The notes beneath the pieces are model-generated. The model was given only the letters and a program-made list of their open reading frames with translations. It searched no databases and was not told where the DNA came from. The position numbers and the translations under genes are program-made. Of a stretch of 64,000 nucleotides of DNA, positions 1-64,000 are shown one piece after another; position 1 is the stretch's first letter; each line of letters starts with the position of its first letter. Source of the DNA: Bacteroidaceae bacterium (GTDB lineage Bacteria; Bacteroidota; Bacteroidia; Bacteroidales; Bacteroidaceae); assembly GCA_017546505.1 (NCBI GenBank), contig JAFYWV010000020.1, positions 27,334 through 91,333 on the forward strand. The letters are read 5' to 3'.

Positions 1-215
1 ATGCGGCGACGCAGACGGTAGTTGGCCGGGAAGGAGAATCTCTTATACTCATTCCCATAGGTCTCCGTGACGTAGTGGTTCTCGCAGAATATCATTGGGA
101 TGTCTGCGACAAATTCCTCTGCCGGCAGGTTGTATATCAGGTCGGCAAAATAACGTGTTACTCCGCCAAAGCGCTGGAAGGTGAACATCTGTTCGTCATA
201 TAGTATCTTCTTCAT
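1..215 (-). CDS. glycosyltransferase, N-terminal part (runs off the window)
   Basis: The first 71 codons of a minus-strand gene are visible, starting at an ATG one base beyond the stop of the flippase gene at 217. The start reads MKKILYDEQMFTFQRFGG followed by VTRYFADL, the usual opening of GT1/GT4-type glycosyltransferases (an early strand, then a glycine-rich turn and helix). It probably adds a sugar during assembly of a surface polysaccharide; substrate and linkage cannot be read. The 1-base spacing from the flippase indicates one operon. The C-terminal nucleotide-sugar domain lies outside the window. Confidence 0.75.
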   Translation of the reverse strand, partial: MKKILYDEQMFTFQRFGGVTRYFADLIYNLPAEEFVADIPMIFCENHYVTETYGNEYKRFSFPANYRLRRR

Positions 216-216
216 A

Positions 217-1674
217 TCACCAACGGTTTTTTCGTTTGAAAATGAAATTGGTTATCTCTTCTAACTCCTTGCTGCGTGCAACAAATGCCACTCCAATGTA
301 CAGCATTGCGGCGATGACAACTCTTGAAATGAGCAATGTGCCGTTGTTGTCAATAAACCTTGTGAGATGATGTGTTGCTGTCATCACGGCAATGGACGTG
401 AACAGATAGGGCAAAGTGTCGATGAAAAACATCTTCAGGTTGAGTCCAATCTCCTTTTCTGTAAAATGGTGCCATACAAACAACCATAGGGCATTGAATA
501 TACAGTATGCGATAATCATATACTTGATTCCGTAGGAGTGGAGTGCGAGCAACAGTGCCAGTGTCAGCACTCCCTGGATTATGGTGCACCACATAAAAAC
601 AGCAGCCTTGCCACGACTGACAAGCAGGTTCGTGAACATTGACTGCAAGGGCATAAAGGCTCCCCAAATTGCCAATATCTGAAGCATCTGTGCGCTCTCA
701 ATCCACTTGTCGGTTATGACAACAACTATAAGTTCCTTTGAAACCAATGAAAGACCCAACATTAGCGGGAACGCAACGAATGCCGCGAAACGCAGCATCT
801 TGCGGAAGACGCGAAGCTGGCGTTCGCTGTCATCTACCACTTTTGCCAGTGCCGGTTGTGCAACGGCGTTGACCATTCCGTTGACAACCTCGCCACCCAT
901 ATTGAACCACTCGGCCGACTTTACATAGTTGCCGACATCGTGTGGGTAGTATTTACCAAGGATGAATGAGAAGATATTCCAGTTGAACCGCTGGAACAGA
1001 TTGGTGATGAGCAGGCGGTAACTGAATGCAAAAAGGTATTTCAATGGCGCAAAGTTTATTTTGAAACTCGGTCGCCAGGGAGTAAAATACCAGCAAACCA
1101 CACTCCTGACAAGCACGTATACGATGCTTTGTGTCGCAATTCCCCAGTATGAGTAACCGTTCAGGGCAAGGATGATGCCTGTTATTCCGGAGATAGTGAT
1201 GGCAAGTATCAGCGATATCGATTTCTGCTTGACTTTCAGTTCTCTGAACAGATAGGCCGATGGGGCAATGCCGAATCCGGCAACTACAAATCCAAGAAAG
1301 TTGTATCTTGAGAGGTCGATAAGGATGCTTTGGTTGAAGAATTCTGCAATAAGCGGAGCACAAAAATAGAGCCCGGCATACATCAGCAACGAGATGATGA
1401 TATTGAACCAGAAGACTGCATTATAGTCATCGTGTGTCACTGTCTTGCGGTTGGCAATTGCTGCTACAAAGCCGCTGTCCTGCAAGGAGCCGGCAATTGC
1501 TGTGAAAATGGCGAGCATTCCAATGGGACCGTAATCTTCGGGTCCAAGAATGCGTGCCAGATATATGCCGAAGAGAAGGCTCAGCAACTGGCACACGGTA
1601 TTGCTCACGCCGCCCCAAAGCATTCCCTTTGCGACGGTGTGTTTCAGATTATGTGTGTTGTAGCCTTTAGTCAT
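217..1674 (-). CDS. oligosaccharide flippase, Wzx/MOP type
   Basis: A 485-residue, strongly hydrophobic protein with about 12-14 membrane segments and the N-terminal pattern of polysaccharide-export flippases (GGVSNTVCQLLSLLFGIYLA, then RILGPEDYG). Family members move lipid-linked oligosaccharide repeat units across the inner membrane during capsule, O-antigen or exopolysaccharide synthesis. It lies directly upstream of a glycosyltransferase with one base between them, so this is the edge of a polysaccharide locus. Just upstream is a near-copy of its own N-terminal codons (see 1614-1734). Function class is clear; the sugar carried is not. Confidence 0.85.
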   Translation of the reverse strand: MTKGYNTHNLKHTVAKGMLWGGVSNTVCQLLSLLFGIYLARILGPEDYGPIGMLAIFTAIAGSLQDSGFVAAIANRKTVTHDDYNAVFWFNIIISLLMYAGLYFCAPLIAEFFNQSILIDLSRYNFLGFVVAGFGIAPSAYLFRELKVKQKSISLILAITISGITGIILALNGYSYWGIATQSIVYVLVRSVVCWYFTPWRPSFKINFAPLKYLFAFSYRLLITNLFQRFNWNIFSFILGKYYPHDVGNYVKSAEWFNMGGEVVNGMVNAVAQPALAKVVDDSERQLRVFRKMLRFAAFVAFPLMLGLSLVSKELIVVVITDKWIESAQMLQILAIWGAFMPLQSMFTNLLVSRGKAAVFMWCTIIQGVLTLALLLALHSYGIKYMIIAYCIFNALWLFVWHHFTEKEIGLNLKMFFIDTLPYLFTSIAVMTATHHLTRFIDNNGTLLISRVVIAAMLYIGVAFVARSKELEEITNFIFKRKNRW

Positions 1675-1734
1675 TGCTCGATTGCCTTTTGGCCCAAAAC
1701 ATTCCTTTTGCGACGGTGTGTTTCAGATTATGTG
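1614..1734. repeat. 42-bp imperfect direct repeat of the flippase 5' end
   Basis: Positions 1614-1655 (inside the flippase gene) and 1693-1734 (upstream of its start) are the same 42-bp sequence with two mismatches, 79 bp apart. On the minus strand both encode HNLKHTVAKGM. The distal copy is in a different frame from the functional gene. This is either a local tandem duplication or the remnant of a second flippase gene lost by recombination. Confidence 0.85.
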
Positions 1735-1753
1735 CAGAGCCTTCCTTTGCCAT
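1667..1753 (-). pseudogene. 28-codon flippase-like mini-ORF overlapping the flippase start
   Basis: An ATG at 1753 opens a 28-residue ORF whose middle reads AHNLKHTVAKGMFWA, matching flippase residues near 8-20 (HNLKHTVAKGMLWG). It ends in TAA at 1667-1669, just inside the real flippase gene whose ATG is at 1674. It is either a relic of a paralogous flippase or, since the two reading frames overlap by a few bases, a leader peptide coupled to flippase translation. Only the similarity and the overlap are seen; any function is inference. Confidence 0.5.
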
Positions 1754-1780
1754 TGTTTTTTATTTTCCTTGATGTTATGG

Positions 1781-1825
1781 CTGAACGGAGTGAAGAAACC
1801 TTTAAGATTTTTTCGCTCCGCTCAG
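1781..1825. repeat. inverted repeat, terminator-like, downstream of metG
   Basis: CTGAACGGAGTGAAGAAA at 1781-1798 faces TTTTTTCGCTCCGCTCAG ending at 1825; 15 of 18 positions pair, more with G-U pairs. On the metG strand it begins 14 bases after the stop. It resembles the widespread intergenic palindrome built on TTCTGAGCG(A/G)AGCGAA that recurs in many bacterial genomes. It could terminate metG transcription or be a dispersed repeat. Confidence 0.55.
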
Positions 1826-1838
1826 AATTACAGGTGTA

Positions 1839-3896
1839 TTATTTTATTTCGCTGCCGGGTTTTGCAGCGGGTGTAACTGTGAGCAATGAAAGCTTGCCCT
1901 CATTGTCCTCGGCGCTGAGAATCATTCCTTCGCTCACAATGCCGCGCATTGTGCGTGGAGGCAGATTGGCTATGAAGCATACCTGCTTGCCAACAAGCTC
2001 CTCGGGGTTGAAGTGCTTTGCAATGCCCGAGAGTATTGTGCGTGTCTCCAATCCGTCGTCAATCTTGAATTGCAACAGTTTGTCGGCTTTTGGAACTTTG
2101 GTGCATTCAAGCACTGTTCCTACGCGCATATCAAGTTTCATAAAATCATCGAATGTGCATTCGGGGCGAATGGGGTTTGCCTTGTAGTTGGCTGCCTCAT
2201 TCTCTTTCTTTATGCGTTCCAAGCGGTCAAGCTGTGCCTGTATTGTCTCGTCTTCAATCTTCTCGAAGAGCAGGCCCACCTCGCCAAGTCCGTGACCTTC
2301 GGCAAGCAGTGTTGTGCTGCCGAGACTTGCCCACTCGAAGTTCTCAATGTTGAGCATTTGGCGCAGTTTCTTGCTGCTGAACGGCAGGAATGGTTCGAAT
2401 ACGATAGAGAGGTTTGCCACAAGCTGCAACGATAGGTTGAGGATTGTTGCTACGCGGCCGAGGTCGGTCTTTGCCAACTTCCACGGCTCGGTCTCGGCAA
2501 GGTAACGGTTGCCGATGCGTGCAAGCTCCATAGCCTCTTTCTGTGCCTCGCGGAATTTGTACTGGTCGAGCAGGTTCTCCACTCTCTCCTTTACATTCAC
2601 AAATTCGTCAATGATTGCCTTGTCATAGTCGGTGAGTTCACCGCAAGCGGGCACCTTGCCATCGAAATATTTTTTTGTGAGTACCAAAGCGCGGTTTACA
2701 AAGTTTCCGTATACGGCTACCAGCTCATTGTTGTTGCGTGCCTGGAAATCCTTCCAAGTGAAGTTGTTGTCCTTTGTTTCGGGGGCATTGGCTGTGAGTA
2801 CATAGCGCAGCACGTCCTGCTTGCCCGGGAAATCCACAAGGTATTCGTTCAACCACACGGCCCAGTTGCGTGAGGTTGAAATCTTGTCGTCCTCAAGGTT
2901 GAGAAACTCGTTGCTTGGCACGTTGTCCGGCATCACATACTTGCCGTGAGCCTTCATCATTACAGGGAAAATGATGCAGTGGAACACGATATTGTCCTTT
3001 CCGATGAAGTGTACAAGGCGTGTATCCTCGTTCTGCCACCACTGCTCCCAGGTGCCATATTTTTCGGGGGCTTTGTCACACAGCTCCTTTGTGTTGCTGA
3101 TATATCCGATAGGTGCGTCGAACCACACATAGAGCACCTTGCCGTCGGCTCCTTCAACAGGTACGGGTATTCCCCAATCGAGGTCACGTGTCATAGCGCG
3201 TGGCTGCAGGTCCATATCGAGCCAGCTCTTGCACTGTCCATAGACGTTTGGACGCCACTCTTTATGGTTCTCCAGAATCCACTCTTTCAACCATTGCTGG
3301 TACTCATTGAGTGGCAAGTACCAATTCTTTGTCTCCTTGAGTACAGGAGCTTCGCCGGTCTCCTTTGAGCGTGGATTTATTAGCTCGGTAGGTTCAAGTG
3401 CGCGGCCACATCCCTCCTCGCACTGGTTGCCATAAGCCTGTTTGTGGCAGTAGGGGCACTCGCCCACAACATCACGGTCGGTAAGGAACTTTTCGTTCTT
3501 TAAATCGTAGAACTGTTTTGAGGTCTGCTCCACGAGCTTGCCGTCATCATAGAGTTTGCGGAAGAATTCCGATGCGAATTTATGGTGTGTCTCGGATGTT
3601 GTGCGGCTGTATACATCGAACGAAATGCCGAATCCCTCAAAACTCTCCTTGATGATGCCGTGGTAACGGTCAACAACGTCCTGTGGAGTGATACCCTCCT
3701 TGCGGGCACGCTGTGTAACGGGCACGCCGTGCTCGTCGCTTCCGCCGATGAAGAGTACATCCTCGCCCTTGAGACGCAAATAGCGTACGTAGATGTCGGC
3801 AGGTACATACACGCCTGCAAGGTGTCCGATGTGTACAGGGCCGTTTGCGTATGGCAAGGCCGATGTCACAAGTGTTCTTTTGAATTTCTTTTCCAT
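1839..3896 (-). CDS. metG: methionine--tRNA ligase
   Basis: 685 residues, full length for the long MetG form. It charges tRNA-Met with methionine using ATP in the cytoplasm. Class I motifs are present: HIGH at residues 22-25 ([10 protein letters not shown]), the KMSKS equivalent as KISTS ([11 protein letters not shown]), and a zinc-binding Cys segment ([17 protein letters not shown]). The last ~105 residues (from [20 protein letters not shown]) are the EMAP/Arc1p-like tRNA-binding domain that dimerises the enzyme. A TAATTTTG box at 3961-3968 (minus strand) is a candidate -7 promoter element about 65 bases upstream of the ATG. It is a single gene between the flippase and the divergent acyltransferase. 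Confidence 0.97.
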
Positions 3897-4049
3897 ATCT
3901 TTTGTCTTTTTTTTGTTTGTTTTTTGCCGTTACCGGAGACCGGTGTCTCGCGCTAAACGACAAAATTAGTTATTTTATTTTAAAAAGCGGGCAAGCGCGC
4001 GAGAAAAGTGTGCTATTATGTTCGCTTTGGTACATAAACGAGGGCACGT

Positions 4050-4082
4050 TTTGTTAGAGTAATGTAAAAAATGTTATCTTTG
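4050..4082 (+). promoter_or_regulatory. Bacteroidetes-type promoter for the acyltransferase gene
   Basis: TTTG at 4050-4053, 21 bp, then TATCTTTG at 4075-4082, matching the Bacteroidetes sigma-ABfr consensus TTTG/TAnnTTTG. Because this box lies inside the longest possible reading frame (ATG at 4071), translation must begin further down, at 4152. Confidence 0.8.
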
Positions 4083-4151
4083 TTATTTTCTAAAAGTAAG
4101 TCTGTGCTAATTTTGCACAAAACAAGTATTACACACAAAAATAAAAACAGA

Positions 4152-5327
4152 ATGCAAAAAAACACAATTCCATCGGCCGGGTTTGCCGATACAAAACCCC
4201 ACTACGAGTTGCTCGACGGTTTGCGTGGCGTGGCGGCTATTCTTGTGCTTTTCTATCACGTCTTTGAGGGGCTTGCCTTTGCCCGGGCGACGAACGGTGC
4301 CGGCGACGGTCTGATAACCACGCTCAATCACGGGCACATTGCTGTGGATTTTTTCTTTATCCTTTCGGGTTTCGTGATAAGTTATGCCTACGACGACCGT
4401 TGGGCAAAAATGAGTACGTGGCAGTTCTTCAAGCGTCGTCTCGTGCGTCTGCATCCGATGCTTGTAATGGGTGCGCTCATTGGTGTGCTTGCATTTGCCT
4501 TTGTGGGCTTTGAAAAATGGGATGGAGCAACAGCTCCGACAGGTTGGGTGATGGTTGCGATGTTGCTTGCAATGTTTATGATTCCGGCCGTTCCCGGTGT
4601 GCCATACGAGGTGCGTGGAAATGGCGAGATGTTCCCGCTCAACGGCCCGGCCTGGTCGCTCTTCTTTGAGTATATCGGCAATATCCTTTATGCGCTTATT
4701 ATCCGTCGCCTCTCTACAAAAATACTTACAATCTTGGCGGTTGTCTTAGGCTGCCTGCATTCGTGGTTCTTTGTCGGGGATGTGTCGGGGTATGATATGG
4801 TCGGAGTCGGTTGGACAATAGATGAGGTGAACTTTTGGGGTGGGTTGGTACGTATGCTCTTCCCGTTTACGATGGGTATGTTGCTTGCACGTACATTCAA
4901 ACCCTGCAAAGTGAAAGGTGCATTCTGGATATGTAGTGTGATGCTTGTCTTCCTTTTTGCTGCACCATACATTTCACCTTTGAAAAATTCAGACATAAGC
5001 GTCAACAGTCTGTATGAGTTTGTTTGCATTGCCGTTGTGTTTCCGTTTATTGTGTGGCTGGGTGCTTGTGGCGGTGCAGGTGGCTCCTATATGTCAAAAA
5101 TGAGTAAGGCGCTTGGCGATTTGTCCTATCCGCTTTACATTGTTCACTATCCGATAATGTATGTTTTCTATGCTTGGCTCATTGAGAAAAAATATTACAC
5201 GTTGCAGGAGTGTCTGGGCGTTGCAATGCTTGTTGTCTTTTCAAGTATCCTGCTTGCATTTCTTTGTTTGAAGTTGTATGATGAGCCTGTAAGAAGGTGG
5301 CTTACGCGGAAAATGCAAAAGAAATAA
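4152..5327 (+). CDS. acyltransferase 3 family integral membrane protein
   Basis: 391 residues from the ATG at 4152, chosen because an ATG at 4071 falls inside the promoter. It opens with the family signature YELLDGLRGVAAILVLFYHV, whose His in the first membrane helix is the conserved catalytic residue, and has about ten membrane helices, ending in a short basic tail. Members transfer acetyl or other acyl groups from the cytoplasm to sugars, lipids or peptidoglycan outside. The substrate is not evident; the polysaccharide genes at the window start are on the opposite strand beyond metG, so a link is only possible. It is followed by an intrinsic terminator, so it is a single transcription unit. 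Confidence 0.88.
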   Translation: MQKNTIPSAGFADTKPHYELLDGLRGVAAILVLFYHVFEGLAFARATNGAGDGLITTLNHGHIAVDFFFILSGFVISYAYDDRWAKMSTWQFFKRRLVRLHPMLVMGALIGVLAFAFVGFEKWDGATAPTGWVMVAMLLAMFMIPAVPGVPYEVRGNGEMFPLNGPAWSLFFEYIGNILYALIIRRLSTKILTILAVVLGCLHSWFFVGDVSGYDMVGVGWTIDEVNFWGGLVRMLFPFTMGMLLARTFKPCKVKGAFWICSVMLVFLFAAPYISPLKNSDISVNSLYEFVCIAVVFPFIVWLGACGGAGGSYMSKMSKALGDLSYPLYIVHYPIMYVFYAWLIEKKYYTLQECLGVAMLVVFSSILLAFLCLKLYDEPVRRWLTRKMQKK

Positions 5328-5332
5328 AAGTG

Positions 5333-5363
5333 AAAAGAGCGGCTTGAGGGCTGCTCTTTTTTT
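5333..5363 (+). terminator. intrinsic terminator of the acyltransferase gene
   Basis: AAAAGAGC at 5333-5340 pairs perfectly with GCTCTTTT at 5353-5360, extended by two inner pairs, and is followed by a T run (5357-5363). It starts five bases after the stop codon. Confidence 0.85.
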
Positions 5364-5433
5364 GTTATTTATATTTAAAAAGAAGTTTTTAAGTAAAATT
5401 TTAGTTATCTTCGCAATTGTAAAAAATGATAGT

Positions 5434-6189
5434 ATGAAAATAGCTCTTATAGGATATGGAAAGATGGGCAAGACTATTGAGAGGATTGCTCTTGAGAGAG
5501 GACACGAGATTGTATCGATAATTGATGTCCACAATCACGATGATATTAAAGGCGAGGCTTTTGCAAGCGCCGATGTTGCCATTGAATTTACGGCTCCGCA
5601 CGTTGCATACGGCAATTGTATTGAGGCTATGAACGCCGGTGTCAAGGTGGTGAGTGGCAGTACGGGGTGGTTTCAGCAGAACGAGGCCGAGATGCGCGAA
5701 AAATGTGAGAGGGAGGGAAAGACTCTCTTTTGGTCGAGCAACTTCAGTCTTGGCGTGGCAATATTCTCGGCTGTGAACAAGTATCTCGCCCGAATAATGA
5801 GCAATTTCGATAACTACAGGGTCAAGATTGAGGAGACACATCACATTCACAAGCTCGATGCCCCCAGCGGCACGGCGATAACCCTGGCCGAGGGTATTCT
5901 TGAGAACATCGGTCACAAGTTCAATTGGGTGATGGGCGACCTTACCAACCCCGACGGCACTGTGACAAAGGGTGCAGTTCCGCGACCTGCCGAGATTAAG
6001 ATTGATGCAATACGCCGCGACGAGGTGCCCGGTATCCACACCATCACCTACGGCTCGGACGAAGATACCATAACCATCACTCACGATGCTCACAACCGTA
6101 ACGGTTTTGCATTGGGTGCTGTGATTGCGGCAGAGTATACTGTCGGACATAGCGGTTTGCTTGGTATGAAGGATTTGTTGGATTTCTAA
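5434..6189 (+). CDS. dapB: 4-hydroxy-tetrahydrodipicolinate reductase
   Basis: 251 residues from the ATG at 5434; an earlier in-frame ATG at 5344 lies in the preceding terminator and is not used. It reduces the DapA product with NAD(P)H in the diaminopimelate/lysine pathway, supplying peptidoglycan precursor. Visible are the Rossmann glycine motif GYGKMG near the N-terminus and the substrate/catalytic segment ETHHIHKLDAPSGTA with its conserved His-His and Lys. A TATCTTCG box at 5406-5413 is a plausible -7 element. lepB follows 12 bases after the stop, so dapB and lepB are probably co-transcribed. Confidence 0.96.
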   Translation: MKIALIGYGKMGKTIERIALERGHEIVSIIDVHNHDDIKGEAFASADVAIEFTAPHVAYGNCIEAMNAGVKVVSGSTGWFQQNEAEMREKCEREGKTLFWSSNFSLGVAIFSAVNKYLARIMSNFDNYRVKIEETHHIHKLDAPSGTAITLAEGILENIGHKFNWVMGDLTNPDGTVTKGAVPRPAEIKIDAIRRDEVPGIHTITYGSDEDTITITHDAHNRNGFALGAVIAAEYTVGHSGLLGMKDLLDF

Positions 6190-6201
6190 AAACTGTTGCC
6201 T

Positions 6202-7746
6202 ATGGATTTGGAATTTGACTTTTTAGGCAGGACTGTAAAGACAACCCGCAAGGCGCTCATTAAAATGTGTGTATATCTTGCGCTTTATATAGCTTTCCTT
6301 GTTTGGGTGAAAAGTTGGTTGGGCGTGATTGTTATTCCGTTCATAATAGACAATTATACAACACGTCTTGTTCCCTGGAAGTGGTGGAAGGGGTTGAAGA
6401 GCAAGACTGCCCGTGACATTATGAGTTGGGTGGATTCGATTGTGTTTGCTTTGGTAGCGGTCTATTTTGTCCACATATATTTTTTTCAGAATTATGTAAT
6501 CCCAACATCGTCGTTGGAAAAGACGCTGCTTGTGGGTGATTATCTTTTTGTGAGCAAACTGAATTATGGTCCACGTAAACCGCAAACCCCGCTCAGTATG
6601 CCGCTTACACAGCACACAATGCCGGTTGTCGGTGGAAAGAGTTATATCGATGCGGTGCAGTGGGATTATGAACGTGTATCCGGGATTGAGGAGATTGAGC
6701 GTGGGGATATTGTGGTGTTCAACTATCCGGCCGGAGATGTGGCTACCACCAACCCAGCCGTGATTGATGTCCATACAATGTGTTATGCTTATGGTCTTGA
6801 ACTTGACAAACAGGCTCAAGGGGTTGATACTCTGCCTGCAGAGCCGGCATATTCTGCGTATAAAAAGATATATAACGACGGTTTTGAATTCATAAAGTCT
6901 CGTCCGCAGGATTTTGGCGAGGTTGTAAACCGTCCGGTTGACCGTCGTGAAAACTATGTGAAACGTTGTATAGGCTTGCCGGGTGAAGTGCTTGAAATAA
7001 AGGATAAGGCTGTGTTCATTGATGGAAAGGAGATTTCGCAGCAGAACAATGTGCAGTTCAACTACAATGTCGTGTTGATGCGTCAGTTGTCCGAGGAGCA
7101 GCGTCGTGAGCTTGGTATAAGCAAAGATGATTTGGCGGCATTACAGGTTGTGTATCCGCAATATTTGACCGATGACTTGTGCTCGGCACTTGATATATCC
7201 CGCGACCTTGTTGATGCTTTGCGCAAGGCAAACAGGCCTGTGGTTGTGGGGCAGTTGCCGTTGACCGATGATGCCTACAAATCTCTAATGGCCGACAGCC
7301 GTTTGTGTAAAAGTATAAAGATTGCAAATCAGAACTCTACTTTCGGTATATATCCGCTCAATGGCAACAAGGGGTGGAGTGTCGATAATTACGGCCCGGT
7401 GTGGATTCCTAAGCGTGGTGAGAGTGTGAAACTGACACTTGACAATCTTGCCATATATGAGCGTCCTATTGTGGCATACGAGGGTAACACGCTCGATGTC
7501 AAGGATGGAAAGATATATATCAATGGCGTGGAGGCTGACAGCTACACCTTTGGAATGGATTACTATTGGATGATGGGTGACAATCGTCACAATAGCGCGG
7601 ATTCTCGTTGCTGGGGTTTTGTTCCCGAGGATCATATCGTGGGCAAGGCTCTTTTCGTGTGGCTTTCGCTCGACAAGGACCGTGGATGGTTTGATGGCAA
7701 GGTGCGTTGGAAACGTATGCTCCGCGGTGTAGGTTCGTTCAACTGA
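6202..7746 (+). CDS. lepB: signal peptidase I
   Basis: 514 residues from the ATG at 6202 (a TTG six bases upstream is less likely). It cleaves signal peptides from exported proteins at the outer face of the inner membrane. N-terminal membrane segments (about 20-50 and 75-98) precede the catalytic serine motif PTSSLEKTLL (Ser104); the general-base lysine is in NYVKRCIGLPGE (Lys254), and the last box is GDNRHNSADSRCWGFVPEDH. It is much longer than the E. coli enzyme because of large insertions between the catalytic boxes, which is normal for Bacteroidales. It lies in a dapB-lepB-WbqC run. Confidence 0.95.
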   Translation: MDLEFDFLGRTVKTTRKALIKMCVYLALYIAFLVWVKSWLGVIVIPFIIDNYTTRLVPWKWWKGLKSKTARDIMSWVDSIVFALVAVYFVHIYFFQNYVIPTSSLEKTLLVGDYLFVSKLNYGPRKPQTPLSMPLTQHTMPVVGGKSYIDAVQWDYERVSGIEEIERGDIVVFNYPAGDVATTNPAVIDVHTMCYAYGLELDKQAQGVDTLPAEPAYSAYKKIYNDGFEFIKSRPQDFGEVVNRPVDRRENYVKRCIGLPGEVLEIKDKAVFIDGKEISQQNNVQFNYNVVLMRQLSEEQRRELGISKDDLAALQVVYPQYLTDDLCSALDISRDLVDALRKANRPVVVGQLPLTDDAYKSLMADSRLCKSIKIANQNSTFGIYPLNGNKGWSVDNYGPVWIPKRGESVKLTLDNLAIYERPIVAYEGNTLDVKDGKIYINGVEADSYTFGMDYYWMMGDNRHNSADSRCWGFVPEDHIVGKALFVWLSLDKDRGWFDGKVRWKRMLRGVGSFN

Positions 7747-7750
7747 TGTG

Positions 7751-8380
7751 ATGATGAAAATTATTGTTCATCCTCTATATTTTGCACCGGTGCCTCTATA
7801 CGTGCAGTTGTATTCGGCCAAGGCGCTTGTGGTGGACGATGTGTCGCCATTTGTGAAGCAGACCTATCGTAACCGTGCGATGATTGCTGCCGAGAGCGGG
7901 GTGTTGCCGTTGACAATACCTGTTGTCCATAATGGGGGTAGTGTGGCTATGCGTGATGTGCGCATCAGTGAACACGGCAATTGGCGTCATCAGCATTGGA
8001 ATGCCATAGTGAGTGCATACCGCAAGAGTCCTTTTTTTGAGTATTATGCCGATGATTTTGCTCATTTCTACGAGGAACGCGACGGTTTTCTGATGGATTT
8101 CAATCTGCGTCTGCATAGTGTGGTGAGTGAGCTTATTGGTTTGGAGAAACCTGTGGAATTCCTGTCTGATGAGGCTGTTCGTGTCACATCGGCTGTCGAT
8201 TTTCGGGATATTGCCGAGCCAAAAGCTTTGGCGGCATTGAAAGAGGGGCTGTCGCAGCCCTATTATCAAGTGTTTGCGCAGCGCAATGGATTTGCTCAAT
8301 CATTGAGTATTATTGATTTGCTGTTCAATACAGGTCCTGAGGGGCTCTTGGTTCTGCGTGACAGTGCACGCATTGGGTGA
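7751..8380 (+). CDS. WbqC-like family protein
   Basis: About 209 residues; tandem ATGs at 7751 and 7754 are both usable, four to seven bases after lepB. The N-terminal pattern HPLYFAPVPLYVQLY followed by FVKQTYRNRAMI and GVLPLTIPV matches the WbqC family, members of which occur in polysaccharide loci but mostly have no established reaction. Here it sits behind lepB, an arrangement common in Bacteroidales. No membrane segments or signal peptide are seen, so it is probably cytoplasmic. Confidence 0.8.
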   Translation: MMKIIVHPLYFAPVPLYVQLYSAKALVVDDVSPFVKQTYRNRAMIAAESGVLPLTIPVVHNGGSVAMRDVRISEHGNWRHQHWNAIVSAYRKSPFFEYYADDFAHFYEERDGFLMDFNLRLHSVVSELIGLEKPVEFLSDEAVRVTSAVDFRDIAEPKALAALKEGLSQPYYQVFAQRNGFAQSLSIIDLLFNTGPEGLLVLRDSARIG

Positions 8381-8446
8381 TGTGGGGTGTGTGGCCGGTT
8401 GTAAGTGTTTTCGCTCTTCCAAAATAGACAAAAAACGTTGAACTTT

Positions 8447-8478
8447 TTTGATTTCTTCCTTGTCTTGCATTATCTTTG
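8447..8478 (+). promoter_or_regulatory. Bacteroidetes-type promoter for metF
   Basis: TTTG at 8447-8450, 20 bp, then TATCTTTG at 8471-8478: an exact match to the TTTG/TAnnTTTG pattern, 48 bases before the metF ATG. Confidence 0.8.
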
Positions 8479-8526
8479 TATTTGTGATGAAAGGGCTTGT
8501 TGCGTCCTTGTGAAAGAGAAAAAGAT

Positions 8527-9480
8527 ATGCGTGTAATCGATTATATAAATTCATCTTCAGAAACGGCTTTCTCGTTTGAGGTGCTCCCGCCATTGAAAGG
8601 CGTGGGTACCGGCAGACTTTTTGGGAATATAGACCGTCTTATGGAGTTTAATCCCGCTTGTATAAATATAACGACTCATCACAGCGAACCTGTATATCAG
8701 AGCCTTGGCGATGGCACATACAGGTTGGGTTCAATACGTCGTCGTCCAGGAACTGTGGCTGTTGCGGCGGCAATACATCATCGTTTTGGTGTTCCTGTTG
8801 TACCCCACATATTGTGCAACGGTTATACGCTTGAGGATACTGAATATGCCTTGATAGATTTGCAATTGTCGGGGATTACCGACATCTTGGTGTTGCAGGG
8901 CGACAGATGTAAGGGTGACGCGAATACAGCTCCGGCCAAATGTGGCAACAGGTATGCAATAGATTTGTTGCGTCAGGTGAACCGTTTCAACGAAGGCTTT
9001 TTTGTTGATGGTACACCAATCAAAGAGCCGGGAGTCCCTTTTTCTTGTGGCGTGGCCTGTTACCCCGAGAAACACGAAGAGGCGCCTAATATGGAGAGTG
9101 ACCTTGCTGTCTTGAAAAAGAAAGCCGACGAGGGTGCTGCATACGCTGTTACGCAGATGTTTTTCGACAATAGAAAGTATTTTGCTTTTGTGGAGCGTGC
9201 AAGGGCTTTGGGTATAAATATTCCTATAATCCCGGGAATAAAGCCTATACATCGTCTTTCGCAGATGAATGTGTTGCCAAAGACTTTCCGTGTGGATTTG
9301 CCTACAGAACTGGTGAATGAGCTTGTGAAATGCAAGGATGATGCCGCGGTGGCACAGGTTGGTTGTGAGTGGGGAGTGCAGCAGTGCAGAGAACTTATGG
9401 AGCACGGTGTACCAAGCTTGCACTTCTATACGCTCAATGCGTTTGACAGTGTTTATAACATAGCTAAAGCGATATTCTGA
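8527..9480 (+). CDS. metF: methylenetetrahydrofolate reductase
   Basis: 317 residues from the ATG at 8527, ahead of the conserved FSFEVLPPLKG segment; an in-frame start 30 bases earlier is less likely. It reduces 5,10-methylene-THF to 5-methyl-THF with NADH and FAD, feeding methionine synthesis. Family marks include ITTHHSE near residue 45, the LVLQGDR FAD-binding turn, and AYAVTQMFFDN. The stop codon overlaps the start of holB by one base, so metF, holB, ricT and gldH form one transcript. Confidence 0.96.
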   Translation: MRVIDYINSSSETAFSFEVLPPLKGVGTGRLFGNIDRLMEFNPACINITTHHSEPVYQSLGDGTYRLGSIRRRPGTVAVAAAIHHRFGVPVVPHILCNGYTLEDTEYALIDLQLSGITDILVLQGDRCKGDANTAPAKCGNRYAIDLLRQVNRFNEGFFVDGTPIKEPGVPFSCGVACYPEKHEEAPNMESDLAVLKKKADEGAAYAVTQMFFDNRKYFAFVERARALGINIPIIPGIKPIHRLSQMNVLPKTFRVDLPTELVNELVKCKDDAAVAQVGCEWGVQQCRELMEHGVPSLHFYTLNAFDSVYNIAKAIF

Positions 9481-10619
9481 TGGCGGTGTTTTTTAAGGAT
9501 ATAATTGGGCAAAAGGACATTGTCGACAGGCTGCGTCGCAGTGTCGACGAGAACAAACTCGCGCACGCCCTTCTCATAACAGGTCCGCAGGGTAACGGCA
9601 AACAGCCTATTGCCATTGCGCTTGCGAATTATCTGCTTTGTGGTAATGGTGGTGGTGATGCTTGTGGCGCTTGTCCGGCTTGCGTGAAATTATCCAAATA
9701 CATACATAGCGACCTACATTTTGTCTTTCCTGTAAAGAAGAGAAAAAACAGTTCAAGCGATAGTGCTCCGGTTAGTGATGATTATATTGCTGAGTGGAGG
9801 GAACTGTTGCTGAAAAATCCCTATTTCAGTTATGACGATTGGCTTGCAAAGTTGGATGTCGAGAACCAGCAGCCGATGATATATGAACGCGAGAGCGGTG
9901 AGATTTTGCACAAGCTGTCTATGCAGTCGCGTGAAGGTGGCTGGAAGGTTGTCGTTATATGGTTGCCCGAGAAGATGAAAGAGGCCGGTTCGAACAAGTT
10001 GTTGAAGATTATTGAGGAGCCACCGCACAAGACTTTGTTCTTGCTTGTATCGGAAGAACCCGACAAAATCATCTCTACGATATTGAGTAGAACACAGCGT
10101 ATCGATGTTCCCCGAATAGCTCGAACCGACATAGAGAATGCGCTTGTTGCGCGTTATGGACTTGCTTTTGATGATGCAAAGGTTGTGGCGCAGCAGAGTG
10201 CAGGAAACTGGGAAAAGGCCGAGGAGATGTTGTCGGTCAGCGAAGAGAAGGCGTTATATCTCGACCTCTTTATGCAACTTATGCGAGTGGCTTACGCCCG
10301 CAATATCAGGGAGATGAAAGCTTGGAGCGAGCAGGTTGCGGCAATGGGGCGTGAGAGGCAGAAACGTCTGCTTGAGTATTGTCAGCGTATGATACGCGAG
10401 AACTTTATTATGAACTTCAAAGAGGATGATATGCTTTATATGTCGCAAGCCGAACGTAATTTCTCTGTGAGGTTCTCGCCTTTTGTGAATGAACGCAATA
10501 TCTTCGGTATAATGGAAGAACTCTCTGAGACCCAGAGACACATAGAACAGAATGTTAATGCAAAAATGGTCTTCTTCGATATGTCGTTGAGGATGATTGT
10601 TTGGATAAAAAATAGATAA
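9480..10619 (+). CDS. holB: DNA polymerase III subunit delta' (clamp loader)
   Basis: 379 residues. As the clamp-loader delta' subunit it helps open and load the beta sliding clamp during replication. Visible are the AAA+ nucleotide-binding region (ITGPQGNGKQPIAIALAN), a zinc-module cysteine cluster (CGACPACVKL), and SRTQR in the sensor region where active clamp-loader ATPases have SRC. The divergence of the ATP site is normal for delta'. The start overlaps the metF stop, and ricT begins directly after the stop. Confidence 0.85.
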   Translation: MAVFFKDIIGQKDIVDRLRRSVDENKLAHALLITGPQGNGKQPIAIALANYLLCGNGGGDACGACPACVKLSKYIHSDLHFVFPVKKRKNSSSDSAPVSDDYIAEWRELLLKNPYFSYDDWLAKLDVENQQPMIYERESGEILHKLSMQSREGGWKVVVIWLPEKMKEAGSNKLLKIIEEPPHKTLFLLVSEEPDKIISTILSRTQRIDVPRIARTDIENALVARYGLAFDDAKVVAQQSAGNWEKAEEMLSVSEEKALYLDLFMQLMRVAYARNIREMKAWSEQVAAMGRERQKRLLEYCQRMIRENFIMNFKEDDMLYMSQAERNFSVRFSPFVNERNIFGIMEELSETQRHIEQNVNAKMVFFDMSLRMIVWIKNR

Positions 10620-11783
10620 ATGGAAAAAAGATATAAAGAGAATAATGGCTGTGCCGGTATCTGTTGTAAGGGATGCGGTAAGATGGATGCGCCACTCAAC
10701 ACTTTTGATTGGCTTGCGGCTGTGCCCGGCAATGAGGAGTACACTGATATTGTAGAGGTGCAGTTCAAGAATACACGTAAAGGGTATTATAGGAACAGCA
10801 ATAACATACCTTTGCAGAAGGGCGATGTGGTTGCTGTCGAGGCCAGCCCGGGTCACGATATAGGCAAGGTGACTATGACGGGTCGTTTGGTGCTTTTGCA
10901 GTTGAAGAAGACCCGCCTTACCCCCGAGAGCGAATTCAAACGCATATATCGCAAGGCCCGTCCTGTAGATATGGAGAAATATGAGGAGGCTAAGGCGCGT
11001 GAGCACGATACTATGATACGTTCGCGCCAGATAGCCAAGGACCTTGCGCTTGATATGAAAATCGGTGATGTGGAGTACCAGGGTGACGGTTTGAAGGCAA
11101 TATTCTACTATATAGCAGATAATCGTGTCGATTTCCGTCAGCTCATAAAGGTACTTGCCGACGTTTTCAAGGTGAAGATTGAAATGAAACAGATTGGTGC
11201 CCGTCAGGAGGCCGGACGTATTGGTGGTATCGGTCCTTGTGGCAGGGAACTTTGCTGTGCGACATTCACCACCAATTTTGTGTCGGTGTCAACTGCTGCT
11301 GCGCGTTTCCAGGATGTGTCGCTCAACCCACAGAAACTGGCCGGGCAGTGTGCAAAGCTCAAATGTTGCCTCAATTATGAGGTCGATGCTTATGTAGAGG
11401 CATCAAAGAGATTGCCGCAACGCGACATTGAACTGGAGACAAAGGATGGTACATACTATTTCTTCAAGTGCGATATTATGCGCGGTGAGGTTACATACTC
11501 GACAGACAAGCATATTCCTGCAAATCTTGTCACAATAACAGGGCGCAGGGCTTTTGCTGTGATAGAGATGAATAAGCGTGGAGAGCGTCCCGATAGTTTG
11601 AACAATGAGTCGGTTCAAGAGTCCAAACGTTCGGCCGATTTGCTTGAGCAAGAGAATATCAACCGTTTCGACAGCGTTCACCGCAACAATAAGAAACGCC
11701 GTAAAGGTGGTGGAAACCGTAATGACTCGAAAAAGGGCAATGCAAAAAGAGATAAAGAGAAGGGTGCTTCTGCCGAGAATTAA
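10620..11783 (+). CDS. ricT: PSP1-domain / RicT-like iron-sulfur regulatory protein
   Basis: 387 residues. Cysteine clusters stand at the N-terminus (CAGICCKGCGK) and in the core (GPCGRELCCATF and CAKLKCCLNYE), and the PSP1 core includes IEMKQIGARQEAGRIGGIG. In Bacillus the RicT/YaaT-RicA-RicF complex carries Fe-S clusters and assists RNA processing; in Bacteroidetes this protein is typically encoded next to holB and gldH, as here, and its role is unproven. The C-terminus is a lysine/arginine/asparagine-rich disordered tail that could bind nucleic acid. The gldH start lies inside its 3' end. Confidence 0.82.
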   Translation: MEKRYKENNGCAGICCKGCGKMDAPLNTFDWLAAVPGNEEYTDIVEVQFKNTRKGYYRNSNNIPLQKGDVVAVEASPGHDIGKVTMTGRLVLLQLKKTRLTPESEFKRIYRKARPVDMEKYEEAKAREHDTMIRSRQIAKDLALDMKIGDVEYQGDGLKAIFYYIADNRVDFRQLIKVLADVFKVKIEMKQIGARQEAGRIGGIGPCGRELCCATFTTNFVSVSTAAARFQDVSLNPQKLAGQCAKLKCCLNYEVDAYVEASKRLPQRDIELETKDGTYYFFKCDIMRGEVTYSTDKHIPANLVTITGRRAFAVIEMNKRGERPDSLNNESVQESKRSADLLEQENINRFDSVHRNNKKRRKGGGNRNDSKKGNAKRDKEKGASAEN

Positions 11784-12243
11784 GACTCTTTTGCTTGCTG
11801 TCCTGTTGCTTGTGTCGTGCGATGGAACGGTTTATCATCGCTTTGAACAGGTGGATGATGCAGGCTGGATGGCCGGCGACACTTTGTCGTTCCTTTATGA
11901 GCCGGGCGCTCTTGTCTCCGGTGGTGAGGCTATGGATGTTACTCTTCAGGTGAGATATGGCGCAGATTATAGGTTTAAGAACCTTTATGCTTGTGTTGAG
12001 ACATTTAGAGCCCGTGACAGCGTTTTGTTGTCGGTAGATACTCTTTGTTGCTGTATGTATGATGACAATGGACGCAGATTAGGGTACACTGCGGGAACAA
12101 TATATCAAAACAGCAGTGAGCCGGTAACGGTTGCAGTCTCTCCGGTGGACACGCTTCTGTTCAAGGTTACGCACATTATGGATGTCGACTCTCTGAAGGA
12201 TGTCTTTGACGTTGGTTTGAGGCTTGCCAATATTGAAATGTGA
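11740..12243 (+). CDS. gldH: GldH-like gliding/T9SS-associated lipoprotein
   Basis: 167 residues from ATG 11740, overlapping the ricT 3' end by 44 bases; a GTG at 11764 would give a shorter signal peptide and is also possible. The signal peptide ends in the lipobox LLLVSC, followed by DGTVYHRFEQVDDAGWMAGD, typical of GldH. GldH is required for gliding in Flavobacterium and persists in non-gliding Bacteroidales, where it is linked to the type IX secretion system. The T9SS core is encoded 20 kb away at 31.6-37.5 kb. It is the last gene of the metF-holB-ricT-gldH unit and converges on rodA with a 6-base gap and no obvious terminator. Confidence 0.8.
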   Translation: MQKEIKRRVLLPRIKTLLLAVLLLVSCDGTVYHRFEQVDDAGWMAGDTLSFLYEPGALVSGGEAMDVTLQVRYGADYRFKNLYACVETFRARDSVLLSVDTLCCCMYDDNGRRLGYTAGTIYQNSSEPVTVAVSPVDTLLFKVTHIMDVDSLKDVFDVGLRLANIEM

Positions 12244-12249
12244 GCCTGT

Positions 12250-13716
12250 TTATTTGTTGACACTTCTGTCGGCGTCAATTCTCAGGAATATGAACAGCAG
12301 TATGGAGAACCCAAGGAATGATGAGCCTCCGTAGCTGAAAAACGGCAAAGGAATGCCTATAACCGGGACAAGTCCAAGTACCATCCCTACGTTTATGGTG
12401 AAGTGAAGAAAAAATATCGAGGCGACGGCATATCCGTATGCTCTTCCAAAACGGTCGTCTTGCCTTTCGGCAAGGTGTATTATTCTTAATATGAATATTA
12501 CAAACATTGTCAACACGAACGCCGAGCCTGCAAATCCCTGTTCTTCGCCAATTGTGCAGAATATGAAATCAGTGTCCTGTTCGGGCACATATTTCAGTTT
12601 TGTCTGTGTGCCATTCAGGAACCCCTTTCCAAAGACTCCGCCCGAGCCAATGGCAATCTTGGACTGGTGTACGTTGTAGCCGGCTCCGCTAAGGTCTTCC
12701 TTGAGTCCCAATAGAACCTCTATCCTTATCTTTTGATGTGGCTGCAATACATTCTGCATAACATAGCTGCAAGAGTAGTTGAAGGCTATAGCTCCAACGA
12801 TATACAGGGCTACCCAGAGGTTCTTCTTCTCCTTTTGTAATCTTGTCTGCAAAAGCAGGTATATGACGTCGAATGCCAAAAGAAGGTATTGGGTTATCAT
12901 TATGTTGAATTCGACAAGGTATATTGCAACCCAATATGATAATAATGTAAAGGAAGCATTTGTTGCAAGCAGAGTGATGAATGTCCTGCTGTCCTTGCAC
13001 CAGAACTTTACCAACGAAATGGAGATTATCTGTATTATTACGGTGGGGGCATATTGTCCTATGCTTATGGACAGCTTTTCCATTATTGTGCTGTCGAACT
13101 TTATTCCAACCACAAAGTAGACGATGGCGCTTATACCCGTGAGCAGGAAAATTCCTGTCATACCTTCTCGGTAGAGCACAAGAAACAGCGCCAGATATAC
13201 CAGTGCGCTGCCTGTCTCTTTTTGCGCAATTATAATAAGCATTGGCAGCAATATGATTCCTACCGCTTTAAGAAAGTCGCTGTTGTTGCTCATTTTGAAC
13301 TCTCTTTTTCCAATGAAAGCCGCAAGCATCAGCGCTGTGGCTGATTTCATAAATTCAGCAGGTTGTATTTTGAAAGAACCAAAAGAGATCCACGAGCCGG
13401 AACCTTTGGTGTCATCGGCAATAAAAATGGTTAGTATGCCCAAAAGCATTGTAGCTGCAAATACTATAATAGAGAGGTTACGGTATGTGAGTTTGGGTAT
13501 ACATAATAATATCAGGCTGCATAAGAGTGATACTCCCATCCACATAGCTTGCTTGCCGCTTCGTTCACCCTGATTGAAAAAGTCGGCAAATCCGCTGTCT
13601 ATGTAGCTGTGCGTGGAGCCACATATTGCAAGCCAACCCATTATAGCAAGCATTGCAAACAGTATTATGGTAGGCCAATCCACTCTTTTGAATATGTTAT
13701 CGCTCTTCCTTTCCAT
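12250..13716 (-). CDS. rodA: rod-shape peptidoglycan polymerase RodA
   Basis: 488 residues with about ten membrane helices, a SEDS-family glycosyltransferase that polymerises lipid II during side-wall elongation. The C-terminal signature is clear: GIPLPFFSYGGSSFLGFSI, and upstream the family loop GSGGVFGKGFLNGTQTK. It is longer than E. coli RodA because of extra helices in the middle, normal in Bacteroidetes. It overlaps the PBP2 gene by 20 bases and ends the mreBCD-mrdA-rodA series, so the polymerase and its partner transpeptidase are made together. Confidence 0.95.
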   Translation of the reverse strand: MERKSDNIFKRVDWPTIILFAMLAIMGWLAICGSTHSYIDSGFADFFNQGERSGKQAMWMGVSLLCSLILLCIPKLTYRNLSIIVFAATMLLGILTIFIADDTKGSGSWISFGSFKIQPAEFMKSATALMLAAFIGKREFKMSNNSDFLKAVGIILLPMLIIIAQKETGSALVYLALFLVLYREGMTGIFLLTGISAIVYFVVGIKFDSTIMEKLSISIGQYAPTVIIQIISISLVKFWCKDSRTFITLLATNASFTLLSYWVAIYLVEFNIMITQYLLLAFDVIYLLLQTRLQKEKKNLWVALYIVGAIAFNYSCSYVMQNVLQPHQKIRIEVLLGLKEDLSGAGYNVHQSKIAIGSGGVFGKGFLNGTQTKLKYVPEQDTDFIFCTIGEEQGFAGSAFVLTMFVIFILRIIHLAERQDDRFGRAYGYAVASIFFLHFTINVGMVLGLVPVIGIPLPFFSYGGSSFLGFSILLFIFLRIDADRSVNK

Positions 13717-15541
13717 AGTAAATCTTTTTATTGCAGATGCTTTCGGCTTTTTTCTCGCTCTCTTCGCTCAAATTACCGTTAAGGTATTTTTCTATCATCA
13801 ATGCCCCAATGGGAACTCCGTACTCTGCACCAAAACCTCCGTTCTCTACATAAACGGAAACAGCAATCTTGGGATTGTTCATCGGTGCAAATCCAAGAAA
13901 TACGGAGTGGTCGTTCCCTTTGTTCTCGGCTGTTCCTGTCTTTCCGCAGACTTCAAGGCCGGGAATGTTGGCTGCGCGGCAAGTTCCGCCTATTACGGCG
14001 TGGCGCATACCTTTTATAACCTCTTCGTAGGACGAGGGACTTACCATTGTGCTCTTTGGGGTGAGGTATTTGCTTGCAATTGTGTCGTTCTCAACCTCTT
14101 TCACTATGTGAGGTATGATGTATCTGCCCCTGTTGGCAATTGTTGCTCCAAGGTTTGCTATCTGAAGCGGTGTGAGTGTTACCTCGCCCTGTCCTATCGA
14201 TATGCTGATTACGGTTACTGCGCGCCAATAGTTTCCATAGTGGCGTGTGTAATACTCGGCATTTGGTATCATTCCTCTTACCTCTCCCGGGAGGTCAACG
14301 CCCAGGGTGTACCCGAAACCCATTGACACCATATAGTCGCGCCATTTGTTCATTGCCGCCTTTGTGCCTCCATATTTGCTCATAGAGAACATTCGGTGCA
14401 ATCCCCAACAGAAGTAGGCGTTGCACGATGTTGCGATAGCCTCTTTCAGCGCTGTCGGCGATGAGTGCGCGTGGCATCCAAGGCGGAACTTGTTGAAAAC
14501 GAATCCCATACTGCAAGGGAATGCAGTTTGTGGTGTTACGACTCCCTCTTCCAGAAACATTGCAGCCTGGGATGTCTTGAATGTTGAACCGGGCGGGTAT
14601 GTTCCCATTATGGCGCGGTTAAGCAGTGGCTTGTTCTTGTCCTTGGATAGCTCTTTGTGGTTTTTTCCTCGGTCTCGTCCGGTGAGCAATGCCGGGTCGT
14701 ATGATGGCGATGATACCATACAGAGGATTTCTCCGGTCTCGGGTTCTATGGCCACAATACTGCCAATCTTGTTCTGCAACAGGCGCTCTCCAAGCATCTG
14801 CAGTTCGATATCAAGGCTAAGTGTGAGGTTCTTGCCCCTGACGGCCGGGGTATCGAATGTTCCATTGTTATATTTGCCTTGTATACGTCCGTGTGCATCT
14901 CGCAAAAGTACTTCCGTTCCTTTTTCTCCTCGTAGCTGTTTTTCGTATGATGCTTCAAGTCCTTGTGTGCCGATGTAATCTCCCTGTTGGTAATATGAGT
15001 CTTTGTCTATATGTCTTTGTGATACTTCACCAACGTCGCCAAAGAGAACACCGGCCACTCCGTGATTGTATTGCCTGATGTATCTCTTGCGTATGTAGAA
15101 GCCTTTAAACAGAAAATTCTTCTCCTGGAACACTGCGAACTCCTCCATTGGTATTTGTGTCATAAATACCTGTTCTGTGTATTGTGAGTAGCCGGGATTG
15201 TATTTCCTGTTCTTTACACGTTCCATACGTTGCGTAAACTCCTCAATGCTTATGCCCAATGTGTTGCATAGCTCAAGTGTGTCGACTCCCTTGATTTCGC
15301 GTGGAATGAATGTGATGTCGTATGCTGGCTTGTTGTACACCAAAAGCTCTCCGTTGCGGTCATACATCTGTCCGCGTGACGGGTAGAGTGTCTTCTTGTA
15401 GAAAGCATTGCTGTCGGCCTTGCTCTTGTAGTCGTCACTGTTTATCTGTAGTGTATATAGCTGTGACAGATATGTGATGAATACCAATAGGATAACTCCC
15501 GACAATATGTACTTGCGGCTTTCGTAGCTGTTGTCTTTCAT
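13697..15541 (-). CDS. mrdA: penicillin-binding protein 2 (elongation transpeptidase)
   Basis: 614 residues from the ATG at 15541; a TTG at 15562 lies within mreD and is not favoured. An N-terminal membrane anchor (YILSGVILLVFITYLSQLY) is followed by the pedestal domain and the transpeptidase domain with STFK (PGSTFKTSQA), SCN (TSCNAYF) and KTG (CGKTGTAEN) motifs. It cross-links side-wall peptidoglycan in the periplasm as partner of RodA and is a beta-lactam target. mreD lies 4 bases upstream and rodA overlaps its 3' end. Confidence 0.96.
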   Translation of the reverse strand: MKDNSYESRKYILSGVILLVFITYLSQLYTLQINSDDYKSKADSNAFYKKTLYPSRGQMYDRNGELLVYNKPAYDITFIPREIKGVDTLELCNTLGISIEEFTQRMERVKNRKYNPGYSQYTEQVFMTQIPMEEFAVFQEKNFLFKGFYIRKRYIRQYNHGVAGVLFGDVGEVSQRHIDKDSYYQQGDYIGTQGLEASYEKQLRGEKGTEVLLRDAHGRIQGKYNNGTFDTPAVRGKNLTLSLDIELQMLGERLLQNKIGSIVAIEPETGEILCMVSSPSYDPALLTGRDRGKNHKELSKDKNKPLLNRAIMGTYPPGSTFKTSQAAMFLEEGVVTPQTAFPCSMGFVFNKFRLGCHAHSSPTALKEAIATSCNAYFCWGLHRMFSMSKYGGTKAAMNKWRDYMVSMGFGYTLGVDLPGEVRGMIPNAEYYTRHYGNYWRAVTVISISIGQGEVTLTPLQIANLGATIANRGRYIIPHIVKEVENDTIASKYLTPKSTMVSPSSYEEVIKGMRHAVIGGTCRAANIPGLEVCGKTGTAENKGNDHSVFLGFAPMNNPKIAVSVYVENGGFGAEYGVPIGALMIEKYLNGNLSEESEKKAESICNKKIYYGKEER

Positions 15542-15545
15542 ATTG

Positions 15546-16049
15546 TCATTTATTTGGAGCAAAGAACTCTACTACCACTGCGAATAACATTGTGAGAGCG
15601 GTGCTGCTGATTGTGCCTATGAGCAGCGTGGTGATGTGTCTCACGGTGAAAAGTTCGAGAGGGAAAAGTACCGCGTAGAACATTGTGATGCAGATTGCTG
15701 CATATACGATGTATCCTCCCCATTTAAGGCTCTTTACACCCGGGATGAAGTCGTCCGGTAGTCCTTTGTGTGTGAATGCGGCAAGTATATATTTGCGTGA
15801 AAATGCCATAGCTGTTGCTGCTGCAGAGTGGATGCCGGGTGTGTTACAGAATATATCGGTTATTATACCAAAGAGAAAACCCCAGATGATTGCTTCGTTC
15901 TGTGTGGTGTGGCGTGGCAACTTTAGCAGGAATATGGTGAATATGCAAGCAGTGGCATAGCCAAAGAGGTGTATTTGGCTGAATATGATGACTTGTGCCA
16001 ATGCAAGGAGCACAAAGTTTCTTGCCCGTATGATTGTTCTGCTTGTCAT
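15546..16049 (-). CDS. mreD: rod-shape-determining membrane protein MreD
   Basis: 167 residues with five to six predicted membrane helices. MreD is the integral membrane part of the elongasome that contacts MreC and PBP2/RodA. Sequence conservation in this family is low; the call rests on hydrophobicity, length and position, with mreC ending 4 bases upstream and mrdA starting 4 bases downstream. Confidence 0.88.
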   Translation of the reverse strand: MTSRTIIRARNFVLLALAQVIIFSQIHLFGYATACIFTIFLLKLPRHTTQNEAIIWGFLFGIITDIFCNTPGIHSAAATAMAFSRKYILAAFTHKGLPDDFIPGVKSLKWGGYIVYAAICITMFYAVLFPLELFTVRHITTLLIGTISSTALTMLFAVVVEFFAPNK

Positions 16050-16053
16050 TTCT

Positions 16054-16890
16054 TTAGTTTATGCTCTCTTCAAGAAGTTTTTGCTCTTCTCTGTTGTTGT
16101 TGCCGACAACAAATACATTGTCTATGTTCGAAAAGTCTACGAACAGTTTTACTTGTGCACGGTAGGACTGGCCGTCGGCCGAGTCTTCGAGACGTTCTAT
16201 CTGTCCCAAAGGTATGCCAGCCGGGAACATTGACGAGAAACCGCTTGTTACAACAGTGTCTCCACTTTCGAACAACTCATAGCGTGGAAGGTCAATGAGG
16301 TATGAGCGCTGTGTGTCACTGCCGTCCCATTTGAGTGTACACAAGGCTTTGTCCTTTACCTTGCAACTTATTATGCTGCGGCTGTTGAGCAACGGCATTA
16401 CAACTGTGAAGTTGTCCGATGCCGTGACTGTGACGCCAATCACGCCTTGGTGGTTGAACACCCCCATCTGGTCACCAACCCCTTGTGATAGACCTTTGTC
16501 AATGGTTATGAAGTTATTAATTTTGTTGATGGAGTTGTTGACTACCTTTGCCGTGTTGTAGTAGAAACCATCGTTGTGGTATGTCTGCTCTATGACGGCA
16601 ATTGAGGTGCTGTCTTCGTATTTCCTTAGCCTGTTTTTTAAAGCCTCAATCTCGTTTATCAGCGCGTTGTTGTAGTTGATGAGGGCCTCATTCTCGTCTT
16701 TAAGCCCAAAGTAACTGTCGACATTGGTCATTGCCGTGTAGATATTTCCGGCAATGCTGTTGGCCGATGTGAATAGTGTCGCTTTCTGATAGTTGTTGAA
16801 ACAGACAACAAGCACAATACTGATTCCTTCCAGTAACAGGAATAAGAACCAGTGATTGTGCTTGATTAGAATATCCAGTATCGACCGCAC
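16054..16890 (-). CDS. mreC: rod-shape-determining protein MreC
   Basis: 278 residues. One N-terminal membrane helix (HNHWFLFLLLEGISIVLVVC) and a coiled-coil (about residues 60-95) precede two periplasmic beta domains with the family phrases TIDKGLSQGVGDQMGVFN and VTSGFSSMFPAGIPLGQI. It links MreB filaments to PBP2 outside the membrane. It lies between mreB (16 bases upstream) and mreD. Confidence 0.94.
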   Translation of the reverse strand: MRSILDILIKHNHWFLFLLLEGISIVLVVCFNNYQKATLFTSANSIAGNIYTAMTNVDSYFGLKDENEALINYNNALINEIEALKNRLRKYEDSTSIAVIEQTYHNDGFYYNTAKVVNNSINKINNFITIDKGLSQGVGDQMGVFNHQGVIGVTVTASDNFTVVMPLLNSRSIISCKVKDKALCTLKWDGSDTQRSYLIDLPRYELFESGDTVVTSGFSSMFPAGIPLGQIERLEDSADGQSYRAQVKLFVDFSNIDNVFVVGNNNREEQKLLEESIN

Positions 16891-16906
16891 GGTGCTCTCT
16901 GTTTTT

Positions 16907-17923
16907 TTATCTCATCAGGAACGGGTATGTGAGGTCGTTAAGCGCAAGCGATGTACCCTTTGCAACGCAGTAGAGCGGGTTCTCTGCGATGTGGAAAGGT
17001 ATGTTGATTTTGTTGGACAAACGCTTGTCGAGACCGCGCAACAGTGCACCTCCTCCGGCAAGGTAGATGCCATTGTGTACAATGTCTGCATATAGTTCCG
17101 GTGGTGTCTGCTCAAGAGCGCTGATGATGGCATTCTCAATCTTTATGATTGACTTGTCGATACAGTGTGCAATCTCCTGGTAGCATACCGGTACTTCAAT
17201 AGGCATTGCTGTTATGCGGTTAGGACCGTGGACAATATAGTCCTGTGGTGCCTCGTCGCCAAGGTCGGTGAGGGCAGAGCCGACGTGAATTTTGATACGC
17301 TCGGCCATACGCTCGCTGACGCGTACGTTGTGCTGGCGGCTCATATAGTCCTGGATGTCGGCGGTGAAGTCATCACCTGCGGTGCGCAGTGAGCCGTTAG
17401 AAACAATGCCGCCAAGTGATATTACGGCAATCTCGGTTGAACCACCACCTATGTCAACGACCATATTACCCTCGGGGGCAAGGACGTCAAGGCCAATACC
17501 TAATGCCGAAGCCATTGGCTCATAAATCAGATATACATCACGTGCTCCGGCGTGTTCTGCCGAGTCACGTACGGCACGCAGTTCAACCTCGGTAGAGCCG
17601 TAAGGAACGCCAATGACCATTCTGAGTGAAGGTGTGAACAATTTACTGCCCATATTCACCTTTTCTATGAAACCGCGCATCATCATTTCGCAAGCGTAGA
17701 AGTCTGCGATGACACCGTCTCTCAACGGACGGATGGTCTGTATATTGGGGTTGGTCTTCTCGTGCATCTGCTTTGCCTTCTTACCGACGGCAATCATCTT
17801 CTTTGTTCCGTCGATAGCTACAACCGATGGCTCGTCAACGACAATCTTGCCATCGTATGATACGATGGTGTTGGCTGTACCCAAGTCGATGGCAACGTCT
17901 TTTGTAAATGAAAATAGACCCAT
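16907..17923 (-). CDS. mreB: actin-like rod-shape protein MreB
   Basis: 338 residues, full length. The ATPase phosphate loops are visible: DLGTANT near the N-terminus and VVDIGGGSTEIAVIS in the middle, with LAGGGALLRGLDK near the C-terminus. MreB polymerises under the inner membrane and directs the elongation machinery. It is the first cell-shape gene of the cluster and starts 23 bases after purH, so it may be read from the purH promoter. Confidence 0.97.
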   Translation of the reverse strand: MGLFSFTKDVAIDLGTANTIVSYDGKIVVDEPSVVAIDGTKKMIAVGKKAKQMHEKTNPNIQTIRPLRDGVIADFYACEMMMRGFIEKVNMGSKLFTPSLRMVIGVPYGSTEVELRAVRDSAEHAGARDVYLIYEPMASALGIGLDVLAPEGNMVVDIGGGSTEIAVISLGGIVSNGSLRTAGDDFTADIQDYMSRQHNVRVSERMAERIKIHVGSALTDLGDEAPQDYIVHGPNRITAMPIEVPVCYQEIAHCIDKSIIKIENAIISALEQTPPELYADIVHNGIYLAGGGALLRGLDKRLSNKINIPFHIAENPLYCVAKGTSLALNDLTYPFLMR

Positions 17924-17946
17924 TTTCCTGTTTTCGTTTTTTAGAA

Positions 17947-19470
17947 TTAATGTTTGAAGTGGCGGAAACCGGTGATTACCATTGCTACACCGTTTGCGTC
18001 GCAGTAGTCAACAGACTCCTTGTCGCGGATTGAACCGCCCGGGTGAACAACTGCAGTAACGCCTGCCTCGTGTGCAATCTGTACACAGTCGGGGAATGGG
18101 AAGAATGCATCGCTGGCCATCACGCTGCCCTGAAGTGAGAAACCGAAGTTGCCGGCTTTCTCAATTGCGTGACGCAAAGAGTCAACGCGTGATGTCTGTC
18201 CCACACCGCTTGCAATGAGTTGCTTGTTCTTTGCCAGAACAATTGCGTTGCTCTTGCTGTGCTTTACAATCTTGTTTGCAAAGAGCATATCCTCAATCTC
18301 CTCGGCCTTTGGAGCAACCTTTGATACGGTCTGCAAATCGGCTGCAGTCTCAACCTTTGCATCGCGGTCCTGTACAAGAACACCGTTGAGCACGCTGCGG
18401 AATGTCTTCTCGGGCATTTCGGTCGACTTCTGTATGAGGATGATGCGGTTCTTCTTCTGCTTGAGTACCTCAAGAGCGTCTGCATCATAGCTTGGTGCAA
18501 TGATTACCTCAAAGAAAATCTCGTTCACCTTCTCTGCTGTAGCTTTGTCTACATTCGCATTTGCTATGAGCACGCCACCGAATGCCGATACAGGGTCGCC
18601 TGCAAGGGCTGCATCCCAAGCCTCGGCCAATGTTGGGCGTGATGCCAAACCGCAAGCGTTGTTGTGCTTGAGGATTGCAAAAGTTGTTTCGCCTGCAAAG
18701 TCGTTGATGAGTTCTACTGCAGCATTGATGTCGAGCAGGTTGTTGTAAGAGATTTCCTTACCGTGAATCTGCTCCAACATATCATTGAAGTTGCCGTAGA
18801 ACGCACCCTTCTGGTGTGGGTTCTCGCCGTAACGCAAAGACATTGGAGTGTCGTTTGTCTGTCGGAACGCGCTGTTTGTCTCCTTGTCGAAATAGTTGAA
18901 GATTGCAGAGTCGTATGCCGATGAAACTGCGAATGCTTCGCGTGCGAAGAAACGACGCTCCTCAAGAGTTGTCTGTGCACCGTTGTTCTTCAAAATCTCG
19001 TGGAGTGGAGCATACTGTGCCTTGCTTGCTACGATGACAACATCGTTGAAGTTCTTTGCCGCACCACGGATGAGTGAGATACCGCCTATGTCAATCTTTT
19101 CGATGATGTCGGCCTCGGGAGCGCCCGATGCAACAGTCTGCTCGAATGGGTAGAGGTCAACAATCACAAGGTCAATCTCGGGAATCTCATATTCGGCCAT
19201 CTGCTGTTGGTCCTTCTCAAGTTCTCTGCGACCGAGGATACCACCGAACACCTTTGGGTGCAAGGTCTTTACACGGCCGCCCAAAATTGATGGGTAGCCT
19301 GTGAGGCTCTCTACTGCAGTGCAGGGAATGCCCAACGACTCGATGAACTGTTGTGTGCCTCCTGTTGAAATGAGTTGAACACCGTCTGCGTGAAGCAGCT
19401 TGATAATCTCGTCCAGACCGTCTTTGTAGAAAACGGAAACCAATGCCGATTTAATTCTTTTTGTTGACAT
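17947..19470 (-). CDS. purH: bifunctional AICAR formyltransferase/IMP cyclohydrolase
   Basis: 507 residues, full length. It performs the last two steps of IMP synthesis. The N-terminal MGS-like cyclohydrolase domain begins RIKSALVSVFYKDGLDEI, and the C-terminal formyltransferase domain has FAILKHNNACGLA (Lys-His of the active site) and MASDAFFPFPDCVQIAHEAG. The ATG at 19470 follows a -7 box at 19553-19560 and a leader inverted repeat. In many Bacteroidetes purH precedes mreBCD, as here. Confidence 0.97.
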   Translation of the reverse strand: MSTKRIKSALVSVFYKDGLDEIIKLLHADGVQLISTGGTQQFIESLGIPCTAVESLTGYPSILGGRVKTLHPKVFGGILGRRELEKDQQQMAEYEIPEIDLVIVDLYPFEQTVASGAPEADIIEKIDIGGISLIRGAAKNFNDVVIVASKAQYAPLHEILKNNGAQTTLEERRFFAREAFAVSSAYDSAIFNYFDKETNSAFRQTNDTPMSLRYGENPHQKGAFYGNFNDMLEQIHGKEISYNNLLDINAAVELINDFAGETTFAILKHNNACGLASRPTLAEAWDAALAGDPVSAFGGVLIANANVDKATAEKVNEIFFEVIIAPSYDADALEVLKQKKNRIILIQKSTEMPEKTFRSVLNGVLVQDRDAKVETAADLQTVSKVAPKAEEIEDMLFANKIVKHSKSNAIVLAKNKQLIASGVGQTSRVDSLRHAIEKAGNFGFSLQGSVMASDAFFPFPDCVQIAHEAGVTAVVHPGGSIRDKESVDYCDANGVAMVITGFRHFKH

Positions 19471-19503
19471 ATTCGCGTGTTTTGAATTTATGCTAATTTT
19501 TTG

Positions 19504-19534
19504 ATTGCCAAAGTGTTATATTGTGTTTGGCAAT
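19504..19534. repeat. perfect 9-bp inverted repeat in the purH leader
   Basis: ATTGCCAAA at 19504-19512 and TTTGGCAAT at 19526-19534 are exact complements with a 13-base spacer. They lie between the purH -7 box and its ATG, so an RNA hairpin would form in the 5' leader. It could be an operator or a leader hairpin; no known purine riboswitch core is seen around it. Confidence 0.5.
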
Positions 19535-19552
19535 GGATGGTTTATTTCCTTA

Positions 19553-19560
19553 CAAAGTTA
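19553..19560 (-). promoter_or_regulatory. candidate -7 promoter box for purH-mreB
   Basis: TAACTTTG on the minus strand matches TAnnTTTG. No clear TTTG stands at the -33 distance, so the match is partial. Confidence 0.5.
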
Positions 19561-19650
19561 GCTTTTTTTGTGCAATTTTACACTATAAAACAATGGCGTT
19601 TTTGGGAGCAAAGTGATAAAAAAACTAAAATCTTTTTCTTGATGAATAAA

Positions 19651-19680
19651 ATTAATCGGACACGCAGGTGCCCGATTAAT
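19651..19680 (-). terminator. intrinsic terminator of nadB
   Basis: ATTAATCGG at 19651-19659 pairs with CCGATTAAT at 19672-19680, extended by CA/TG past a single mismatch. On the nadB strand it is followed by TTTTATT. It starts about 30 bases after the nadB stop. Confidence 0.75.
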
Positions 19681-19709
19681 AATGCCAAAGTATAAAATGT
19701 GATTATTTC

Positions 19710-21281
19710 TTATTGTTCTCTCTTTGGATAATCGATGTTGTAGTGCAGGCCGCGGCTCTCTTTGCGTTCCATTGCCTGGCGCATAATGAGATAGCCTACA
19801 TTGATTATGTTGCGCAGCTCACAAAGTTCGCGGCTCACAACGCTCTGTTTGAACAGCTCTTCGGTCTCTTCGTACAGGAGGTCGAGGCGGTTCCAGGCGC
19901 GTTTAAGGCGCAGGTTGGTGCGCACAATGCCCACGTATGTGCTCATAATCTGCTGCACCTCCTTGGCGTCCTGTGAAATGAGCACCATCTCCTCGTTCAT
20001 CTTTGTTCCCTCGTCGTTCCACTCGGGGATTTCCTCCTTGTAGCTATACTCTTCAAAGTGTGCAAGCGAGTGCTTGGCGGCTGCGTCGGCGTATACAACG
20101 GCCTCAATCAAGGAGTTGCTTGCCAGGCGGTTGCCGCCGTGCAGCCCTGTGCAGGAGCATTCACCGACGGCATACAGGCGGTGTATGCTGGATGCTGCAT
20201 TGAGGTCGACTTTTATACCGCCACAAAGGTAGTGCGCAGCCGGGGCAACGGGAATATAGTCCTTTGTTATGTCAATGCCAAGTGAGAGGCACTTTTCGTA
20301 GATGTTTGGGAAGTGACGTCTTGTTTCCTCAGGGTCTTTGTGTGTGACATCAAGGTAAACATAATCATCGCCTCGTGTCTTCATCTCGTTGTCGATAGCT
20401 CTTGCCACAATGTCGCGTGGGGCAAGCGACAGGCGGGGGTCGTATTTTTGCATAAACTCCTTGCCGTCAATGGTGCGCAATATGCCGCCATATCCGCGCA
20501 TAGCCTCGGTGATGAGGAACGACGGGCGGTCTCCGGGGTTGTATAGTGCGGTGGGGTGGAATTGTATGAACTCCATATCCTTTACCGTTCCTTTTGCTCG
20601 GTATACCATTGCAATGCCGTCACCTGTTGCAACAAGGGGGTTGGTTGTCGTCTTGTATACGGCACCACACCCGCCGGTAGCCATAAGGGTGATTTTACTA
20701 AGGAATGTGTGTACTTCGTTGGTGGCGATGTCAAGGACGTATGCTCCGTAGCACTCAATGTCGGGGGTCTGACGTGTCACTTCAACGCCCAAGTGGTGTT
20801 GTGTGAGAATTTCAATAGCGAAATGGTGGTCGAAGATTGTAATGTTGGGGTGCTTGCGCACAGCCTTGATGAGTGATTGCTGTATCTCTGCACCGGTGTT
20901 GTCGGCGTGGTGCAGGATGCGGAACTCAGAGTGTCCGCCCTCGCGGTGAAGGTCGAACTCGCCATTTTCGTTGCGGTCGAACTCGACGCCCCAATCAATG
21001 AGGGCTTGAATTTGTGACGGAGCCTCGCGCACAACCTTCTCCACTGCTGCACGGTCGCTTATCCAGTCACCGGCAATCATCGTGTCTTCGATGTGCTTGT
21101 CGAAATTGTCGACTAGGTTGTTGGTAACCGATGCAACACCTCCTTGTGCAAAAAAAGTGTTAGCGTCTTCTAATGTCGTCTTGCATACAAGTGCGACATT
21201 GCCCTTGTTGGCAACTTTTAGAGCATAACTCATTCCGGCTATTCCAGAGCCGATAACTAAAAAATCAAATTTCTTGACCAT
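19710..21281 (-). CDS. nadB: L-aspartate oxidase
   Basis: 523 residues. It oxidises L-aspartate to iminoaspartate with FAD, the first step of de novo NAD synthesis. The N-terminal FAD motif is DFLVIGSGIAGMSYALKVA, followed by TFFAQGGVAS, and the substrate/flavin region includes MEFIQFHPTAL and GLHGGNRLASNSLIEAVVY, all typical of the fumarate reductase/NadB family. The 30 C-terminal residues follow a helical domain. No nadA or nadC lies beside it; it is transcribed alone, with its terminator at 19651. Confidence 0.95.
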   Translation of the reverse strand: MVKKFDFLVIGSGIAGMSYALKVANKGNVALVCKTTLEDANTFFAQGGVASVTNNLVDNFDKHIEDTMIAGDWISDRAAVEKVVREAPSQIQALIDWGVEFDRNENGEFDLHREGGHSEFRILHHADNTGAEIQQSLIKAVRKHPNITIFDHHFAIEILTQHHLGVEVTRQTPDIECYGAYVLDIATNEVHTFLSKITLMATGGCGAVYKTTTNPLVATGDGIAMVYRAKGTVKDMEFIQFHPTALYNPGDRPSFLITEAMRGYGGILRTIDGKEFMQKYDPRLSLAPRDIVARAIDNEMKTRGDDYVYLDVTHKDPEETRRHFPNIYEKCLSLGIDITKDYIPVAPAAHYLCGGIKVDLNAASSIHRLYAVGECSCTGLHGGNRLASNSLIEAVVYADAAAKHSLAHFEEYSYKEEIPEWNDEGTKMNEEMVLISQDAKEVQQIMSTYVGIVRTNLRLKRAWNRLDLLYEETEELFKQSVVSRELCELRNIINVGYLIMRQAMERKESRGLHYNIDYPKREQ

Positions 21282-21388
21282 AATACCTTTGTTTCTTTTG
21301 GGCGAAACGGGCTTCAGTCCTTTTTCTCCTTTGGGTTGTAAAAATACAAAAAAATAGGAAGTAGTGTAAATTTATATAAAAAATATTT

Positions 21389-22315
21389 TTACGAACTTTT
21401 TTTGTCATTGGCTTTTATTGCAGCTATGTTGCGCATTAGCTGTTCATATCCACATCGTTCAACTGCACTGTGTTTGAAAAGTGCTTTATACTCGGGCTTG
21501 GTGAGTGTATACCATTTTTCCGTGCTCATTTGCAGGAGTGCTTCGCTTGGCTGTAGCTCGGGGATGGTGTTGGGGGTGGCAAAGTGGTTGTGGGGGCACA
21601 CGGCTTGACAACGGTCGCAACCGTAAAAGCAATTTTCCATCATTTTACCGATGTTTTCCGGTAGCTCGCCGCGATGTTCAATGGTGAGGTATGAGATGCA
21701 TCTGTTTGCATCGAGCCCATTGTTGCTCAGTGCTTGGGTCGGGCAACTGTCGATGCATTTGTGGCAGTTGCCACATAGATTGCGCTCTTCGGCCGTGTCG
21801 TAGCATAGCTCAATGTCGACGAGCAGCTCTCCAAGAAAAAAACTTGAGCCTTTGCCCGGGATTATCAGTTGGCGATTACGGCCGATGAAACCGATGCCGG
21901 CCTTTACGGCCCAGTAGCGTTCGAACACAGGTGCCGAATCGCAGAAAGCGCGACCTTCTGTCGGGGCTATTGTGTTGATGCTTTGTAACAATCTGTTGAG
22001 TCTGTCCTTGATAATCCAGTGGTAGTCCTTGCCCTGTGCATAGTTGGCAATACCTTCTATGTTTTGTTTGGGGGCGTAGTTCATAGCGACAGATATGATG
22101 CTTTTGCATCCATCGACAAGCAGGGTTGGATTGAAACGTTTGTCACAGTTGCGCTCAAGGTACTGCATTGTGGCATTTTTCTTTTGTTCAATCCACCGGT
22201 TATAGGTATCTGCAATTTCAGAGGTGATGGCCTCTGCCTTTGCAATGCCGCACACATCAAAGCCAAGGCGCAATGCTTCGGCTTTGATGTGTGCGGTGAG
22301 TTCTTCTTTTGTCAT
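21389..22315 (-). CDS. queG: epoxyqueuosine reductase
   Basis: 308 residues. It reduces epoxyqueuosine in tRNA to queuosine using cobalamin and two 4Fe-4S clusters. The cluster motifs are CGNCHKCIDSCPTQAL and CYGCDRCQAVCPH, and the upstream DUF1730/catalytic domain is present (ISVAMNYAP, FCDSAPVFERYWAVKAGIGF). queA, which makes its substrate, is at 58.9 kb. The start codon shares one base-pair region with the end of the deacetylase frame upstream (22315), so the two are probably co-transcribed. Confidence 0.95.
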   Translation of the reverse strand: MTKEELTAHIKAEALRLGFDVCGIAKAEAITSEIADTYNRWIEQKKNATMQYLERNCDKRFNPTLLVDGCKSIISVAMNYAPKQNIEGIANYAQGKDYHWIIKDRLNRLLQSINTIAPTEGRAFCDSAPVFERYWAVKAGIGFIGRNRQLIIPGKGSSFFLGELLVDIELCYDTAEERNLCGNCHKCIDSCPTQALSNNGLDANRCISYLTIEHRGELPENIGKMMENCFYGCDRCQAVCPHNHFATPNTIPELQPSEALLQMSTEKWYTLTKPEYKALFKHSAVERCGYEQLMRNIAAIKANDKKSS

Positions 22316-22926
22316 TATTCGAATACCTTGAATTCGTATCCCTGCTCAAGAAGCCAATCGATGGCGCGTGGAAGGGCGTACTTCAGGTTTTTCTCTGAGC
22401 GCAATGAGTCGTGGAATGTGATGATTGAGCCGTTACGCACAAGTCTCTTAACATTGGCAAGTACATCTTCTCCTTGTAGGCGACGGCTATAGTCGCGTGT
22501 AACAAGGTCCCACATTACAAACTGGTAGCGCTTGCTCAATTGTTTATACTGGCGGTGGCGCAATAGACCGTGTGGCGGGCGGAACAGGTTACTGTGGATG
22601 AAGGTGTCGGCTTGGTCTACATTCGCAATATATTCCTTGGTGTCCGTAAACAATCCTTTCAAATGATTGAATGTGTGATTGCCCACCCTGTGCCCTGCTT
22701 CAACAACCTGCATAAACTCCTGTGGATGTTTGCGCACATTGTCTCCTACCATAAAAAAGGTAGCTTTTATGCCGTATTGTCCAAGCAGGTCAACAACCCA
22801 AGGGGTAATGACCGGGATTGGCCCATCGTCAAAAGTGAGGTATACGGCCTTCTCGTCGGGGTTCATTCTCCACAATGCTTTTGGGAAAATGTTGCGTACA
22901 AAACCGGGTACTTGCTCTATTAACAT
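22315..22926 (-). CDS. polysaccharide deacetylase family protein (NodB homology)
   Basis: 203 residues. The NodB motifs are YLTFDDGP (residues 30-36; the second Asp is the metal ligand, the first the base) and RVGNHTFNH (metal His ligands), with RPPHG later. Members remove N-acetyl groups from peptidoglycan, chitin-like or surface polysaccharides. No signal peptide is evident, so it may act at the membrane face or on a lipid-linked substrate. It starts four bases after the DUF2723 stop and overlaps queG by one base: a three-gene operon DUF2723-deacetylase-queG. Confidence 0.88.
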   Translation of the reverse strand: MLIEQVPGFVRNIFPKALWRMNPDEKAVYLTFDDGPIPVITPWVVDLLGQYGIKATFFMVGDNVRKHPQEFMQVVEAGHRVGNHTFNHLKGLFTDTKEYIANVDQADTFIHSNLFRPPHGLLRHRQYKQLSKRYQFVMWDLVTRDYSRRLQGEDVLANVKRLVRNGSIITFHDSLRSEKNLKYALPRAIDWLLEQGYEFKVFE

Positions 22927-22929
22927 TAC

Positions 22930-25900
22930 TTATTTGCTTTGTTTCATCAAACGCTTTAATGCGTTCCCTATTTTCTGCATTTCTGCATTTGACAAGTTTA
23001 AATCATTAAGTGTTTGGTAGATGCTTCCAATAACCATCCTTTTCATTTCGGCATCCTTTTTGTTGCGTACTCTGTCAAGTATTTCAACCTGTTTGTTGAA
23101 ACAGGTGCACATTATATCGACAAGCTCTTCTCTGGCTATGTCGCTGCTTTCTCCATTGTCAAGCAAACTCCACGCGTGGCTGACAAGTGATGCGCGGTGA
23201 TATAGCATTACATCATTTATCTCTCCTGCTCTCAATGTGTTGTACCAACCGATATGCTCAATTTCGTTTTTGAGTATCTCGTTTGCAATGTTGTCGCGTC
23301 TCTGCTTGAGCATAGCCAGGGTGTCATCGCCCAAATACAACTCCTTTATCACAGCCTGTCTGATGGGGTCTTCACTGTCTGATGGCTGTGCAGACTCTTT
23401 CTTGTAGTCCTCCTGCACCTTGTATATGATGTTGTATACGTCGGCAATGGCAACGATGTTGTCTCTCAAGGCGTCGTAGGGAACAATCTCGCTTGGCAAT
23501 TCGTTGCAAACTTTCTCCAATACCGGGATAATTTTCGCATCCTCTATTTCGCTGTTGAACATATCTGTCGCCAACTGTGCAACAAGGTTACGGTGGGTGC
23601 TGATCATTCTTCTGATTGTCTCGTCGGCGTAGTACTCCTTGTGCTCCTTTACGCCTCCCCATTTAAAACGGTTGAGGATATTATCGCTGAAACGTTCTAT
23701 GTCAACAGGGTATTCGCCGGCATTTGTATCATATCCTAATTTGCTCCAATCAAAAGGTGTTATGCGATATGCCAATCCTTCGTGGACAAAGAATTTTGTC
23801 AGTACGGCGGGGTAGTTTCTTTCACCGACGGTCATTGACATATAAAGCGGACGCTCCCAGTTTGCATTGGCGAGCATATCGAAGATGATGAGCTCGTGGC
23901 GATAGAGTGCGCTCTTGTCGCTGATATCTATGGTCATATATTCGGGCATATTGTGCTCATACTCCTCCGGAATAATCATTCCTGAGCGTTTGACAGCCTC
24001 CCGGTCTATCGGGATGTAGAGTTTCTCGCAAGGAATGATGCTTTTGGGTATCTCGATGCGTTCCCTTCTCGAACGTCCTTCGTTGATGGCTTTCTCGTAT
24101 AGTGTGATAATCTCATCAACAATCTTTCGTGCCTCGGATTTCTTTGTGGCGTTTGCCTCCAAAATCCAATGTTTGGTGATTTTGTTCATCTCGAAAGGAT
24201 TTTCACCAAATGCCTTGTTGAACTTTTCGGGGAAGGCATCGCGGTACTGCATAATGAACTCCTCCATCGGGAACACATATACGTATATGTTCGTGTTTCC
24301 GGCGTAGTTTATTCTGTCCCAAGTGATGGGCAGGCTCGGTGAGTCGTATGCTGGGCGTCTCATCTGGTCGATGTACCAGTCTGTCTGCAGATACGACAGG
24401 TTGCAGACACGTGCATCGGTGCGGTCACCTTCTACCTCTTGGCTATACCAGAGTGGGAAGGTGTCGTTGTCGCCACAGGTGAAGATTATGGGGCAACCAT
24501 CGTCGGGGAGTGTGTTCAAGTAGTTCTCTCCAAAGTCGGGGCAGGCATAGCGGCCGCTACGGTCGTGGTCGTCCCAGGTCTGCGAAACCATCTGCAATGG
24601 AACGAACAGGCAGGCTATGGCTACAATGCTGCTTACAAGCAGTGGCTGGCCTTTCTTGTTGTATTTCTTGAGCACTCTGTCTACGTAGTGGACAATGCCT
24701 GCCACGCCCATACCAATCCATATAGCAAAGGCATAGAATGAACCGGCATACGCATAGTCGCGTTCGCGGGGTTGCAGCGGTGTCTGGTTAAGATAAAGCA
24801 CGATGGCAAGTCCTGTCATAAAGAAGAGCATAAACACAACCCAGAATTGCTGTTTGCCCTTTTTGCCTTTGTTGAGTTGCCAAGCAATACCTATTATGCC
24901 CAAAATCAAAGGCAATGCGAAGAACACATTGCGTCCCTTATTCTCCTTTAAGGTCTCAGGCAGTTTGCTTTGGTTGCCTAAACGCAGGTTGTCCAGTAGC
25001 GTAAATCCTGTTATCCAATTACCATACTCCTTTTCACCATAATTATTCTGTATATCATTCTGGCGTCCTACAAAATTCCATAGGAAATAGCGCCAGTACA
25101 TATGGTTGACCTGGTAGTTGATGAAGAAACGCAAATTGTCAAGCTGGGTAGGTACTTTAACCTCCATAGACTTGTGTTGTTGTTTCCTTATCTCGGGGAA
25201 TTTTGCTCGTCTTGTATTGTTGATGTACTTGCCTACCCACCTCTCGTATTCTCCGGCGTGGTCACTGCTGTACATACGTGGGAAAAGCATATTCTGAACA
25301 AACTTATACTCCCTGTTGTGGTCGATAATCTCATATTCATCGGGGTCGGATGCGTTTTTCTTTTCAACACGCATATAAACGGGGCTTGTCTCTACAGACA
25401 CAGCTTCCCCGTCGCCGGTCCTGTCTACCTCGGCATCAAAGCACTCGCCATAGAGCAAAGGACGTGAACCATACTGCTCACGGTTCAGGTATGAGCCCAA
25501 AGTGAAAATATCTTCGGGAGAGTTCTGGTCCATCGGTGTATTGGCTGATGAACGGATGACGATGAGGGCATACGATGAGTAGCCAATCATAATGAGCAAC
25601 AGGCACAGGAATGATGTGTTGAATCCTCTGTTGCCTATCAGGTATCTGTTCTTTATCTCTCCACCCTTGTATGATACCTTGTTCCTTGTGCAGATGATGT
25701 ATATGGCTGTGAGCACTACAATGCCAAGTATTATGCTCCCGGCAATGCTGTTACCATAGAATGGAATGCCCAGCAGTGCAATCGACAAGGTGAAGATTGC
25801 GGCGATTATATTTTGGCTCTTCTCTTTTTCTGTACAATATATACCGGCAACAAGTGTGGCAAAAAGCAACAGAATGTAGATGTAAAGTCCTGTGTTGAAT

Positions 25901-26670
25901 GAGAAACCGAGTGTGTTGACAAACAGCAACTCAAACCATCCGCCAACCTTTACAACGCCCGGAACAATACCATAGAGCACGATGACTACGATGGCTGCCG
26001 ATACTGCTAGGGCAAGCAACGAGCCTTTTAGGTTTGCATTCGGAAATTTCTTGTAATAGACAACAAGCACAATTGCCGGGATACACAGCAAGTTCAGCAG
26101 GTGAACACCGATGGACAGGCCGACAAGGTATGCAATCAACACCAGCCATCGGTCGCTGTGTGCAGCATCGGCATTGTCCTCCCATTTGAGGATAAGCCAG
26201 AAAACGACAGCTGTAAAGAGTGATGAGTAGCCATAAACCTCACCCTCGACAGCGCTGAACCAATATGTATCGCTCCAGGTATATGCCAATGCGCCTACAA
26301 GTCCCGAAGCAAGAATTGTTATCATCTGGCCTGCAGTGATCTCCTTGCTGCTGCCGACAAGTAATTTGCGTGTCAGGTGTGTGATGCTCCAGAATAGGAA
26401 CAGAATGCCTGCGGCACTGAGCAAGGCTGACATTATGTTTACCATATACGCGACCTTGTCGGGTGCGGCAAACATTGAGAAGAAGTTGGCAGTCAACATA
26501 AAGAACGGTGCGCCGGGCGGGTGTCCTATTTCGAGTTTGTTGCCCGAAAGAATGAACTCGGGACAATCCCAAAAACTTGCAGTTGGCTCAACTGTAAGGC
26601 AATAAGTCAATGCCGCAACAAGGAATGTGAACCATCCCAGGGCATTGTTCCAAATTTTAAACTGTTTCAT
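22930..26670 (-). CDS. DUF2723 / GT117-family membrane glycosyltransferase-like protein
   Basis: 1246 residues. The N-terminal third has about ten membrane helices and the family signature SFWDCPEFI followed by KLEIGHPPGAPFFML; the acidic residue pair resembles the catalytic loop of protein O-mannosyltransferases. A second group of helices lies around residues 580-690, then a long soluble domain with RERDYAYAGSF, and a helical C-terminus. DUF2723 proteins are large Bacteroidetes membrane proteins classed as GT117; a role in protein or surface glycosylation is inferred. A good promoter lies upstream (26732-26762). It heads the operon with the deacetylase and queG. Confidence 0.85.
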   Translation of the reverse strand: MKQFKIWNNALGWFTFLVAALTYCLTVEPTASFWDCPEFILSGNKLEIGHPPGAPFFMLTANFFSMFAAPDKVAYMVNIMSALLSAAGILFLFWSITHLTRKLLVGSSKEITAGQMITILASGLVGALAYTWSDTYWFSAVEGEVYGYSSLFTAVVFWLILKWEDNADAAHSDRWLVLIAYLVGLSIGVHLLNLLCIPAIVLVVYYKKFPNANLKGSLLALAVSAAIVVIVLYGIVPGVVKVGGWFELLFVNTLGFSFNTGLYIYILLLFATLVAGIYCTEKEKSQNIIAAIFTLSIALLGIPFYGNSIAGSIILGIVVLTAIYIICTRNKVSYKGGEIKNRYLIGNRGFNTSFLCLLLIMIGYSSYALIVIRSSANTPMDQNSPEDIFTLGSYLNREQYGSRPLLYGECFDAEVDRTGDGEAVSVETSPVYMRVEKKNASDPDEYEIIDHNREYKFVQNMLFPRMYSSDHAGEYERWVGKYINNTRRAKFPEIRKQQHKSMEVKVPTQLDNLRFFINYQVNHMYWRYFLWNFVGRQNDIQNNYGEKEYGNWITGFTLLDNLRLGNQSKLPETLKENKGRNVFFALPLILGIIGIAWQLNKGKKGKQQFWVVFMLFFMTGLAIVLYLNQTPLQPRERDYAYAGSFYAFAIWIGMGVAGIVHYVDRVLKKYNKKGQPLLVSSIVAIACLFVPLQMVSQTWDDHDRSGRYACPDFGENYLNTLPDDGCPIIFTCGDNDTFPLWYSQEVEGDRTDARVCNLSYLQTDWYIDQMRRPAYDSPSLPITWDRINYAGNTNIYVYVFPMEEFIMQYRDAFPEKFNKAFGENPFEMNKITKHWILEANATKKSEARKIVDEIITLYEKAINEGRSRRERIEIPKSIIPCEKLYIPIDREAVKRSGMIIPEEYEHNMPEYMTIDISDKSALYRHELIIFDMLANANWERPLYMSMTVGERNYPAVLTKFFVHEGLAYRITPFDWSKLGYDTNAGEYPVDIERFSDNILNRFKWGGVKEHKEYYADETIRRMISTHRNLVAQLATDMFNSEIEDAKIIPVLEKVCNELPSEIVPYDALRDNIVAIADVYNIIYKVQEDYKKESAQPSDSEDPIRQAVIKELYLGDDTLAMLKQRRDNIANEILKNEIEHIGWYNTLRAGEINDVMLYHRASLVSHAWSLLDNGESSDIAREELVDIMCTCFNKQVEILDRVRNKKDAEMKRMVIGSIYQTLNDLNLSNAEMQKIGNALKRLMKQSK

Positions 26671-26731
26671 TATTTTGTGATGTTTTTATTTGCTTGTCGT
26701 AACAAGCTCGTCTACGAGTCTGTAAATCGTG

Positions 26732-26762
26732 CAAATTTACCTAATAAATAGCAGTAGGCAAA
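26732..26762 (-). promoter_or_regulatory. Bacteroidetes-type promoter for the DUF2723 operon
   Basis: On the minus strand TTTG (26762-26759), 19 bp, then TAAATTTG (26739-26732), about 62 bases before the ATG. Both boxes match the consensus exactly. Confidence 0.78.
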
Positions 26763-26827
26763 ATATTAGCCAAGATTTTGGAGTTGTGTTAAGATTTATT
26801 TATAAAAAACCGGCAGACGCAAAGTGT

Positions 26828-29074
26828 TTACACAGGGTCGATGTCGTAGTACATAATCACCGAGCGATAGCGAGGCTGTTCGCAGTAGGCCTGTTGTATG
26901 TTCTTCAGCACTTCGTTAACCTTGTACTGTGAGAGGGTATTTTCTACTTTCAATACAATTTTTCTAATGTACAGTTGCTTTATTTTTGCTACCGGCGGCA
27001 GGTCGGGGCCAAGGATGCGGTTGTCGAAAATTTCGCGCATACGCCGGCCTATAAGCTCCGAGAACTCCTCTATTACTCTCACATCGCGGTGTTTCATATA
27101 GATGTAAACAAGCCGATAAAAAGGAGGATAATGGAATAGCATACGCTCCTGCAGCTGTTGGTTGTAGAAGGCTACATAGTCATTGCTTACAATTTGTGGA
27201 ATAACCGGAGCATCGGTCATTTTCGTTTGCAACAACACCTTGCCTTGTCCGTTTTTACGACCGGCACGGCCTGCAACCTGTGACATCAACTGAAAAGCTC
27301 GTTCAGTGGCTCTGAAGTCGGGGTAATTGAGCAGAGTGTCGGCATTGACAATGCCGACAACGTCTACGTTGTCAAAGTCGAGTCCTTTTGAGACCATTTG
27401 TGTTCCAATGAGAATATCGGCCTTTCCCTCCTGGAAATTGCTGATTATCTTTTCGTATGCCGTACGTGTGCGTGTGGTGTCAAGGTCCATTCGCTTTATG
27501 CGGGCCTCCGGAAAGAGGTTTTGCAGCTCGTCCTCTATTTTCTCTGTGCCGTAGCCCAGGGTTGTGAAACTTCGTCCCTCACAGTTGGGGCAATGTACCG
27601 GAGCGGGGATTGTGTAGCCGCAGTAGTGGCATACCAGTTTGTTGGCATTCTTGTGCAATGTCAGGCTAACGTCGCAATGCTTGCAATGCGGAACCCATCC
27701 ACAGGTACGGCACTCTATCTGTGGAGAGTAGCCACGGCGGTTCTGGAACAGTATAATCTGTCTTTTCTTCTTTAGAGCATCGCTCATTGCCTCGACAAGG
27801 GGGTCGGAGAAAGGGCCTACTGTCAATTTCTTGCGGATGTGTTCCTGCATATCTATGACCTCTATGTGCGGCAACTGGACTGCACGGTGTCGGGTGGTTA
27901 GTTCTACGAGCGCATACTTCCCGGTTGTTGCATTATAGTAGCTCTCTATTGATGGTGTTGCTGTGCCAAGCAGTGTTTTTGCACCGTACAGCGATGCAAG
28001 GACAATGGCAGCGTTGCGCGCATTGTAGCGTGGTGCGGGTTCTTGTTGCTTATAGCTGTTCTCGTGCTCTTCGTCAACAACAACCAGTCCCAGGTTCTTG
28101 AATGGCAGGAACAGTGACGAGCGCACACCAAGAATAATGTCGTATGGAGTGTCGCCAAGCTGTTTCTTCCAAATTTCAACCCTTTCGGCATCGGTGAATT
28201 TTGAGTGGTATAGCCCTATGCGGTTGCCGAACACGCGTCGTAGCCTTTCGACAATCTGCTTTGTGAGTGCAATCTCAGGCAGCATATACAGCACTTGTTC
28301 CCCACGTTTGATGGCTTCACTTATGAGGTGTATGTAGACCTCGGTCTTTCCTGCTGATGTGACACCGTGCAGCAGCGTTACATTTTTTTGTGTAAAAGAT
28401 TCTTTGATTTCATCGAAAGCTTTCTGCTGTGCCGGGTTAAGGGTGTTCACCGGTTGGCACGGCTCGTCGTTGTGTACAAGGCGGCCAATTTCTACCTCGT
28501 AGCTTTCAAGTACACCTCTGTCTTGCAACTGTTTGTATATTGCAGGCTGCACTTGTGCCAGTTCTATTAGCCTGTGCTTTGAAATCTCTCTTGGGTTTTC
28601 ACTAAAAGGAACGGCCTCTTGCAAATAGGTCATCAGCACTCTTTTTTGTCTGGGAGCACGGTTCAGTGATTGTATCAGCAAATTAATCCACTTCTCATTG
28701 CGATACTCGGCTGTTAGACGGACTCGCTGCTCTGTGCGTGGTTTGAACTCTCCTTTCAGTCCTTGAGGTATGGCTGCTTTGTAAATATCCCCCAGTGAAC
28801 AGAGATAATATTTTGCAATCCAATCCCATAGCTTTATCTGCCGGTCCAGTACTATTGCTGTTTCGTCAAGAACCTCATTTATTGGCCTGATGGTGTAACC
28901 GTTTGGCTCATTGTCGTGAACGGATGTTACCAAAGCTGTATAACTTTTTTTGTTACCCAATGGAACAGTTACACGGCATCCGGGGAGTATTCTCCCTTTT
29001 AAATCGCTTGGGATGCTGTACGTGAAAGTTCCTGGCAGCGGCAACGGTAATATGACATCGACAAATTCGCTCAT
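26828..29074 (-). CDS. priA: primosomal replication helicase PriA
   Basis: 748 residues, full length. It reloads the replisome at stalled forks. Visible are the 3'-end-binding N-terminus (FVDVILPLPLPGTFTYSIP), Walker A (LLHGVTSAGKTEVYIHLI), the DEEH box (VVVDEEHENSYKQQ), the zinc-binding cysteine region (CRTCGWVPHCKHCD ... CHYCGYTIPAPVHCPNC) and helicase motif VI (QVAGRAGRKNGQG). It is divergent from the small lipoprotein gene at 29198; a TAACTTCG box at 29083-29090 is a weak candidate -7 element. Confidence 0.96.
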   Translation of the reverse strand: MSEFVDVILPLPLPGTFTYSIPSDLKGRILPGCRVTVPLGNKKSYTALVTSVHDNEPNGYTIRPINEVLDETAIVLDRQIKLWDWIAKYYLCSLGDIYKAAIPQGLKGEFKPRTEQRVRLTAEYRNEKWINLLIQSLNRAPRQKRVLMTYLQEAVPFSENPREISKHRLIELAQVQPAIYKQLQDRGVLESYEVEIGRLVHNDEPCQPVNTLNPAQQKAFDEIKESFTQKNVTLLHGVTSAGKTEVYIHLISEAIKRGEQVLYMLPEIALTKQIVERLRRVFGNRIGLYHSKFTDAERVEIWKKQLGDTPYDIILGVRSSLFLPFKNLGLVVVDEEHENSYKQQEPAPRYNARNAAIVLASLYGAKTLLGTATPSIESYYNATTGKYALVELTTRHRAVQLPHIEVIDMQEHIRKKLTVGPFSDPLVEAMSDALKKKRQIILFQNRRGYSPQIECRTCGWVPHCKHCDVSLTLHKNANKLVCHYCGYTIPAPVHCPNCEGRSFTTLGYGTEKIEDELQNLFPEARIKRMDLDTTRTRTAYEKIISNFQEGKADILIGTQMVSKGLDFDNVDVVGIVNADTLLNYPDFRATERAFQLMSQVAGRAGRKNGQGKVLLQTKMTDAPVIPQIVSNDYVAFYNQQLQERMLFHYPPFYRLVYIYMKHRDVRVIEEFSELIGRRMREIFDNRILGPDLPPVAKIKQLYIRKIVLKVENTLSQYKVNEVLKNIQQAYCEQPRYRSVIMYYDIDPV

Positions 29075-29166
29075 AATAGGTGCGAAGTTATTAAAAAGAC
29101 GCTAAATGGCAAAATATCCACGAAGCGTCATTGTTCTATCGGGTTGTTTTGAAACGATAAAATATC

Positions 29167-29174
29167 TATTTTTG
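29167..29174 (+). promoter_or_regulatory. candidate -7 promoter box for the small lipoprotein
   Basis: TATTTTTG at 29167-29174 fits TAnnTTTG and stands 24 bases before the ATG. GTTG at 29143-29146, 20 bp upstream, is a possible imperfect -33 element. Confidence 0.5.
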
Positions 29175-29197
29175 CACAAAATATAAATATTTCCACG

Positions 29198-29503
29198 ATG
29201 GGTAAGATGAAAAATATTTTGCTTTTACTTGTTCTTGCATCGTTGTTGTCGGCTTGTGGTGACAGTAAAGAGGCAAAGGCTTGTGTTACGATGTATGATG
29301 TGGCTACAGATAAAGTTCTTAAAGCTAATAGCCCCGAAGAGTTGTTGGAGGTTTCATACGCTCTTCATCTTGAGCTTGTTGAACTTGCCGCCGATGGCGA
29401 GATTGCCGATGTTAAAAATGTTACCGGAGCCCGTAAGAGATTTGAAACGGCCATCAAAGAAAAGTATATAGAGTTCTATACGGTTATACAAGAAAAGAAA
29501 TAG
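29198..29503 (+). CDS. small lipoprotein of unknown function
   Basis: 101 residues; starts at 29198 or, three codons later, at 29207. A signal peptide ends in the lipobox LASLLSAC. The mature part (CGDSKEAKACVTMYDVATDK onward) is short, charged and mostly helical, with no recognised domain. It stands alone between divergent priA and convergent mscS and has its own promoter box and a strong terminator that overlaps its stop codon. It is probably anchored in a membrane facing the periplasm; function unknown. Confidence 0.75.
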   Translation: MGKMKNILLLLVLASLLSACGDSKEAKACVTMYDVATDKVLKANSPEELLEVSYALHLELVELAADGEIADVKNVTGARKRFETAIKEKYIEFYTVIQEKK

Positions 29504-29527
29504 CGTTTTAAAAACGCTATTTCTTTT
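29493..29527. terminator. bidirectional intrinsic terminator
   Basis: A 15-bp perfect stem AAAAGAAATAGCGTT (29493-29507) / AACGCTATTTCTTTT (29513-29527) with a 5-base loop. It overlaps the stop codon of the lipoprotein gene and lies 15 bases beyond the stop of the convergent channel gene, with T-rich tails on both strands. Confidence 0.88.
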
Positions 29528-29541
29528 CTTATGAGGAGTTT

Positions 29542-30720
29542 TTATTGGTTACCCACAAACTGTTTTACATCGTTGCCGGTAGGGCTCTGGAAAGCCTTTA
29601 ATCCAAATTCGGGCAGTGTGGCCAGGATATATTCAAAAACTTCTGATTGTAGATGTTCGTAATCGACCCACGCTGTGCCGTTGAAGAAGAAATACAACTC
29701 CAAAGGCAATCCTTGGGCTGTGGGCTGTAACTGTCTAACCATTGTTATCATATTCTTGTTCACCTTGGGGTTGTTTTTCAGCCAAGCCTCAAGCCACTCT
29801 CTGAATACTGTAAGGTTCACAGGTCTGTTGTCGTAACTGCAGCACAACCCCTTGTCGCCAAGCTCTTTCATCTGTTTGTCATTGCAGAATGCAATGGAGT
29901 TCATATCGATGAAAATTGAGCGTTTAATGCGTCGGCCGCCACTGTCGAACATTCCTCGCCAGTTTTGGAATGATTCGCTTACAAGCGCATAGGGTGGAAC
30001 GGTTGTTATGGTCTTGTCCCAATTCTGTACCTTTACAGTGGTCAGTGATACTTCCTGTACCATTCCGTCAGCACCATATTTTTCCATAGTAATCCAATCG
30101 CCGGGGCGCAACATATCGTTTGCAGACAACTGCACTCCTGCCACCAGTCCCATTATGCTGTCCTTGAAAACAAGCATAAGTACAGCGGCCGATGCTCCCA
30201 ATCCGGCCAATAATCGGGTGGGGTCCTTGTCGATGACAATGCTGGTTACAAAAATCACTCCAATGCAGATGATGATAATCTTCAGCATCTGGAACACTCC
30301 TTGCAAGGTGTGGTTCTTTGTTTTCTTTGCTTGGCTGGATATTTTATAAAGTGATGTCAGTACGCTGCAACAAAGTCCTACAAAAACTATAATGTTATAA
30401 ATATAGCAGACTTTGGTTGCTATCTCAAAAAGAGCAGAATTTTTTGGCATAAAAACAGGAAGCATTGCTGTCAATGCAATGCCAACAACAAGGTTGCAAA
30501 AGTTTTTCAGCGTTGTGGTATTCAGTATTATGTCGTCCCACCCCGCCTGTGTCCCTCGTGTTATCCTGTTTGTTATTGGTATGACAATTTTTTTGCATAT
30601 AAAACTACCTGCGAAGAAAAGCAGGGTAATGCACAGAATGACGCTAATCCAATGTATAGCATTTATGCTCTCTGTCTCAATGCCTATTCTGTTCAACAAC
30701 GGAATATATGTATCATTCAT
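29542..30720 (-). CDS. MscS-family mechanosensitive ion channel
   Basis: 392 residues. Four to five N-terminal membrane helices are followed by the pore helix region (GLGASAAVLMLVFKDSIMGL, then VAGVQLS) and the MscS beta domain (DWITMEKYGADGMVQEVSL, with VPPYALVSESFQNW). The arrangement resembles the YbdG/MscM-like branch with a membrane extension. It releases small solutes during osmotic downshock across the inner membrane. Single gene; terminator at 29493-29527. Confidence 0.9.
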   Translation of the reverse strand: MNDTYIPLLNRIGIETESINAIHWISVILCITLLFFAGSFICKKIVIPITNRITRGTQAGWDDIILNTTTLKNFCNLVVGIALTAMLPVFMPKNSALFEIATKVCYIYNIIVFVGLCCSVLTSLYKISSQAKKTKNHTLQGVFQMLKIIIICIGVIFVTSIVIDKDPTRLLAGLGASAAVLMLVFKDSIMGLVAGVQLSANDMLRPGDWITMEKYGADGMVQEVSLTTVKVQNWDKTITTVPPYALVSESFQNWRGMFDSGGRRIKRSIFIDMNSIAFCNDKQMKELGDKGLCCSYDNRPVNLTVFREWLEAWLKNNPKVNKNMITMVRQLQPTAQGLPLELYFFFNGTAWVDYEHLQSEVFEYILATLPEFGLKAFQSPTGNDVKQFVGNQ

Positions 30721-30754
30721 ATAATATTATATAAAAGCGAGTGACCTAAAAGTA

Positions 30755-30778
30755 AAGCCGACAGAAACCTGCCGGCTT
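30755..30778 (-). terminator. intrinsic terminator after the outer-membrane protein gene
   Basis: AAGCCGACAG (30755-30764) pairs with CTGCCGGCTT (30769-30778) except one mismatch, loop of four. On the minus strand it is followed by TACTTTT, and it stands about 22 bases after the stop of the gene at 30801. Confidence 0.7.
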
Positions 30779-30800
30779 ATTATATTTTATGATGTGTACG

Positions 30801-31445
30801 TCAGAAGATATACGCCAATGAAATCTGCCAGATATTTGACTTCATCTCTGCGATGTTCTTGCTGATGTCTATCAGCGAGCTGTCTTTATATGTAGCCGTT
30901 ACGTCGGCTGTTTTTCCCAATGCCAAGTTGTAGTTTGCGTGTACCTGCAGGTGGTCAAAGAGAATGACGCCAAGTCCGAGGTTAAGGCTTATATTGCTTT
31001 CCTTGAACTTTATGTTCTCTGTTACATTTTCAATGACATTGTCGATTGAGACATTCTTGTTGCCGATGTTCCAACCGAATTGTGGACCGACTGCGACGAA
31101 TGGTTCCAAGAACTTGTTCACTACTGGAAGCGTTATCTCATAGCGCAGATACAATGGGATGTCTATGCTCTGGTTCAATAGGTTTTGGCCATTTACTTCG
31201 ATATTTGCCTGTGAATAAAGTACGTTGGCTTCAATTCCCAATCCTACAACGGGGAAGATGAATTTTGCTGTGGGGCCGACAAACCAGCCGGTATTTCCCT
31301 GTAGGCTGTTTTTCAGTTCATTGATGTTAAGCGAAGGCTTCTCTGAAAGGTTTACTCCGGCTTTGATACCAAAGTTAAATTGTGCAGTTGCCGGCATTGC
31401 TGTGAAAAGGCAAATAGCCGCAAACAATCCAAAAATCTTTTTCAT
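30801..31445 (-). CDS. outer-membrane beta-barrel protein (PorT-like)
   Basis: 214 residues. A signal peptide (MKKIFGLFAAICLFTAMPATAQ) is followed by FNFGIKAGVNLSEKP, the opening of Bacteroidetes porin-family/PorT-like barrels, alternating hydrophobic strands, and a C-terminal aromatic residue (WQISLAYIF) as in outer-membrane barrels. No specific function can be assigned. It lies downstream of gldN on the same strand but separated by 133 bases containing an inverted repeat, so it is probably its own unit. Confidence 0.8.
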   Translation of the reverse strand: MKKIFGLFAAICLFTAMPATAQFNFGIKAGVNLSEKPSLNINELKNSLQGNTGWFVGPTAKFIFPVVGLGIEANVLYSQANIEVNGQNLLNQSIDIPLYLRYEITLPVVNKFLEPFVAVGPQFGWNIGNKNVSIDNVIENVTENIKFKESNISLNLGLGVILFDHLQVHANYNLALGKTADVTATYKDSSLIDISKNIAEMKSNIWQISLAYIF

Positions 31446-31471
31446 ATCTTGATAATATTAGTTGTTAATAT

Positions 31472-31509
31472 AGACAACATTGTCGATAAATTTAACGGCA
31501 ATGTTGTCT
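31472..31509. repeat. perfect 11-bp inverted repeat between gldN and the barrel gene
   Basis: AGACAACATTG at 31472-31482 and CAATGTTGTCT at 31499-31509 are exact complements with a 16-base spacer. It may end T9SS operon transcription (70 bases after the gldN stop) or act as an operator 27 bases before the ATG of the barrel gene. No T-run follows directly, which favours a regulatory site slightly. Confidence 0.5.
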
Positions 31510-31578
31510 CAATACCTATTTCGGTTGTAAAAGAACAACAAAATAAGTAAATAAACAAGATTTTATGTGTGAAAATAT

Positions 31579-32682
31579 TTATCTGCGTTCGCGTCGTACC
31601 GACAATTGCTTTGCGTTGCTACTGCTACTGCGGCTTTTGCTTTTGCTTGGGCTTGTTTTCTCTTTTTTTACTGCAGCTCTCTTTTCGTTACTCTTTGTGC
31701 TGCTTCTGTTTATCTTTTCTTTCTTGACAGGTTTGTCATTGGCAGCAATGCTGATGGTGTCGTTTGCTGCAGCAACAGCTGCATTGATAGAGTCTTGTTT
31801 CAGCTCGGCAACACTCTTTGTGCTCCAGAGATTTGTGCGGAAATCTTTCAGTTGTTGTTCAATTTTCTCCTGCTCTTGCTTGACTGCTACTGAATCCTTG
31901 CAATATTGTGCAATGGCAAGGTTGCGCATATTCACTGTCTTGTAGATTTCGCCATCGTAGTATCCTTTCTTAAAAAAGTCGTCAAGGGTTGTGGACATCA
32001 CGTTGTTAAGGCTGCTGGTCATCACGTATTGTTGTGTAAGCAGTGGCGCTATGTCGTCATACTTCAGCCAAAACATCGGGTACTTTGTCACCTCTGAACC
32101 AAACTCCCCGGCACGGTGCAATACAGGGCATATTGCTGTTACTCGCTTGCCGTATGAGCCGGTGCGCTGGTCGTAGTAGTGGCTCTCCTTGATGTAATAG
32201 CTCAATACCTCGGCACTTGGAATGTCGCTTTTGCCAACGGTGAGCTCTCCATCTTTCTCTTCGTAATAGATACGATAGTTGTCGAGCAGGTCTACCGGAG
32301 TGACGATGTTCTCCTCGGTAAATTGCTCAATGCCATCAAGGTTGTACTTGTAGGCTGTGATACTTCCTTTCAATATATTATTGAAAAGGAATGTGAAGAG
32401 GTTGCAGTTGTTGCCAATCTGCTCAACCGGATAGTACAGCGGTGCATTCTTCTCGTTCTCAAGGTTCAGTGAACGGTATATTTCGCGTTTCCAGTCAACC
32501 TCCTGTGGTGTCTGTGACACGGGGTACTGGCTTTTGGCCCTCTCTGTCAGTTCTACAACGGCGGTCGTCTCGGCCTTGTTGCTCTTCTTGTTGTCGCCTT
32601 TGCGTGCAGGTGGCTGTGCATCTGCTGTCTGTGCAACCAAAACCATCGCAGCGATGATTAATATTCTGCTTATGTACTGCAT
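31579..32682 (-). CDS. gldN: type IX secretion system protein GldN/PorN
   Basis: 367 residues. A signal peptide ending QTADAQ is followed by the GldN core (EVDWKREIYRSLNLENEKNA, AICPVLHRAGEFGSEVTKYP, MFWLKYDDIAPLL). GldN/PorN forms a periplasmic ring with GldK beneath the outer membrane. The C-terminal ~60 residues are very rich in Lys, Ser and Arg, a disordered basic tail. It is the last gene of porP-gldK-gldL-gldM-gldN, 14 bases after gldM. Confidence 0.94.
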   Translation of the reverse strand: MQYISRILIIAAMVLVAQTADAQPPARKGDNKKSNKAETTAVVELTERAKSQYPVSQTPQEVDWKREIYRSLNLENEKNAPLYYPVEQIGNNCNLFTFLFNNILKGSITAYKYNLDGIEQFTEENIVTPVDLLDNYRIYYEEKDGELTVGKSDIPSAEVLSYYIKESHYYDQRTGSYGKRVTAICPVLHRAGEFGSEVTKYPMFWLKYDDIAPLLTQQYVMTSSLNNVMSTTLDDFFKKGYYDGEIYKTVNMRNLAIAQYCKDSVAVKQEQEKIEQQLKDFRTNLWSTKSVAELKQDSINAAVAAANDTISIAANDKPVKKEKINRSSTKSNEKRAAVKKEKTSPSKSKSRSSSSNAKQLSVRRERR

Positions 32683-32696
32683 ATTATAATTTTGTT

Positions 32697-34268
32697 TTAG
32701 TCTATAATAACCTCAAGTGATGTCGACAAGAGACGTTCTACATTGTCGGGGCCAATAGCCTTTACGTGTGATATGTAGAATCGTTTGCCACGACCAAGAT
32801 TGCGGAACATATCTTTCTGTTGTTGTGAGAATGATGCTCCTTGTGATATGAGTGGTATGGCGTTACCCATATTGTCGTAGAAAACGGTCTCGAACGAGAG
32901 AACCTTGAACCCGATGTTCAGCAGTCCGTCGTCGATGGCGGCAACAATGCCGCCGGTATTCATCAGTGCCTGTTTGCTGAACTTTGTGCCACCGCGGTAG
33001 CGCTGTGTGTTGCCGTCCTTGTCCTTGTACTCAATGAATGGTGTAGGGTCGGGCAATTGGCGTACACGGAAAGCATATTCGCCCATACTCTGGTCCCGGC
33101 CCTCGTCGTTGCGCGCAGTTACTCCAATCATCAACTCTTCTCCAACCTTTGTGGGCACAACGATGTAACCGTTCTTGCCGTCGCTTTTGATGCTGCCTTG
33201 TCCTTTTGTTATTCTTGCTGAAATCTTGTTTGCAGGCACTCCCGGAACCGAGATACTTACGGGGTTGGAATATCCGGCATAGAGCACGTTCATCAGTGAT
33301 GCACTGACAGTTGCTGTGGGGTCTACGACGGTGTAGTTCTGTGTGAAATCATATCGTGTCTGAACACCGGCACCGTCATTTACAAGCATATAGCCATTGA
33401 GTGTGTAATCGCCGGTTCTGTCGCAGCGTACTGCATACTCGCCGTCTTCGGTGTCGAGCAATGTGTCGTCAATGTATATCTGTGGACGCTGTGTTGAGTC
33501 GACTGCCGCAAGGATAATCTGTGCCGAGAAGTCGCCACCGCGTACGATGTGCTTTGATGTGGGTATAACCAGAGCCTTTATCTCGTTCACGCGGACGTCA
33601 CCCATATCCACATTCTTCGAAAGCATATGTATGACCTCGCCCTCGACATAGCGGACATCGTTTTGTATCTTTGTAAGCAGTGTTATTGCAGCAATTGCGG
33701 GCATACTCTCAAAATGATACTCCTGCCAGTTCTTGTTGAGGAGATTTATCTCCTGGGGTATGTCTGTGCTGAGACAATTTACAATCATCTCCTTCTGAGC
33801 CTGATTGTCCACAAGGCCGGCCATAAATTCACGATACTCTATAATGGCGTTGTGGAGCATCTCACCGTTTCTTCCGGTGAGCATTACGAATGTTGCGGCT
33901 TCAAGGTCTTCGCGGTTTTTGAGGTTGCGCAGGTCGGCCTCCTTGCCGTCGGCCTCTTTGGCGATGCTTGTCTTGAGCTTGTCGGCAAAGTTGTATAGGC
34001 TGTCCGATTTTGCTTTTACACTGTTGGCGCGCTCAAACCATTCGCGTACCTTCTCAGGGTTTTTGGCCATCATCTCACCAAGCGAACTGTAAAGTGTATT
34101 GTTCTGCACGCCTGCATTCTCGGTACTTCTTGTAAGGCTCTCGTCGACCAGAGTAAAGCCGTTGAGGACGTCCGAAGATACATTCATTGCAAGCATCGCC
34201 ATCAGAAGAACGTACATAAGGTTTATCATCTTCTGACGTGGTGAGACTTTTTGTTTTTTTACCTTCAT
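32697..34268 (-). CDS. gldM: type IX secretion system motor protein GldM/PorM
   Basis: 523 residues. The short cytoplasmic N-terminus and single membrane helix (KMINLMYVLLMAMLAMNVSS) are followed by a long periplasmic part of a helical domain and beta domains (from about residue 225). GldM with GldL forms the proton-driven motor that powers T9SS export and contacts the GldKN ring. It lies 14 bases from gldN and 20 from gldL. Confidence 0.95.
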   Translation of the reverse strand: MKVKKQKVSPRQKMINLMYVLLMAMLAMNVSSDVLNGFTLVDESLTRSTENAGVQNNTLYSSLGEMMAKNPEKVREWFERANSVKAKSDSLYNFADKLKTSIAKEADGKEADLRNLKNREDLEAATFVMLTGRNGEMLHNAIIEYREFMAGLVDNQAQKEMIVNCLSTDIPQEINLLNKNWQEYHFESMPAIAAITLLTKIQNDVRYVEGEVIHMLSKNVDMGDVRVNEIKALVIPTSKHIVRGGDFSAQIILAAVDSTQRPQIYIDDTLLDTEDGEYAVRCDRTGDYTLNGYMLVNDGAGVQTRYDFTQNYTVVDPTATVSASLMNVLYAGYSNPVSISVPGVPANKISARITKGQGSIKSDGKNGYIVVPTKVGEELMIGVTARNDEGRDQSMGEYAFRVRQLPDPTPFIEYKDKDGNTQRYRGGTKFSKQALMNTGGIVAAIDDGLLNIGFKVLSFETVFYDNMGNAIPLISQGASFSQQQKDMFRNLGRGKRFYISHVKAIGPDNVERLLSTSLEVIID

Positions 34269-34288
34269 TGTGTGGGATTTAAAACTAC

Positions 34289-35056
34289 TTAAACTTGTGG
34301 ACGCTCCATCTTTGATGTCATCGCCTCAATCATACGTGCGTAGAGGTTGTTCAGTTCTTCAATCTGCTGTGCCATCCTCTTTGTCTGGTCGTTCACCTGG
34401 TCAATGGCATTAAGCTGTCCGCCTGCACTGCGCAGATGCACCTCGTAAAGCGCGTTCACACCTGTGAGGTTGCGACTCAATGTGTCCATCTCCTCCATAT
34501 TTCGTCCCAAAGCCTCGGTCTGTTGCGAAATGTGTTCTATGGCTTCGGTGAGTGCACGAACCTTCTCAACATACTCCTCGGTAGCCTTGTCCATCTCGGC
34601 GATGTTTGCCGGTGCTACCGGCGCTGTGGTACTTGAGAATCCACCGGTTGCCGGTGCTCCTCCGCCAATGATTACAGGCTCGGTCGATGGAGCAACAGTC
34701 GTTTCATCTGTAGCCGGTGTTGCTGCAACAACCTGTGGTGCAGGGCCACCTGCCATAATGGGGCCATTGATGATGATTGGTTGTCCTGCAACACCACTTG
34801 TGGCGCTCTCTTTCTTCTCATCCTCTTCGGCTATCTCGAACGGACGCTCGAAAGCCGAGAACAGGAACACGATAACCTCTGTTCCCATACCAAGGAACAA
34901 CATAATATTTGCACCCGGCAAGTGGGTGAGCTTGAACAATGTACCAAGAATGACAATTGCAGCACCCCAACTGTAGAAGTAGTTCATTACAGTCTTGCCT
35001 TTTGCCGAGTCCATAAATGCCTGTATGCCTCCTATAATGCCTTTTGACTTTTTCAT
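34289..35056 (-). CDS. gldL: type IX secretion system motor protein GldL/PorL
   Basis: 255 residues. Two membrane helices (about 25-45 and 48-68) carry buried charged residues, including Glu60 in FLGMGTEVIVFLF, as in the GldL stator where such a residue takes part in proton flow. The Ala/Pro/Thr-rich linker (about 85-150) and C-terminal coiled-coil (about 155-245) are cytoplasmic. It lies between gldK and gldM. Confidence 0.95.
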   Translation of the reverse strand: MKKSKGIIGGIQAFMDSAKGKTVMNYFYSWGAAIVILGTLFKLTHLPGANIMLFLGMGTEVIVFLFSAFERPFEIAEEDEKKESATSGVAGQPIIINGPIMAGGPAPQVVAATPATDETTVAPSTEPVIIGGGAPATGGFSSTTAPVAPANIAEMDKATEEYVEKVRALTEAIEHISQQTEALGRNMEEMDTLSRNLTGVNALYEVHLRSAGGQLNAIDQVNDQTKRMAQQIEELNNLYARMIEAMTSKMERPQV

Positions 35057-35084
35057 ATCCTAATGTTTTGATACCTTATTTCTG

Positions 35085-36518
35085 TTATCTTCTATTGTCG
35101 TTTCCTGTAAAACTTCTCACGCAACGGAAACCTATGTATGAACGTGATTCGTTCTGGTACTCGTAAGAACGTGTTGCGCCTTGAATGTATTTCACCGGGT
35201 CTTTCCACGAGCCACCTCTGATGGCTTTCTTTTTCAAGCTGTAAGGGTCTTCTTTGGCTGCGCGGTATTGCAGGTCGGGGTTCATATCGCTCATCTGCAA
35301 CACTCCGGCATCGGTGTACACGGTCGATGTCCACTCGGCAACATTGCCGGCCATATCGTACAACCCGTTTGAGTTTGCCGAGAAAATTCCACAAGCCGAT
35401 GTTATGAGGCTGCCGTCTTGTGTGTAGTTGCCCTCTCCGGGTTTATAGTTGGCATAGTAGCATCCTGCGTCGCTTTTTGTATCGTCCTGTTCCCACGGGA
35501 AACGGCTGCCTTTTTTGCCTCGTGCCGCAAATTCCCACTCAGCCTCTGATGGCAGACGGTAGCGCTGTATCCATTTTGCCTGTGCTCCCATTCCGCGTAG
35601 CAGATACTCGGTGCGCCAAGCACAGAATGCGTTTGCCTGCTCCCAGCTCACGCCAACAACCGGGTAGTTGTCGTATTTGGGATGGCTGAAGTATAACTGC
35701 AAGTATGTCTCGTTGTTGGCATTCGGGAAATCGTTTATCCAACAGGTCGTGTCGGGGTAAATGTTTACAATGTATGTGTTGAGGAAATCGTATGCGCTTG
35801 ACAACGGACGGTTAATAGTTTCGCGTACAATGAGTCCTTCATCGTCAATGTAGGCGGTGTCCTTTGAAATCGTTATCATAGCATTGTAGTCTACCGGAAT
35901 GTCGGTGTTGCGGTTGCGCTCCTCGGGTTTCAGACGGTTCTTTCGCAACGCTGCCTGTGTGTAGTCATATACTTCGTAACGATAGTTCATCTGCGAAGCG
36001 TCCAGCATCTTCTCACCGGTGATGGGGTTTGTTATATATACACTTTCAATGGCACGCAACTCCTCCTCGGTCGGTTTTTTCCAGGGGATTGGCTTTTTCC
36101 AGTTGAGATATGGGGTGATGGGTTCGCCATACTCATCCTCGGTGATTTTGAATGTTTCATCGCCACCGTATGCAGGATCGGCAAGGCGCTCGCGGATGAT
36201 TGAGTCGCGTACCCAGAACACGAACTGACGGTATTTGGCATTTGACACCTCAGTCTCATCCATCCAAAAGGCATCGACCGATATGTCTTTCGATGGTGCT
36301 CCGGTGCTCCACAGCGAGTCCTGTTTTTCATCGCCCATCTTTATAGAACCTCTTTTTATAAGTACCATTCCATAAGGCACCGGCTCATTGGTTGCCGTAC
36401 CGTGAATACCGGTAACCTCTCCTCCTTGCGTCGTGCTCATTCCGCTGGGACCAAAGCAGGATAGCAATGAGAGTGATAGAAGTGCGGCTGTTGAAAGAAA
36501 AATAATTTTCCTCATCAT
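35085..36518 (-). CDS. gldK: type IX secretion system lipoprotein GldK/PorK
   Basis: 477 residues. The lipobox is LLSLSLLSC. The body has the formylglycine-generating-enzyme fold (MVLIKRGSIKMGDEKQDS, DETEVSNAKYRQF, RLPSEAEWEFAARGKKGSRF, IGFRCVRS), but serves a structural role in T9SS: with GldN it makes the outer-membrane-associated ring. The start ATG overlaps the porP stop in an ATGA, so they are translationally coupled. The insert between residues 150 and 260 is the usual GldK insertion. Confidence 0.95.
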   Translation of the reverse strand: MMRKIIFLSTAALLSLSLLSCFGPSGMSTTQGGEVTGIHGTATNEPVPYGMVLIKRGSIKMGDEKQDSLWSTGAPSKDISVDAFWMDETEVSNAKYRQFVFWVRDSIIRERLADPAYGGDETFKITEDEYGEPITPYLNWKKPIPWKKPTEEELRAIESVYITNPITGEKMLDASQMNYRYEVYDYTQAALRKNRLKPEERNRNTDIPVDYNAMITISKDTAYIDDEGLIVRETINRPLSSAYDFLNTYIVNIYPDTTCWINDFPNANNETYLQLYFSHPKYDNYPVVGVSWEQANAFCAWRTEYLLRGMGAQAKWIQRYRLPSEAEWEFAARGKKGSRFPWEQDDTKSDAGCYYANYKPGEGNYTQDGSLITSACGIFSANSNGLYDMAGNVAEWTSTVYTDAGVLQMSDMNPDLQYRAAKEDPYSLKKKAIRGGSWKDPVKYIQGATRSYEYQNESRSYIGFRCVRSFTGNDNRR

Positions 36519-37456
36519 TGTAAAATTCTTATGCTGTTATGTTTATTTTTTCCTTTTTTAAAAATCCCGAGGTCAATCTTGTAACCTAAAAATATATCGT
36601 GGTTTCCGTTTTTTGCTCCTATGCCCGATGTGAACAATTCATATCCGTAGCTCAGTGTTATGTTCATCATCTCAATACCCAGAACAAAGGCTACAGATGT
36701 TGTTGGACTGTATGTAACTCCACCAAAAAAGTCCTTGCCTTCGTAGCTGTATGTGCCTAAAGCTGTTATGCTTGCCCGCCATCCTACAAAATCTGTCATC
36801 ACCTGCATTGAGGGCTGTATGGTTATTAACGTGTTTTTGACAGGAATATTGCCTCCTGCCATAAAATTAAAATATGGGCTTACCTTTATCTCGTTTTTTT
36901 CTCCCATAAGCACTAATGGGGCATTAAGGTGCAGGCCGGCAACTCCGGCATAAAAGTATTTGTGTTGATAGAGGATGCCGGCACCAAAATCCAACTTGTT
37001 GCCATCTGCATTGCCCGATGGGAATGCGGGGTCGTTCTTGTCGTTGAGTATGAGGTTCTTGTTCTCAAAACTGCAGTTTACCAGCCCCAATTGCAAACCC
37101 AATGCAAGGCGGCCTTTGAACAGTTTGAACGCGTATGCATAGTTCAGATACAGATGTTGGTTCGAGAATTTACCAATCTCATCGTTGACAATTCCAAGTC
37201 CGACGCTGTGGTCACTTTTTATGAAAGGTATAGGGGCATCTATGTTTATGAGCATTGTTCTTGGGTTACCCTCAAAACCTGTCATCTGATTGCTGTATGC
37301 CGCGTAGGCGGTGAGTTTCCTTTCTGCTCCTGCTCCTGCCGGGTTGAAGTAGTTGAGCATTTCCCAATAGTGGGTGAAGTGCGCATCGAACTGGGCCTGC
37401 ACCTTGCCTACTGTGCAGACCAAAACTAATGCTATGAATAGAAATCTCTTCATCAA
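36515..37456 (-). CDS. porP: PorP/SprF-family type IX secretion outer-membrane protein
   Basis: 313 residues. A signal peptide ends KVQAQ, followed by FDAHFTHYWEMLNYFNPAGA, the hallmark of PorP/SprF barrels, with later NDEIGKFSNQHLYLNYAYAF. PorP is an outer-membrane barrel linked to the PorKN ring and needed for T9SS function. It heads the operon; gldK overlaps by 4 bases. The 90-base upstream gap contains no clean TAnnTTTG box. Confidence 0.92.
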   Translation of the reverse strand: MMKRFLFIALVLVCTVGKVQAQFDAHFTHYWEMLNYFNPAGAGAERKLTAYAAYSNQMTGFEGNPRTMLINIDAPIPFIKSDHSVGLGIVNDEIGKFSNQHLYLNYAYAFKLFKGRLALGLQLGLVNCSFENKNLILNDKNDPAFPSGNADGNKLDFGAGILYQHKYFYAGVAGLHLNAPLVLMGEKNEIKVSPYFNFMAGGNIPVKNTLITIQPSMQVMTDFVGWRASITALGTYSYEGKDFFGGVTYSPTTSVAFVLGIEMMNITLSYGYELFTSGIGAKNGNHDIFLGYKIDLGIFKKGKNKHNSIRILQ

Positions 37457-37546
37457 TACCCGGTAAATCTCTTTATCAACGTAAAAAAAACGTGTATATT
37501 ATTCGGCAACTAAAAAAACGGCAATAGTTACAAAAGATTGTCTCTT

Positions 37547-38452
37547 CTATTTGAATGGCTCAAGGTGTATTCCAATGTGTGTCTCGCTGCCGAACTCCTC
37601 CTTTATCTTTTTCTCAATCTCGCAAGCCACAGAGTGCGCCTCGGCAAGCGGTGTCGTTCCGTCCATACGTATGTGGACCTCTATTGCAATGTGGTTGCCT
37701 ATGCGACGTGTGCGCAGGTGGTGTGGTGAAGCCACCATCGGGAACGAGAGAATGATATTGCATATCTTTTCTTCTGTTTCGGGTGGCAATGAGCGTTCCA
37801 GCAACTCATCTACGCAGGGGGTCACAAGGGCTATTGCTGTTTTTATAATCATTGCGCTCACGGCAACGGCTGCAATAGGGTCCAAAACACTCCATTTTTC
37901 GCCCAGGCAGATGGCTGCACATATTCCTGTGAATGTCGCTATTGACGAGAATGCATCGCTGCGATGATGCCAGGCATTTGCAATTACAGCCTTGGAGTCC
38001 AACGCTTTGCCTTTGTGTGCCGTGTATCGGTATAGTACCTCTTTTATTACTATTGATACTGCAGCAGCAACGAGTGCCAACGGAGCTGGCATTTGCAGGC
38101 TCTGCCCGTCTATAACCTTTGCAATGGATGTTGCACCATCGATTAGAATGCCGACGCCTGCAACAAACAGAATTATCCCAATTATGGCTGTTGCCAGGGT
38201 CTCATATTTCCCGTGTCCGTATCTGTGGCTCTCATCCTCTGGTTTCCCCGATATTCTCACAAATACAATGACAATTATGTCTGTGACAAAATCCGACAAT
38301 GAATGTACGGCATCTGCAATCATAGCCGAACTGTGTCCCAGAAAGCCTGCAGCAAACTTGAATGTCAACAGCAGAAAGTTTGCTATGCTCCCAATCCCGG
38401 TGACCCTCAGTATCTCTTTTTCTCGTTTGTGAAGTTTTTCGCTATTTCCCAT
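37547..38452 (-). CDS. cation diffusion facilitator (CDF) metal transporter
   Basis: 301 residues with six membrane helices and a C-terminal cytoplasmic domain. The metal site residues are visible: SAMIADAVHSLSDFVTDI (His/Asp of helix 2) and NAWHHRSDAFSSIATF (His-x-x-x-Asp of helix 5). It exports Zn, Fe, Mn or related divalent ions in exchange for protons; the helix 2 pattern H-x-x-x-D resembles zinc/cadmium-type members, but specificity is uncertain. The C-terminal domain has the expected PHHLRTRRIGNHIAIEVHI. Single gene, candidate -7 box at 38532-38539. Confidence 0.92.
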   Translation of the reverse strand: MGNSEKLHKREKEILRVTGIGSIANFLLLTFKFAAGFLGHSSAMIADAVHSLSDFVTDIIVIVFVRISGKPEDESHRYGHGKYETLATAIIGIILFVAGVGILIDGATSIAKVIDGQSLQMPAPLALVAAAVSIVIKEVLYRYTAHKGKALDSKAVIANAWHHRSDAFSSIATFTGICAAICLGEKWSVLDPIAAVAVSAMIIKTAIALVTPCVDELLERSLPPETEEKICNIILSFPMVASPHHLRTRRIGNHIAIEVHIRMDGTTPLAEAHSVACEIEKKIKEEFGSETHIGIHLEPFK

Positions 38453-38531
38453 AACACCGTTTTGAGTACAAATGTACGAGCAAAATTCAGCGTATCAAAG
38501 AAGTTTTTGTTTTATTTGTCAAGTTTATGTT

Positions 38532-38539
38532 CTCTTGAC
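38532..38539 (-). promoter_or_regulatory. candidate -7 promoter box for the CDF gene
   Basis: TATCTTTG on the minus strand fits TAnnTTTG, 80 bases before the ATG. The upstream terminator hairpin occupies the -33 region, and no TTTG is found there. Confidence 0.45.
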
Positions 38540-38550
38540 AGCAAAGATAC

Positions 38551-38587
38551 AATACAGCGTGGCAACGTTCCATTGCCACGCTGTATT
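38551..38587 (-). terminator. strong 15-bp hairpin ending the calycin operon
   Basis: AATACAGCGTGGCAA (38551-38565) is an exact complement of TTGCCACGCTGTATT (38573-38587), loop of seven. It lies about 180 bases after the calycin gene stop and immediately before the CDF promoter box. Confidence 0.75.
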
Positions 38588-38631
38588 TATTCAAAAAATG
38601 TGCTGTTTATTACTTTATAACAACCGCTGCG

Positions 38632-38735
38632 CTTCGCGCGAACTGCTTTACGTTCGTTGCAAAACATCAAGCGAACTTGTGTTCTACTTACTTAACCAGC
38701 ACTTTCGCTTCGCGCAAGTGCTTTACATTCGGTAA
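38632..38735. repeat. two imperfect ~30-bp repeats, decayed C-terminal-tail-like sequence
   Basis: The block GCTTCGCGC(G)AA(C/G)TGCTTTAC(G/A)TTCG occurs at about 38630-38657 and 38707-38731. On the minus strand the two blocks can be read as NVKQFARSAAVVIK-stop and NVKHLREAKVLVK-stop; the true C-terminus of the upstream gene ends GKKVLVK-stop. The copies lie downstream of that stop and are not in an open frame with it. They are either relics of duplicated gene ends or an intergenic palindromic repeat. Confidence 0.6.
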
Positions 38736-38768
38736 TGTTTGATTAAGCAAGCTTATCAACCATTACTC

Positions 38769-39722
38769 TCACTTAACCAGCACTTTCTTGCCGTTTACAA
38801 TGTAGATACCGGCAGCGTTGATTTCGTTAACCTTGCGGCCTGTGAGGTCGTAGATTACGTTTGCGCCATTCTCGCTTTCAACGTTGTTGATGCCTGTGAG
38901 GTCTGCCTGACCGAATGTTACGGCAACGCCAAGATCCTCAATGTTGATGTTGCAGTAGAGTTTGTGTTCTGTCATCTTACCGTTGAGTGCAACAGGAATC
39001 TCACCGAGTTCTGGACCCAACCAAAATTCAACACCTTCGCTATCACCTTCTGTGATTGTGATGTTCTGCTCTACGCTGAAGTTCTTGATGCTGTTCTCTT
39101 CATTGGCGGTGATGCCGTTGATGACAATGTTGCCAATACCTTCACCCAACAAAAGGAAATTGTTTAGTGCAAGTGTGTATGTGCCGTTTGTTTTCTCGTC
39201 AACATAGATTGTTGTTCTCTGTGAATCAAGAATCTCACCATCCATAATAACGGTCAAATCCTCGTCATAAGAGAATGTCTTGGCAATATCTGTGCCGAAT
39301 GTTACGGCAACGCCAAGATCCTCAATGTTAATATTGCAGTAGAGTGAACCTTCAGTCATCTTTCCGTTGAGCGCAACAGGAATTTCACCGAGTTCTGGAC
39401 CCAACCAAAATTCAACGCCTTCGCTATCACCTTCTGTGATTGTGATGTTCTGCTCTACGCTGAAGTTCTTGATGCTGTTCTCTTCATTGGCGGTGATGCC
39501 GTTGATGACAATGTTGCCAATACCTTCACCCATCAGAAGGAAATTGTTGAGCGCAAGAGTGTATGTGTTGTCGCTCTCCTTCTTTACAGTGATTGTAGAT
39601 GCTTGTGAATCAATAACTTCTCCATCCATTGAAATAGTGAGGTTATCTGTAAAGGTTTTTGTCTGCGCCACTGCAAAAGTTGCTGCAATAGCAAAAATGA
39701 ATGTAAGTAAAGTTTTTTTCAT
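38769..39722 (-). CDS. secreted two-domain calycin-like protein with T9SS-type C-terminal tail
   Basis: 317 residues. A signal peptide (MKKTLLTFIFAIAATFAVAQ) is followed by two calycin-like beta-barrel domains (about 22-150 and 150-275) of the type often found in Bacteroidales, each with TYTLALNNFLL(M/L)GEGIGN. The last ~40 residues, YDLTGRKVNEINAAGIYIVN then GKKVLVK, look like a T9SS sorting/attachment domain, which fits the T9SS operon close by. The ligand is unknown. It is the third gene of the operon with the PCMD lipoprotein and the beta-barrel. The two domains are nearly identical in DNA. Confidence 0.82.
   Translation of the reverse strand: MKKTLLTFIFAIAATFAVAQTKTFTDNLTISMDGEVIDSQASTITVKKESDNTYTLALNNFLLMGEGIGNIVINGITANEENSIKNFSVEQNITITEGDSEGVEFWLGPELGEIPVALNGKMTEGSLYCNINIEDLGVAVTFGTDIAKTFSYDEDLTVIMDGEILDSQRTTIYVDEKTNGTYTLALNNFLLLGEGIGNIVINGITANEENSIKNFSVEQNITITEGDSEGVEFWLGPELGEIPVALNGKMTEHKLYCNINIEDLGVAVTFGQADLTGINNVESENGANVIYDLTGRKVNEINAAGIYIVNGKKVLVK
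38911..39678 (-). repeat. 384-bp internal tandem repeat of the calycin gene
   Basis: Copies at about 38911-39294 and 39295-39678 align without gaps at a constant offset of 384 bp (128 codons). Stretches such as 38985-39150 versus 39369-39534 differ at only a few positions. This indicates a recent duplication or ongoing gene conversion. Confidence 0.85.
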
Positions 39723-39754
39723 AAGTAATTATTTTAAAACGATTTATATTTCTT

Positions 39755-40534
39755 TCAGAAAAGGTATGTAAAACCCAATGTGCAGTATATTGGATAAAGG
39801 GCAAATGTCACACTGCTGTAGTCGCTTGGGAATATTCCGTTAAGTCCCCATTTGAGGTCGGCAAAAACGCTCAGATGTTTGTATATCTTGTATTCAGCAC
39901 CGGCCTGCACTCCATACTGGAACTTGCGGATGTCTTTGCTGAAATCGTATAAGGCATTGTCCAGTTCGGTCTTTTCGCCGGTGGGGTTGCCCTCGCGCAA
40001 ATAACCGTCGTATGCCGCTCCTGTAAACTCACCATCGAGCAAGAACGATGCGTATGCGCCGGCAGATACATTCCAACGTTCATTTATCTTGTAAACAGCC
40101 AGTACCGGGATGCTCAAATAGGTGTTTTTGACTTTGGTCTTCACCTTTCCTGTCCAATATCCCGATACAATTCCATCGCCATTTGCAACCTCCATATAGT
40201 AGTTCTTTGTATCGGCATTGGTTGTCATTCCCTTTGTCTCCAATTCAACACCCCAACGCAGTCCCCAATTGCCTTTGCCGAACATCTTCTCGGCACTACC
40301 TTTGAGTGACAGGTTCAGGCCCGGGTTGAACCCCTCGATGCCGCGTATCTCAACCGGCAATGGTAGCGGGGCAGTGCCACCAAGGTTGTAGCCGGCACTC
40401 AGACGTATGCTCCATCCTTGGAGCGCAGCTTTGATAAGGTTCTTGTCGGTGTCGCTTATGCTGTTGTTTGCATTCCCTGCTGTTGTTGTGAGGGCTATGA
40501 AACTTGCAACAAGTGCTATAATAATCTTTCTCAT
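39755..40534 (-). CDS. outer-membrane beta-barrel protein
   Basis: 259 residues with a signal peptide (MRKIIIALVASFIALTTTAG) and alternating-strand segments ending in GFTYLF, a C-terminal aromatic typical of outer-membrane barrels. Phrases like SIRLSAGYNLGGTAPLPLPV and FQYGVQAGAEYKIYKHLSVF match the porin-family/PorT-like proteins of Bacteroidetes. It lies between the PCMD lipoprotein gene (25 bases upstream) and the calycin gene (32 bases downstream), so the three probably act together at the surface; the ligand cannot be read. Confidence 0.8.
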   Translation of the reverse strand: MRKIIIALVASFIALTTTAGNANNSISDTDKNLIKAALQGWSIRLSAGYNLGGTAPLPLPVEIRGIEGFNPGLNLSLKGSAEKMFGKGNWGLRWGVELETKGMTTNADTKNYYMEVANGDGIVSGYWTGKVKTKVKNTYLSIPVLAVYKINERWNVSAGAYASFLLDGEFTGAAYDGYLREGNPTGEKTELDNALYDFSKDIRKFQYGVQAGAEYKIYKHLSVFADLKWGLNGIFPSDYSSVTFALYPIYCTLGFTYLF

Positions 40535-40559
40535 AGTGTCTTGTGTTTGTGTTCAGTGT

Positions 40560-41699
40560 TTATCTGTTCTCCCAATTGATTTTCACTTCATCAATGCAAA
40601 GTGTGCTACCTACTGCACCTTCAAAATATGCACCATCCTTGCTTGAACTTGCAACAACTGTTATTGCATATTCTCCATTCTCGAGTTTCTTATAGTCGAA
40701 AGTGTTGCCGTTGGCCTCTTTGTATGCAATCTCAAACTCGGTCCACTCGCTCTCTTCGCCTGGGGTCTCAAGTTGTGCAACAAGAACAATGCGTTCGCTC
40801 GAGAGAACGTTGCTGCCATCGAGTGTCACGACATTGTTTGGGTCTATTTCGTAAAGTACCGAATATATTGCACAAGTGTCGCGTCTGTCAGTAATTTCCT
40901 CCATTGCCTTGTTGGTGAATACCTCGCCGGGAGTGTATTTGTAGTATCCGGTCAATGACACGGGCTTGCTTGGAGCAATTGTGAAACCGAAGCGTGTAGC
41001 TTCAAGTGGAGCTTTTGTTGCATTTGCGGTCAAGAACTCGCCAATAAAGATGTTGCCGGCAGCTATTGGCATCTTCATCATCTTACCGAATGTGCCGGTG
41101 CTACGTGTGGTAAGTTTTACGCCGTAGCCTTTTACGCCAGCCGAGTCGACAGATGTGGGAAAATCTGCCGGGGTCTTGCCCTGTCCCGACATTGAGAAAC
41201 CGGCATTGCCGCTTGCCCACCAGCTGAGCTTTGTACCTTTGTTGTCTTCTTCGTGCCACACATAGTATTTCTTCTCAATGGCAAAATGTTCAAAGCTGAA
41301 CGTTGCTTCGGTGTCTATCACTGTCTGTTTGGTGAATGATACCTCATACTCCTTGCTCCATTTGCCATCCTCGGATGTCGTTTTGTAGAATAGATATACA
41401 CCACGCTCTCCATTCATTTTAATGCGGTCGAGTTTCTCAATATGCGCACCGGGAGTCAGTTCAAACTCCGGGTCAAGCGTCTTTAAAGTCTCGACGTTTG
41501 TCTCCTCGTTTACGTAGAATCTGACAGCGTTGTTGCTTATCATTGGTTTTCCTGATAAAATCTCTTTGTTCTCCTCAAGCCAAGTTGCCTTCACTGCTAA
41601 AATGTCGCATTCGGCACTGGGTGCTTCCTCTTGAATACAAGATGTAAACAGGAACGAAGTCGCAAAAACGATGAACGCAAAAAATAGTGTTTTTCTCAT
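40560..41699 (-). CDS. PCMD-domain lipoprotein
   Basis: 379 residues. The lipobox is LFTSC (residues ~17-21). An N-terminal Ig-like region (about 30-120) precedes a C-terminal beta-sandwich domain typical of the putative carbohydrate metabolism domain family (FSFEHFAIEKKYYVW, GYGVKLTTRSTGTFG, ENGEYAITVVASSSKDGAYF, GSTLCIDEVKI). These Bacteroidetes surface lipoproteins are thought to bind or process glycans, but no activity is established. It heads the operon with a barrel and a calycin protein; promoter at 41729-41760. Confidence 0.82.
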   Translation of the reverse strand: MRKTLFFAFIVFATSFLFTSCIQEEAPSAECDILAVKATWLEENKEILSGKPMISNNAVRFYVNEETNVETLKTLDPEFELTPGAHIEKLDRIKMNGERGVYLFYKTTSEDGKWSKEYEVSFTKQTVIDTEATFSFEHFAIEKKYYVWHEEDNKGTKLSWWASGNAGFSMSGQGKTPADFPTSVDSAGVKGYGVKLTTRSTGTFGKMMKMPIAAGNIFIGEFLTANATKAPLEATRFGFTIAPSKPVSLTGYYKYTPGEVFTNKAMEEITDRRDTCAIYSVLYEIDPNNVVTLDGSNVLSSERIVLVAQLETPGEESEWTEFEIAYKEANGNTFDYKKLENGEYAITVVASSSKDGAYFEGAVGSTLCIDEVKINWENR

Positions 41700-41728
41700 A
41701 ATTACAAGTTGAAAGAAAAAAATTTCCG

Positions 41729-41760
41729 CAAAGTTAGGTAAAAATATTTACATAGTAAAA
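41729..41760 (-). promoter_or_regulatory. promoter for the PCMD-barrel-calycin operon
   Basis: On the minus strand TTTT (41760-41757), 20 bp, TAACTTTG (41736-41729): full -7 match and 3 of 4 bases at -33, 30 bases before the ATG. Confidence 0.65.
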
Positions 41761-41840
41761 TCGGCAAACAGTTATTTGCCTATATAGCTTTCTTTTAGAT
41801 AACAAAAACCGTGAAAATGTGTGATTTTTGACAGTTCTAT

Positions 41841-43079
41841 TTATATGCGTACGCCCACCGAGAACTCCAGGTATTCGGCCTTTATGCTGTGTGACTTGAT
41901 GGCAAAGCCCAGGAATGTGTCACCAAGCTTTGGAAAGTAGTACCTCAAACCGGCTTTCTCGTAGTGCCATCCTCGTTCGCGGTCACCAAGTTCTTTTGCC
42001 GCTTCTCCGTTAACACCTTTGTGTCTGTAAGGATATGCTCCAACCGCTACGTGAACGGCAAAGTTGTGCCAATAGACCTCGTGCACAAGGGCAATACCTA
42101 TTGAGATTGGAGAATATCCGGGAGATTTATCCACCTCTTCATCGCCATATACAATCCTGTCACTGGCTTCCAACTCTTTCATATTTGATGAATAGAACAC
42201 ATCAAGGCTGATACCGCTTGCGTATCTTAGCGAATAGCGGTACATTGCATCCAGGCTGATGGAGAATTTGGGGTGTGCCTTGAGTTTTATCTTGCTCTTT
42301 TGGGCCGGGTCTTTTTCGGTCTCGACCTTGGCATTCCATTCGGCCATACAGGTGTGGACACCGCCGCCGAGCACAATCATATACTGCATACCTCGCTTAT
42401 AATCGGCTTTGAGACGTGGCTTGCCCAAATAGTCCTTGTAATCATAGTCCGATATTCGGTAACGCGCGAAGATACCTCCACCAAGTGCGTTCAAAGCCTC
42501 GTTAGGCAGTGTCAAACGCCCGTTGGAGTAGTGGCGGAACATTGCATCGGCGCCAATCTCCCATCTTTTGCCAATGTGGAACTTTATGAAAGCACCTGCG
42601 CCAAAATAGGCCATCACGGGCGAACTGAGCCAGTTGTTGCCCGGGTTGTTCACAGGGTCGTACTTGTCGGGATTATACGTGACGCCAAAATCAAGAAGAT
42701 AGCCTAAAGATATATGTTTCCTGCGCAACAATGAACGCTCGAACGAACCGTACAAAGAGTAAAGGTTTGGCAGTTTTGTCTGGTCAATGAATTTGAAATT
42801 CTCCATTCTTGCAAGAGAGAACCCGAAATTGAACATTGGATATCCGAAACGTTGCGCATAGGCGGAACTGTCGTTGGGGTTTGTCTGTAAACCAATGGCG
42901 GCTTCATACGTCATATAACCGTATGTCTTCAGATTGGGTCTTGTCCTTTCCATATCAGTGCCCCACCATCCGTGTGCGGTAAGCGTCATATCCTTTGCAT
43001 TGAATTTTTGGGCCTGTATCTGTTGCCGGGTTATGATTAGCAGTAGGAGCAGTGTTATAGTTCTTGCAGAAAGTCTCAT
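41841..43079 (-). CDS. PagL-like lipid A deacylase / acyloxyacyl hydrolase family protein
   Basis: 412 residues with a signal peptide (cleavage near QIQAQ). The sequence looks like an outer-membrane barrel. FRHYSNGRL (His183, Ser185, Asn186) matches the catalytic His-x-Ser-Asn of PagL, which removes the 3-O acyl chain of lipid A. The protein is much longer than Proteobacterial PagL (about 170), with an N-terminal part (residues 30-130) and a long C-terminal barrel part. If active it would remodel lipid A at the outer membrane. Single gene, with its own promoter, at the left edge of the accessory island. Confidence 0.75.
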   Translation of the reverse strand: MRLSARTITLLLLLIITRQQIQAQKFNAKDMTLTAHGWWGTDMERTRPNLKTYGYMTYEAAIGLQTNPNDSSAYAQRFGYPMFNFGFSLARMENFKFIDQTKLPNLYSLYGSFERSLLRRKHISLGYLLDFGVTYNPDKYDPVNNPGNNWLSSPVMAYFGAGAFIKFHIGKRWEIGADAMFRHYSNGRLTLPNEALNALGGGIFARYRISDYDYKDYLGKPRLKADYKRGMQYMIVLGGGVHTCMAEWNAKVETEKDPAQKSKIKLKAHPKFSISLDAMYRYSLRYASGISLDVFYSSNMKELEASDRIVYGDEEVDKSPGYSPISIGIALVHEVYWHNFAVHVAVGAYPYRHKGVNGEAAKELGDRERGWHYEKAGLRYYFPKLGDTFLGFAIKSHSIKAEYLEFSVGVRI

Positions 43080-43106
43080 ATCAAATCATATCTCTGAATT
43101 AGGCTG

Positions 43107-43138
43107 CAAAGTTACAAAAATATTGCAAGAGACCGAAA
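43107..43138 (-). promoter_or_regulatory. promoter for the PagL-like gene
   Basis: On the minus strand TTTC (43138-43135), 20 bp, TAACTTTG (43114-43107), 28 bases before the ATG. The -7 box is exact and the -33 box is 3 of 4. Confidence 0.65.
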
Positions 43139-43208
43139 CAATCTTTTTAAAACAATTAAATAAACAAGTTTGTTTTGGTGAAAAATATTTGTAAAAGAGA
43201 AAGTTTTA

Positions 43209-43254
43209 TTTGGTATTTCTTCAACTTGATATATATATTTGTGATATACTTTTG
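43209..43254 (+). promoter_or_regulatory. tandem promoter for the muramidase-remnant operon
   Basis: TTTG (43209-43212), 21 bp, TATATTTG (43234-43241) is an exact consensus promoter. A second -7 box TACTTTTG (43247-43254) lies 6 bases later with CTTG 18 bp upstream. Both read rightwards into the gene at 43285. Confidence 0.75.
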
Positions 43255-43284
43255 CATCATTCGTAATTTAAAATAAAATGTGAT

Positions 43285-43812
43285 ATGAATGATGAATTGG
43301 AAATAATTGAGGAGTTCCAATCGGATAGTATAGACGAACTTGTAGATGAGAGAAAGAAGAATAAAGCTGTTCAAAGATTTATGATGCAACCTTCGACCTT
43401 TACAAAATATTATTACATAGAAAACTATCCGAATGGTGATTCTTTAAAAAGTGAAATTGCGCCAAAGGAACTTGATGAACTGGGAAAAAATAATAGAGGT
43501 TCATCGGCTAAACAAAAACATCGTAGCGATTCTTTATTTTATGCAACAATCCCTATGGTTATGCATTATGAAGGAGGCTTTGTCGATGACCCCATTGATA
43601 GAGGTGATAGAACAAATCAGGCAGTGAATGCAGTTGATGAGAAATGGTTAAAAAGAGAATTGCAAAAATCACGTGCAGAGCATTGTGATGGCATTGTGGA
43701 TAGGCGGCCTGAACAGAAGCGTTTTATAGATGGTTGGTTTTATAGGATAAATGATATTGGTAATAAATTTGGTTGTGATACAATATTTAAAAGCAGACAT
43801 TCAAAAAAATAA
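43285..43812 (+). CDS. GH108-type muramidase with internal deletion (putative effector remnant)
   Basis: 175 residues, no signal peptide. Residues 84-111 (YATIPMVMHYEGGFVDDPID, then RGDRTN) are the start of the GH108/N-acetylmuramidase domain, including the catalytic Glu of EGG (Glu96). Residues 138-158 (VDRRPEQKRFIDGWFYRIN) match the end of the same domain (PG_binding_3-like). The intervening ~80-90 residues are missing; the junction is at about residue 111 and remains in frame. An N-terminal 80-residue extension is unrecognised. It may be an inactivated lytic effector or a shortened variant; a lipoprotein of immunity type follows 6 bases later. Confidence 0.65.
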   Translation: MNDELEIIEEFQSDSIDELVDERKKNKAVQRFMMQPSTFTKYYYIENYPNGDSLKSEIAPKELDELGKNNRGSSAKQKHRSDSLFYATIPMVMHYEGGFVDDPIDRGDRTNQAVNAVDEKWLKRELQKSRAEHCDGIVDRRPEQKRFIDGWFYRINDIGNKFGCDTIFKSRHSKK

Positions 43813-43818
43813 AAGCTA

Positions 43819-44754
43819 ATGAAAAGGTTTTTGTTAATCGTTTGCACGTTGGGTGTTTTTGCTTGCAATGGCAAAAAAAATGTTGATGTCTCGGGCATTA
43901 CACCCTCACCGTTTTTGGGTTGTTGGGAGAGTGTTGTCCCAACTGATAGTATTCAAAATCTATCTGTGTGTATAGGTGAGCGAGGCGATTCGCTGCTTGT
44001 GGCATTTTTTTGGGAAAGGCTGAAACCTTTTTATATGGCGGGTAACCCGTTGAGCGATAGCAAGGGCAATACCATACCGCAGGCTTGTGTTCCTGTGCCA
44101 AAAAGTGGTAACAGTGCGATTGGCACAATTGTGAACCAATATTTTAGTGTTTTCCAAAAATATCCAAAGAATGAATATTATCCACTTGTTCTTGAACTGA
44201 AATCACTTGATACGCTTGTCTTCAAGATAAGTGGTGAGGTCAATTATTGGCCTGCCAGTGGGTTGCTTGTGCGCAAGAACAGCGAAAATTACTCTTACTC
44301 AACCGAGGTGGTAGATCTATACAAAGAAAATGCCTTTGTACCCGATGCCGATGTTTCGGTTGTAAATAAATTCGATGTCTCGGGCATTACGCCCACCCCG
44401 TTTGTAGGTGAGTGGGCGTGGGAGAAAAACGGACCTTGGCAAGATTTTAGTATGAGCATAGCAGCAAAGGGCGATTCTCTATTGCTTGTAGCCGGTGGCG
44501 TGTTTTTGGGTGGCACAAGAATGCAAATGCCTGATTGGGATAACGACGGTACCCCATTGCCACAGGCTTGCTTGCTTGCTCCCACGCTAGGTAACATAGC
44601 TGTAGGTCGCTTCTTTTTGGATGCCGATTGTACGGTAACTTTGGAGCTTTTCAGCAAAAACACCCTTTTGTTTAAAACCGGCGAACAGCTTGGCTTTTGG
44701 CCCGATAGTGCAGTGATGGTGCGAACAAGCTGTGATAACTCGATTTTCAAATAA
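43819..44754 (+). CDS. two-repeat lipoprotein, putative immunity protein
   Basis: 311 residues. The lipobox is GVFAC (Cys16). The mature protein consists of two homologous halves, residues ~22-155 and ~185-305, each opening DVSGITP(S/T)PF(L/V)G with W and carrying GDSLL, PQAC and GN(S/I)A(I/V)G marks. No known domain is recognised. Location 6 bases after a muramidase-type gene and in the periplasm-facing compartment suggests protection from peptidoglycan damage, but that is inference. Duplication could reflect binding to two targets. Confidence 0.6.
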   Translation: MKRFLLIVCTLGVFACNGKKNVDVSGITPSPFLGCWESVVPTDSIQNLSVCIGERGDSLLVAFFWERLKPFYMAGNPLSDSKGNTIPQACVPVPKSGNSAIGTIVNQYFSVFQKYPKNEYYPLVLELKSLDTLVFKISGEVNYWPASGLLVRKNSENYSYSTEVVDLYKENAFVPDADVSVVNKFDVSGITPTPFVGEWAWEKNGPWQDFSMSIAAKGDSLLLVAGGVFLGGTRMQMPDWDNDGTPLPQACLLAPTLGNIAVGRFFLDADCTVTLELFSKNTLLFKTGEQLGFWPDSAVMVRTSCDNSIFK

Positions 44755-44881
44755 CCGCGTCATATAGTAAACTCTAATATTCCTGAAGACTTCAACACCT
44801 CTGTCATTGAGAGAAACAAATGGGTTCTTGGAATTCCAAACGATTGATTTTAGATATACAATTCTTTGTATAAATATAAAT

Positions 44882-44916
44882 GAGGCCGGGGTCAAAAGTG
44901 TTTTTGCTCCGGCCTC
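44882..44916. terminator. long hairpin, bidirectional terminator
   Basis: GAGGCCGGGG (44882-44891) pairs with CTCCGGCCTC (44907-44916), with an inner CAAAA/TTTTG stem. It separates the convergent genes ending at 44754 (plus) and 44964 (minus); on the minus strand it is followed by ATTTATATTTAT. Confidence 0.75.
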
Positions 44917-44963
44917 GAGTAGTTCTGGAGAAGGTATCTTCTATTCCTTCTTCATAGGCTGAC

Positions 44964-45176
44964 CTAACTATCAAATTTTTCATTCAGCCACTCTATGACA
45001 TTGTTTGTCCATTCCCATACTTTGTCTCTTCCGCTTGCTGAGAATAAAGCAACGAGAAACCAAAGCAAAGCCATAACCTCTACGACTATTAAGGAAAAAA
45101 TAGCACATCCGAATCGCTTGGGTAGATTGTCAAGAAAATCGTCCATCCAACCAAACAAAAATTGCCAGATATCCAT
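44964..45176 (-). CDS. small membrane protein of unknown function
   Basis: 70 residues. One or two membrane segments (about 22-46, FGCAIFSLIVVEVMALLWFL onward) sit between amphipathic, Trp-rich ends (IWQFLFGWMDDFLDNL and VWEWTNNVIEWLNEKF). No family recognised. It lies 51 bases after the 61-residue gene and may be its partner, for example an immunity or toxin-type membrane peptide; this is inference. Confidence 0.5.
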   Translation of the reverse strand: MDIWQFLFGWMDDFLDNLPKRFGCAIFSLIVVEVMALLWFLVALFSASGRDKVWEWTNNVIEWLNEKFDS

Positions 45177-45227
45177 AGTTATATTACTTTATCTATTCTA
45201 TCTATTTTCCTGTTATGTCGTGAGTTC

Positions 45228-45413
45228 TTATTTACTCCAATAAGTTGGCTCAGAGAAACGACTGGCATCTGACTTGGAAAAACCTGCATTTATTAAGGCT
45301 TTCTCAATGTCGCTTGGTGCAGGAGGATTTTGTGGGGATGAAACATTTAGAGTATAACCTACGGTCATACCACCTACGTACTTGTTTGCGAACTTTAATG
45401 TGAAATGATACAT
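45228..45413 (-). CDS. small protein of unknown function with MxxFxxK N-terminus
   Basis: 61 residues, with beta-strands then a helical C-terminus (DIEKALINAGFSKSDASRFS). No known domain. Its length and pattern resemble the first ~56 residues of the 350-residue protein at 49378-50430 (hydrophobic start, then an xxALxxxGxSxxxAxxF helix and a Trp), and both genes stand just downstream of copies of the same repeat. It could be a truncated form of that module. Its ATG is about 22 bases from the edge of repeat copy 1. Confidence 0.5.
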   Translation of the reverse strand: MYHFTLKFANKYVGGMTVGYTLNVSSPQNPPAPSDIEKALINAGFSKSDASRFSEPTYWSK

Positions 45414-45434
45414 AACATTATTGGTTTTGGTTGA

Positions 45435-45789
45435 TGCTTACTCTTTATAGGATTTTCAGCAAACTCCTTGCTTTAACAATTGGAGTATGGACATATACAA
45501 AACAGAAAGTGTGTGGTTTGCTCACGCTTATCAACAAGATGTCGGAAAACCGAAATTCTGTCACAGTGTGTCATAATTCAATTGTTCTAATGTGTTTTAT
45601 ATTCTTATTTAGCTATCAAGTTTTTTCCTTTCCTTAACTTGACAATGCAAAAGTCCGGAAATAAAAAACCCTATGCAAATTTTGTTTGCAAAGGGTTTAA
45701 AATAAATTTTAACTAATTGATATATAGTGATAAAAAATTTTATGGGGATTTATAAAGGGGAAACATTAGGGGAATGTCGGGGGAATATG
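45435..45789. repeat. 355-bp direct repeat, copy 1
   Basis: Matches 48663-49017 at a constant offset of 3228 bp with no gaps and roughly 7-8 substitutions (about 98% identity). It holds a bidirectional terminator (45666-45698) and the leader region of the gene at 45228-45413. It ends three bases beyond the stop of the gene at 45792. A third, diverged partial copy is at about 50454-50590. Confidence 0.9.
45666..45698 (-). terminator. terminator inside repeat copy 1
   Basis: AAACCC (45666-45671) / GGGTTT (45693-45698) with inner GCAAA/TTTGC. On the minus strand it is followed by TTTTATTTCC, ending the gene at 45792. Confidence 0.75.
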
Positions 45790-45791
45790 GA

Positions 45792-47045
45792 CTATTTTTT
45801 CATTGGTTCCCAAACCTCCTTGTCATATAAGTATGAACAGAACTCCTCCATAAGATGCTGGCATTTGTTCGGTTTTAATGTGCTCGTCTCTTCTATTCCC
45901 CAGTATCGTAAACACAAGTCTCTGAACAGCTCCTGACGAAGCGGTTTATATACTTTGGCGATTTTATCATAACACTTGAACTTGCTGTTGAGGTATTTGT
46001 GATTGCACTCCTTTCTAAACTTATAGCAAAGTGCTGCTCGATGTGTCTTGTTCATTTTCTCCACATCAAACAGTTCGTAGATTTTTTTCAGGAAACCTGC
46101 GACATCTTTATGATATCTGTCTCCTGCACAGATGATTTCAAGTATTTGTTTCTTGTCTTTCGGCTCATAGTTATCCCGAACCTTACTTACAAACCCGAAA
46201 ATAGCACCTAACTGCTTCTTTACATTATTGAGCGAGACCAGGCCTATTTTAGAACGGAACATCACCCAAACAAGATGATTGAAACGGTTCTTGACACTGA
46301 GTATGAAATCGCGGAGAACGACAAACAAATTGAAGTCATCAATAGTTTTAAAGTAGTTCTGTGATTTCAGAACGGCTTTGTATGTAGCGATATCATCTTC
46401 TGGAACATTTTCCAATCTTGACCTTATCTTGTCGTGAGCCTCCAATCCTTCGTCAAACTTCTCAATAATTTTGTCTGGAATTAAAGAGAAGAATGTCTCC
46501 AGTACCTTTTTGAGATAGTCCTCAGACCTTGCTTTGCCTTTATTATCTTTATTTTGCAGCAATTGCACATAGACATAAGATGTTATGTATGACATCAGAT
46601 ACTTAACATTGGCATCAGCAAGATTGTGCGAAGGAATGGACATCGTGTTGTCATTCACAGCTTTCACTCCATTCACAAATATTCCTATCAGTTGCCTTAT
46701 ATCCTCGGAAAGATATTTGCCCTCCTTAACCTCGTTGTCATACACCAACTTGTATCTATATAAGCCTTCCATCTTATCAGCCTCTTTGCTCATCACAAGC
46801 GGGCGACGATATCCTTGTACTGATGCTGTCGAAAAGCATACTGTCGGCAAAATCTCCTCATTCTTAGCAGGATTTTCTTTCCACATATCCTTTGTGAAGA
46901 GTACAGTGTTGTCTGGACTGTTATCCAAGAATATCTCTATCTTCTTGCCAAATGTAAATATGAACTCATTTGGTTTCTCATTTACGGGAATCCAATTGCC
47001 GTTTTCCTTACGGCTCATTTGAGTAAAAAGGTAGGTGTATCTCAT
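45792..47045 (-). CDS. protein of unknown function in the accessory island
   Basis: About 417 residues from ATG 47045; a longer frame starts at 47069, but a TAATTTTG -7-like box at 47067-47074 overlaps that start. The protein is soluble and rich in Lys, Phe and Tyr. It has a mixed N-terminus (FIFTFGKKIEIFLDNS) followed by mostly helical sequence, with Cys-rich patches near the C-terminus (CYKFRKECNHKYLNSKFKCY). No family was recognised. It stands between the two copies of the 355-bp repeat. It could be an element-encoded regulator or defence protein, but nothing in the sequence proves it. Confidence 0.6.
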   Translation of the reverse strand: MRYTYLFTQMSRKENGNWIPVNEKPNEFIFTFGKKIEIFLDNSPDNTVLFTKDMWKENPAKNEEILPTVCFSTASVQGYRRPLVMSKEADKMEGLYRYKLVYDNEVKEGKYLSEDIRQLIGIFVNGVKAVNDNTMSIPSHNLADANVKYLMSYITSYVYVQLLQNKDNKGKARSEDYLKKVLETFFSLIPDKIIEKFDEGLEAHDKIRSRLENVPEDDIATYKAVLKSQNYFKTIDDFNLFVVLRDFILSVKNRFNHLVWVMFRSKIGLVSLNNVKKQLGAIFGFVSKVRDNYEPKDKKQILEIICAGDRYHKDVAGFLKKIYELFDVEKMNKTHRAALCYKFRKECNHKYLNSKFKCYDKIAKVYKPLRQELFRDLCLRYWGIEETSTLKPNKCQHLMEEFCSYLYDKEVWEPMKK

Positions 47046-47212
47046 ACGGACTGATGTTTGTGTTCTCAAAATTACTAATATTTCTGGTAAGGCATAACTC
47101 TGTCGTCACAATTTCAACATTTTCATACAATTCGCTTTCAATTCTTTGTTGATGGGTAATAGAAATCATCCCTCATCCATAGGTGTCAAATCCGGTAAAA
47201 TGGATAGTTTCA

Positions 47213-47244
47213 TAAAAAAGGGGCTTGTTTTTCTGCAAGCACCT
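47213..47244 (-). terminator. terminator behind a lost gene
   Basis: AGGGGCTTG (47219-47227) pairs with CAAGCACCT (47236-47244) except one mismatch. On the minus strand a TTTTTT run follows. It stands just after the gene tail at 47253-47327. Confidence 0.7.
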
Positions 47245-47252
47245 CTCTATTG

Positions 47253-47327
47253 TTATTCCTCCTCTATGAACAGTTCGTGAATCCTGGTAAAGCGTTCTGA
47301 GTTATCGTTTGGGTCGGTAAAAGTATC
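47253..47327 (-). pseudogene. orphan gene tail in the 47.05-47.55 kb gap
   Basis: The only coding-like sequence in this ~500-bp gap is a short minus-strand tail encoding about 24 residues (DTFTDPNDNSERFTRIHELF, then IEEE and stop) followed by a good terminator. A stop codon interrupts the frame directly upstream, while an adjacent frame reads AEKEYCDREVEILL. It looks like the frameshifted 3' end of a deleted gene. The parent family cannot be named. Confidence 0.45.
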
Positions 47328-47497
47328 TCAACTTCTCTATCACAGTATTCTTTTTCTGCAGCCTGTTACCACCACCGAACCGAGACATTGCTGGGAGTAT
47401 CTTGTCAACATCTGTTCCTGTTGTGCAGTGCGACTCTGTATTCCTCATTTAAAATACGTCTCAACAACAAAAAAACGACTTGACGCCGATATATTAA

Positions 47498-47520
47498 CCG
47501 CACGGCAATTTGCCGTGCGG
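47498..47520 (-). terminator. terminator of the FISUMP lipoprotein gene
   Basis: CCGCACGGCA (47498-47507) is an exact complement of TGCCGTGCGG (47511-47520), loop ATT. It stands 32 bases after the stop of the gene at 47553; the tail on that strand is TTAATATAT. Confidence 0.78.
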
Positions 47521-47552
47521 AAATGAATCAACGAATCGTATGCGCTTCGCTT

Positions 47553-48542
47553 TTATTTAAAAACTGGACGGACGCTTTGACCGTAGGCACGGTAGCCATT
47601 GTCGGAGTCGTAGAGATAGTCGCTATTGAAGCCGAGGCGGTAGGCGTAGCGTCCGATGGCGGTATCGTCGTCAGAGTTGTCGACATCGTTCGGAGTAGAA
47701 CACCAATAGAAACCTTTTTTACCGGCATCGTCAAGAAATGACTCGTAACGGTTGCCTGCTGCAGGGAGGAAGATGCTTTTGCCGCTAGGACCAGTAACAT
47801 AATAGCCGGTAACACCGTCTAGTACCGCCCAAGTCCAGTGGCAGTCATATGCCAATTCTTCCATTTCATCGAATGTTGGCATCCTCCATTCTTCTCCCCA
47901 GTTCACCGTAGCGGCATCATATGATGAGGTAAGATTTCCTTCACTGTCTATATAGCCTTTGGATTCCAATTCTGAAATACTGAGTCCGTAGGTAAGGTTG
48001 TTATTTTCTACGTATTCTGCTTTTATACTAGTCTCTCCCCAAGCATAATAGTTTCCGTATTCTTCCGGTGAACTTGCTCCTACATTACACGTTGCCCATT
48101 TTACGCTCAAGCCAAGGTCTACCCATTCGTGTTTTTGTGTTTCCGGGTCTTCCTGATTTGCTGTTTCTCCAGTTGTGAAACTCATTTCTTCTCCATAAGA
48201 CGTGCCGACTTCATTTGTAGCGTAGGCTCTTACATAATATGTGGTGTTTGCCTCCAAGTCGCTGAGCTTTGATGTGAATGTACCTAGTCCTACTTCTGCG
48301 TCTTTAACACGGTAATCCAAGATGGTAGGTGTTCCGTCAGAGTTCCAGCATACGCCACGTTCCGTAACTTCAGCGCCTCCGTCGGATGCAACCTGACCAA
48401 CAACCTCGGCTGTGCTTTCTGTAATTTCTTTTACAGATTTAGTAACTACTGTAGGTTCGACTGCTGTCGGATTTTCAATCTCCGACTCGCAAGATACCAG
48501 CGCAATTGTAAGCGCAACTAAAAATAATGATAATTTTTTCAT
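47553..48542 (-). CDS. lipoprotein with Fn3-like and Fibrobacter-paralogous (FISUMP-type) domains
   Basis: 329 residues. The lipobox is ALVSC. Residues ~30-125 form a fibronectin-like domain (TKSVKEITESTAEVVGQV, then ERGVCWN and YYVRAYATNEVGTSYG). Residues ~140-329 are the C-type FISUMP domain (HEWVDLGLSVKWATCNVGAS, EEWRMPTFDEMEELAYDCHW, SIFLPAAGNRYES, QSVRPVFK). Such proteins are numerous surface lipoproteins in Bacteroidales, of uncertain role in adhesion or glycan binding. It lies between repeat copies 1 and 2, with a truncated small-gene start upstream. Confidence 0.82.
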   Translation of the reverse strand: MKKLSLFLVALTIALVSCESEIENPTAVEPTVVTKSVKEITESTAEVVGQVASDGGAEVTERGVCWNSDGTPTILDYRVKDAEVGLGTFTSKLSDLEANTTYYVRAYATNEVGTSYGEEMSFTTGETANQEDPETQKHEWVDLGLSVKWATCNVGASSPEEYGNYYAWGETSIKAEYVENNNLTYGLSISELESKGYIDSEGNLTSSYDAATVNWGEEWRMPTFDEMEELAYDCHWTWAVLDGVTGYYVTGPSGKSIFLPAAGNRYESFLDDAGKKGFYWCSTPNDVDNSDDDTAIGRYAYRLGFNSDYLYDSDNGYRAYGQSVRPVFK

Positions 48543-48609
48543 AACTGATATTTTAGCTGTTAATGTTATATCCTTTTGTCTATTCTAGATAATAATTAAA
48601 AATCCCCCA

Positions 48610-48636
48610 TTATCCTTTAAAATACAATTGTATCAT
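48610..48636 (-). pseudogene. truncated gene start (MIQLYFKG then stop)
   Basis: The minus strand reads MIQLYFKG then TAA, identical to the first eight residues of the protein at 49378-50430. Upstream flanks are also alike. This is the leftover 5' end of a second copy of that gene, deleted after codon 8, next to repeat copy 2. Confidence 0.7.
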
Positions 48637-48662
48637 AATAGTTATAGGTTGTGTGGTTGTCT

Positions 48663-49017
48663 TGCTTACTCTTTATAGAATTTTCAGCAAACTCCTTGCT
48701 TTAACAATTGGAGTATGGACATATACAAAACAGAAAGTGTGTGGTTTGCTCACGCTTATCAACAAGATGTCGGAAAACCGAAATTCTGTCACAGCGTGTC
48801 ATAATTCAATTGTTCTAATGTATTTTATATTCTTATTTAGCTATCAAGTTTTTTCCTTTCCTTAACTTGACAATGCAAAAGTCCGGAAATAAAAAACCCT
48901 ATGCAACTTTTGTTTGCAAAGGGTTTAAAATAAATTTTAACTAATTGATATATAGCGATAAAATTTTTTATGGGGATTTATAAAGGGGAAACATTAGGGG
49001 AATGTCGGGGGAATATG
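48663..49017. repeat. 355-bp direct repeat, copy 2
   Basis: Second copy of 45435-45789. It contains the same terminator (48894-48926) and leader. To its right begins the decayed DUF2795-tail module; to its left is the truncated gene start. With copy 1 it brackets 2.87 kb that could be lost or duplicated by homologous recombination. Confidence 0.9.
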
Positions 49018-49121
49018 TCATTTCCTGATTTAGGTTGACTCCGATAGGAGACTTTCCCTGATATAAGTTGACTTTGGTTAGATTTATGACTGTTATTCGT
49101 TGACTTGTTACCTCATTCTCG

Positions 49122-49345
49122 GGCAGTCTTTGGGTAGTTTTTGACATAAAAACGACCGACTGGTTGCCCAATCGGTCGTTGCAAATCGTTGATATTTAGG
49201 TGTTAAACCTTTTTCAGCCCATCAATGCTCCTCCTCGTCAAAGACGTTTCGGGCCCTTTTTACCCCCTGATAGCAACTATATATAACGAACTATCCCGCT
49301 GGAGCAGTGCTTGGCAGTATCTGGCATATTGGGATGTGCTGAAAT
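49122..49345 (-). repeat. att-like module d: DUF2795 gene tail + hairpin + 11-bp arrays
   Basis: Left to right: GGGCAGTCTTT and GGGTAGTTTTT at 49122 and 49133; hairpin AACGACCGA/TCGGTCGTT (49151-49180); a spacer; then minus-strand codons FDEEEH-stop (49222-49242), a mutated copy of the DUF2795 C-terminus; then a degenerate GGCAGTATCT array near 49310. About 20 of 23 bases match the tail of the intact gene at 55325-55347. The rest of the 48.54-49.38 kb gap holds repeat copy 2 and no gene. Confidence 0.7.
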
Positions 49346-49377
49346 GGATTTTTCCTGGCCTGAAAATCTCTCAAAAT

Positions 49378-50430
49378 CTACCATTCGATAGTAATAGCAA
49401 GGATTATATTTAAGACTATTGTAGCGAGTAAGTGAGTTGGTATTTTTAGAGATTTTATTTGTATTGGATATTTTTTATCAACTTCGGCAAACTCATTTGC
49501 TAGATAACCTGTTGCGCTGATACCTAGTCCTAAAAATAAGGAGTATCCCCACCCAATTAATAGAACAGCGATAATTATAATTCCTATACCTTCTATTTTG
49601 GCTTGTTTCTTAAACTGTTCTTTCTTAATGATAGGAACAATTAAAGGGTGCTCTGGTCTAACCTCTACTATTTCTAAGAACTTTTGATATAATAGATTAC
49701 CTATTATTTTATCCTCGTTTTTCATATTATAGTTATCATCATCATCATCACTACCATTAAAAAATATATCTATTATATCAAATATACCCTTCATCTTCTT
49801 CTTAGGTTTAATTGCTCCAGATTTGACATACTTGATAAAATCTGTAAGTTCGTCGCCTTCAGTAGGTATTGGAAATTGTTTTATTGCCTGTTTGATTTCG
49901 CTTATTGTTTTTCTTTCTAAGTCGTTTTGTGCGTGATAATCCACAATAACCGAGTTCTGTGAATGATATGCCTTCACTATGCAATTCAAGGTTTCCTGTA
50001 ATCGCTCAGTAGCAGAAATTGAAGTGTCCGATTCAATCTTCTCTCTTCTTTTAGCTATTTGTGCTAATTCTTTTATCACTTCAGGTTTCTTTATCTCTAA
50101 ATATACAGCTTTAAGCGCAGTGTCATCTCCGTCTCCACTTCTATCACATTCATTCGAGGTGTTATCCGAGGATGTAGTTGTTGTCTCTTGTCCCTCAGTC
50201 TTGTCGCTTTTAGGGGCTTGGGCTGACTGCTTGGCCATTCTTTTTTCTCTTTCTTGAGCAGTTTCCCATTTTTGATTAGCAGCAAAAGAAGCCGCCCCGT
50301 GTGAACATCCCATTGATTTCAACACATTATATTTGTCCTCATATGTGTCGGATTTAACTGTAATCATTGTTCCATCGGGAACTTCGGAACAACTATTGCT
50401 CCAACTTCCTTTAAAATACAACTGTATCAT
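49378..50430 (-). CDS. island protein with small N-terminal domain and C-terminal membrane helices
   Basis: 350 residues, no recognised family. Residues 1-56 (MIQLYFKG...WSN to AANQKWE) form a small domain resembling the 61-residue protein at 45228. Residues 57-100 are a Ser/Thr/Asp-rich linker, 105-215 helical and Lys-rich, and 224-236 contain a run of Asp. Two membrane segments follow (281-304, glycine-rich GIGIIIIAVLLIGWGYSLFL; and 331-349). The plan (short N-terminal module, linker, glycine-rich hydrophobic C-terminus) fits a membrane-acting effector, but this is inference. It stands alone between two DUF2795-tail modules. Confidence 0.55.
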   Translation of the reverse strand: MIQLYFKGSWSNSCSEVPDGTMITVKSDTYEDKYNVLKSMGCSHGAASFAANQKWETAQEREKRMAKQSAQAPKSDKTEGQETTTTSSDNTSNECDRSGDGDDTALKAVYLEIKKPEVIKELAQIAKRREKIESDTSISATERLQETLNCIVKAYHSQNSVIVDYHAQNDLERKTISEIKQAIKQFPIPTEGDELTDFIKYVKSGAIKPKKKMKGIFDIIDIFFNGSDDDDDNYNMKNEDKIIGNLLYQKFLEIVEVRPEHPLIVPIIKKEQFKKQAKIEGIGIIIIAVLLIGWGYSLFLGLGISATGYLANEFAEVDKKYPIQIKSLKIPTHLLATIVLNIILAITIEW

Positions 50431-50453
50431 AATAGTTATGTGTTTGGTTATCT

Positions 50454-50590
50454 TGCCTACTCTTTACAGGATTTTCGGCAAACTCCTTCTTCGGAATTGG
50501 GGTATGGGTATATACAAAAAAAAGAAAGTGTGAGGCTTGCTCACGCTTATCAACAAGAAGGTTGTGGAAAAACCCGAACGAAAATAAACG
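50454..50590. repeat. third, diverged partial copy of the leader repeat
   Basis: About 110-135 bp resemble the left part of the 355-bp repeat (shared blocks: ACTCTTTA, AAACTCCTT, ATATACAAAA, GCTCACGCTTATCAACAAGA). It stands directly upstream of the gene at 49378-50430, just as copies 1 and 2 stand upstream of its relatives. The rest of the 50.43-51.24 kb gap holds module c and a minus-strand hydrophobic frame at 50550-50783 that I could not support as a gene. Confidence 0.65.
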
Positions 50591-50876
50591 ACGCTAATCC
50601 CCACACCTGAATGATATGGAGGTGGAATACACTGAAAACAAACAATGTATTCCCCGCCATAAACAAGCAGATAGTGAGTGTCATTCGTTCATCCTTCGTT
50701 CTTGAAAACTTCCACATTTTCTTGTAGGACAGCGAAAACACTTTCAATATTGTAAAGCCCGCACCAAGTGCAAAGCGATACAAATGTAGCGTATTATTTT
50801 AAAAAAACAAAAAACAGCAACTGAAATTTCGGTGGCAGCATATGAAGATAGTTTTATGTATTTGGTAATAGTTTCA

Positions 50877-51129
50877 GGGCTGTATTTGGGCAATCTCGCC
50901 TCATTTTCTGGCTGTTTTCGGGTAGTATTTGACACAAAAATGACCGACTGGCTGCCCAATCGGTCATTGTAAATAGTTGAAATTAAGGTGCTTGACCTTT
51001 GTGAAGTGCTTAATACTCCTCATCGTCAAAGAAGTCCTGAGCATCTTTATTCCCTGATAGACAACTGCATATAACTGACTATCCCGTTGGGTAGTATTCG
51101 GGCAGTATCTGGTATATTGGGCAGTGCCG
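50877..51129 (-). repeat. att-like module c: DUF2795 gene tail + hairpin + 11-bp arrays
   Basis: GGGCTGTATTT and related 11-mers from 50877 to 50930; hairpin AATGACCGA/TCGGTCATT (50939-50968); minus-strand tail codons DFFDDEEY-stop (51010-51036); then GGGTAGTATTC, GGGCAGTATCT and GGGCAGTGCCG at 51089, 51100 and 51119. It aligns with module d on both sides of the tail. Confidence 0.75.
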
Positions 51130-51240
51130 AAACGCCTTTTTAATTACTCTAAAATTGTCTCAAAATCTACTCCTCCTCTTCGGAGAGGATAAACCAACAA
51201 AAAAATAATTTTTATTTTTGTTAGACACCGAAATATTTTT

Positions 51241-52238
51241 TCAGTTTCGTTTCTTCAACTCCTTCTCCAAATCCAAGAGGTCTGACATATCCTCCCTGTC
51301 TGCCTCTTCTGCTTCGAACTGTTTACGTCTTTTGTCAAACTCATCATAAACCTTGTGAACGATAGATTCCATCTGCAAGTTACTTACACTGCCAGCACCG
51401 ACAAGTAATTTTTGGTCGTTTGACAAAAGAATCTTGTCAACATTCTCTCTCCAAAAATCCATTGTCAAACCTTGACGGTTCTTTGCTCTGAACTCGGCAG
51501 TTTCAATGAAGATAACTACAAGTCTGTTCAATGAATCAAGTTCATCTTCTTTCAGGTAATTCTTGGCGATTATTATATCTTGCTTTCTGACAATATTGCC
51601 TTTCCACGATGTCAATCCCATATTTGCACTGTTTGCATCCGCTCTGCTTGTAATGATTTCAGCGGCAGTCTGTCCTGTAATGGCATACAAAGTTTGTTCT
51701 GGGTAGTAGCGTAGAACATCTGTGTTGCCTTGTCTGTCTTGTCATAATCTACGCTCAACGCAAACAAATCCCTCACCTTTTGATAGAATCGCTTTTCCGA
51801 TGCCCTAATATCACTAATACGAGCAAGCAATTCATCAAAGTAGTCAGGACGACCATCGGGGTTCTTCAAACGCTCATCATCAATAATGAATCCCTTTTGC
51901 AAGAAATCCCTCAAATGTTGGTTTGCCCATTGTCTGAACTGAACACCCCTTACTGAACGCACTCTGAAACCGAGTGCCATTATCATTTCCAAAGAGTAGA
52001 ACTTAACCTTATAACTCTTGCCATCAGAGGCAGTTGTCAAATAATCTTTGACAACTGAATTTATGTCTAATTCATTATCCTTTAATATGTTATTTATAGT
52101 ATAACTGATGCTTTGTTTAGAGGTGGCAAAAAGTTCTGCGAGTTGTGATTGGTTCAACCATACAGAACCATCACGAGCAAATAATGACACTTTTATATTG
52201 CCATCACCCGATTCGTATAGTATAATATCTTCTTTCAT
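51241..52238 (-). pseudogene. rhuM: RhuM-family protein, frameshifted
   Basis: The N-terminal ~185 residues from ATG 52238 (DIILYESGDGNIKVSLFARD, VWLNQSQLAELFATSKQSIS, MALGFRVRSVRGVQFRQWA) and the C-terminal ~148 residues (YAITGQTAAEIITSRADANS to KELKKRN) together match the full length (about 330) of the RhuM family, known from genomic islands; biochemical role unknown. They are in different frames: at about 51691 one T seems lost from a CTTTTG run. The frameshift is either a real inactivation or a sequencing error. Confidence 0.8.
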
Positions 52239-52357
52239 ATCCAATGTGTATTTAAAATTATTACCAAGCACTCATTCCGTATTTTACTACTTTTACAAAT
52301 ATAGGAACTTTGTAAGTCCTAAACAAGATTGAATTTATATAAATTATTTTAAAAGAA

Positions 52358-52378
52358 CAGCCACCAAAATGGCGGCTG
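52358..52378 (-). terminator. terminator of effector-immunity pair B
   Basis: CAGCCACC (52358-52365) / GGCGGCTG (52371-52378) with one mismatch; on the minus strand followed by TTCTTTT. It stands 55 bases after the immunity gene stop. A degenerate copy of this region, with GAAGATAGTTTTATGTATT, recurs near 50820-50862. Confidence 0.7.
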
Positions 52379-52432
52379 CAATGAAGATAGTTTTATGTAT
52401 TGAAGGTGGTTATTCCTCGATTCTTGTATTTG

Positions 52433-53065
52433 TTATTTGCTGTTCATTACATTTTTGAAGTCTTCCATAAAAAGCACTTTGTTATTAAAGTATTCAAATG
52501 CAATGGACATAGTTTTCATTAAACAGGGGTGTTTCTCTTTATTGATGTTGTAAAGGACCTCGAACTCTTTTTCTTGACTTTGCCCATCTACGATATTCGA
52601 CCAATAGAATTGCCAAAATTGCATCTGATGTCCTTTTTCTATTTTTGACAGACAGTATAAGAATACATCATTTCTTTGTTGCATTGTGTAATGTAGCAAT
52701 CCTTGCAGATGGTTTGGTGCATCGACGTCAAGCGAGGCTCCAACCGATAATGCTATTAACTTATTACAGTATAGAGTGTCGTTTATTGCATAACATTCCG
52801 CGAGAGTCTTTATGTGTTCGTATGCTTGGCTGTACATTGACAAGTCATACCCATCTTTGTCGCTGTATTTATATGTAGAGTTAAAATCGTCCCAATTATC
52901 AGGAAAAGCCTTGAAAAAATCCAGTTGCAACTCCCTTGATTGTGGATTTTTCAATAATTTTCTGTATGTTCTATTCAGCAGTGCAGTGTCAACAGGGAAA
53001 TATTGTGCTGTGGCTGTTGAAAGTAGCGTCGCAAATAGCAATAGCGTAAGAAAAATCTGTTTCAT
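52433..53065 (-). CDS. secreted protein, putative immunity partner of the DUF5675 effector
   Basis: 210 residues with a signal peptide (MKQIFLTLLLFATLLSTATA). The mature part is helical and rich in Tyr, Asn and Lys; it has no lipobox and no recognised family. It follows the DUF5675-like gene by 25 bases on the same strand and is followed by a terminator, so they make a two-gene unit. Periplasmic location and pairing with an envelope-directed protein are the reasons for the immunity proposal; no direct proof is visible. Confidence 0.55.
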   Translation of the reverse strand: MKQIFLTLLLFATLLSTATAQYFPVDTALLNRTYRKLLKNPQSRELQLDFFKAFPDNWDDFNSTYKYSDKDGYDLSMYSQAYEHIKTLAECYAINDTLYCNKLIALSVGASLDVDAPNHLQGLLHYTMQQRNDVFLYCLSKIEKGHQMQFWQFYWSNIVDGQSQEKEFEVLYNINKEKHPCLMKTMSIAFEYFNNKVLFMEDFKNVMNSK

Positions 53066-53090
53066 AAGATTAATTGTTTCTAAAAATACA

Positions 53091-53681
53091 TTATTCGGAA
53101 TCTACATTTATTTTTATTCCATTATGTCCGTAATTGTCAAAAAAATCAAAAAGTTCTTTTGCTTTTTTCTTGGATTCCCAAACATTGTAAGTTTCTGTCT
53201 CTTTATCATATGAATAATTTTCGCCAGGCAAGAAACAGCCTTCCGTATCCTTCCCATAATTACCAGTATGTATGGCAATGCCACTACGACCAGGCACACT
53301 ATCTACATACCATTGATAAGTTAATTGAATATCTGTTTCCCCTCTTTTTCTTCTTTCTGTGTTTATCCTTTCTTCTAATATTTTCTTAGGAATGACTTTG
53401 TAGTTTCCTTGTGCAATTGATGTATCACTATTTTTTATTTTTGCTCTATTATAGTCTGTTTCTGGTTCAAGAAAATAACCTTTTATTGAGTCCACTTTAT
53501 TGCCTGTTTCATCGTATGCCATTGCAATAAATTTGCTTACAGTGCTCTTCTTACCATACCCGATTCTAGTTGTATTTACAACAACATTTGTTTTTGTCTT
53601 TTGCTTTATTTCCCCATTCTTGCCATCCTCAAATGCTGTTGCAATTTCAAAAATGCTTGGTCTGTTTAAGTAATTTGCCAT
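53091..53681 (-). CDS. DUF5675-domain protein, putative envelope-targeting effector
   Basis: 196 residues, no signal peptide. Residues 1-22 (MANYLNRPSIFEIATAFEDG) are an N-terminal motif shared with the effector at 54592. The C-terminal domain has the DUF5675 core: YFLEPETDYNR, GNYKVIP, and SGIAIHTGNYGKDTEGCFLP, in which His138 and Cys149 resemble the His/Cys pair of L,D-transpeptidase-like folds. DUF5675 occurs in phage and secretion-associated contexts; acting on peptidoglycan is inference. It is driven by a promoter block shared with the other effector and followed by a secreted partner. Confidence 0.68.
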   Translation of the reverse strand: MANYLNRPSIFEIATAFEDGKNGEIKQKTKTNVVVNTTRIGYGKKSTVSKFIAMAYDETGNKVDSIKGYFLEPETDYNRAKIKNSDTSIAQGNYKVIPKKILEERINTERRKRGETDIQLTYQWYVDSVPGRSGIAIHTGNYGKDTEGCFLPGENYSYDKETETYNVWESKKKAKELFDFFDNYGHNGIKINVDSE

Positions 53682-53772
53682 ATTAAAAAAGTTTTACCAT
53701 TAATAATACCGCAAAATTATTGTATGGTTCCCGTGACAAGGTTGCTGATTTGTCACTTTCTTATTATTATCC

Positions 53773-53803
53773 CAAATATACAACCTCAACCATCGGTTGT
53801 CAA
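53773..53803 (-). promoter_or_regulatory. promoter of effector B, shared leader block
   Basis: On the minus strand TTG (53803-53801), 20 bp, TATATTTG (53780-53773). A second -7-like TAATTTTG lies nearer the gene. The block 53733-53850 aligns with 55137-55255 upstream of the other effector, including GACAAGGTATTGACAACCGA. Confidence 0.78.
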
Positions 53804-53944
53804 TACCTTGTCGGGAAAAGATTTACTATTTTGTTTATTTTAACAAATAGGTGTTTTTGCAAAAAGTGCCTTGTAGAGCGTCAGGGTAGTCTCTCGCCTC
53901 TCACTTACTATTCTTATTTTCAGGAGGATTTGGTAATGGTTTCA

Positions 53945-54093
53945 GGGCAGTATTTGGGCAGTATTTGGGCAGTTTTCGGGTAGTTTTTGACATAAAAATG
54001 ACCGACTGGACTGCCCAATCGGTCATTGTAAATCGTTGATATTTAGGTGTTAAACCTTTTTCAACCCATTAATACTCTTCTTCGTCAAAGAAG
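53945..54093 (-). repeat. att-like module b: DUF2795 gene tail + hairpin + 11-bp array
   Basis: Four consecutive 11-mers start at 53945, 53956, 53967 and 53978 (GGGCAGTATTT twice, GGGCAGTTTTC, GGGTAGTTTTT). Then hairpin AATGACCGA/TCGGTCATT (53997-54027), a spacer nearly identical to module d, and minus-strand tail codons FFDEEEY-stop (54069-54092) identical at 22 of 23 bases to the end of the intact DUF2795 gene. Here the homology stops at the tail; no array lies on its right. Confidence 0.8.
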
Positions 54094-54176
54094 TGAATGA
54101 TATTTGAATGTCAATGATTTATTATAAATGCCTTTTGATTAAACAAGTTTATTTTGTGTCAAAATACGGCAAAATA

Positions 54177-54617
54177 CTATTCCTCATATATATGAACATA
54201 TCTGTCTTTATCTAAGATTAAATCTTGTTTGAAATATAATATTGGTTTATTATTCGGAAACTTGATAAAGGAAAAAGATGCATACTTGGCTTCTATTTCA
54301 CTATATGCTTTTACAGTACCGTTATCTATAAAGAGGATTCTTGCATATGTGTCGTCTAGTGTATAACTGCATTTTTCTCTTAGTCTTTTTGACATTTTAT
54401 AAGGCAATGACCAGATAACCTTTTCATCATCATAAGGGTGTATGATATATATGCTGTCAAAATGACCTTCGCAATAATTTGCAAAAGAAAAAACTTGTTC
54501 TGTCGGTTGTGTTTTAAGTTGTAAGTCAAGTTTAGGCTCTCTTGGTGTACAACCAGTGAGTAACAGTGTTGTCAATATTGTGATTATGGCGTTATTTAAG
54601 CATATAAAGTTTCCCAT
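54177..54617 (-). CDS. lipoprotein, putative immunity partner of the DUF6973-like effector
   Basis: 146 residues from ATG 54617 (another ATG at 54629 adds four codons). The lipobox is LLLTGC. The mature protein is small with mixed beta/alpha content and no recognised family. The start lies inside the 3' end of the effector gene (overlap 26 bases), so the two are translationally coupled, the usual layout for effector-immunity pairs. It would face the periplasm, consistent with an envelope-acting effector. Confidence 0.6.
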   Translation of the reverse strand: MGNFICLNNAIITILTTLLLTGCTPREPKLDLQLKTQPTEQVFSFANYCEGHFDSIYIIHPYDDEKVIWSLPYKMSKRLREKCSYTLDDTYARILFIDNGTVKAYSEIEAKYASFSFIKFPNNKPILYFKQDLILDKDRYVHIYEE

Positions 54618-55098
54618 TGTTTGCTGCATTTATTACGTTGTTTAATAATTCTTCCTCATTCCAATTGTTTTTTATAGCTTCGTTCCCTAGTGAATAACCG
54701 ATAGAGTTGTTATGTAAGTCCATCTTTTTTGCATTTGGTTTGTTTGTAGGTTTGTTTTCGTGTGCATCTCCAAATTCTTTCGCAAGAGTAGATTTGTAAC
54801 CTGCAGAAACTTGGTTTAAAGCACACCAATAACAATGTCTGACAGCATCACCGTAACCATCTTCTTTGTTTGGAAAATGCTCTACAGCTTTTTTTGCTTT
54901 ATTTGCATTGTTGTTGAACTTATATGCAAGAGTTGGGTGTTTGAATACAAAACTCTTTTCATCATTGGAGAGGGTGTTGTATGTGTTTTCATAGCCATCT
55001 TCTTGCGGTTGAAAGTTTCCTTCATTCCAATTATCATACGCTCTTGCTCTCTCAAAAATGTTTGGTATTCTCTGGCCGTTGTTAAAAAAGTTACTCAT
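54592..55098 (-). CDS. DUF6973-like protein, putative effector
   Basis: 168 residues, no signal peptide. The N-terminus (MSNFFNNGQRIPNIFERARA) shares the motif N-F/Y-x-N ... IFExAxAF/Y with the effector at 53091. The rest has GDAVRHCYWCALN (Asp84, Arg87, His88), FGDAHE (Asp111, His113, Glu114) and KMDLHNN (Asp127, His129, Asn130-131), the conserved pattern of the DUF6973 family, which looks like a metal- or His/Asp-dependent hydrolase. Target unknown; phospholipid or peptidoglycan are guesses from the lipoprotein partner. It lies in its own module between tail copy b and the intact DUF2795 gene. Confidence 0.68.
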   Translation of the reverse strand: MSNFFNNGQRIPNIFERARAYDNWNEGNFQPQEDGYENTYNTLSNDEKSFVFKHPTLAYKFNNNANKAKKAVEHFPNKEDGYGDAVRHCYWCALNQVSAGYKSTLAKEFGDAHENKPTNKPNAKKMDLHNNSIGYSLGNEAIKNNWNEEELLNNVINAANNGKLYMLK

Positions 55099-55176
55099 AA
55101 TTATTGCACTTTAAAATTACAATGCAAAATTACCGTATGACCTTTTCTGCAAGGTTGCTGAATTGCCACTTTTAAG

Positions 55177-55207
55177 CAAATATACAAAACGAAGAATCGG
55201 TTGTCAA
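55177..55207 (-). promoter_or_regulatory. promoter of effector C, shared leader block
   Basis: On the minus strand TTG (55207-55205), 20 bp, TATATTTG (55184-55177), about 79 bases before the ATG. The surrounding block matches 53733-53850, and a second TAATTTTG box is also shared. Confidence 0.8.
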
Positions 55208-55257
55208 TACCTTGTCGTGAAAAGATGTTCTATTTTGTCTACTTTAACAAATAAAAT

Positions 55258-55289
55258 AAGGAAACAAGTTTGTTTTAACTCGTTTCCTT
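55258..55289 (-). terminator. terminator of the DUF2795 gene
   Basis: AAGGAAAC and AAGTT-like inner stem (55258-55270) pair with AACT and GTTTCCTT (55277-55289) except one mismatch; on the minus strand followed by ATTTTATTTG. It differs from the hairpin attached to the three tail copies b, c and d. Confidence 0.72.
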
Positions 55290-55322
55290 ATTGAAAAAAG
55301 TGTTTTACCGATTTGTTCCTAA

Positions 55323-55544
55323 TCAATACTCCTCTTCGTCAAAGAAGAAATCCTCCTTGCTCGGGTAGTCGGGCCAGATGTCCTCGATGCTTTCGTAAAC
55401 ATCACCTTCGTCCTCAATCTCCTGCAAGTTCTCTATAACCTCCAATGGCGCACCTGAACGCACTGCGTAGTCAATGAGCTCGTCCTTTGTTGCGGGCCAG
55501 GGTGCATCCTCCAATTTCGATGCTAATTCCAGTGTCCAATACAT
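55323..55544 (-). CDS. DUF2795-domain protein
   Basis: 73 residues: a compact helical domain (LASKLEDAPWPATKDELIDY, then AVRSGAPLEVIENLQEI) and a very acidic C-terminus ending FFFDEEEY. DUF2795 is widespread in Bacteroidetes with no known function. It stands alone, 60 bases downstream of the cobalamin adenosyltransferase gene. Its last 23 bases recur three times in the island to the left, so its 3' end looks like an integration site whose coding sense is restored by each incoming element. Confidence 0.88.
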   Translation of the reverse strand: MYWTLELASKLEDAPWPATKDELIDYAVRSGAPLEVIENLQEIEDEGDVYESIEDIWPDYPSKEDFFFDEEEY

Positions 55545-55604
55545 ATCTAAAAATCGTTTTTTTGTTAGTTTTGTTAAGTGCGTGCAAAAGTAAACTAATT
55601 TTAT

Positions 55605-56144
55605 TTATTTGCAAGGCTTTTGCCATATTTTTTCCTTTCCATCGAGCTGTTGGCGTTGAAGGACGAAAAGATAGTCGGAGAGGCGGTTCACATATACCAT
55701 AGCAAGGTGTGAAATTTTGTGCTCTTTGCCAAGTGTTGTCATTTGTCGCTCGGCGCGACGGCATATTGTGCGGCACACATTGGCACGTGCTGCCTGTTCG
55801 CTGCCTGCCGGGAGAATGAAACTTCTCAATGGTGGCAGCGAGGCGCTGATGGCATCAATCTCCTTTTCAAGCTTTTCAATGTCGGCGTCGTTAATGGGGG
55901 CTGTACAGTCATTCTCGGCAGCCAAGTGACATCCGATGGTGAATATGCAGTTCTCAATTCCTTCGATGAAATCAATGGTTACTGCATTGTCTAGCGATGC
56001 CGCAAGCAACCCCAGGTGGGCATTTAGCTCGTCGAGAGTGCCGTATGCTTCAACCCTCGGATGGTCTTTTGCCACTCTTGTGCCACCGCATAGTGAGGTG
56101 GTGCCATTGTCGCCTGTGCCTGTGTATATGGTCGCTTTTTTCAT
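55605..56144 (-). CDS. cob(I)yrinic acid a,c-diamide adenosyltransferase (PduO type)
   Basis: 179 residues. The ATP-binding N-terminus is TGTGDNGTTSLCGGTRVAKD and the family phrase YGTLDELNAHLG follows; NVCRTICRRAERQ and YVNRLSDYLFVL are in the C-terminal half. It transfers the adenosyl group of ATP to cobalamin, yielding coenzyme B12. It starts ten bases after the methyltransferase-like gene, so they share a transcript, possibly from metK. The cobalamin-dependent QueG is encoded at 21.4 kb. Confidence 0.93.
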   Translation of the reverse strand: MKKATIYTGTGDNGTTSLCGGTRVAKDHPRVEAYGTLDELNAHLGLLAASLDNAVTIDFIEGIENCIFTIGCHLAAENDCTAPINDADIEKLEKEIDAISASLPPLRSFILPAGSEQAARANVCRTICRRAERQMTTLGKEHKISHLAMVYVNRLSDYLFVLQRQQLDGKEKIWQKPCK

Positions 56145-56154
56145 TGCAAGGGGC

Positions 56155-56793
56155 TTATCTTTTCAGTGTGTAATGCTGCTTTATTCTCTCTCTGTCAAAG
56201 AACAGCAAACCGTAGCTGTGCATATCGAATGTGATGACCGTGGCGTTGTCACTGACAAGTTGTTGCCACCACTCTTGTATTGCTTTGCTGCGGTTTATGC
56301 CATCAACAACAATCACGCTGTTTTTGTTTGTGTGGGGCAGTGCTGCTTTGATGAGTGCGTGGGCGCTATCCGTTGCATTTATGTATAGCATACCTATTGT
56401 GCCGGCCTTGTTTATGATGCCCGGTAGCTCATCGGCGTCCTCTATGATGTGGCAACCGTTGGTGTCCAACATTTCTTTGGCTTCAACTGTCATCACAGAT
56501 GGGATGATTACATAGTGTGGCACGCTTGGTCTGGCAACCGACATTGCACAGGCTGCGCCGGCCGAGCCCACAGATATGCAGCTTGTTGGTTGCAGGTAGT
56601 TGGTTATGCGGAACAGTTCGCGAAAGTGATTCTTGTCGGTTCTGTTTCCACCCACAGCCTTGTCGAGTGCCTGGTAGGCATAGTATGGCAACCGTTCGCG
56701 CAAAACTTGCGTGACAAAGAAAAAGGCCGAGGGGGACTGTACTCCGTACCCCCTGTTATGCCTTTGTCTGTTTATCCAGTCGCCGAATTTCAT
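56155..56793 (-). CDS. SAM-dependent methyltransferase-like protein
   Basis: 212 residues. The N-terminus has RGYGVQSPSAFFFVTQVLRE and PYYAYQ, characteristic of a Bacteroidetes family usually annotated as class I methyltransferase. A Rossmann-like core follows with CISVGSAGAACAMSVA as a degenerate glycine loop and SVIVVDGINRSKAI. It lacks a clear acidic residue at the end of strand 2, so SAM binding is uncertain. It lies four bases after metK and ten before the adenosyltransferase gene: a SAM/cobalamin-flavoured operon. Confidence 0.68.
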   Translation of the reverse strand: MKFGDWINRQRHNRGYGVQSPSAFFFVTQVLRERLPYYAYQALDKAVGGNRTDKNHFRELFRITNYLQPTSCISVGSAGAACAMSVARPSVPHYVIIPSVMTVEAKEMLDTNGCHIIEDADELPGIINKAGTIGMLYINATDSAHALIKAALPHTNKNSVIVVDGINRSKAIQEWWQQLVSDNATVITFDMHSYGLLFFDRERIKQHYTLKR

Positions 56794-56797
56794 TTTG

Positions 56798-58090
56798 TCA
56801 GATGCTGAATGTCTCCTTTACCTTCTCTACATAGTCGAGCTTCTCCCAAGTGAAGAGCTCCACCTCCATTGTCTTGCTCTCAAGGTAACGCGATGTGAAT
56901 ACCTTTGTCACCACCTGTGGAGTGCGGCCTACGTGTCCGTAGGATGCCGTCTCGCTGTATATTGGGTTGCGCAACTTCAGACGCTCCTCGATAGCCTTTG
57001 GACGAAGGTCGAAGAGTGTCTTCACCTTTTGGGCAATCTCACCGTCTGTGAGAGCTACCTTTGCTGTGCCGTATGTGTTCACGAACACGCTCACAGGCTC
57101 GGCAACGCCAATGGCGTATGATAGCTGTATGAGAGCCTCATCGGCAACGCCTGCTGCAACAAGGTTCTTTGCTATGTGACGTGCCGCGTAGGCTGCGCTG
57201 CGGTCTACCTTGCTGGGGTCCTTTCCGCTGAATGCGCCACCACCGTGTGCACCCTTTCCGCCGTATGTGTCAACTATAATCTTGCGGCCGGTGAGGCCTG
57301 TGTCACCGTGTGGCCCACCGATAACAAACTTGCCTGTTGGGTTCACGTGGTACTTGATGTCATCGCCAAAGAGTGCAAGCACGCTCTGTGATGTAATCTT
57401 TGCCTTCACGCGTGGCATAAGGATGTTGAGCACGTCCTCTTTGATTTTTGCAATCTGCGCTGCATCGGCAGCCAACTGTGCCTCCTTGCCCTCTTCTGCG
57501 GGTTGGATGAAATCGTCGTGCTGTGTCGATACAACGATGGTGTCAATGCGCACGGGCTTGTTGTCGTCGTTGTACTCGATGGTCACCTGGCTCTTTGAGT
57601 CGGGGCGCAGATAGGTCATCTCCTTGCCTTCGCGACGAATCTCGGCAAGCTCGGTGAGGATGAGGTGTGAGAGGTCGAGCGAAACGGGCATATAGTTCTC
57701 GGTCTCGTTTGTTGCGTAACCGAACATCATTCCCTGGTCGCCAGCACCCTGTGACATTGGGTCCTCGCGCTCAACGCCACGGTTGATGTCGGCGCTCTGC
57801 TCGTGTATTGCCGAGAATATACCGCAAGAGTTGCCGTCGAACATATACTCGCTCTTTGTGTAGCCTATCTTGTTGATTACACCGCGTGCAATGTCCTGCA
57901 AGTCAACGTATGCCGATGATTTTACCTCGCCGGCAATGACAACCTGTCCTGTGGTGACAAGTGTCTCGCAAGCGACCTTTGACTGTGGGTCGAAAGCAAT
58001 GAGCTGGTCAAGTACCGCGTCCGAAATCTGGTCGGCAACCTTGTCGGGGTGTCCCTCTGAAACTGATTCTGATGTGAATAAATATCCCAT
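56798..58090 (-). CDS. metK: S-adenosylmethionine synthase
   Basis: 430 residues, somewhat longer than E. coli MetK (384). It makes SAM from methionine and ATP. Motifs: [18 protein letters not shown] at the N-terminus, [15 protein letters not shown], and [20 protein letters not shown]. Residues inserted around 180-220 account for the extra length, as in other Bacteroidetes. It is preceded by a SAM-II-type riboswitch, giving feedback control, and followed by the methyltransferase-like and adenosyltransferase genes. Confidence 0.97.
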
Positions 58091-58240
58091 AGTAGTGTGT
58101 TTTGTGCCCCGAGTGGACCAATAATCTTGTGTCGCGCAGGGCGTAGTTAATAATTTACTTGTTAAGTTACAAGCCTGGTGAAAGAACCGTTTGTGGGATA
58201 TTGAATGCCGGCGAAGTGCCTTTACAAATGCCCTCTGATG

Positions 58241-58293
58241 GGGCTTTTAGCATTTTTTATCGTGGTTGCAAGCAGTCAAATCTCTCCACACAT
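58241..58293 (-). ncRNA. SAM-II riboswitch upstream of metK
   Basis: The minus-strand RNA has GAUUUGACUGCUUGCAA flanked by the P1 arms GUGG/CCAC, then GAUAAAAAAUGCUAAAA, matching the SAM-II pattern GAUUU..C....UUGCAA ... UAAA..GCUAAA. A GCCC/GGGC hairpin (58230-58244) follows and could be the expression platform. SAM-II is known in Alphaproteobacteria and Bacteroidetes ahead of methionine/SAM genes. It occupies the middle of the 303-base folK-metK gap, which holds no gene. Confidence 0.82.
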
Positions 58294-58319
58294 ACAGCCT
58301 TTGACAGGCTTTTCGCTTG

Positions 58320-58327
58320 CAAAGGTA
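58320..58327 (-). promoter_or_regulatory. candidate -7 promoter box for the metK leader
   Basis: TACCTTTG on the minus strand fits TAnnTTTG and lies 27 bases upstream of the riboswitch. No exact TTTG at -33. Confidence 0.55.
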
Positions 58328-58393
58328 ATGGTTTTTATGTAAACATTGAGCGTTGCGGCTTTTTTTTTGTTCAAAAATCTTCTTTTTAACTTT

Positions 58394-58873
58394 TTATAAT
58401 CCCCCGGTGTCCTTTGTTGCTTCCAATAACTCTCTTATGCTTTTGCCTGTTGTGGGGTGCTGGGCATTGGGGGCAATCTCGGCAAGCGGCTCAAGGACAA
58501 AGTCGCGCAGGTGCATCAGGGGGTGTGGTATGGTCAGGCGCTCGGTATCAACTGTTTCGCTGCCATAGAGCAGAATGTCGATGTCGATGATGCGGTCATT
58601 GTATATGCCGCCGGTGGATTTTGCCGTGCGCCCCAATTCACGTTCTATTTTTTCTGTGGTGTCGAGCAGTTGATGTGGGGTGAGTGTCGTTTCAAAGGCT
58701 GCTGCGCAGTTTAGGAAACTGTTCTCGCTCTTGAACCCCCAGGGGGCTGTCTCTATGAAGGATGATTGTGCTGTGCAAGTACCAAGTGCGAGCGATAGGG
58801 CTTCTATCGCTCGCATAAGGTTTTCCTTTTTATTGCCTATGTTTGTTCCCAGGCCAAGGTATGCTGTTGGCAT
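58394..58873 (-). CDS. folK: 6-hydroxymethyl-7,8-dihydropterin pyrophosphokinase
   Basis: 159 residues. It transfers pyrophosphate from ATP to the pterin in folate synthesis. Motifs: AYLGLGTNIGNKKENL at the start, FIETAPWGF, and the metal/ATP site IIDIDILLYG followed by LTIPHPLMHLRDFVLEPL. It begins three bases after the queA stop and ends the large minus-strand operon from the methyltransferase at 63.5 kb; folate supply links it with metF. Confidence 0.95.
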   Translation of the reverse strand: MPTAYLGLGTNIGNKKENLMRAIEALSLALGTCTAQSSFIETAPWGFKSENSFLNCAAAFETTLTPHQLLDTTEKIERELGRTAKSTGGIYNDRIIDIDILLYGSETVDTERLTIPHPLMHLRDFVLEPLAEIAPNAQHPTTGKSIRELLEATKDTGGL

Positions 58874-58876
58874 TGC

Positions 58877-59935
58877 TTAGTCGATGATTAGCATTGCGTC
58901 GCCGTAGAGACCAAAGCGGTAGCCCTCCTCAAGCGCTACATTGTAGGCCTTCATCACATTGTCGTAGCCTCCGAATGCTGTGGTTAGCATAAGCATTGTT
59001 GAGTAGGGGGCATAGAAGTTGGCAATCATACTGTTTGCTATCTGGAAGTTGTACTCGGGGAAGATGAACTTGCTTGTCCAACCGTCGTACTCCTTGAGCA
59101 TTCCGCCTGTGAGCGCAGCAGTCTCCAGCACGCGCTGCACCGATGTGCCGACTGCGCAAATTCTGCGTCCTTCGGCCTTTGCCTTGTTGATGGTCTGCAC
59201 GGCATCGGTGTCGACACTTATGAGGTCGCTGTCCATCTTGTGCTTGGTGAGGTCCTCCACGTCAATCTCGCGGAAACTGCCAAGGCCGGTGTGCATTGTG
59301 ACGAATGCGGTGTCGATGCCCCTGATTTCCATTCTCTTCATCAGCTCGCGTGTGAAGTGCAGGCCTGCGAATGAGACTGTTACCGAGCCCTCTTTCTTTG
59401 CAAAGTAGGTCTGGAAATTCTGCAAGTCCTCTGGTTCTTCCTTGCGCAGGCGCTTGAAGTCCTCGGGCAATGGGGCTACGCCAAGTGCAAAAAGTGCTTT
59501 CTTGAACTCGTCGTGCGGGCCATCATAGAGGAAACGCAGTGTGCGGCCACGTGATGTTGTGTTGTCGATGACCTCGGCTACCATTGAGTTGTCCTCGCCA
59601 AAGTAGAGCTTGTTGCCGATGCGTATCTTGCGGGCGGGGTCTACAAGCACGTCCCACAAACGGAACTCCTCGTTGAGCTCGCGCAGCAGGAATACCTCTA
59701 TCTGTGCATTTGTCTTCTCCTTGTTTCCGTACAGGCGTGCGGGGAACACCTTGCTGTCGTTCATCACAAAGACATCCTTCTCGTCGAAGTAGTTGATTAC
59801 TTCTTTGAAGATGCGGTGCTCTATTTCACCTGTCTTCTTGTGCAGGACAAGCAGGCGCGACTCGTCGCGGCAAGCTGCCGGGTAGAGTGCTATGCGCTCC
59901 TCGGGCAATTTGTATTTGAACTGTGACAGCTTCAT
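58877..59935 (-). CDS. queA: S-adenosylmethionine:tRNA ribosyltransferase-isomerase
   Basis: 352 residues from the ATG at 59935 (MKLSQFKYKLPEERIALYPA, the usual start of the family). A longer frame starts at 59983, where ATG overlaps the truB stop in ATGA, and translation could begin there through coupling. QueA uses SAM to build epoxyqueuosine on tRNA. Motifs: RDESRLLVLHK, VFVMNDSKVFPARLYG, and FVTMHTGLGSFREI. Its product is the substrate of QueG (21.4 kb). Confidence 0.95.
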   Translation of the reverse strand: MKLSQFKYKLPEERIALYPAACRDESRLLVLHKKTGEIEHRIFKEVINYFDEKDVFVMNDSKVFPARLYGNKEKTNAQIEVFLLRELNEEFRLWDVLVDPARKIRIGNKLYFGEDNSMVAEVIDNTTSRGRTLRFLYDGPHDEFKKALFALGVAPLPEDFKRLRKEEPEDLQNFQTYFAKKEGSVTVSFAGLHFTRELMKRMEIRGIDTAFVTMHTGLGSFREIDVEDLTKHKMDSDLISVDTDAVQTINKAKAEGRRICAVGTSVQRVLETAALTGGMLKEYDGWTSKFIFPEYNFQIANSMIANFYAPYSTMLMLTTAFGGYDNVMKAYNVALEEGYRFGLYGDAMLIID

Positions 59936-59979
59936 ATGCTGTCCGCTTATACTAAAATGTTCTTCAATCATTTGACTGT

Positions 59980-60663
59980 TCATTGTTTTTCAAGCCATTC
60001 TTGGAATTCCTCCGGTGTTACACAATTCTCAATTTTATACTCTCCGATACGTGTGCGTATGAGGTCGGTCAGGTATCCTCCGCTGTTGAGCGCTTCACCA
60101 ATGTCGCGCGCAAGCGAACGTATATAAGTTCCCTTTCCACAAACAACACGTATTCTAATTTTGGGCAACTCGCATTCCAGCAACTCTATTGAGTCAATGC
60201 GTATCTGCTTTGGTGCAAGCTGCATATCGCTGCCGCCACGTGCCAGGTCGTATGCACGTTTGCCGTTTACCTTACAAGCCGAGAAGAGTGGAGGGCGTTG
60301 GGCAATATCTCCAACGAACTGCTTTAATGTCTCCTCCACCAGTTCCCTTGTAATGTGTTCGTATGGATAGGTGGCATCCACCGGGTGTTCCATATCGAAC
60401 GATGGGGTAGTGGCGCCGAGCATAATCTCGGCCTCATACTCTTTTGTGTGGCTTTGCAGCTCTTCAATCCTTTTGGTTGCCTTTCCGGTGCATAGCAACA
60501 AGACGCCTGACGCCAATGGGTCGAGTGTGCCCGCGTGTCCAACCTTGAATCTCTTTATTCCGTACTTACGGCTCAGGTGGTAGCGTATCTTGTTCACTAT
60601 CTGGAACGACGTCCAGGTATAGGGTTTGTTTATCGGTATTATTTCTCCTGCAACAAAGTCCAT
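59980..60663 (-). CDS. truB: tRNA pseudouridine-55 synthase
   Basis: 227 residues, short form without the extended PUA domain. Catalytic Asp is in KVGHAGTLDPLASGVLLLCT; other marks are INKPYTWTSFQIVNKIR and GTYIRSLARDIGE. It forms pseudouridine in the T-arm of tRNAs. The start overlaps the uppP stop by one base and the stop overlaps the possible queA start. Confidence 0.95.
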   Translation of the reverse strand: MDFVAGEIIPINKPYTWTSFQIVNKIRYHLSRKYGIKRFKVGHAGTLDPLASGVLLLCTGKATKRIEELQSHTKEYEAEIMLGATTPSFDMEHPVDATYPYEHITRELVEETLKQFVGDIAQRPPLFSACKVNGKRAYDLARGGSDMQLAPKQIRIDSIELLECELPKIRIRVVCGKGTYIRSLARDIGEALNSGGYLTDLIRTRIGEYKIENCVTPEEFQEWLEKQ

Positions 60664-61511
60664 TATATGATAGAGAGGTTATGTCCGGTCAATAGCATTA
60701 CGAGTATGGCACCTCCGACAATGATTCTGTACCATCCGAATGCTTTGAAACCGTACTTTGTTACGAAACTTATAAAAAACTTTATTGCAAGCATTGCGAC
60801 AATGAATGCCACTATGTTTCCAACTATCAGGGTGTCGAGGTTCTCCTTGAGTATCTGCACGCCATCCTCCTCGGTAAAGATTTTTAGCATCTTGAAGAGT
60901 GTTGCCGCCAGCATTGTGGGCACGGCAAGGAAGAACGAGAACTCGGCAGCTGCTTTTCGGGTGAGTTTCTGTGCCATACCTCCCACAATTGTAGCCATTG
61001 AGCGCGATACTCCCGGTATCATTGAGATGCACTGGAACAGTCCGATGAAGAATGCGCGCTTTTCTGTTAGTCTGGTCTCTTCGCTGCCCTTGTTGAATAT
61101 TCTGTCCGAGAAGAGCATAAATATACCTCCAAGGATGAGTGTCACGGCAACAACTGTCACGCTTTCAAGCATTGCATCTATTGCATCGCTGAACAGCAGG
61201 CCAAGGACCGCTGCGGGGATGAATGCCACGAACAGTTTCCAATAGAAATCGTACTTGTGCAGGAAACGTCTGAAAGCACCTGCTCCTTCGGGCGCCGGCG
61301 TGTGGTTGAGCTTGAAAAAACGCTTCCAGTAGAGAACCACCACAGACAGGATGGCGCCGAACTGTATTATAAATGTGAATGCTTTTACAAAAGGTGTGCT
61401 TTCAACGCCCAGAATGTTCTGTGCTATTATCATATGGCCGGTTGATGAAACGGGCAAGAACTCGGTCAATCCCTCGACTATTGCAATGATGATGGTGTCA
61501 AGTATGCTCAT
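60663..61511 (-). CDS. uppP: undecaprenyl-diphosphatase (bacitracin resistance)
   Basis: 282 residues with about eight membrane helices. Signature motifs are [14 protein letters not shown] (residues 14-27) and [12 protein letters not shown]. It dephosphorylates undecaprenyl pyrophosphate to recycle the lipid carrier used for peptidoglycan and surface polysaccharides. It lies 14 bases from the DUF3098 gene and overlaps truB by one base. Confidence 0.96.
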
Positions 61512-61525
61512 ATTGTTGAATGTGT

Positions 61526-61762
61526 TTAACTGTTCTTCTTGTTATTGGGTTTGTACATTATGGCAAAGATTACGAAAATGAACCCCGAGAAACAGATTGC
61601 CGGAGCAAGCTTTATTCTTCTGAAACTGAAGATGTCCGGTTCGAAATGTGTTTCTGTAGAACCGGGTCCAATCATTAATGCAAAGCCAAGGATTATGGCT
61701 ATTACACCTGCTGCAAGCAGTATGTAATTCCATTTGCCGAATGCGAAATTTTGTTTATCCAT
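61526..61762 (-). CDS. DUF3098 small membrane protein
   Basis: 78 residues from the ATG at 61762 (an earlier frame start at 61798 overlaps the ftsX stop region and is not favoured). Two membrane helices ([20 protein letters not shown] and [18 protein letters not shown]) join through a polar loop. DUF3098 proteins are found between ftsX and uppP in Bacteroidetes, as here, with no known role; a supporting role in the cell envelope is inference. Confidence 0.85.
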
Positions 61763-61778
61763 AACTGTATGTTGTTTT

Positions 61779-62639
61779 TCAAATGAAATACAAATCATTG
61801 TTGCGCATACGCAGAAAACGGTTTACCGACAGGAATGCGCAAAGTGTGCAAATTATTATTCCAAACGCAATAACCGCAGCTCCGACGATTGCCAATTCTC
61901 TTACCGGGAGCAATAGTGCTACCTCGGGAGAGTGCTGCTGCAGCAGGTATAGTGCTGCACCCAGCAGGGTGTTGGCGATAATTCCGGCAACCAGTCCAAT
62001 CCACATATTCTTGAGCAGGAATGGACGTCTGATGAACGCCCAGGTTGCCCCCACCAACTTCATTGTGTGGAGCAGAAAACGCTTGGAGTAGATTGACAGG
62101 CGGACAAGGTTGCTTATGAGCGACCACGAGATGACTGTCAGCAGTACAAGCAGTGTCAAGAGCAACAGCCCTACTTTGTGAATGTTGCGGTTCACTGCGT
62201 CAATGTGTCCCTTGTGGTAGATTACCTCTGTGACTCCTTTGTTTTTCAGCAATTCCTTCTCAATGCCAACCATCTTCTCCACGTTCGAGAACTCCTTTTT
62301 CAGGCTTATCTCAATCTCGGCCTCGTATGGGTTTATGCCCAAAAGTTCCATAGGGTCTGCCCCGAGGCTCTCCTTTGCTTCGTTAAGGGCATCCTCCTTT
62401 GATATGTATGTGCTGTTGAGGACATAATCTTTCTTGTCGATGATGCTCTTCAGCTTGAGTATCGCAGGTTCGTCGACCTTGCTGTCAATGACAACGGTCA
62501 TCGTGAAGTTCTCTTTTATCTTCCTTGATATCGATTGGCCGCTGACGAACAATATGCCCATCACTCCCAGCAACAGCAGTACCAACGTTGTGCTTATGTA
62601 GACACTCAATGTCTGTATGTTCAAAATAGGTTTCTTCAT
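61779..62639 (-). CDS. ftsX: cell division protein FtsX
   Basis: 286 residues with the FtsX layout: an N-terminal membrane helix (VYISTTLVLLLLGVMGILFV), an extracytoplasmic domain (about 40-160, with YISKEDALNEAKESLGAD), and three further helices (about 165-190, 215-240, 255-280). With FtsE it transmits signals to peptidoglycan hydrolases at the septum; FtsE is not in the window. The start overlaps the stop of the methyltransferase gene (ATGA), and DUF3098 follows. Confidence 0.93.
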   Translation of the reverse strand: MKKPILNIQTLSVYISTTLVLLLLGVMGILFVSGQSISRKIKENFTMTVVIDSKVDEPAILKLKSIIDKKDYVLNSTYISKEDALNEAKESLGADPMELLGINPYEAEIEISLKKEFSNVEKMVGIEKELLKNKGVTEVIYHKGHIDAVNRNIHKVGLLLLTLLVLLTVISWSLISNLVRLSIYSKRFLLHTMKLVGATWAFIRRPFLLKNMWIGLVAGIIANTLLGAALYLLQQHSPEVALLLPVRELAIVGAAVIAFGIIICTLCAFLSVNRFLRMRNNDLYFI

Positions 62640-63535
62640 CTTCTTTTTCTAAAAACATAAATGATGGAACTGCTTGCGCTACGTCTTCTGCACTGTGCAA
62701 TCCAGCCTTTAAGCCCACTCCAAAAACCTTTTATTGTGTGCAGGCGTGAGCCTATGTTCTGCTCGCTCAGCATCGATATGTAAAACCCGTCAAAGGGCAT
62801 TGTGTACTGTTTCTCGAGCAAAAAACCGTGTTTCTCGCCCCAACGCATAATTGAACTTGGAGTGAAATGCCACAGGTGTCTGGGGGTGTCGTATGCCGCC
62901 CAACGCTCTTTGTACTTCTGTGCATCGTAGGATATGCTGTTTGGCACGGCAATGACAGCTATTCCGGTGTCGTCGAGTATGCGGTACAACTGCTCCCACA
63001 TCTCGTCGAGGTTCTGTATGTGCTCCATCACGTGCCACATTGTGACAACGTCCAGCTCTCTGTCTTTGATTTCGGCCAATGCCTCAACAGCATACATCTT
63101 GAAGCCGAACTCCTTTAGTGCAAACTCGCGTGCGCTGTCGCTCTTTTCAATTGCCGTAACGCTCCACCCCTTGCTCTCCATAGCCCGTGCAAAGTGTCCT
63201 GTTCCGGCGCCGTAGTCGAGTATCTTGCCGTTTTTCAGCAATGTGAGCCTTTCGATAAGTCTTGCCTTTCTTTGCAACATTATTTTACGCACAAGGTGGT
63301 ATATGCGGTTTACTATACCTTCTTTTGTGTTGCTGTGAGAGATGTACGTCTGCGACTCGTAATATCTGCCAATGCTCTTTTCATCGGGTATGTTCTGAGT
63401 GAATGAGAATCCGCAGTCGGCGCATTCGTAAATGTCGAATGACTCACCTGTGGCAAAATTGTCAATGCAGGCGAAACGCTTTTTTATGGCGTCGCTTTTG
63501 CATAATGGGCAATTGTCATAGGTTATTACGGGCAT
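62636..63535 (-). CDS. class I SAM-dependent methyltransferase with N-terminal zinc-ribbon-like motif
   Basis: 299 residues. The N-terminus has CPLCKSDAIKKRF and CADCGFSF, a pair of Cys-x-x-Cys motifs. The methyltransferase core has ILDYGAGTGHFARAMESKGW (SAM loop), VVTMWHVMEHIQN (catalytic-site strand) and a C-terminal helical part (DTPRHLWHFTPSSIMRW). Such proteins often modify lipids or sugars; substrate unknown. It heads the operon to folK and has a TATTTTTG -7 box at 63585-63592. Confidence 0.85.
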   Translation of the reverse strand: MPVITYDNCPLCKSDAIKKRFACIDNFATGESFDIYECADCGFSFTQNIPDEKSIGRYYESQTYISHSNTKEGIVNRIYHLVRKIMLQRKARLIERLTLLKNGKILDYGAGTGHFARAMESKGWSVTAIEKSDSAREFALKEFGFKMYAVEALAEIKDRELDVVTMWHVMEHIQNLDEMWEQLYRILDDTGIAVIAVPNSISYDAQKYKERWAAYDTPRHLWHFTPSSIMRWGEKHGFLLEKQYTMPFDGFYISMLSEQNIGSRLHTIKGFWSGLKGWIAQCRRRSASSSIIYVFRKRR

Positions 63536-63584
63536 TGTTACTTGTTTTGTTTTTTGTCAGAGCACACTCCTCCATAATTTGCTA

Positions 63585-63592
63585 CAAAAATA
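63585..63592 (-). promoter_or_regulatory. candidate -7 promoter box for the methyltransferase-to-folK operon
   Basis: TATTTTTG on the minus strand fits TAnnTTTG, 50 bases before the ATG; no clear -33 TTTG. Confidence 0.45.
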
Positions 63593-63688
63593 TACTATTT
63601 GTGGCAGAATTGTTCTCGATTTTTGAACTTTTGCCGTAAAAAATGAATGAAATCACATTTTTTAACATTTTAAGAGGCTGAAGTTTGT

Positions 63689-63696
63689 TAACTTTG
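63689..63696 (+). promoter_or_regulatory. candidate -7 promoter box for pspC
   Basis: TAACTTTG on the plus strand, 38 bases before the pspC ATG. A weaker TTTT at 63668-63671 stands 17 bp upstream. Confidence 0.55.
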
Positions 63697-63733
63697 CAAA
63701 AAAAATAGTGTGAAAAATAAAAATATTGTAGAA

Positions 63734-63967
63734 ATGGGAAAGTTATTTCGTTCTTCTAGCAATCGTGTGCTAGGTGGTGTTTGCGCCGGCGTTGCCGAGT
63801 ATTTTGGCTGGAATGTGGGCAGTGTACGTCTCATTTGGCTCGTTCTTTCTGTATTGGGCGTCGGTTCTCCGGTGTTGTTCTATCTGATTTTGGCTTTGCT
63901 GATGCCGTCGGCAGACAACCAGAAAGAGAGTTATGAAGAGCGTATGAACAAACGCCTTGGCAAATAA
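63734..63967 (+). CDS. pspC: PspC-domain envelope-stress protein
   Basis: 77 residues from the ATG at 63734; a GTG 24 bases earlier opens a longer frame but follows the promoter too closely. It has the PspC motif SNRVLGGVCAGVAEYFGW and one membrane helix (SVRLIWLVLSVLGVGSPVLF). PspC proteins sense or resist inner-membrane stress. Bacteroidetes often encode such short single-domain forms. It is divergent from the methyltransferase operon. Confidence 0.88.
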   Translation: MGKLFRSSSNRVLGGVCAGVAEYFGWNVGSVRLIWLVLSVLGVGSPVLFYLILALLMPSADNQKESYEERMNKRLGK

Positions 63968-64000
63968 TAGATGCCGGTAAGGGTTTAATAACGGATGGGC

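What the first reader, a model, noticed from the sequence alone, without database searches (positions are those of the whole stretch)
53091..55255. Two neighbouring effector genes share promoter, leader and N-terminus but have different toxin domains
Blocks 53733-53850 and 55137-55255 align, including GACAAGGTATTGACAACCGA, a TTG-20bp-TATATTTG promoter and a second TAATTTTG box. The two proteins that follow (DUF5675-like and DUF6973-like) share only their first ~20 residues. Each is followed by an exported partner: a signal-peptide protein in one case, a lipoprotein that overlaps the effector gene in the other. This looks like a fixed 5' module joined to exchangeable effector-immunity 3' modules, so one regulation and recognition signal serves many toxins. 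What delivers them is not in the window.
Basis: partly seen in the sequence, partly recalled or inferred. Interest (0 to 1): 0.85.

Follow-up and report, generated by a model that had tools for sequence, protein, structure and literature searches.

The report
Swappable bacterial toxin-immunity cassettes, shared start
In uncultured gut bacteria of the Bacteroidaceae, two different predicted antibacterial toxins share one promoter and one short protein start, sit with exported partner genes at a recombination hotspot, and occur in a genus where two markers of known injection machines were not found, so how they would leave the cell is open.

Summary
In detail: the two blocks align, and a third copy lies elsewhere in the genome. 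Across the genus the leader plus first ~22-25 codons is a real exchangeable 5' module: 24 of 24 N-term profile matches in 16 genomes lead into DUF5675 (12) or DUF6973 (12); its tree is no better sorted by toxin than shuffled labels (9 changes, shuffled mean 8.2); homology ends around nt 60-90; the peptide core is under purifying selection (pN/pS 0.12). So two toxins, not "many". Toxin copies are often broken (16 of 45), partner genes rarely (3 of 52; p=0.0003). New: cassettes are bordered by direct repeats of a 24-bp core that is the 3' end of the DUF2795 gene, a hotspot with a tyrosine recombinase beside it in 3 of 29 loci. DUF6973 is also the domain of a solved B. fragilis T6SS effector, yet TssD is missing in 44 of 44 genus genomes though found in 33 of 399 of the family. 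Most likely: a polymorphic-toxin/immunity hotspot with an unidentified export route. Function untested.

The parts
55323..55544 (-). DUF2795 host gene; its 3' end is the presumed attachment site
   Evidence: PF11387 E 6e-18; found in 37 of 44 genus genomes with a variable 3' flank
55323..55346 (-). core repeat R4 (FFDEEEY*), in the gene end
55137..55255 (-). leader/promoter copy 2
54592..55098 (-). toxin candidate with DUF6973 domain and N-terminal module MSNFFNNGQRIPNIFERARAYDNWNEG
   Evidence: PF22322 E 1e-22
54177..54629 (-). lipoprotein-like partner (predicted immunity), overlaps the DUF6973 gene by 38 nt
   Evidence: a homologue follows intact DUF6973 in 13 of 13 cases
54069..54093 (-). 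core repeat R3, no gene in frame, followed by hairpin and GGGCAG repeats
53733..53850 (-). leader/promoter copy 1
53091..53681 (-). toxin candidate with DUF5675 domain and N-terminal module MANYLNRPSIFEIATAFEDGKNG
   Evidence: PF18925 E 1e-18
52433..53065 (-). signal-peptide-like partner (predicted immunity)
   Evidence: no Pfam hit; homologues recur beside DUF5675 genes
51241..52271 (-). RhuM-family gene in two frames, passenger
   Evidence: PF13310 in both halves; one 332-aa frame in L148
51010..51034 (-). core repeat R2
49378..50430 (-). 350-aa gene of unknown function in the next core-delimited segment
   Evidence: no family over a curated cut-off, none in PADLOC
49222..49244 (-). degenerate core repeat R1 with the same downstream sequence
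   Evidence: longer repeat 49121-49247 (G000:C3:76454-76580), 90%; core read from sequence
43285..43812 (+). GH108/PG_binding_3 toxin candidate, lacking the middle of its relatives
   Evidence: PF09374 E 1e-5, PF05838 E 5e-4, the latter just under its cut-off; 269 aa in L163 against 175
43819..44754 (+). lipoprotein-like partner of the GH108 gene
   Evidence: 9 copies, all intact, in the 34 places

Best explanation
This is a polymorphic toxin-immunity hotspot. Each cassette reads: core repeat, terminator-like hairpin, promoter leader, a ~22-25-residue N-terminal peptide joined to one of two toxin domains (DUF6973 or DUF5675), then one or more exported partner proteins, and often a further core. 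Shown by sequence: the leader and peptide are swapped between the two toxin types; cassettes sit behind the 3' end of the DUF2795 gene (or of a second gene with a similar end), with direct core repeats between them; toxin genes decay while partner genes stay. Inferred: a tyrosine recombinase uses the core as attachment site and cassettes are added in tandem; recombination in the shared leader and N-terminus swaps toxins; the toxins act in the periplasm or cell wall of neighbours and the partners neutralise them; the constrained peptide is a common export or loading signal for a machine not yet identified. Decayed cassettes survive as orphan immunity.
For: Leader DNA in 16 of 44 genomes, 25 places (one, L068 in G014, is an unrelated promoter by eye). 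24 of 24 N-term profile matches lead into DUF5675 (12) or DUF6973 (12). Leader tree of 24 rows: 9 label changes, shuffled mean 8.2, 428 of 500 shuffles as low; a starred clade of 6 holds 4+2 of the two toxins, another pairs both toxins of L077; starred branches alone force 3 changes. Similar junction in the six cross-toxin pairs that I chose. pN/pS 0.12 in the peptide core (13 of 24 rows). Promoter form in 19 of 24 leaders against 64 of 2000 random window pieces. Intact DUF6973 followed by the lipoprotein in 13 of 13; toxin copies broken 16 of 45, partners 3 of 52, p 0.0003. Core: 53 places in 35 of 44 genomes, reversed control pattern 0; of 20 copies not at a DUF2795 end, 13 are on the same contig and strand 1.2-8.2 kb downstream of it, 7 on other contigs (listing, counted by hand). 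Recombinase about 345 bp behind the core in 3 of 29 loci (Pfam for one). GC 35.6% against 46.9 and 48.5% in the flanks. DUF6973 is in solved B. fragilis T6SS effector 9uu0 and, by eye, fused to an Rhs core in another genus.
Against: No toxicity, immunity or secretion is shown. TssD 0 of 44 and gp25-type baseplate 0 of 44 in the genus, so no delivery route is known. No recombinase was found in window 36-60 kb, no element with both ends was resolved, and no recombinase was seen on one contig with a toxin. The core is also a coding end, so part of its conservation is protein constraint; some of the 7 unlinked copies may be unrelated gene ends. The DUF6973 profile's best PDB score was a nitrile hydratase (E 4e-4, weak repeated stretches), above 9uu0 (E 0.006). 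Genomes are incomplete assemblies, many contigs end near these repeats. DUF5675 also occurs in phages.
Confidence: 0.65

Rival explanations
1. The genes are effectors of an ordinary T6SS that came by transfer; the genus lost or never had the machine, and the locus now works only as acquired immunity, with toxins on their way out.
For: DUF6973 is a domain of a solved B. fragilis T6SS effector; TssD and gp25 found in 0 of 44 genomes; 16 of 45 toxin copies broken, partners kept; partner genes behind a bare leader in L062 and behind toxin stubs in L085 and L069.
Against: 29 toxin copies are intact and the N-terminal peptide is under purifying selection; no match to the peptide better than E 0.01 was found outside the genus in the family sample, which holds 33 T6SS-bearing genomes (one of them, G076, has a borderline match at E 0.035).
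Confidence: 0.3
2. The shared 5' parts are only recent gene conversion or duplication between neighbours, with no functional module.
For: The two toxin genes of L077 have near-identical leaders (starred sisters), as conversion predicts.
Against: The same exchange is seen between genomes, homology ends at similar codons in six pairs, and per site synonymous change exceeds amino-acid change eightfold.
Confidence: 0.15
3. They are phage-type lysins or cell-wall enzymes in a mobile island, not toxins aimed at neighbours.
For: DUF5675 occurs in 16 phage records (phrog_1501); GIAIH...GC resembles an L,D-transpeptidase motif (recalled).
Against: Pairing with exported-looking partners, excess of partners over toxins, and Rhs-like fusions of DUF6973. 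The loci were not scanned systematically for phage genes.
Confidence: 0.12
4. The core repeats arose by homologous or replicative duplication of the DUF2795 gene end, not by site-specific recombination.
For: No element with both ends and a recombinase was resolved; in G024 a second copy matches 25 codons of the gene.
Against: Copies read in other loci share only ~24 nt on the left and then one of a few head sequences, with unrelated cargo between; a recombinase sits at the site in 3 genomes.
Confidence: 0.25

Closest known systems
[quoted passage not shown]
   Same: AT-rich short co-oriented genes, orphan immunity, repeated intergenic motif, tyrosine recombinase linked to the site
   Different: intact toxins sit with their partners; border is a coding gene end; where a recombinase is at the site it reads against the array; none found near the window's array; not compared with the rAID recombinase by sequence
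Bacteroides fragilis T6SS effector, PDB 9uu0 (DUF6973)
   Same: same domain
   Different: no T6SS marker found in this genus; short own N-terminal peptide
TANFOR polymorphic toxins of Bacteroidetes (PMC7073777, abstract and passages seen)
   Same: fixed N-terminus, exchangeable toxin, downstream immunity
   Different: TANFOR is ~147 residues on large proteins hypothesised to use T9SS; here 22-25 residues, and no NCBIfam match
MIX/FIX T6SS delivery domains (named in PMC7073777 passages) and eCIS N-terminal packaging signals (recalled)
   Same: one N-terminal region serves several toxins
   Different: sequence not compared here; two contractile-system markers not found
Tlde1, an L,D-transpeptidase-fold T6SS effector with exported immunity (recalled)
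   Same: similar motif type, periplasmic target and exported partner (recalled)
   Different: family membership not tested; no fold could be predicted

Membership tests
polymorphic toxin systems | conserved N-terminal part joined to variable C-terminal toxin domain | tested here: met
   two domains behind one module
polymorphic toxin systems | adjacent immunity-like gene | tested here: met
   13 of 13 intact DUF6973 followed by the lipoprotein; function not tested
polymorphic toxin systems | toxic activity neutralised by partner | not testable with these tools
   needs experiment
rAID | two or more co-directional genes under 41% GC | tested here: met
   window array 49.2-55.3 kb, main genes on the minus strand, 35.6% GC
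rAID | tyrosine recombinase homologue upstream of the array | tested here: not met
   none found in window 36-60 kb (the rest of the window was not searched with it); in 3 other genomes it lies at the site on the opposite strand, with no toxin or immunity hit in the 2.4-9.5 kb read there; one of these, G037, has cassettes on other contigs
rAID | conserved intergenic motif | tested here: inconclusive
   core and leader repeat, but rAID motifs were not available for comparison
T6SS effector | encoded in a genome with a T6SS | tested here: not met
   TssD 0 of 44 genus genomes (where its 14 control genomes were silent too), 33 of 399 in the family with the same model; gp25 0 of 44, controls ring
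TANFOR toxins | N-terminal TANFOR domain | tested here: not met
   no NCBIfam match for either effector; that the library holds the TANFOR model was not checked, but 22-25 residues are far short of ~147
integrase-served cassettes | integrase-dependent insertion at a specific site | tested here: inconclusive
   core repeats and adjacent recombinase; reaction not shown

The most novel reading that the evidence does not exclude
The ~22-residue N-terminal peptide is the loading or export signal of an undescribed, non-contractile toxin export route in this T6SS-less genus, and one promoter plus signal unit is traded between toxins at a recombinase-served cassette hotspot whose attachment site is the stop-codon end of a host gene; toxins erode in place and leave orphan immunity.
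Probability: 0.3. Interest if true: 0.85.

Novelty: new variant of a known kind. Interest (0 to 1): 0.62.

Why it matters
It gives a clear natural case of a short 5' module, promoter plus N-terminal peptide, being swapped between toxins, shows toxin cassettes turning into orphan immunity in place, and points to a genus with constrained toxin N-termini but no T6SS marker, which makes the search for its export route testable. It also bears on how orphan-immunity arrays such as rAID arise, which PMC12247911 (passage seen) calls an area of active research.

Tried and rejected
Chance similarity of the leaders: rejected. Broad toxin variety behind the leader: rejected, two domains only. A module spread over the family or order: not found at this sensitivity in samples of 399 and 393 genomes. 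An exact scan for IFEIATA[FY]E in 84,980 species gave 12 contigs: 11 of Bacteroidaceae MAGs titled with ruminant gut samples and one Bacteroidales MAG of unstated source. Anti-phage (PADLOC) families: no hits for seven proteins. The DUF5675 profile gave no credible match to a solved structure (best E 0.05). Literature searches: DUF6973 in 0 papers; DUF5675 in 2 phage papers, listing only; DUF2795 in 2 unrelated papers, listing only; orphan-immunity/cassette terms in 1 paper. A search of phage and plasmid records with the DUF5675 protein found only distant domains, 16 and 2 records; DUF6973 was not searched there. Structure prediction never started: the machine was busy at each of 14 attempts.

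Full report
What is there. On the minus strand, two neighbouring genes, 53091-53681 (DUF5675) and 54592-55098 (DUF6973), have aligned leaders and N-termini. The leader holds TTG-20-TATATTTG, a second TAATTTTG box and the shared 20-mer GACAAGGTATTGACAACCGA. A third copy lies on another contig of the same genome, before a DUF5675 paralogue (61%) and a lipoprotein-like gene.

Is it a module? The leader plus N-term DNA matches in 16 of 44 same-genus genomes at E<=0.001, 25 places. One of these (L068, the only match in G014) is by eye an unrelated sugar-kinase promoter, and L060 is a bare leader. The best non-self match of the window's DUF5675 leader (89%, G026) fronts a DUF6973 gene. An N-terminal profile finds 24 matches at E<=7e-4 in 16 genomes of the genus: 12 DUF5675 and 12 DUF6973, including three broken genes. 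In a tree of 24 leaders plus N-termini, toxin type changes 9 times, no fewer than for shuffled labels (mean 8.2; 428 of 500 as low). In six close cross-toxin pairs, picked by me, identity is 83-100% over nt 0-59, 40-73% over nt 60-89 and at background beyond. Within the peptide core pS is 0.46 and pN 0.057 (13 of 24 rows, IFEIATA-like rows only), so the peptide itself is constrained. The promoter form is in 19 of 24 leaders, against 64 of 2000 random window pieces.

How widely. The exact peptide motif occurs in 12 contigs of the 84,980-species collection: 11 of Bacteroidaceae MAGs titled with ruminant gut samples and one Bacteroidales MAG. Outside the genus the profile gives only borderline matches (4 of 399 family genomes at E 0.01-0.05; 5 of 393 order genomes at E 0.005-0.04). 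DUF6973 also occurs with other short N-termini in the genus, on 320-437-residue proteins (two of them with lipoprotein-like partners, by eye), behind an Rhs-like core in another genus (L187, by eye), and beside a lipoprotein that looks similar in a third (L174, by eye). A GH108 gene with its own lipoprotein-like partner recurs in the same arrays; I noticed no such leader before it.

The site. The 3' end of the DUF2795 gene, TTCTTTGACGAAGAGGAGTATTGA (FFDEEEY*), recurs without the gene at 54069-54093, 51010-51034 and, degenerate, at 49222-49244. In the genus the core pattern has 53 places in 35 of 44 genomes and 0 for the reversed control. By my count from the listing, 33 are DUF2795 gene ends; of the 20 others, 13 lie on the same contig and strand 1.2-8.2 kb downstream and 7 on other contigs, where some may be unrelated gene ends. 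The DUF2795 gene is found in 37 of 44 genomes. In the 29 loci read, what follows it varies: toxin or partner homologues (the GH108 pair included) in 12, a tyrosine recombinase in 3, RhuM in 2, by eye a DNA methylase in 1, and in G017 directly a porP-like gene, an apparently empty site; four had under 300 bp of flank. In the window the porP homologue lies 18 kb away. The sequence right of the core falls into a few head types found both at gene ends and at extra cores. A second site is the end of a 172-aa gene without a Pfam match (HD-like by eye) ending FFDKEEY*. I read this as site-specific accretion, but no complete element was resolved.

Decay. Over 34 places, DUF5675 and DUF6973 copies were 29 intact and 16 broken; the three partner families 49 intact and 3 broken, 5 contig-edge cases set aside (Fisher p 0.0003). 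Examples: leader fused to a toxin stub before partner genes (L085), a stop codon in the peptide (G018), leader directly before partner genes with no toxin (L062). In the window the GH108 gene lacks the middle of the protein while its partner is intact.

Function. A DUF6973 profile matches PDB 9uu0, named a B. fragilis T6SS effector (E 0.006; a nitrile hydratase scored higher through weak repeated stretches), and the printed fragment of that chain matches the DUF6973 model at E 5e-14, over its cut-off. In PMC12718326 (passages seen) B. fragilis effectors Bte1 and Bte2 act in or from the periplasm; which effector 9uu0 is I could not tell. Exported partners fit periplasmic targets. DUF5675 carries a conserved GIAIH.G..G...GC stretch, like L,D-transpeptidases (recalled); one phage homologue is annotated as a transpeptidase.

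Delivery. TssD is found in 0 of 44 genomes; the model works in this family, with 33 of 399 genomes positive. A gp25-type baseplate protein is found in 0 of 44, with E. coli and Synechococcus ringing as controls. These are incomplete assemblies and only two markers. Genes that look like T9SS gldK-N and porP are in the window (named by eye), but the toxins have no visible signal peptide. The export route is open.

Verdict. Real module exchange and a real hotspot; a variant of known polymorphic-toxin and orphan-immunity systems. One defining feature each of rAID and of T6SS effectors was tested and not met, so I file it under neither.

Noticed in passing
window 48540-48900 and 50400-50700 (- strand): A second duplicated leader with the first codons MIQLYFKG, 82% over 173 nt, before two different genes; the second copy soon meets a stop.
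   Followed up: partly
window 43285-44754: GH108 toxin-like gene lacking the middle of its relatives, beside an intact lipoprotein-like partner; the pair recurs in relatives' arrays.
   Followed up: partly
window 51241-52271: RhuM-family gene in two frames; one 332-aa frame in L148 between two cores.
   Followed up: partly
L148 3667-10421: A core-bordered segment in G001 carries large proteins that look DUF262-like (by eye, not scanned), suggesting a mixed defence cargo.
   Followed up: no
L187, L174: By eye, DUF6973 fused to an Rhs core, and a 255-aa form with another N-terminus plus a similar lipoprotein, in other genera.
   Followed up: partly
window 53700-53820 and 55140-55220: The leader has GACAAGGT upstream and ACCTTGTC/ACCTTG downstream of the promoter, a possible operator dyad (read).
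   Followed up: no
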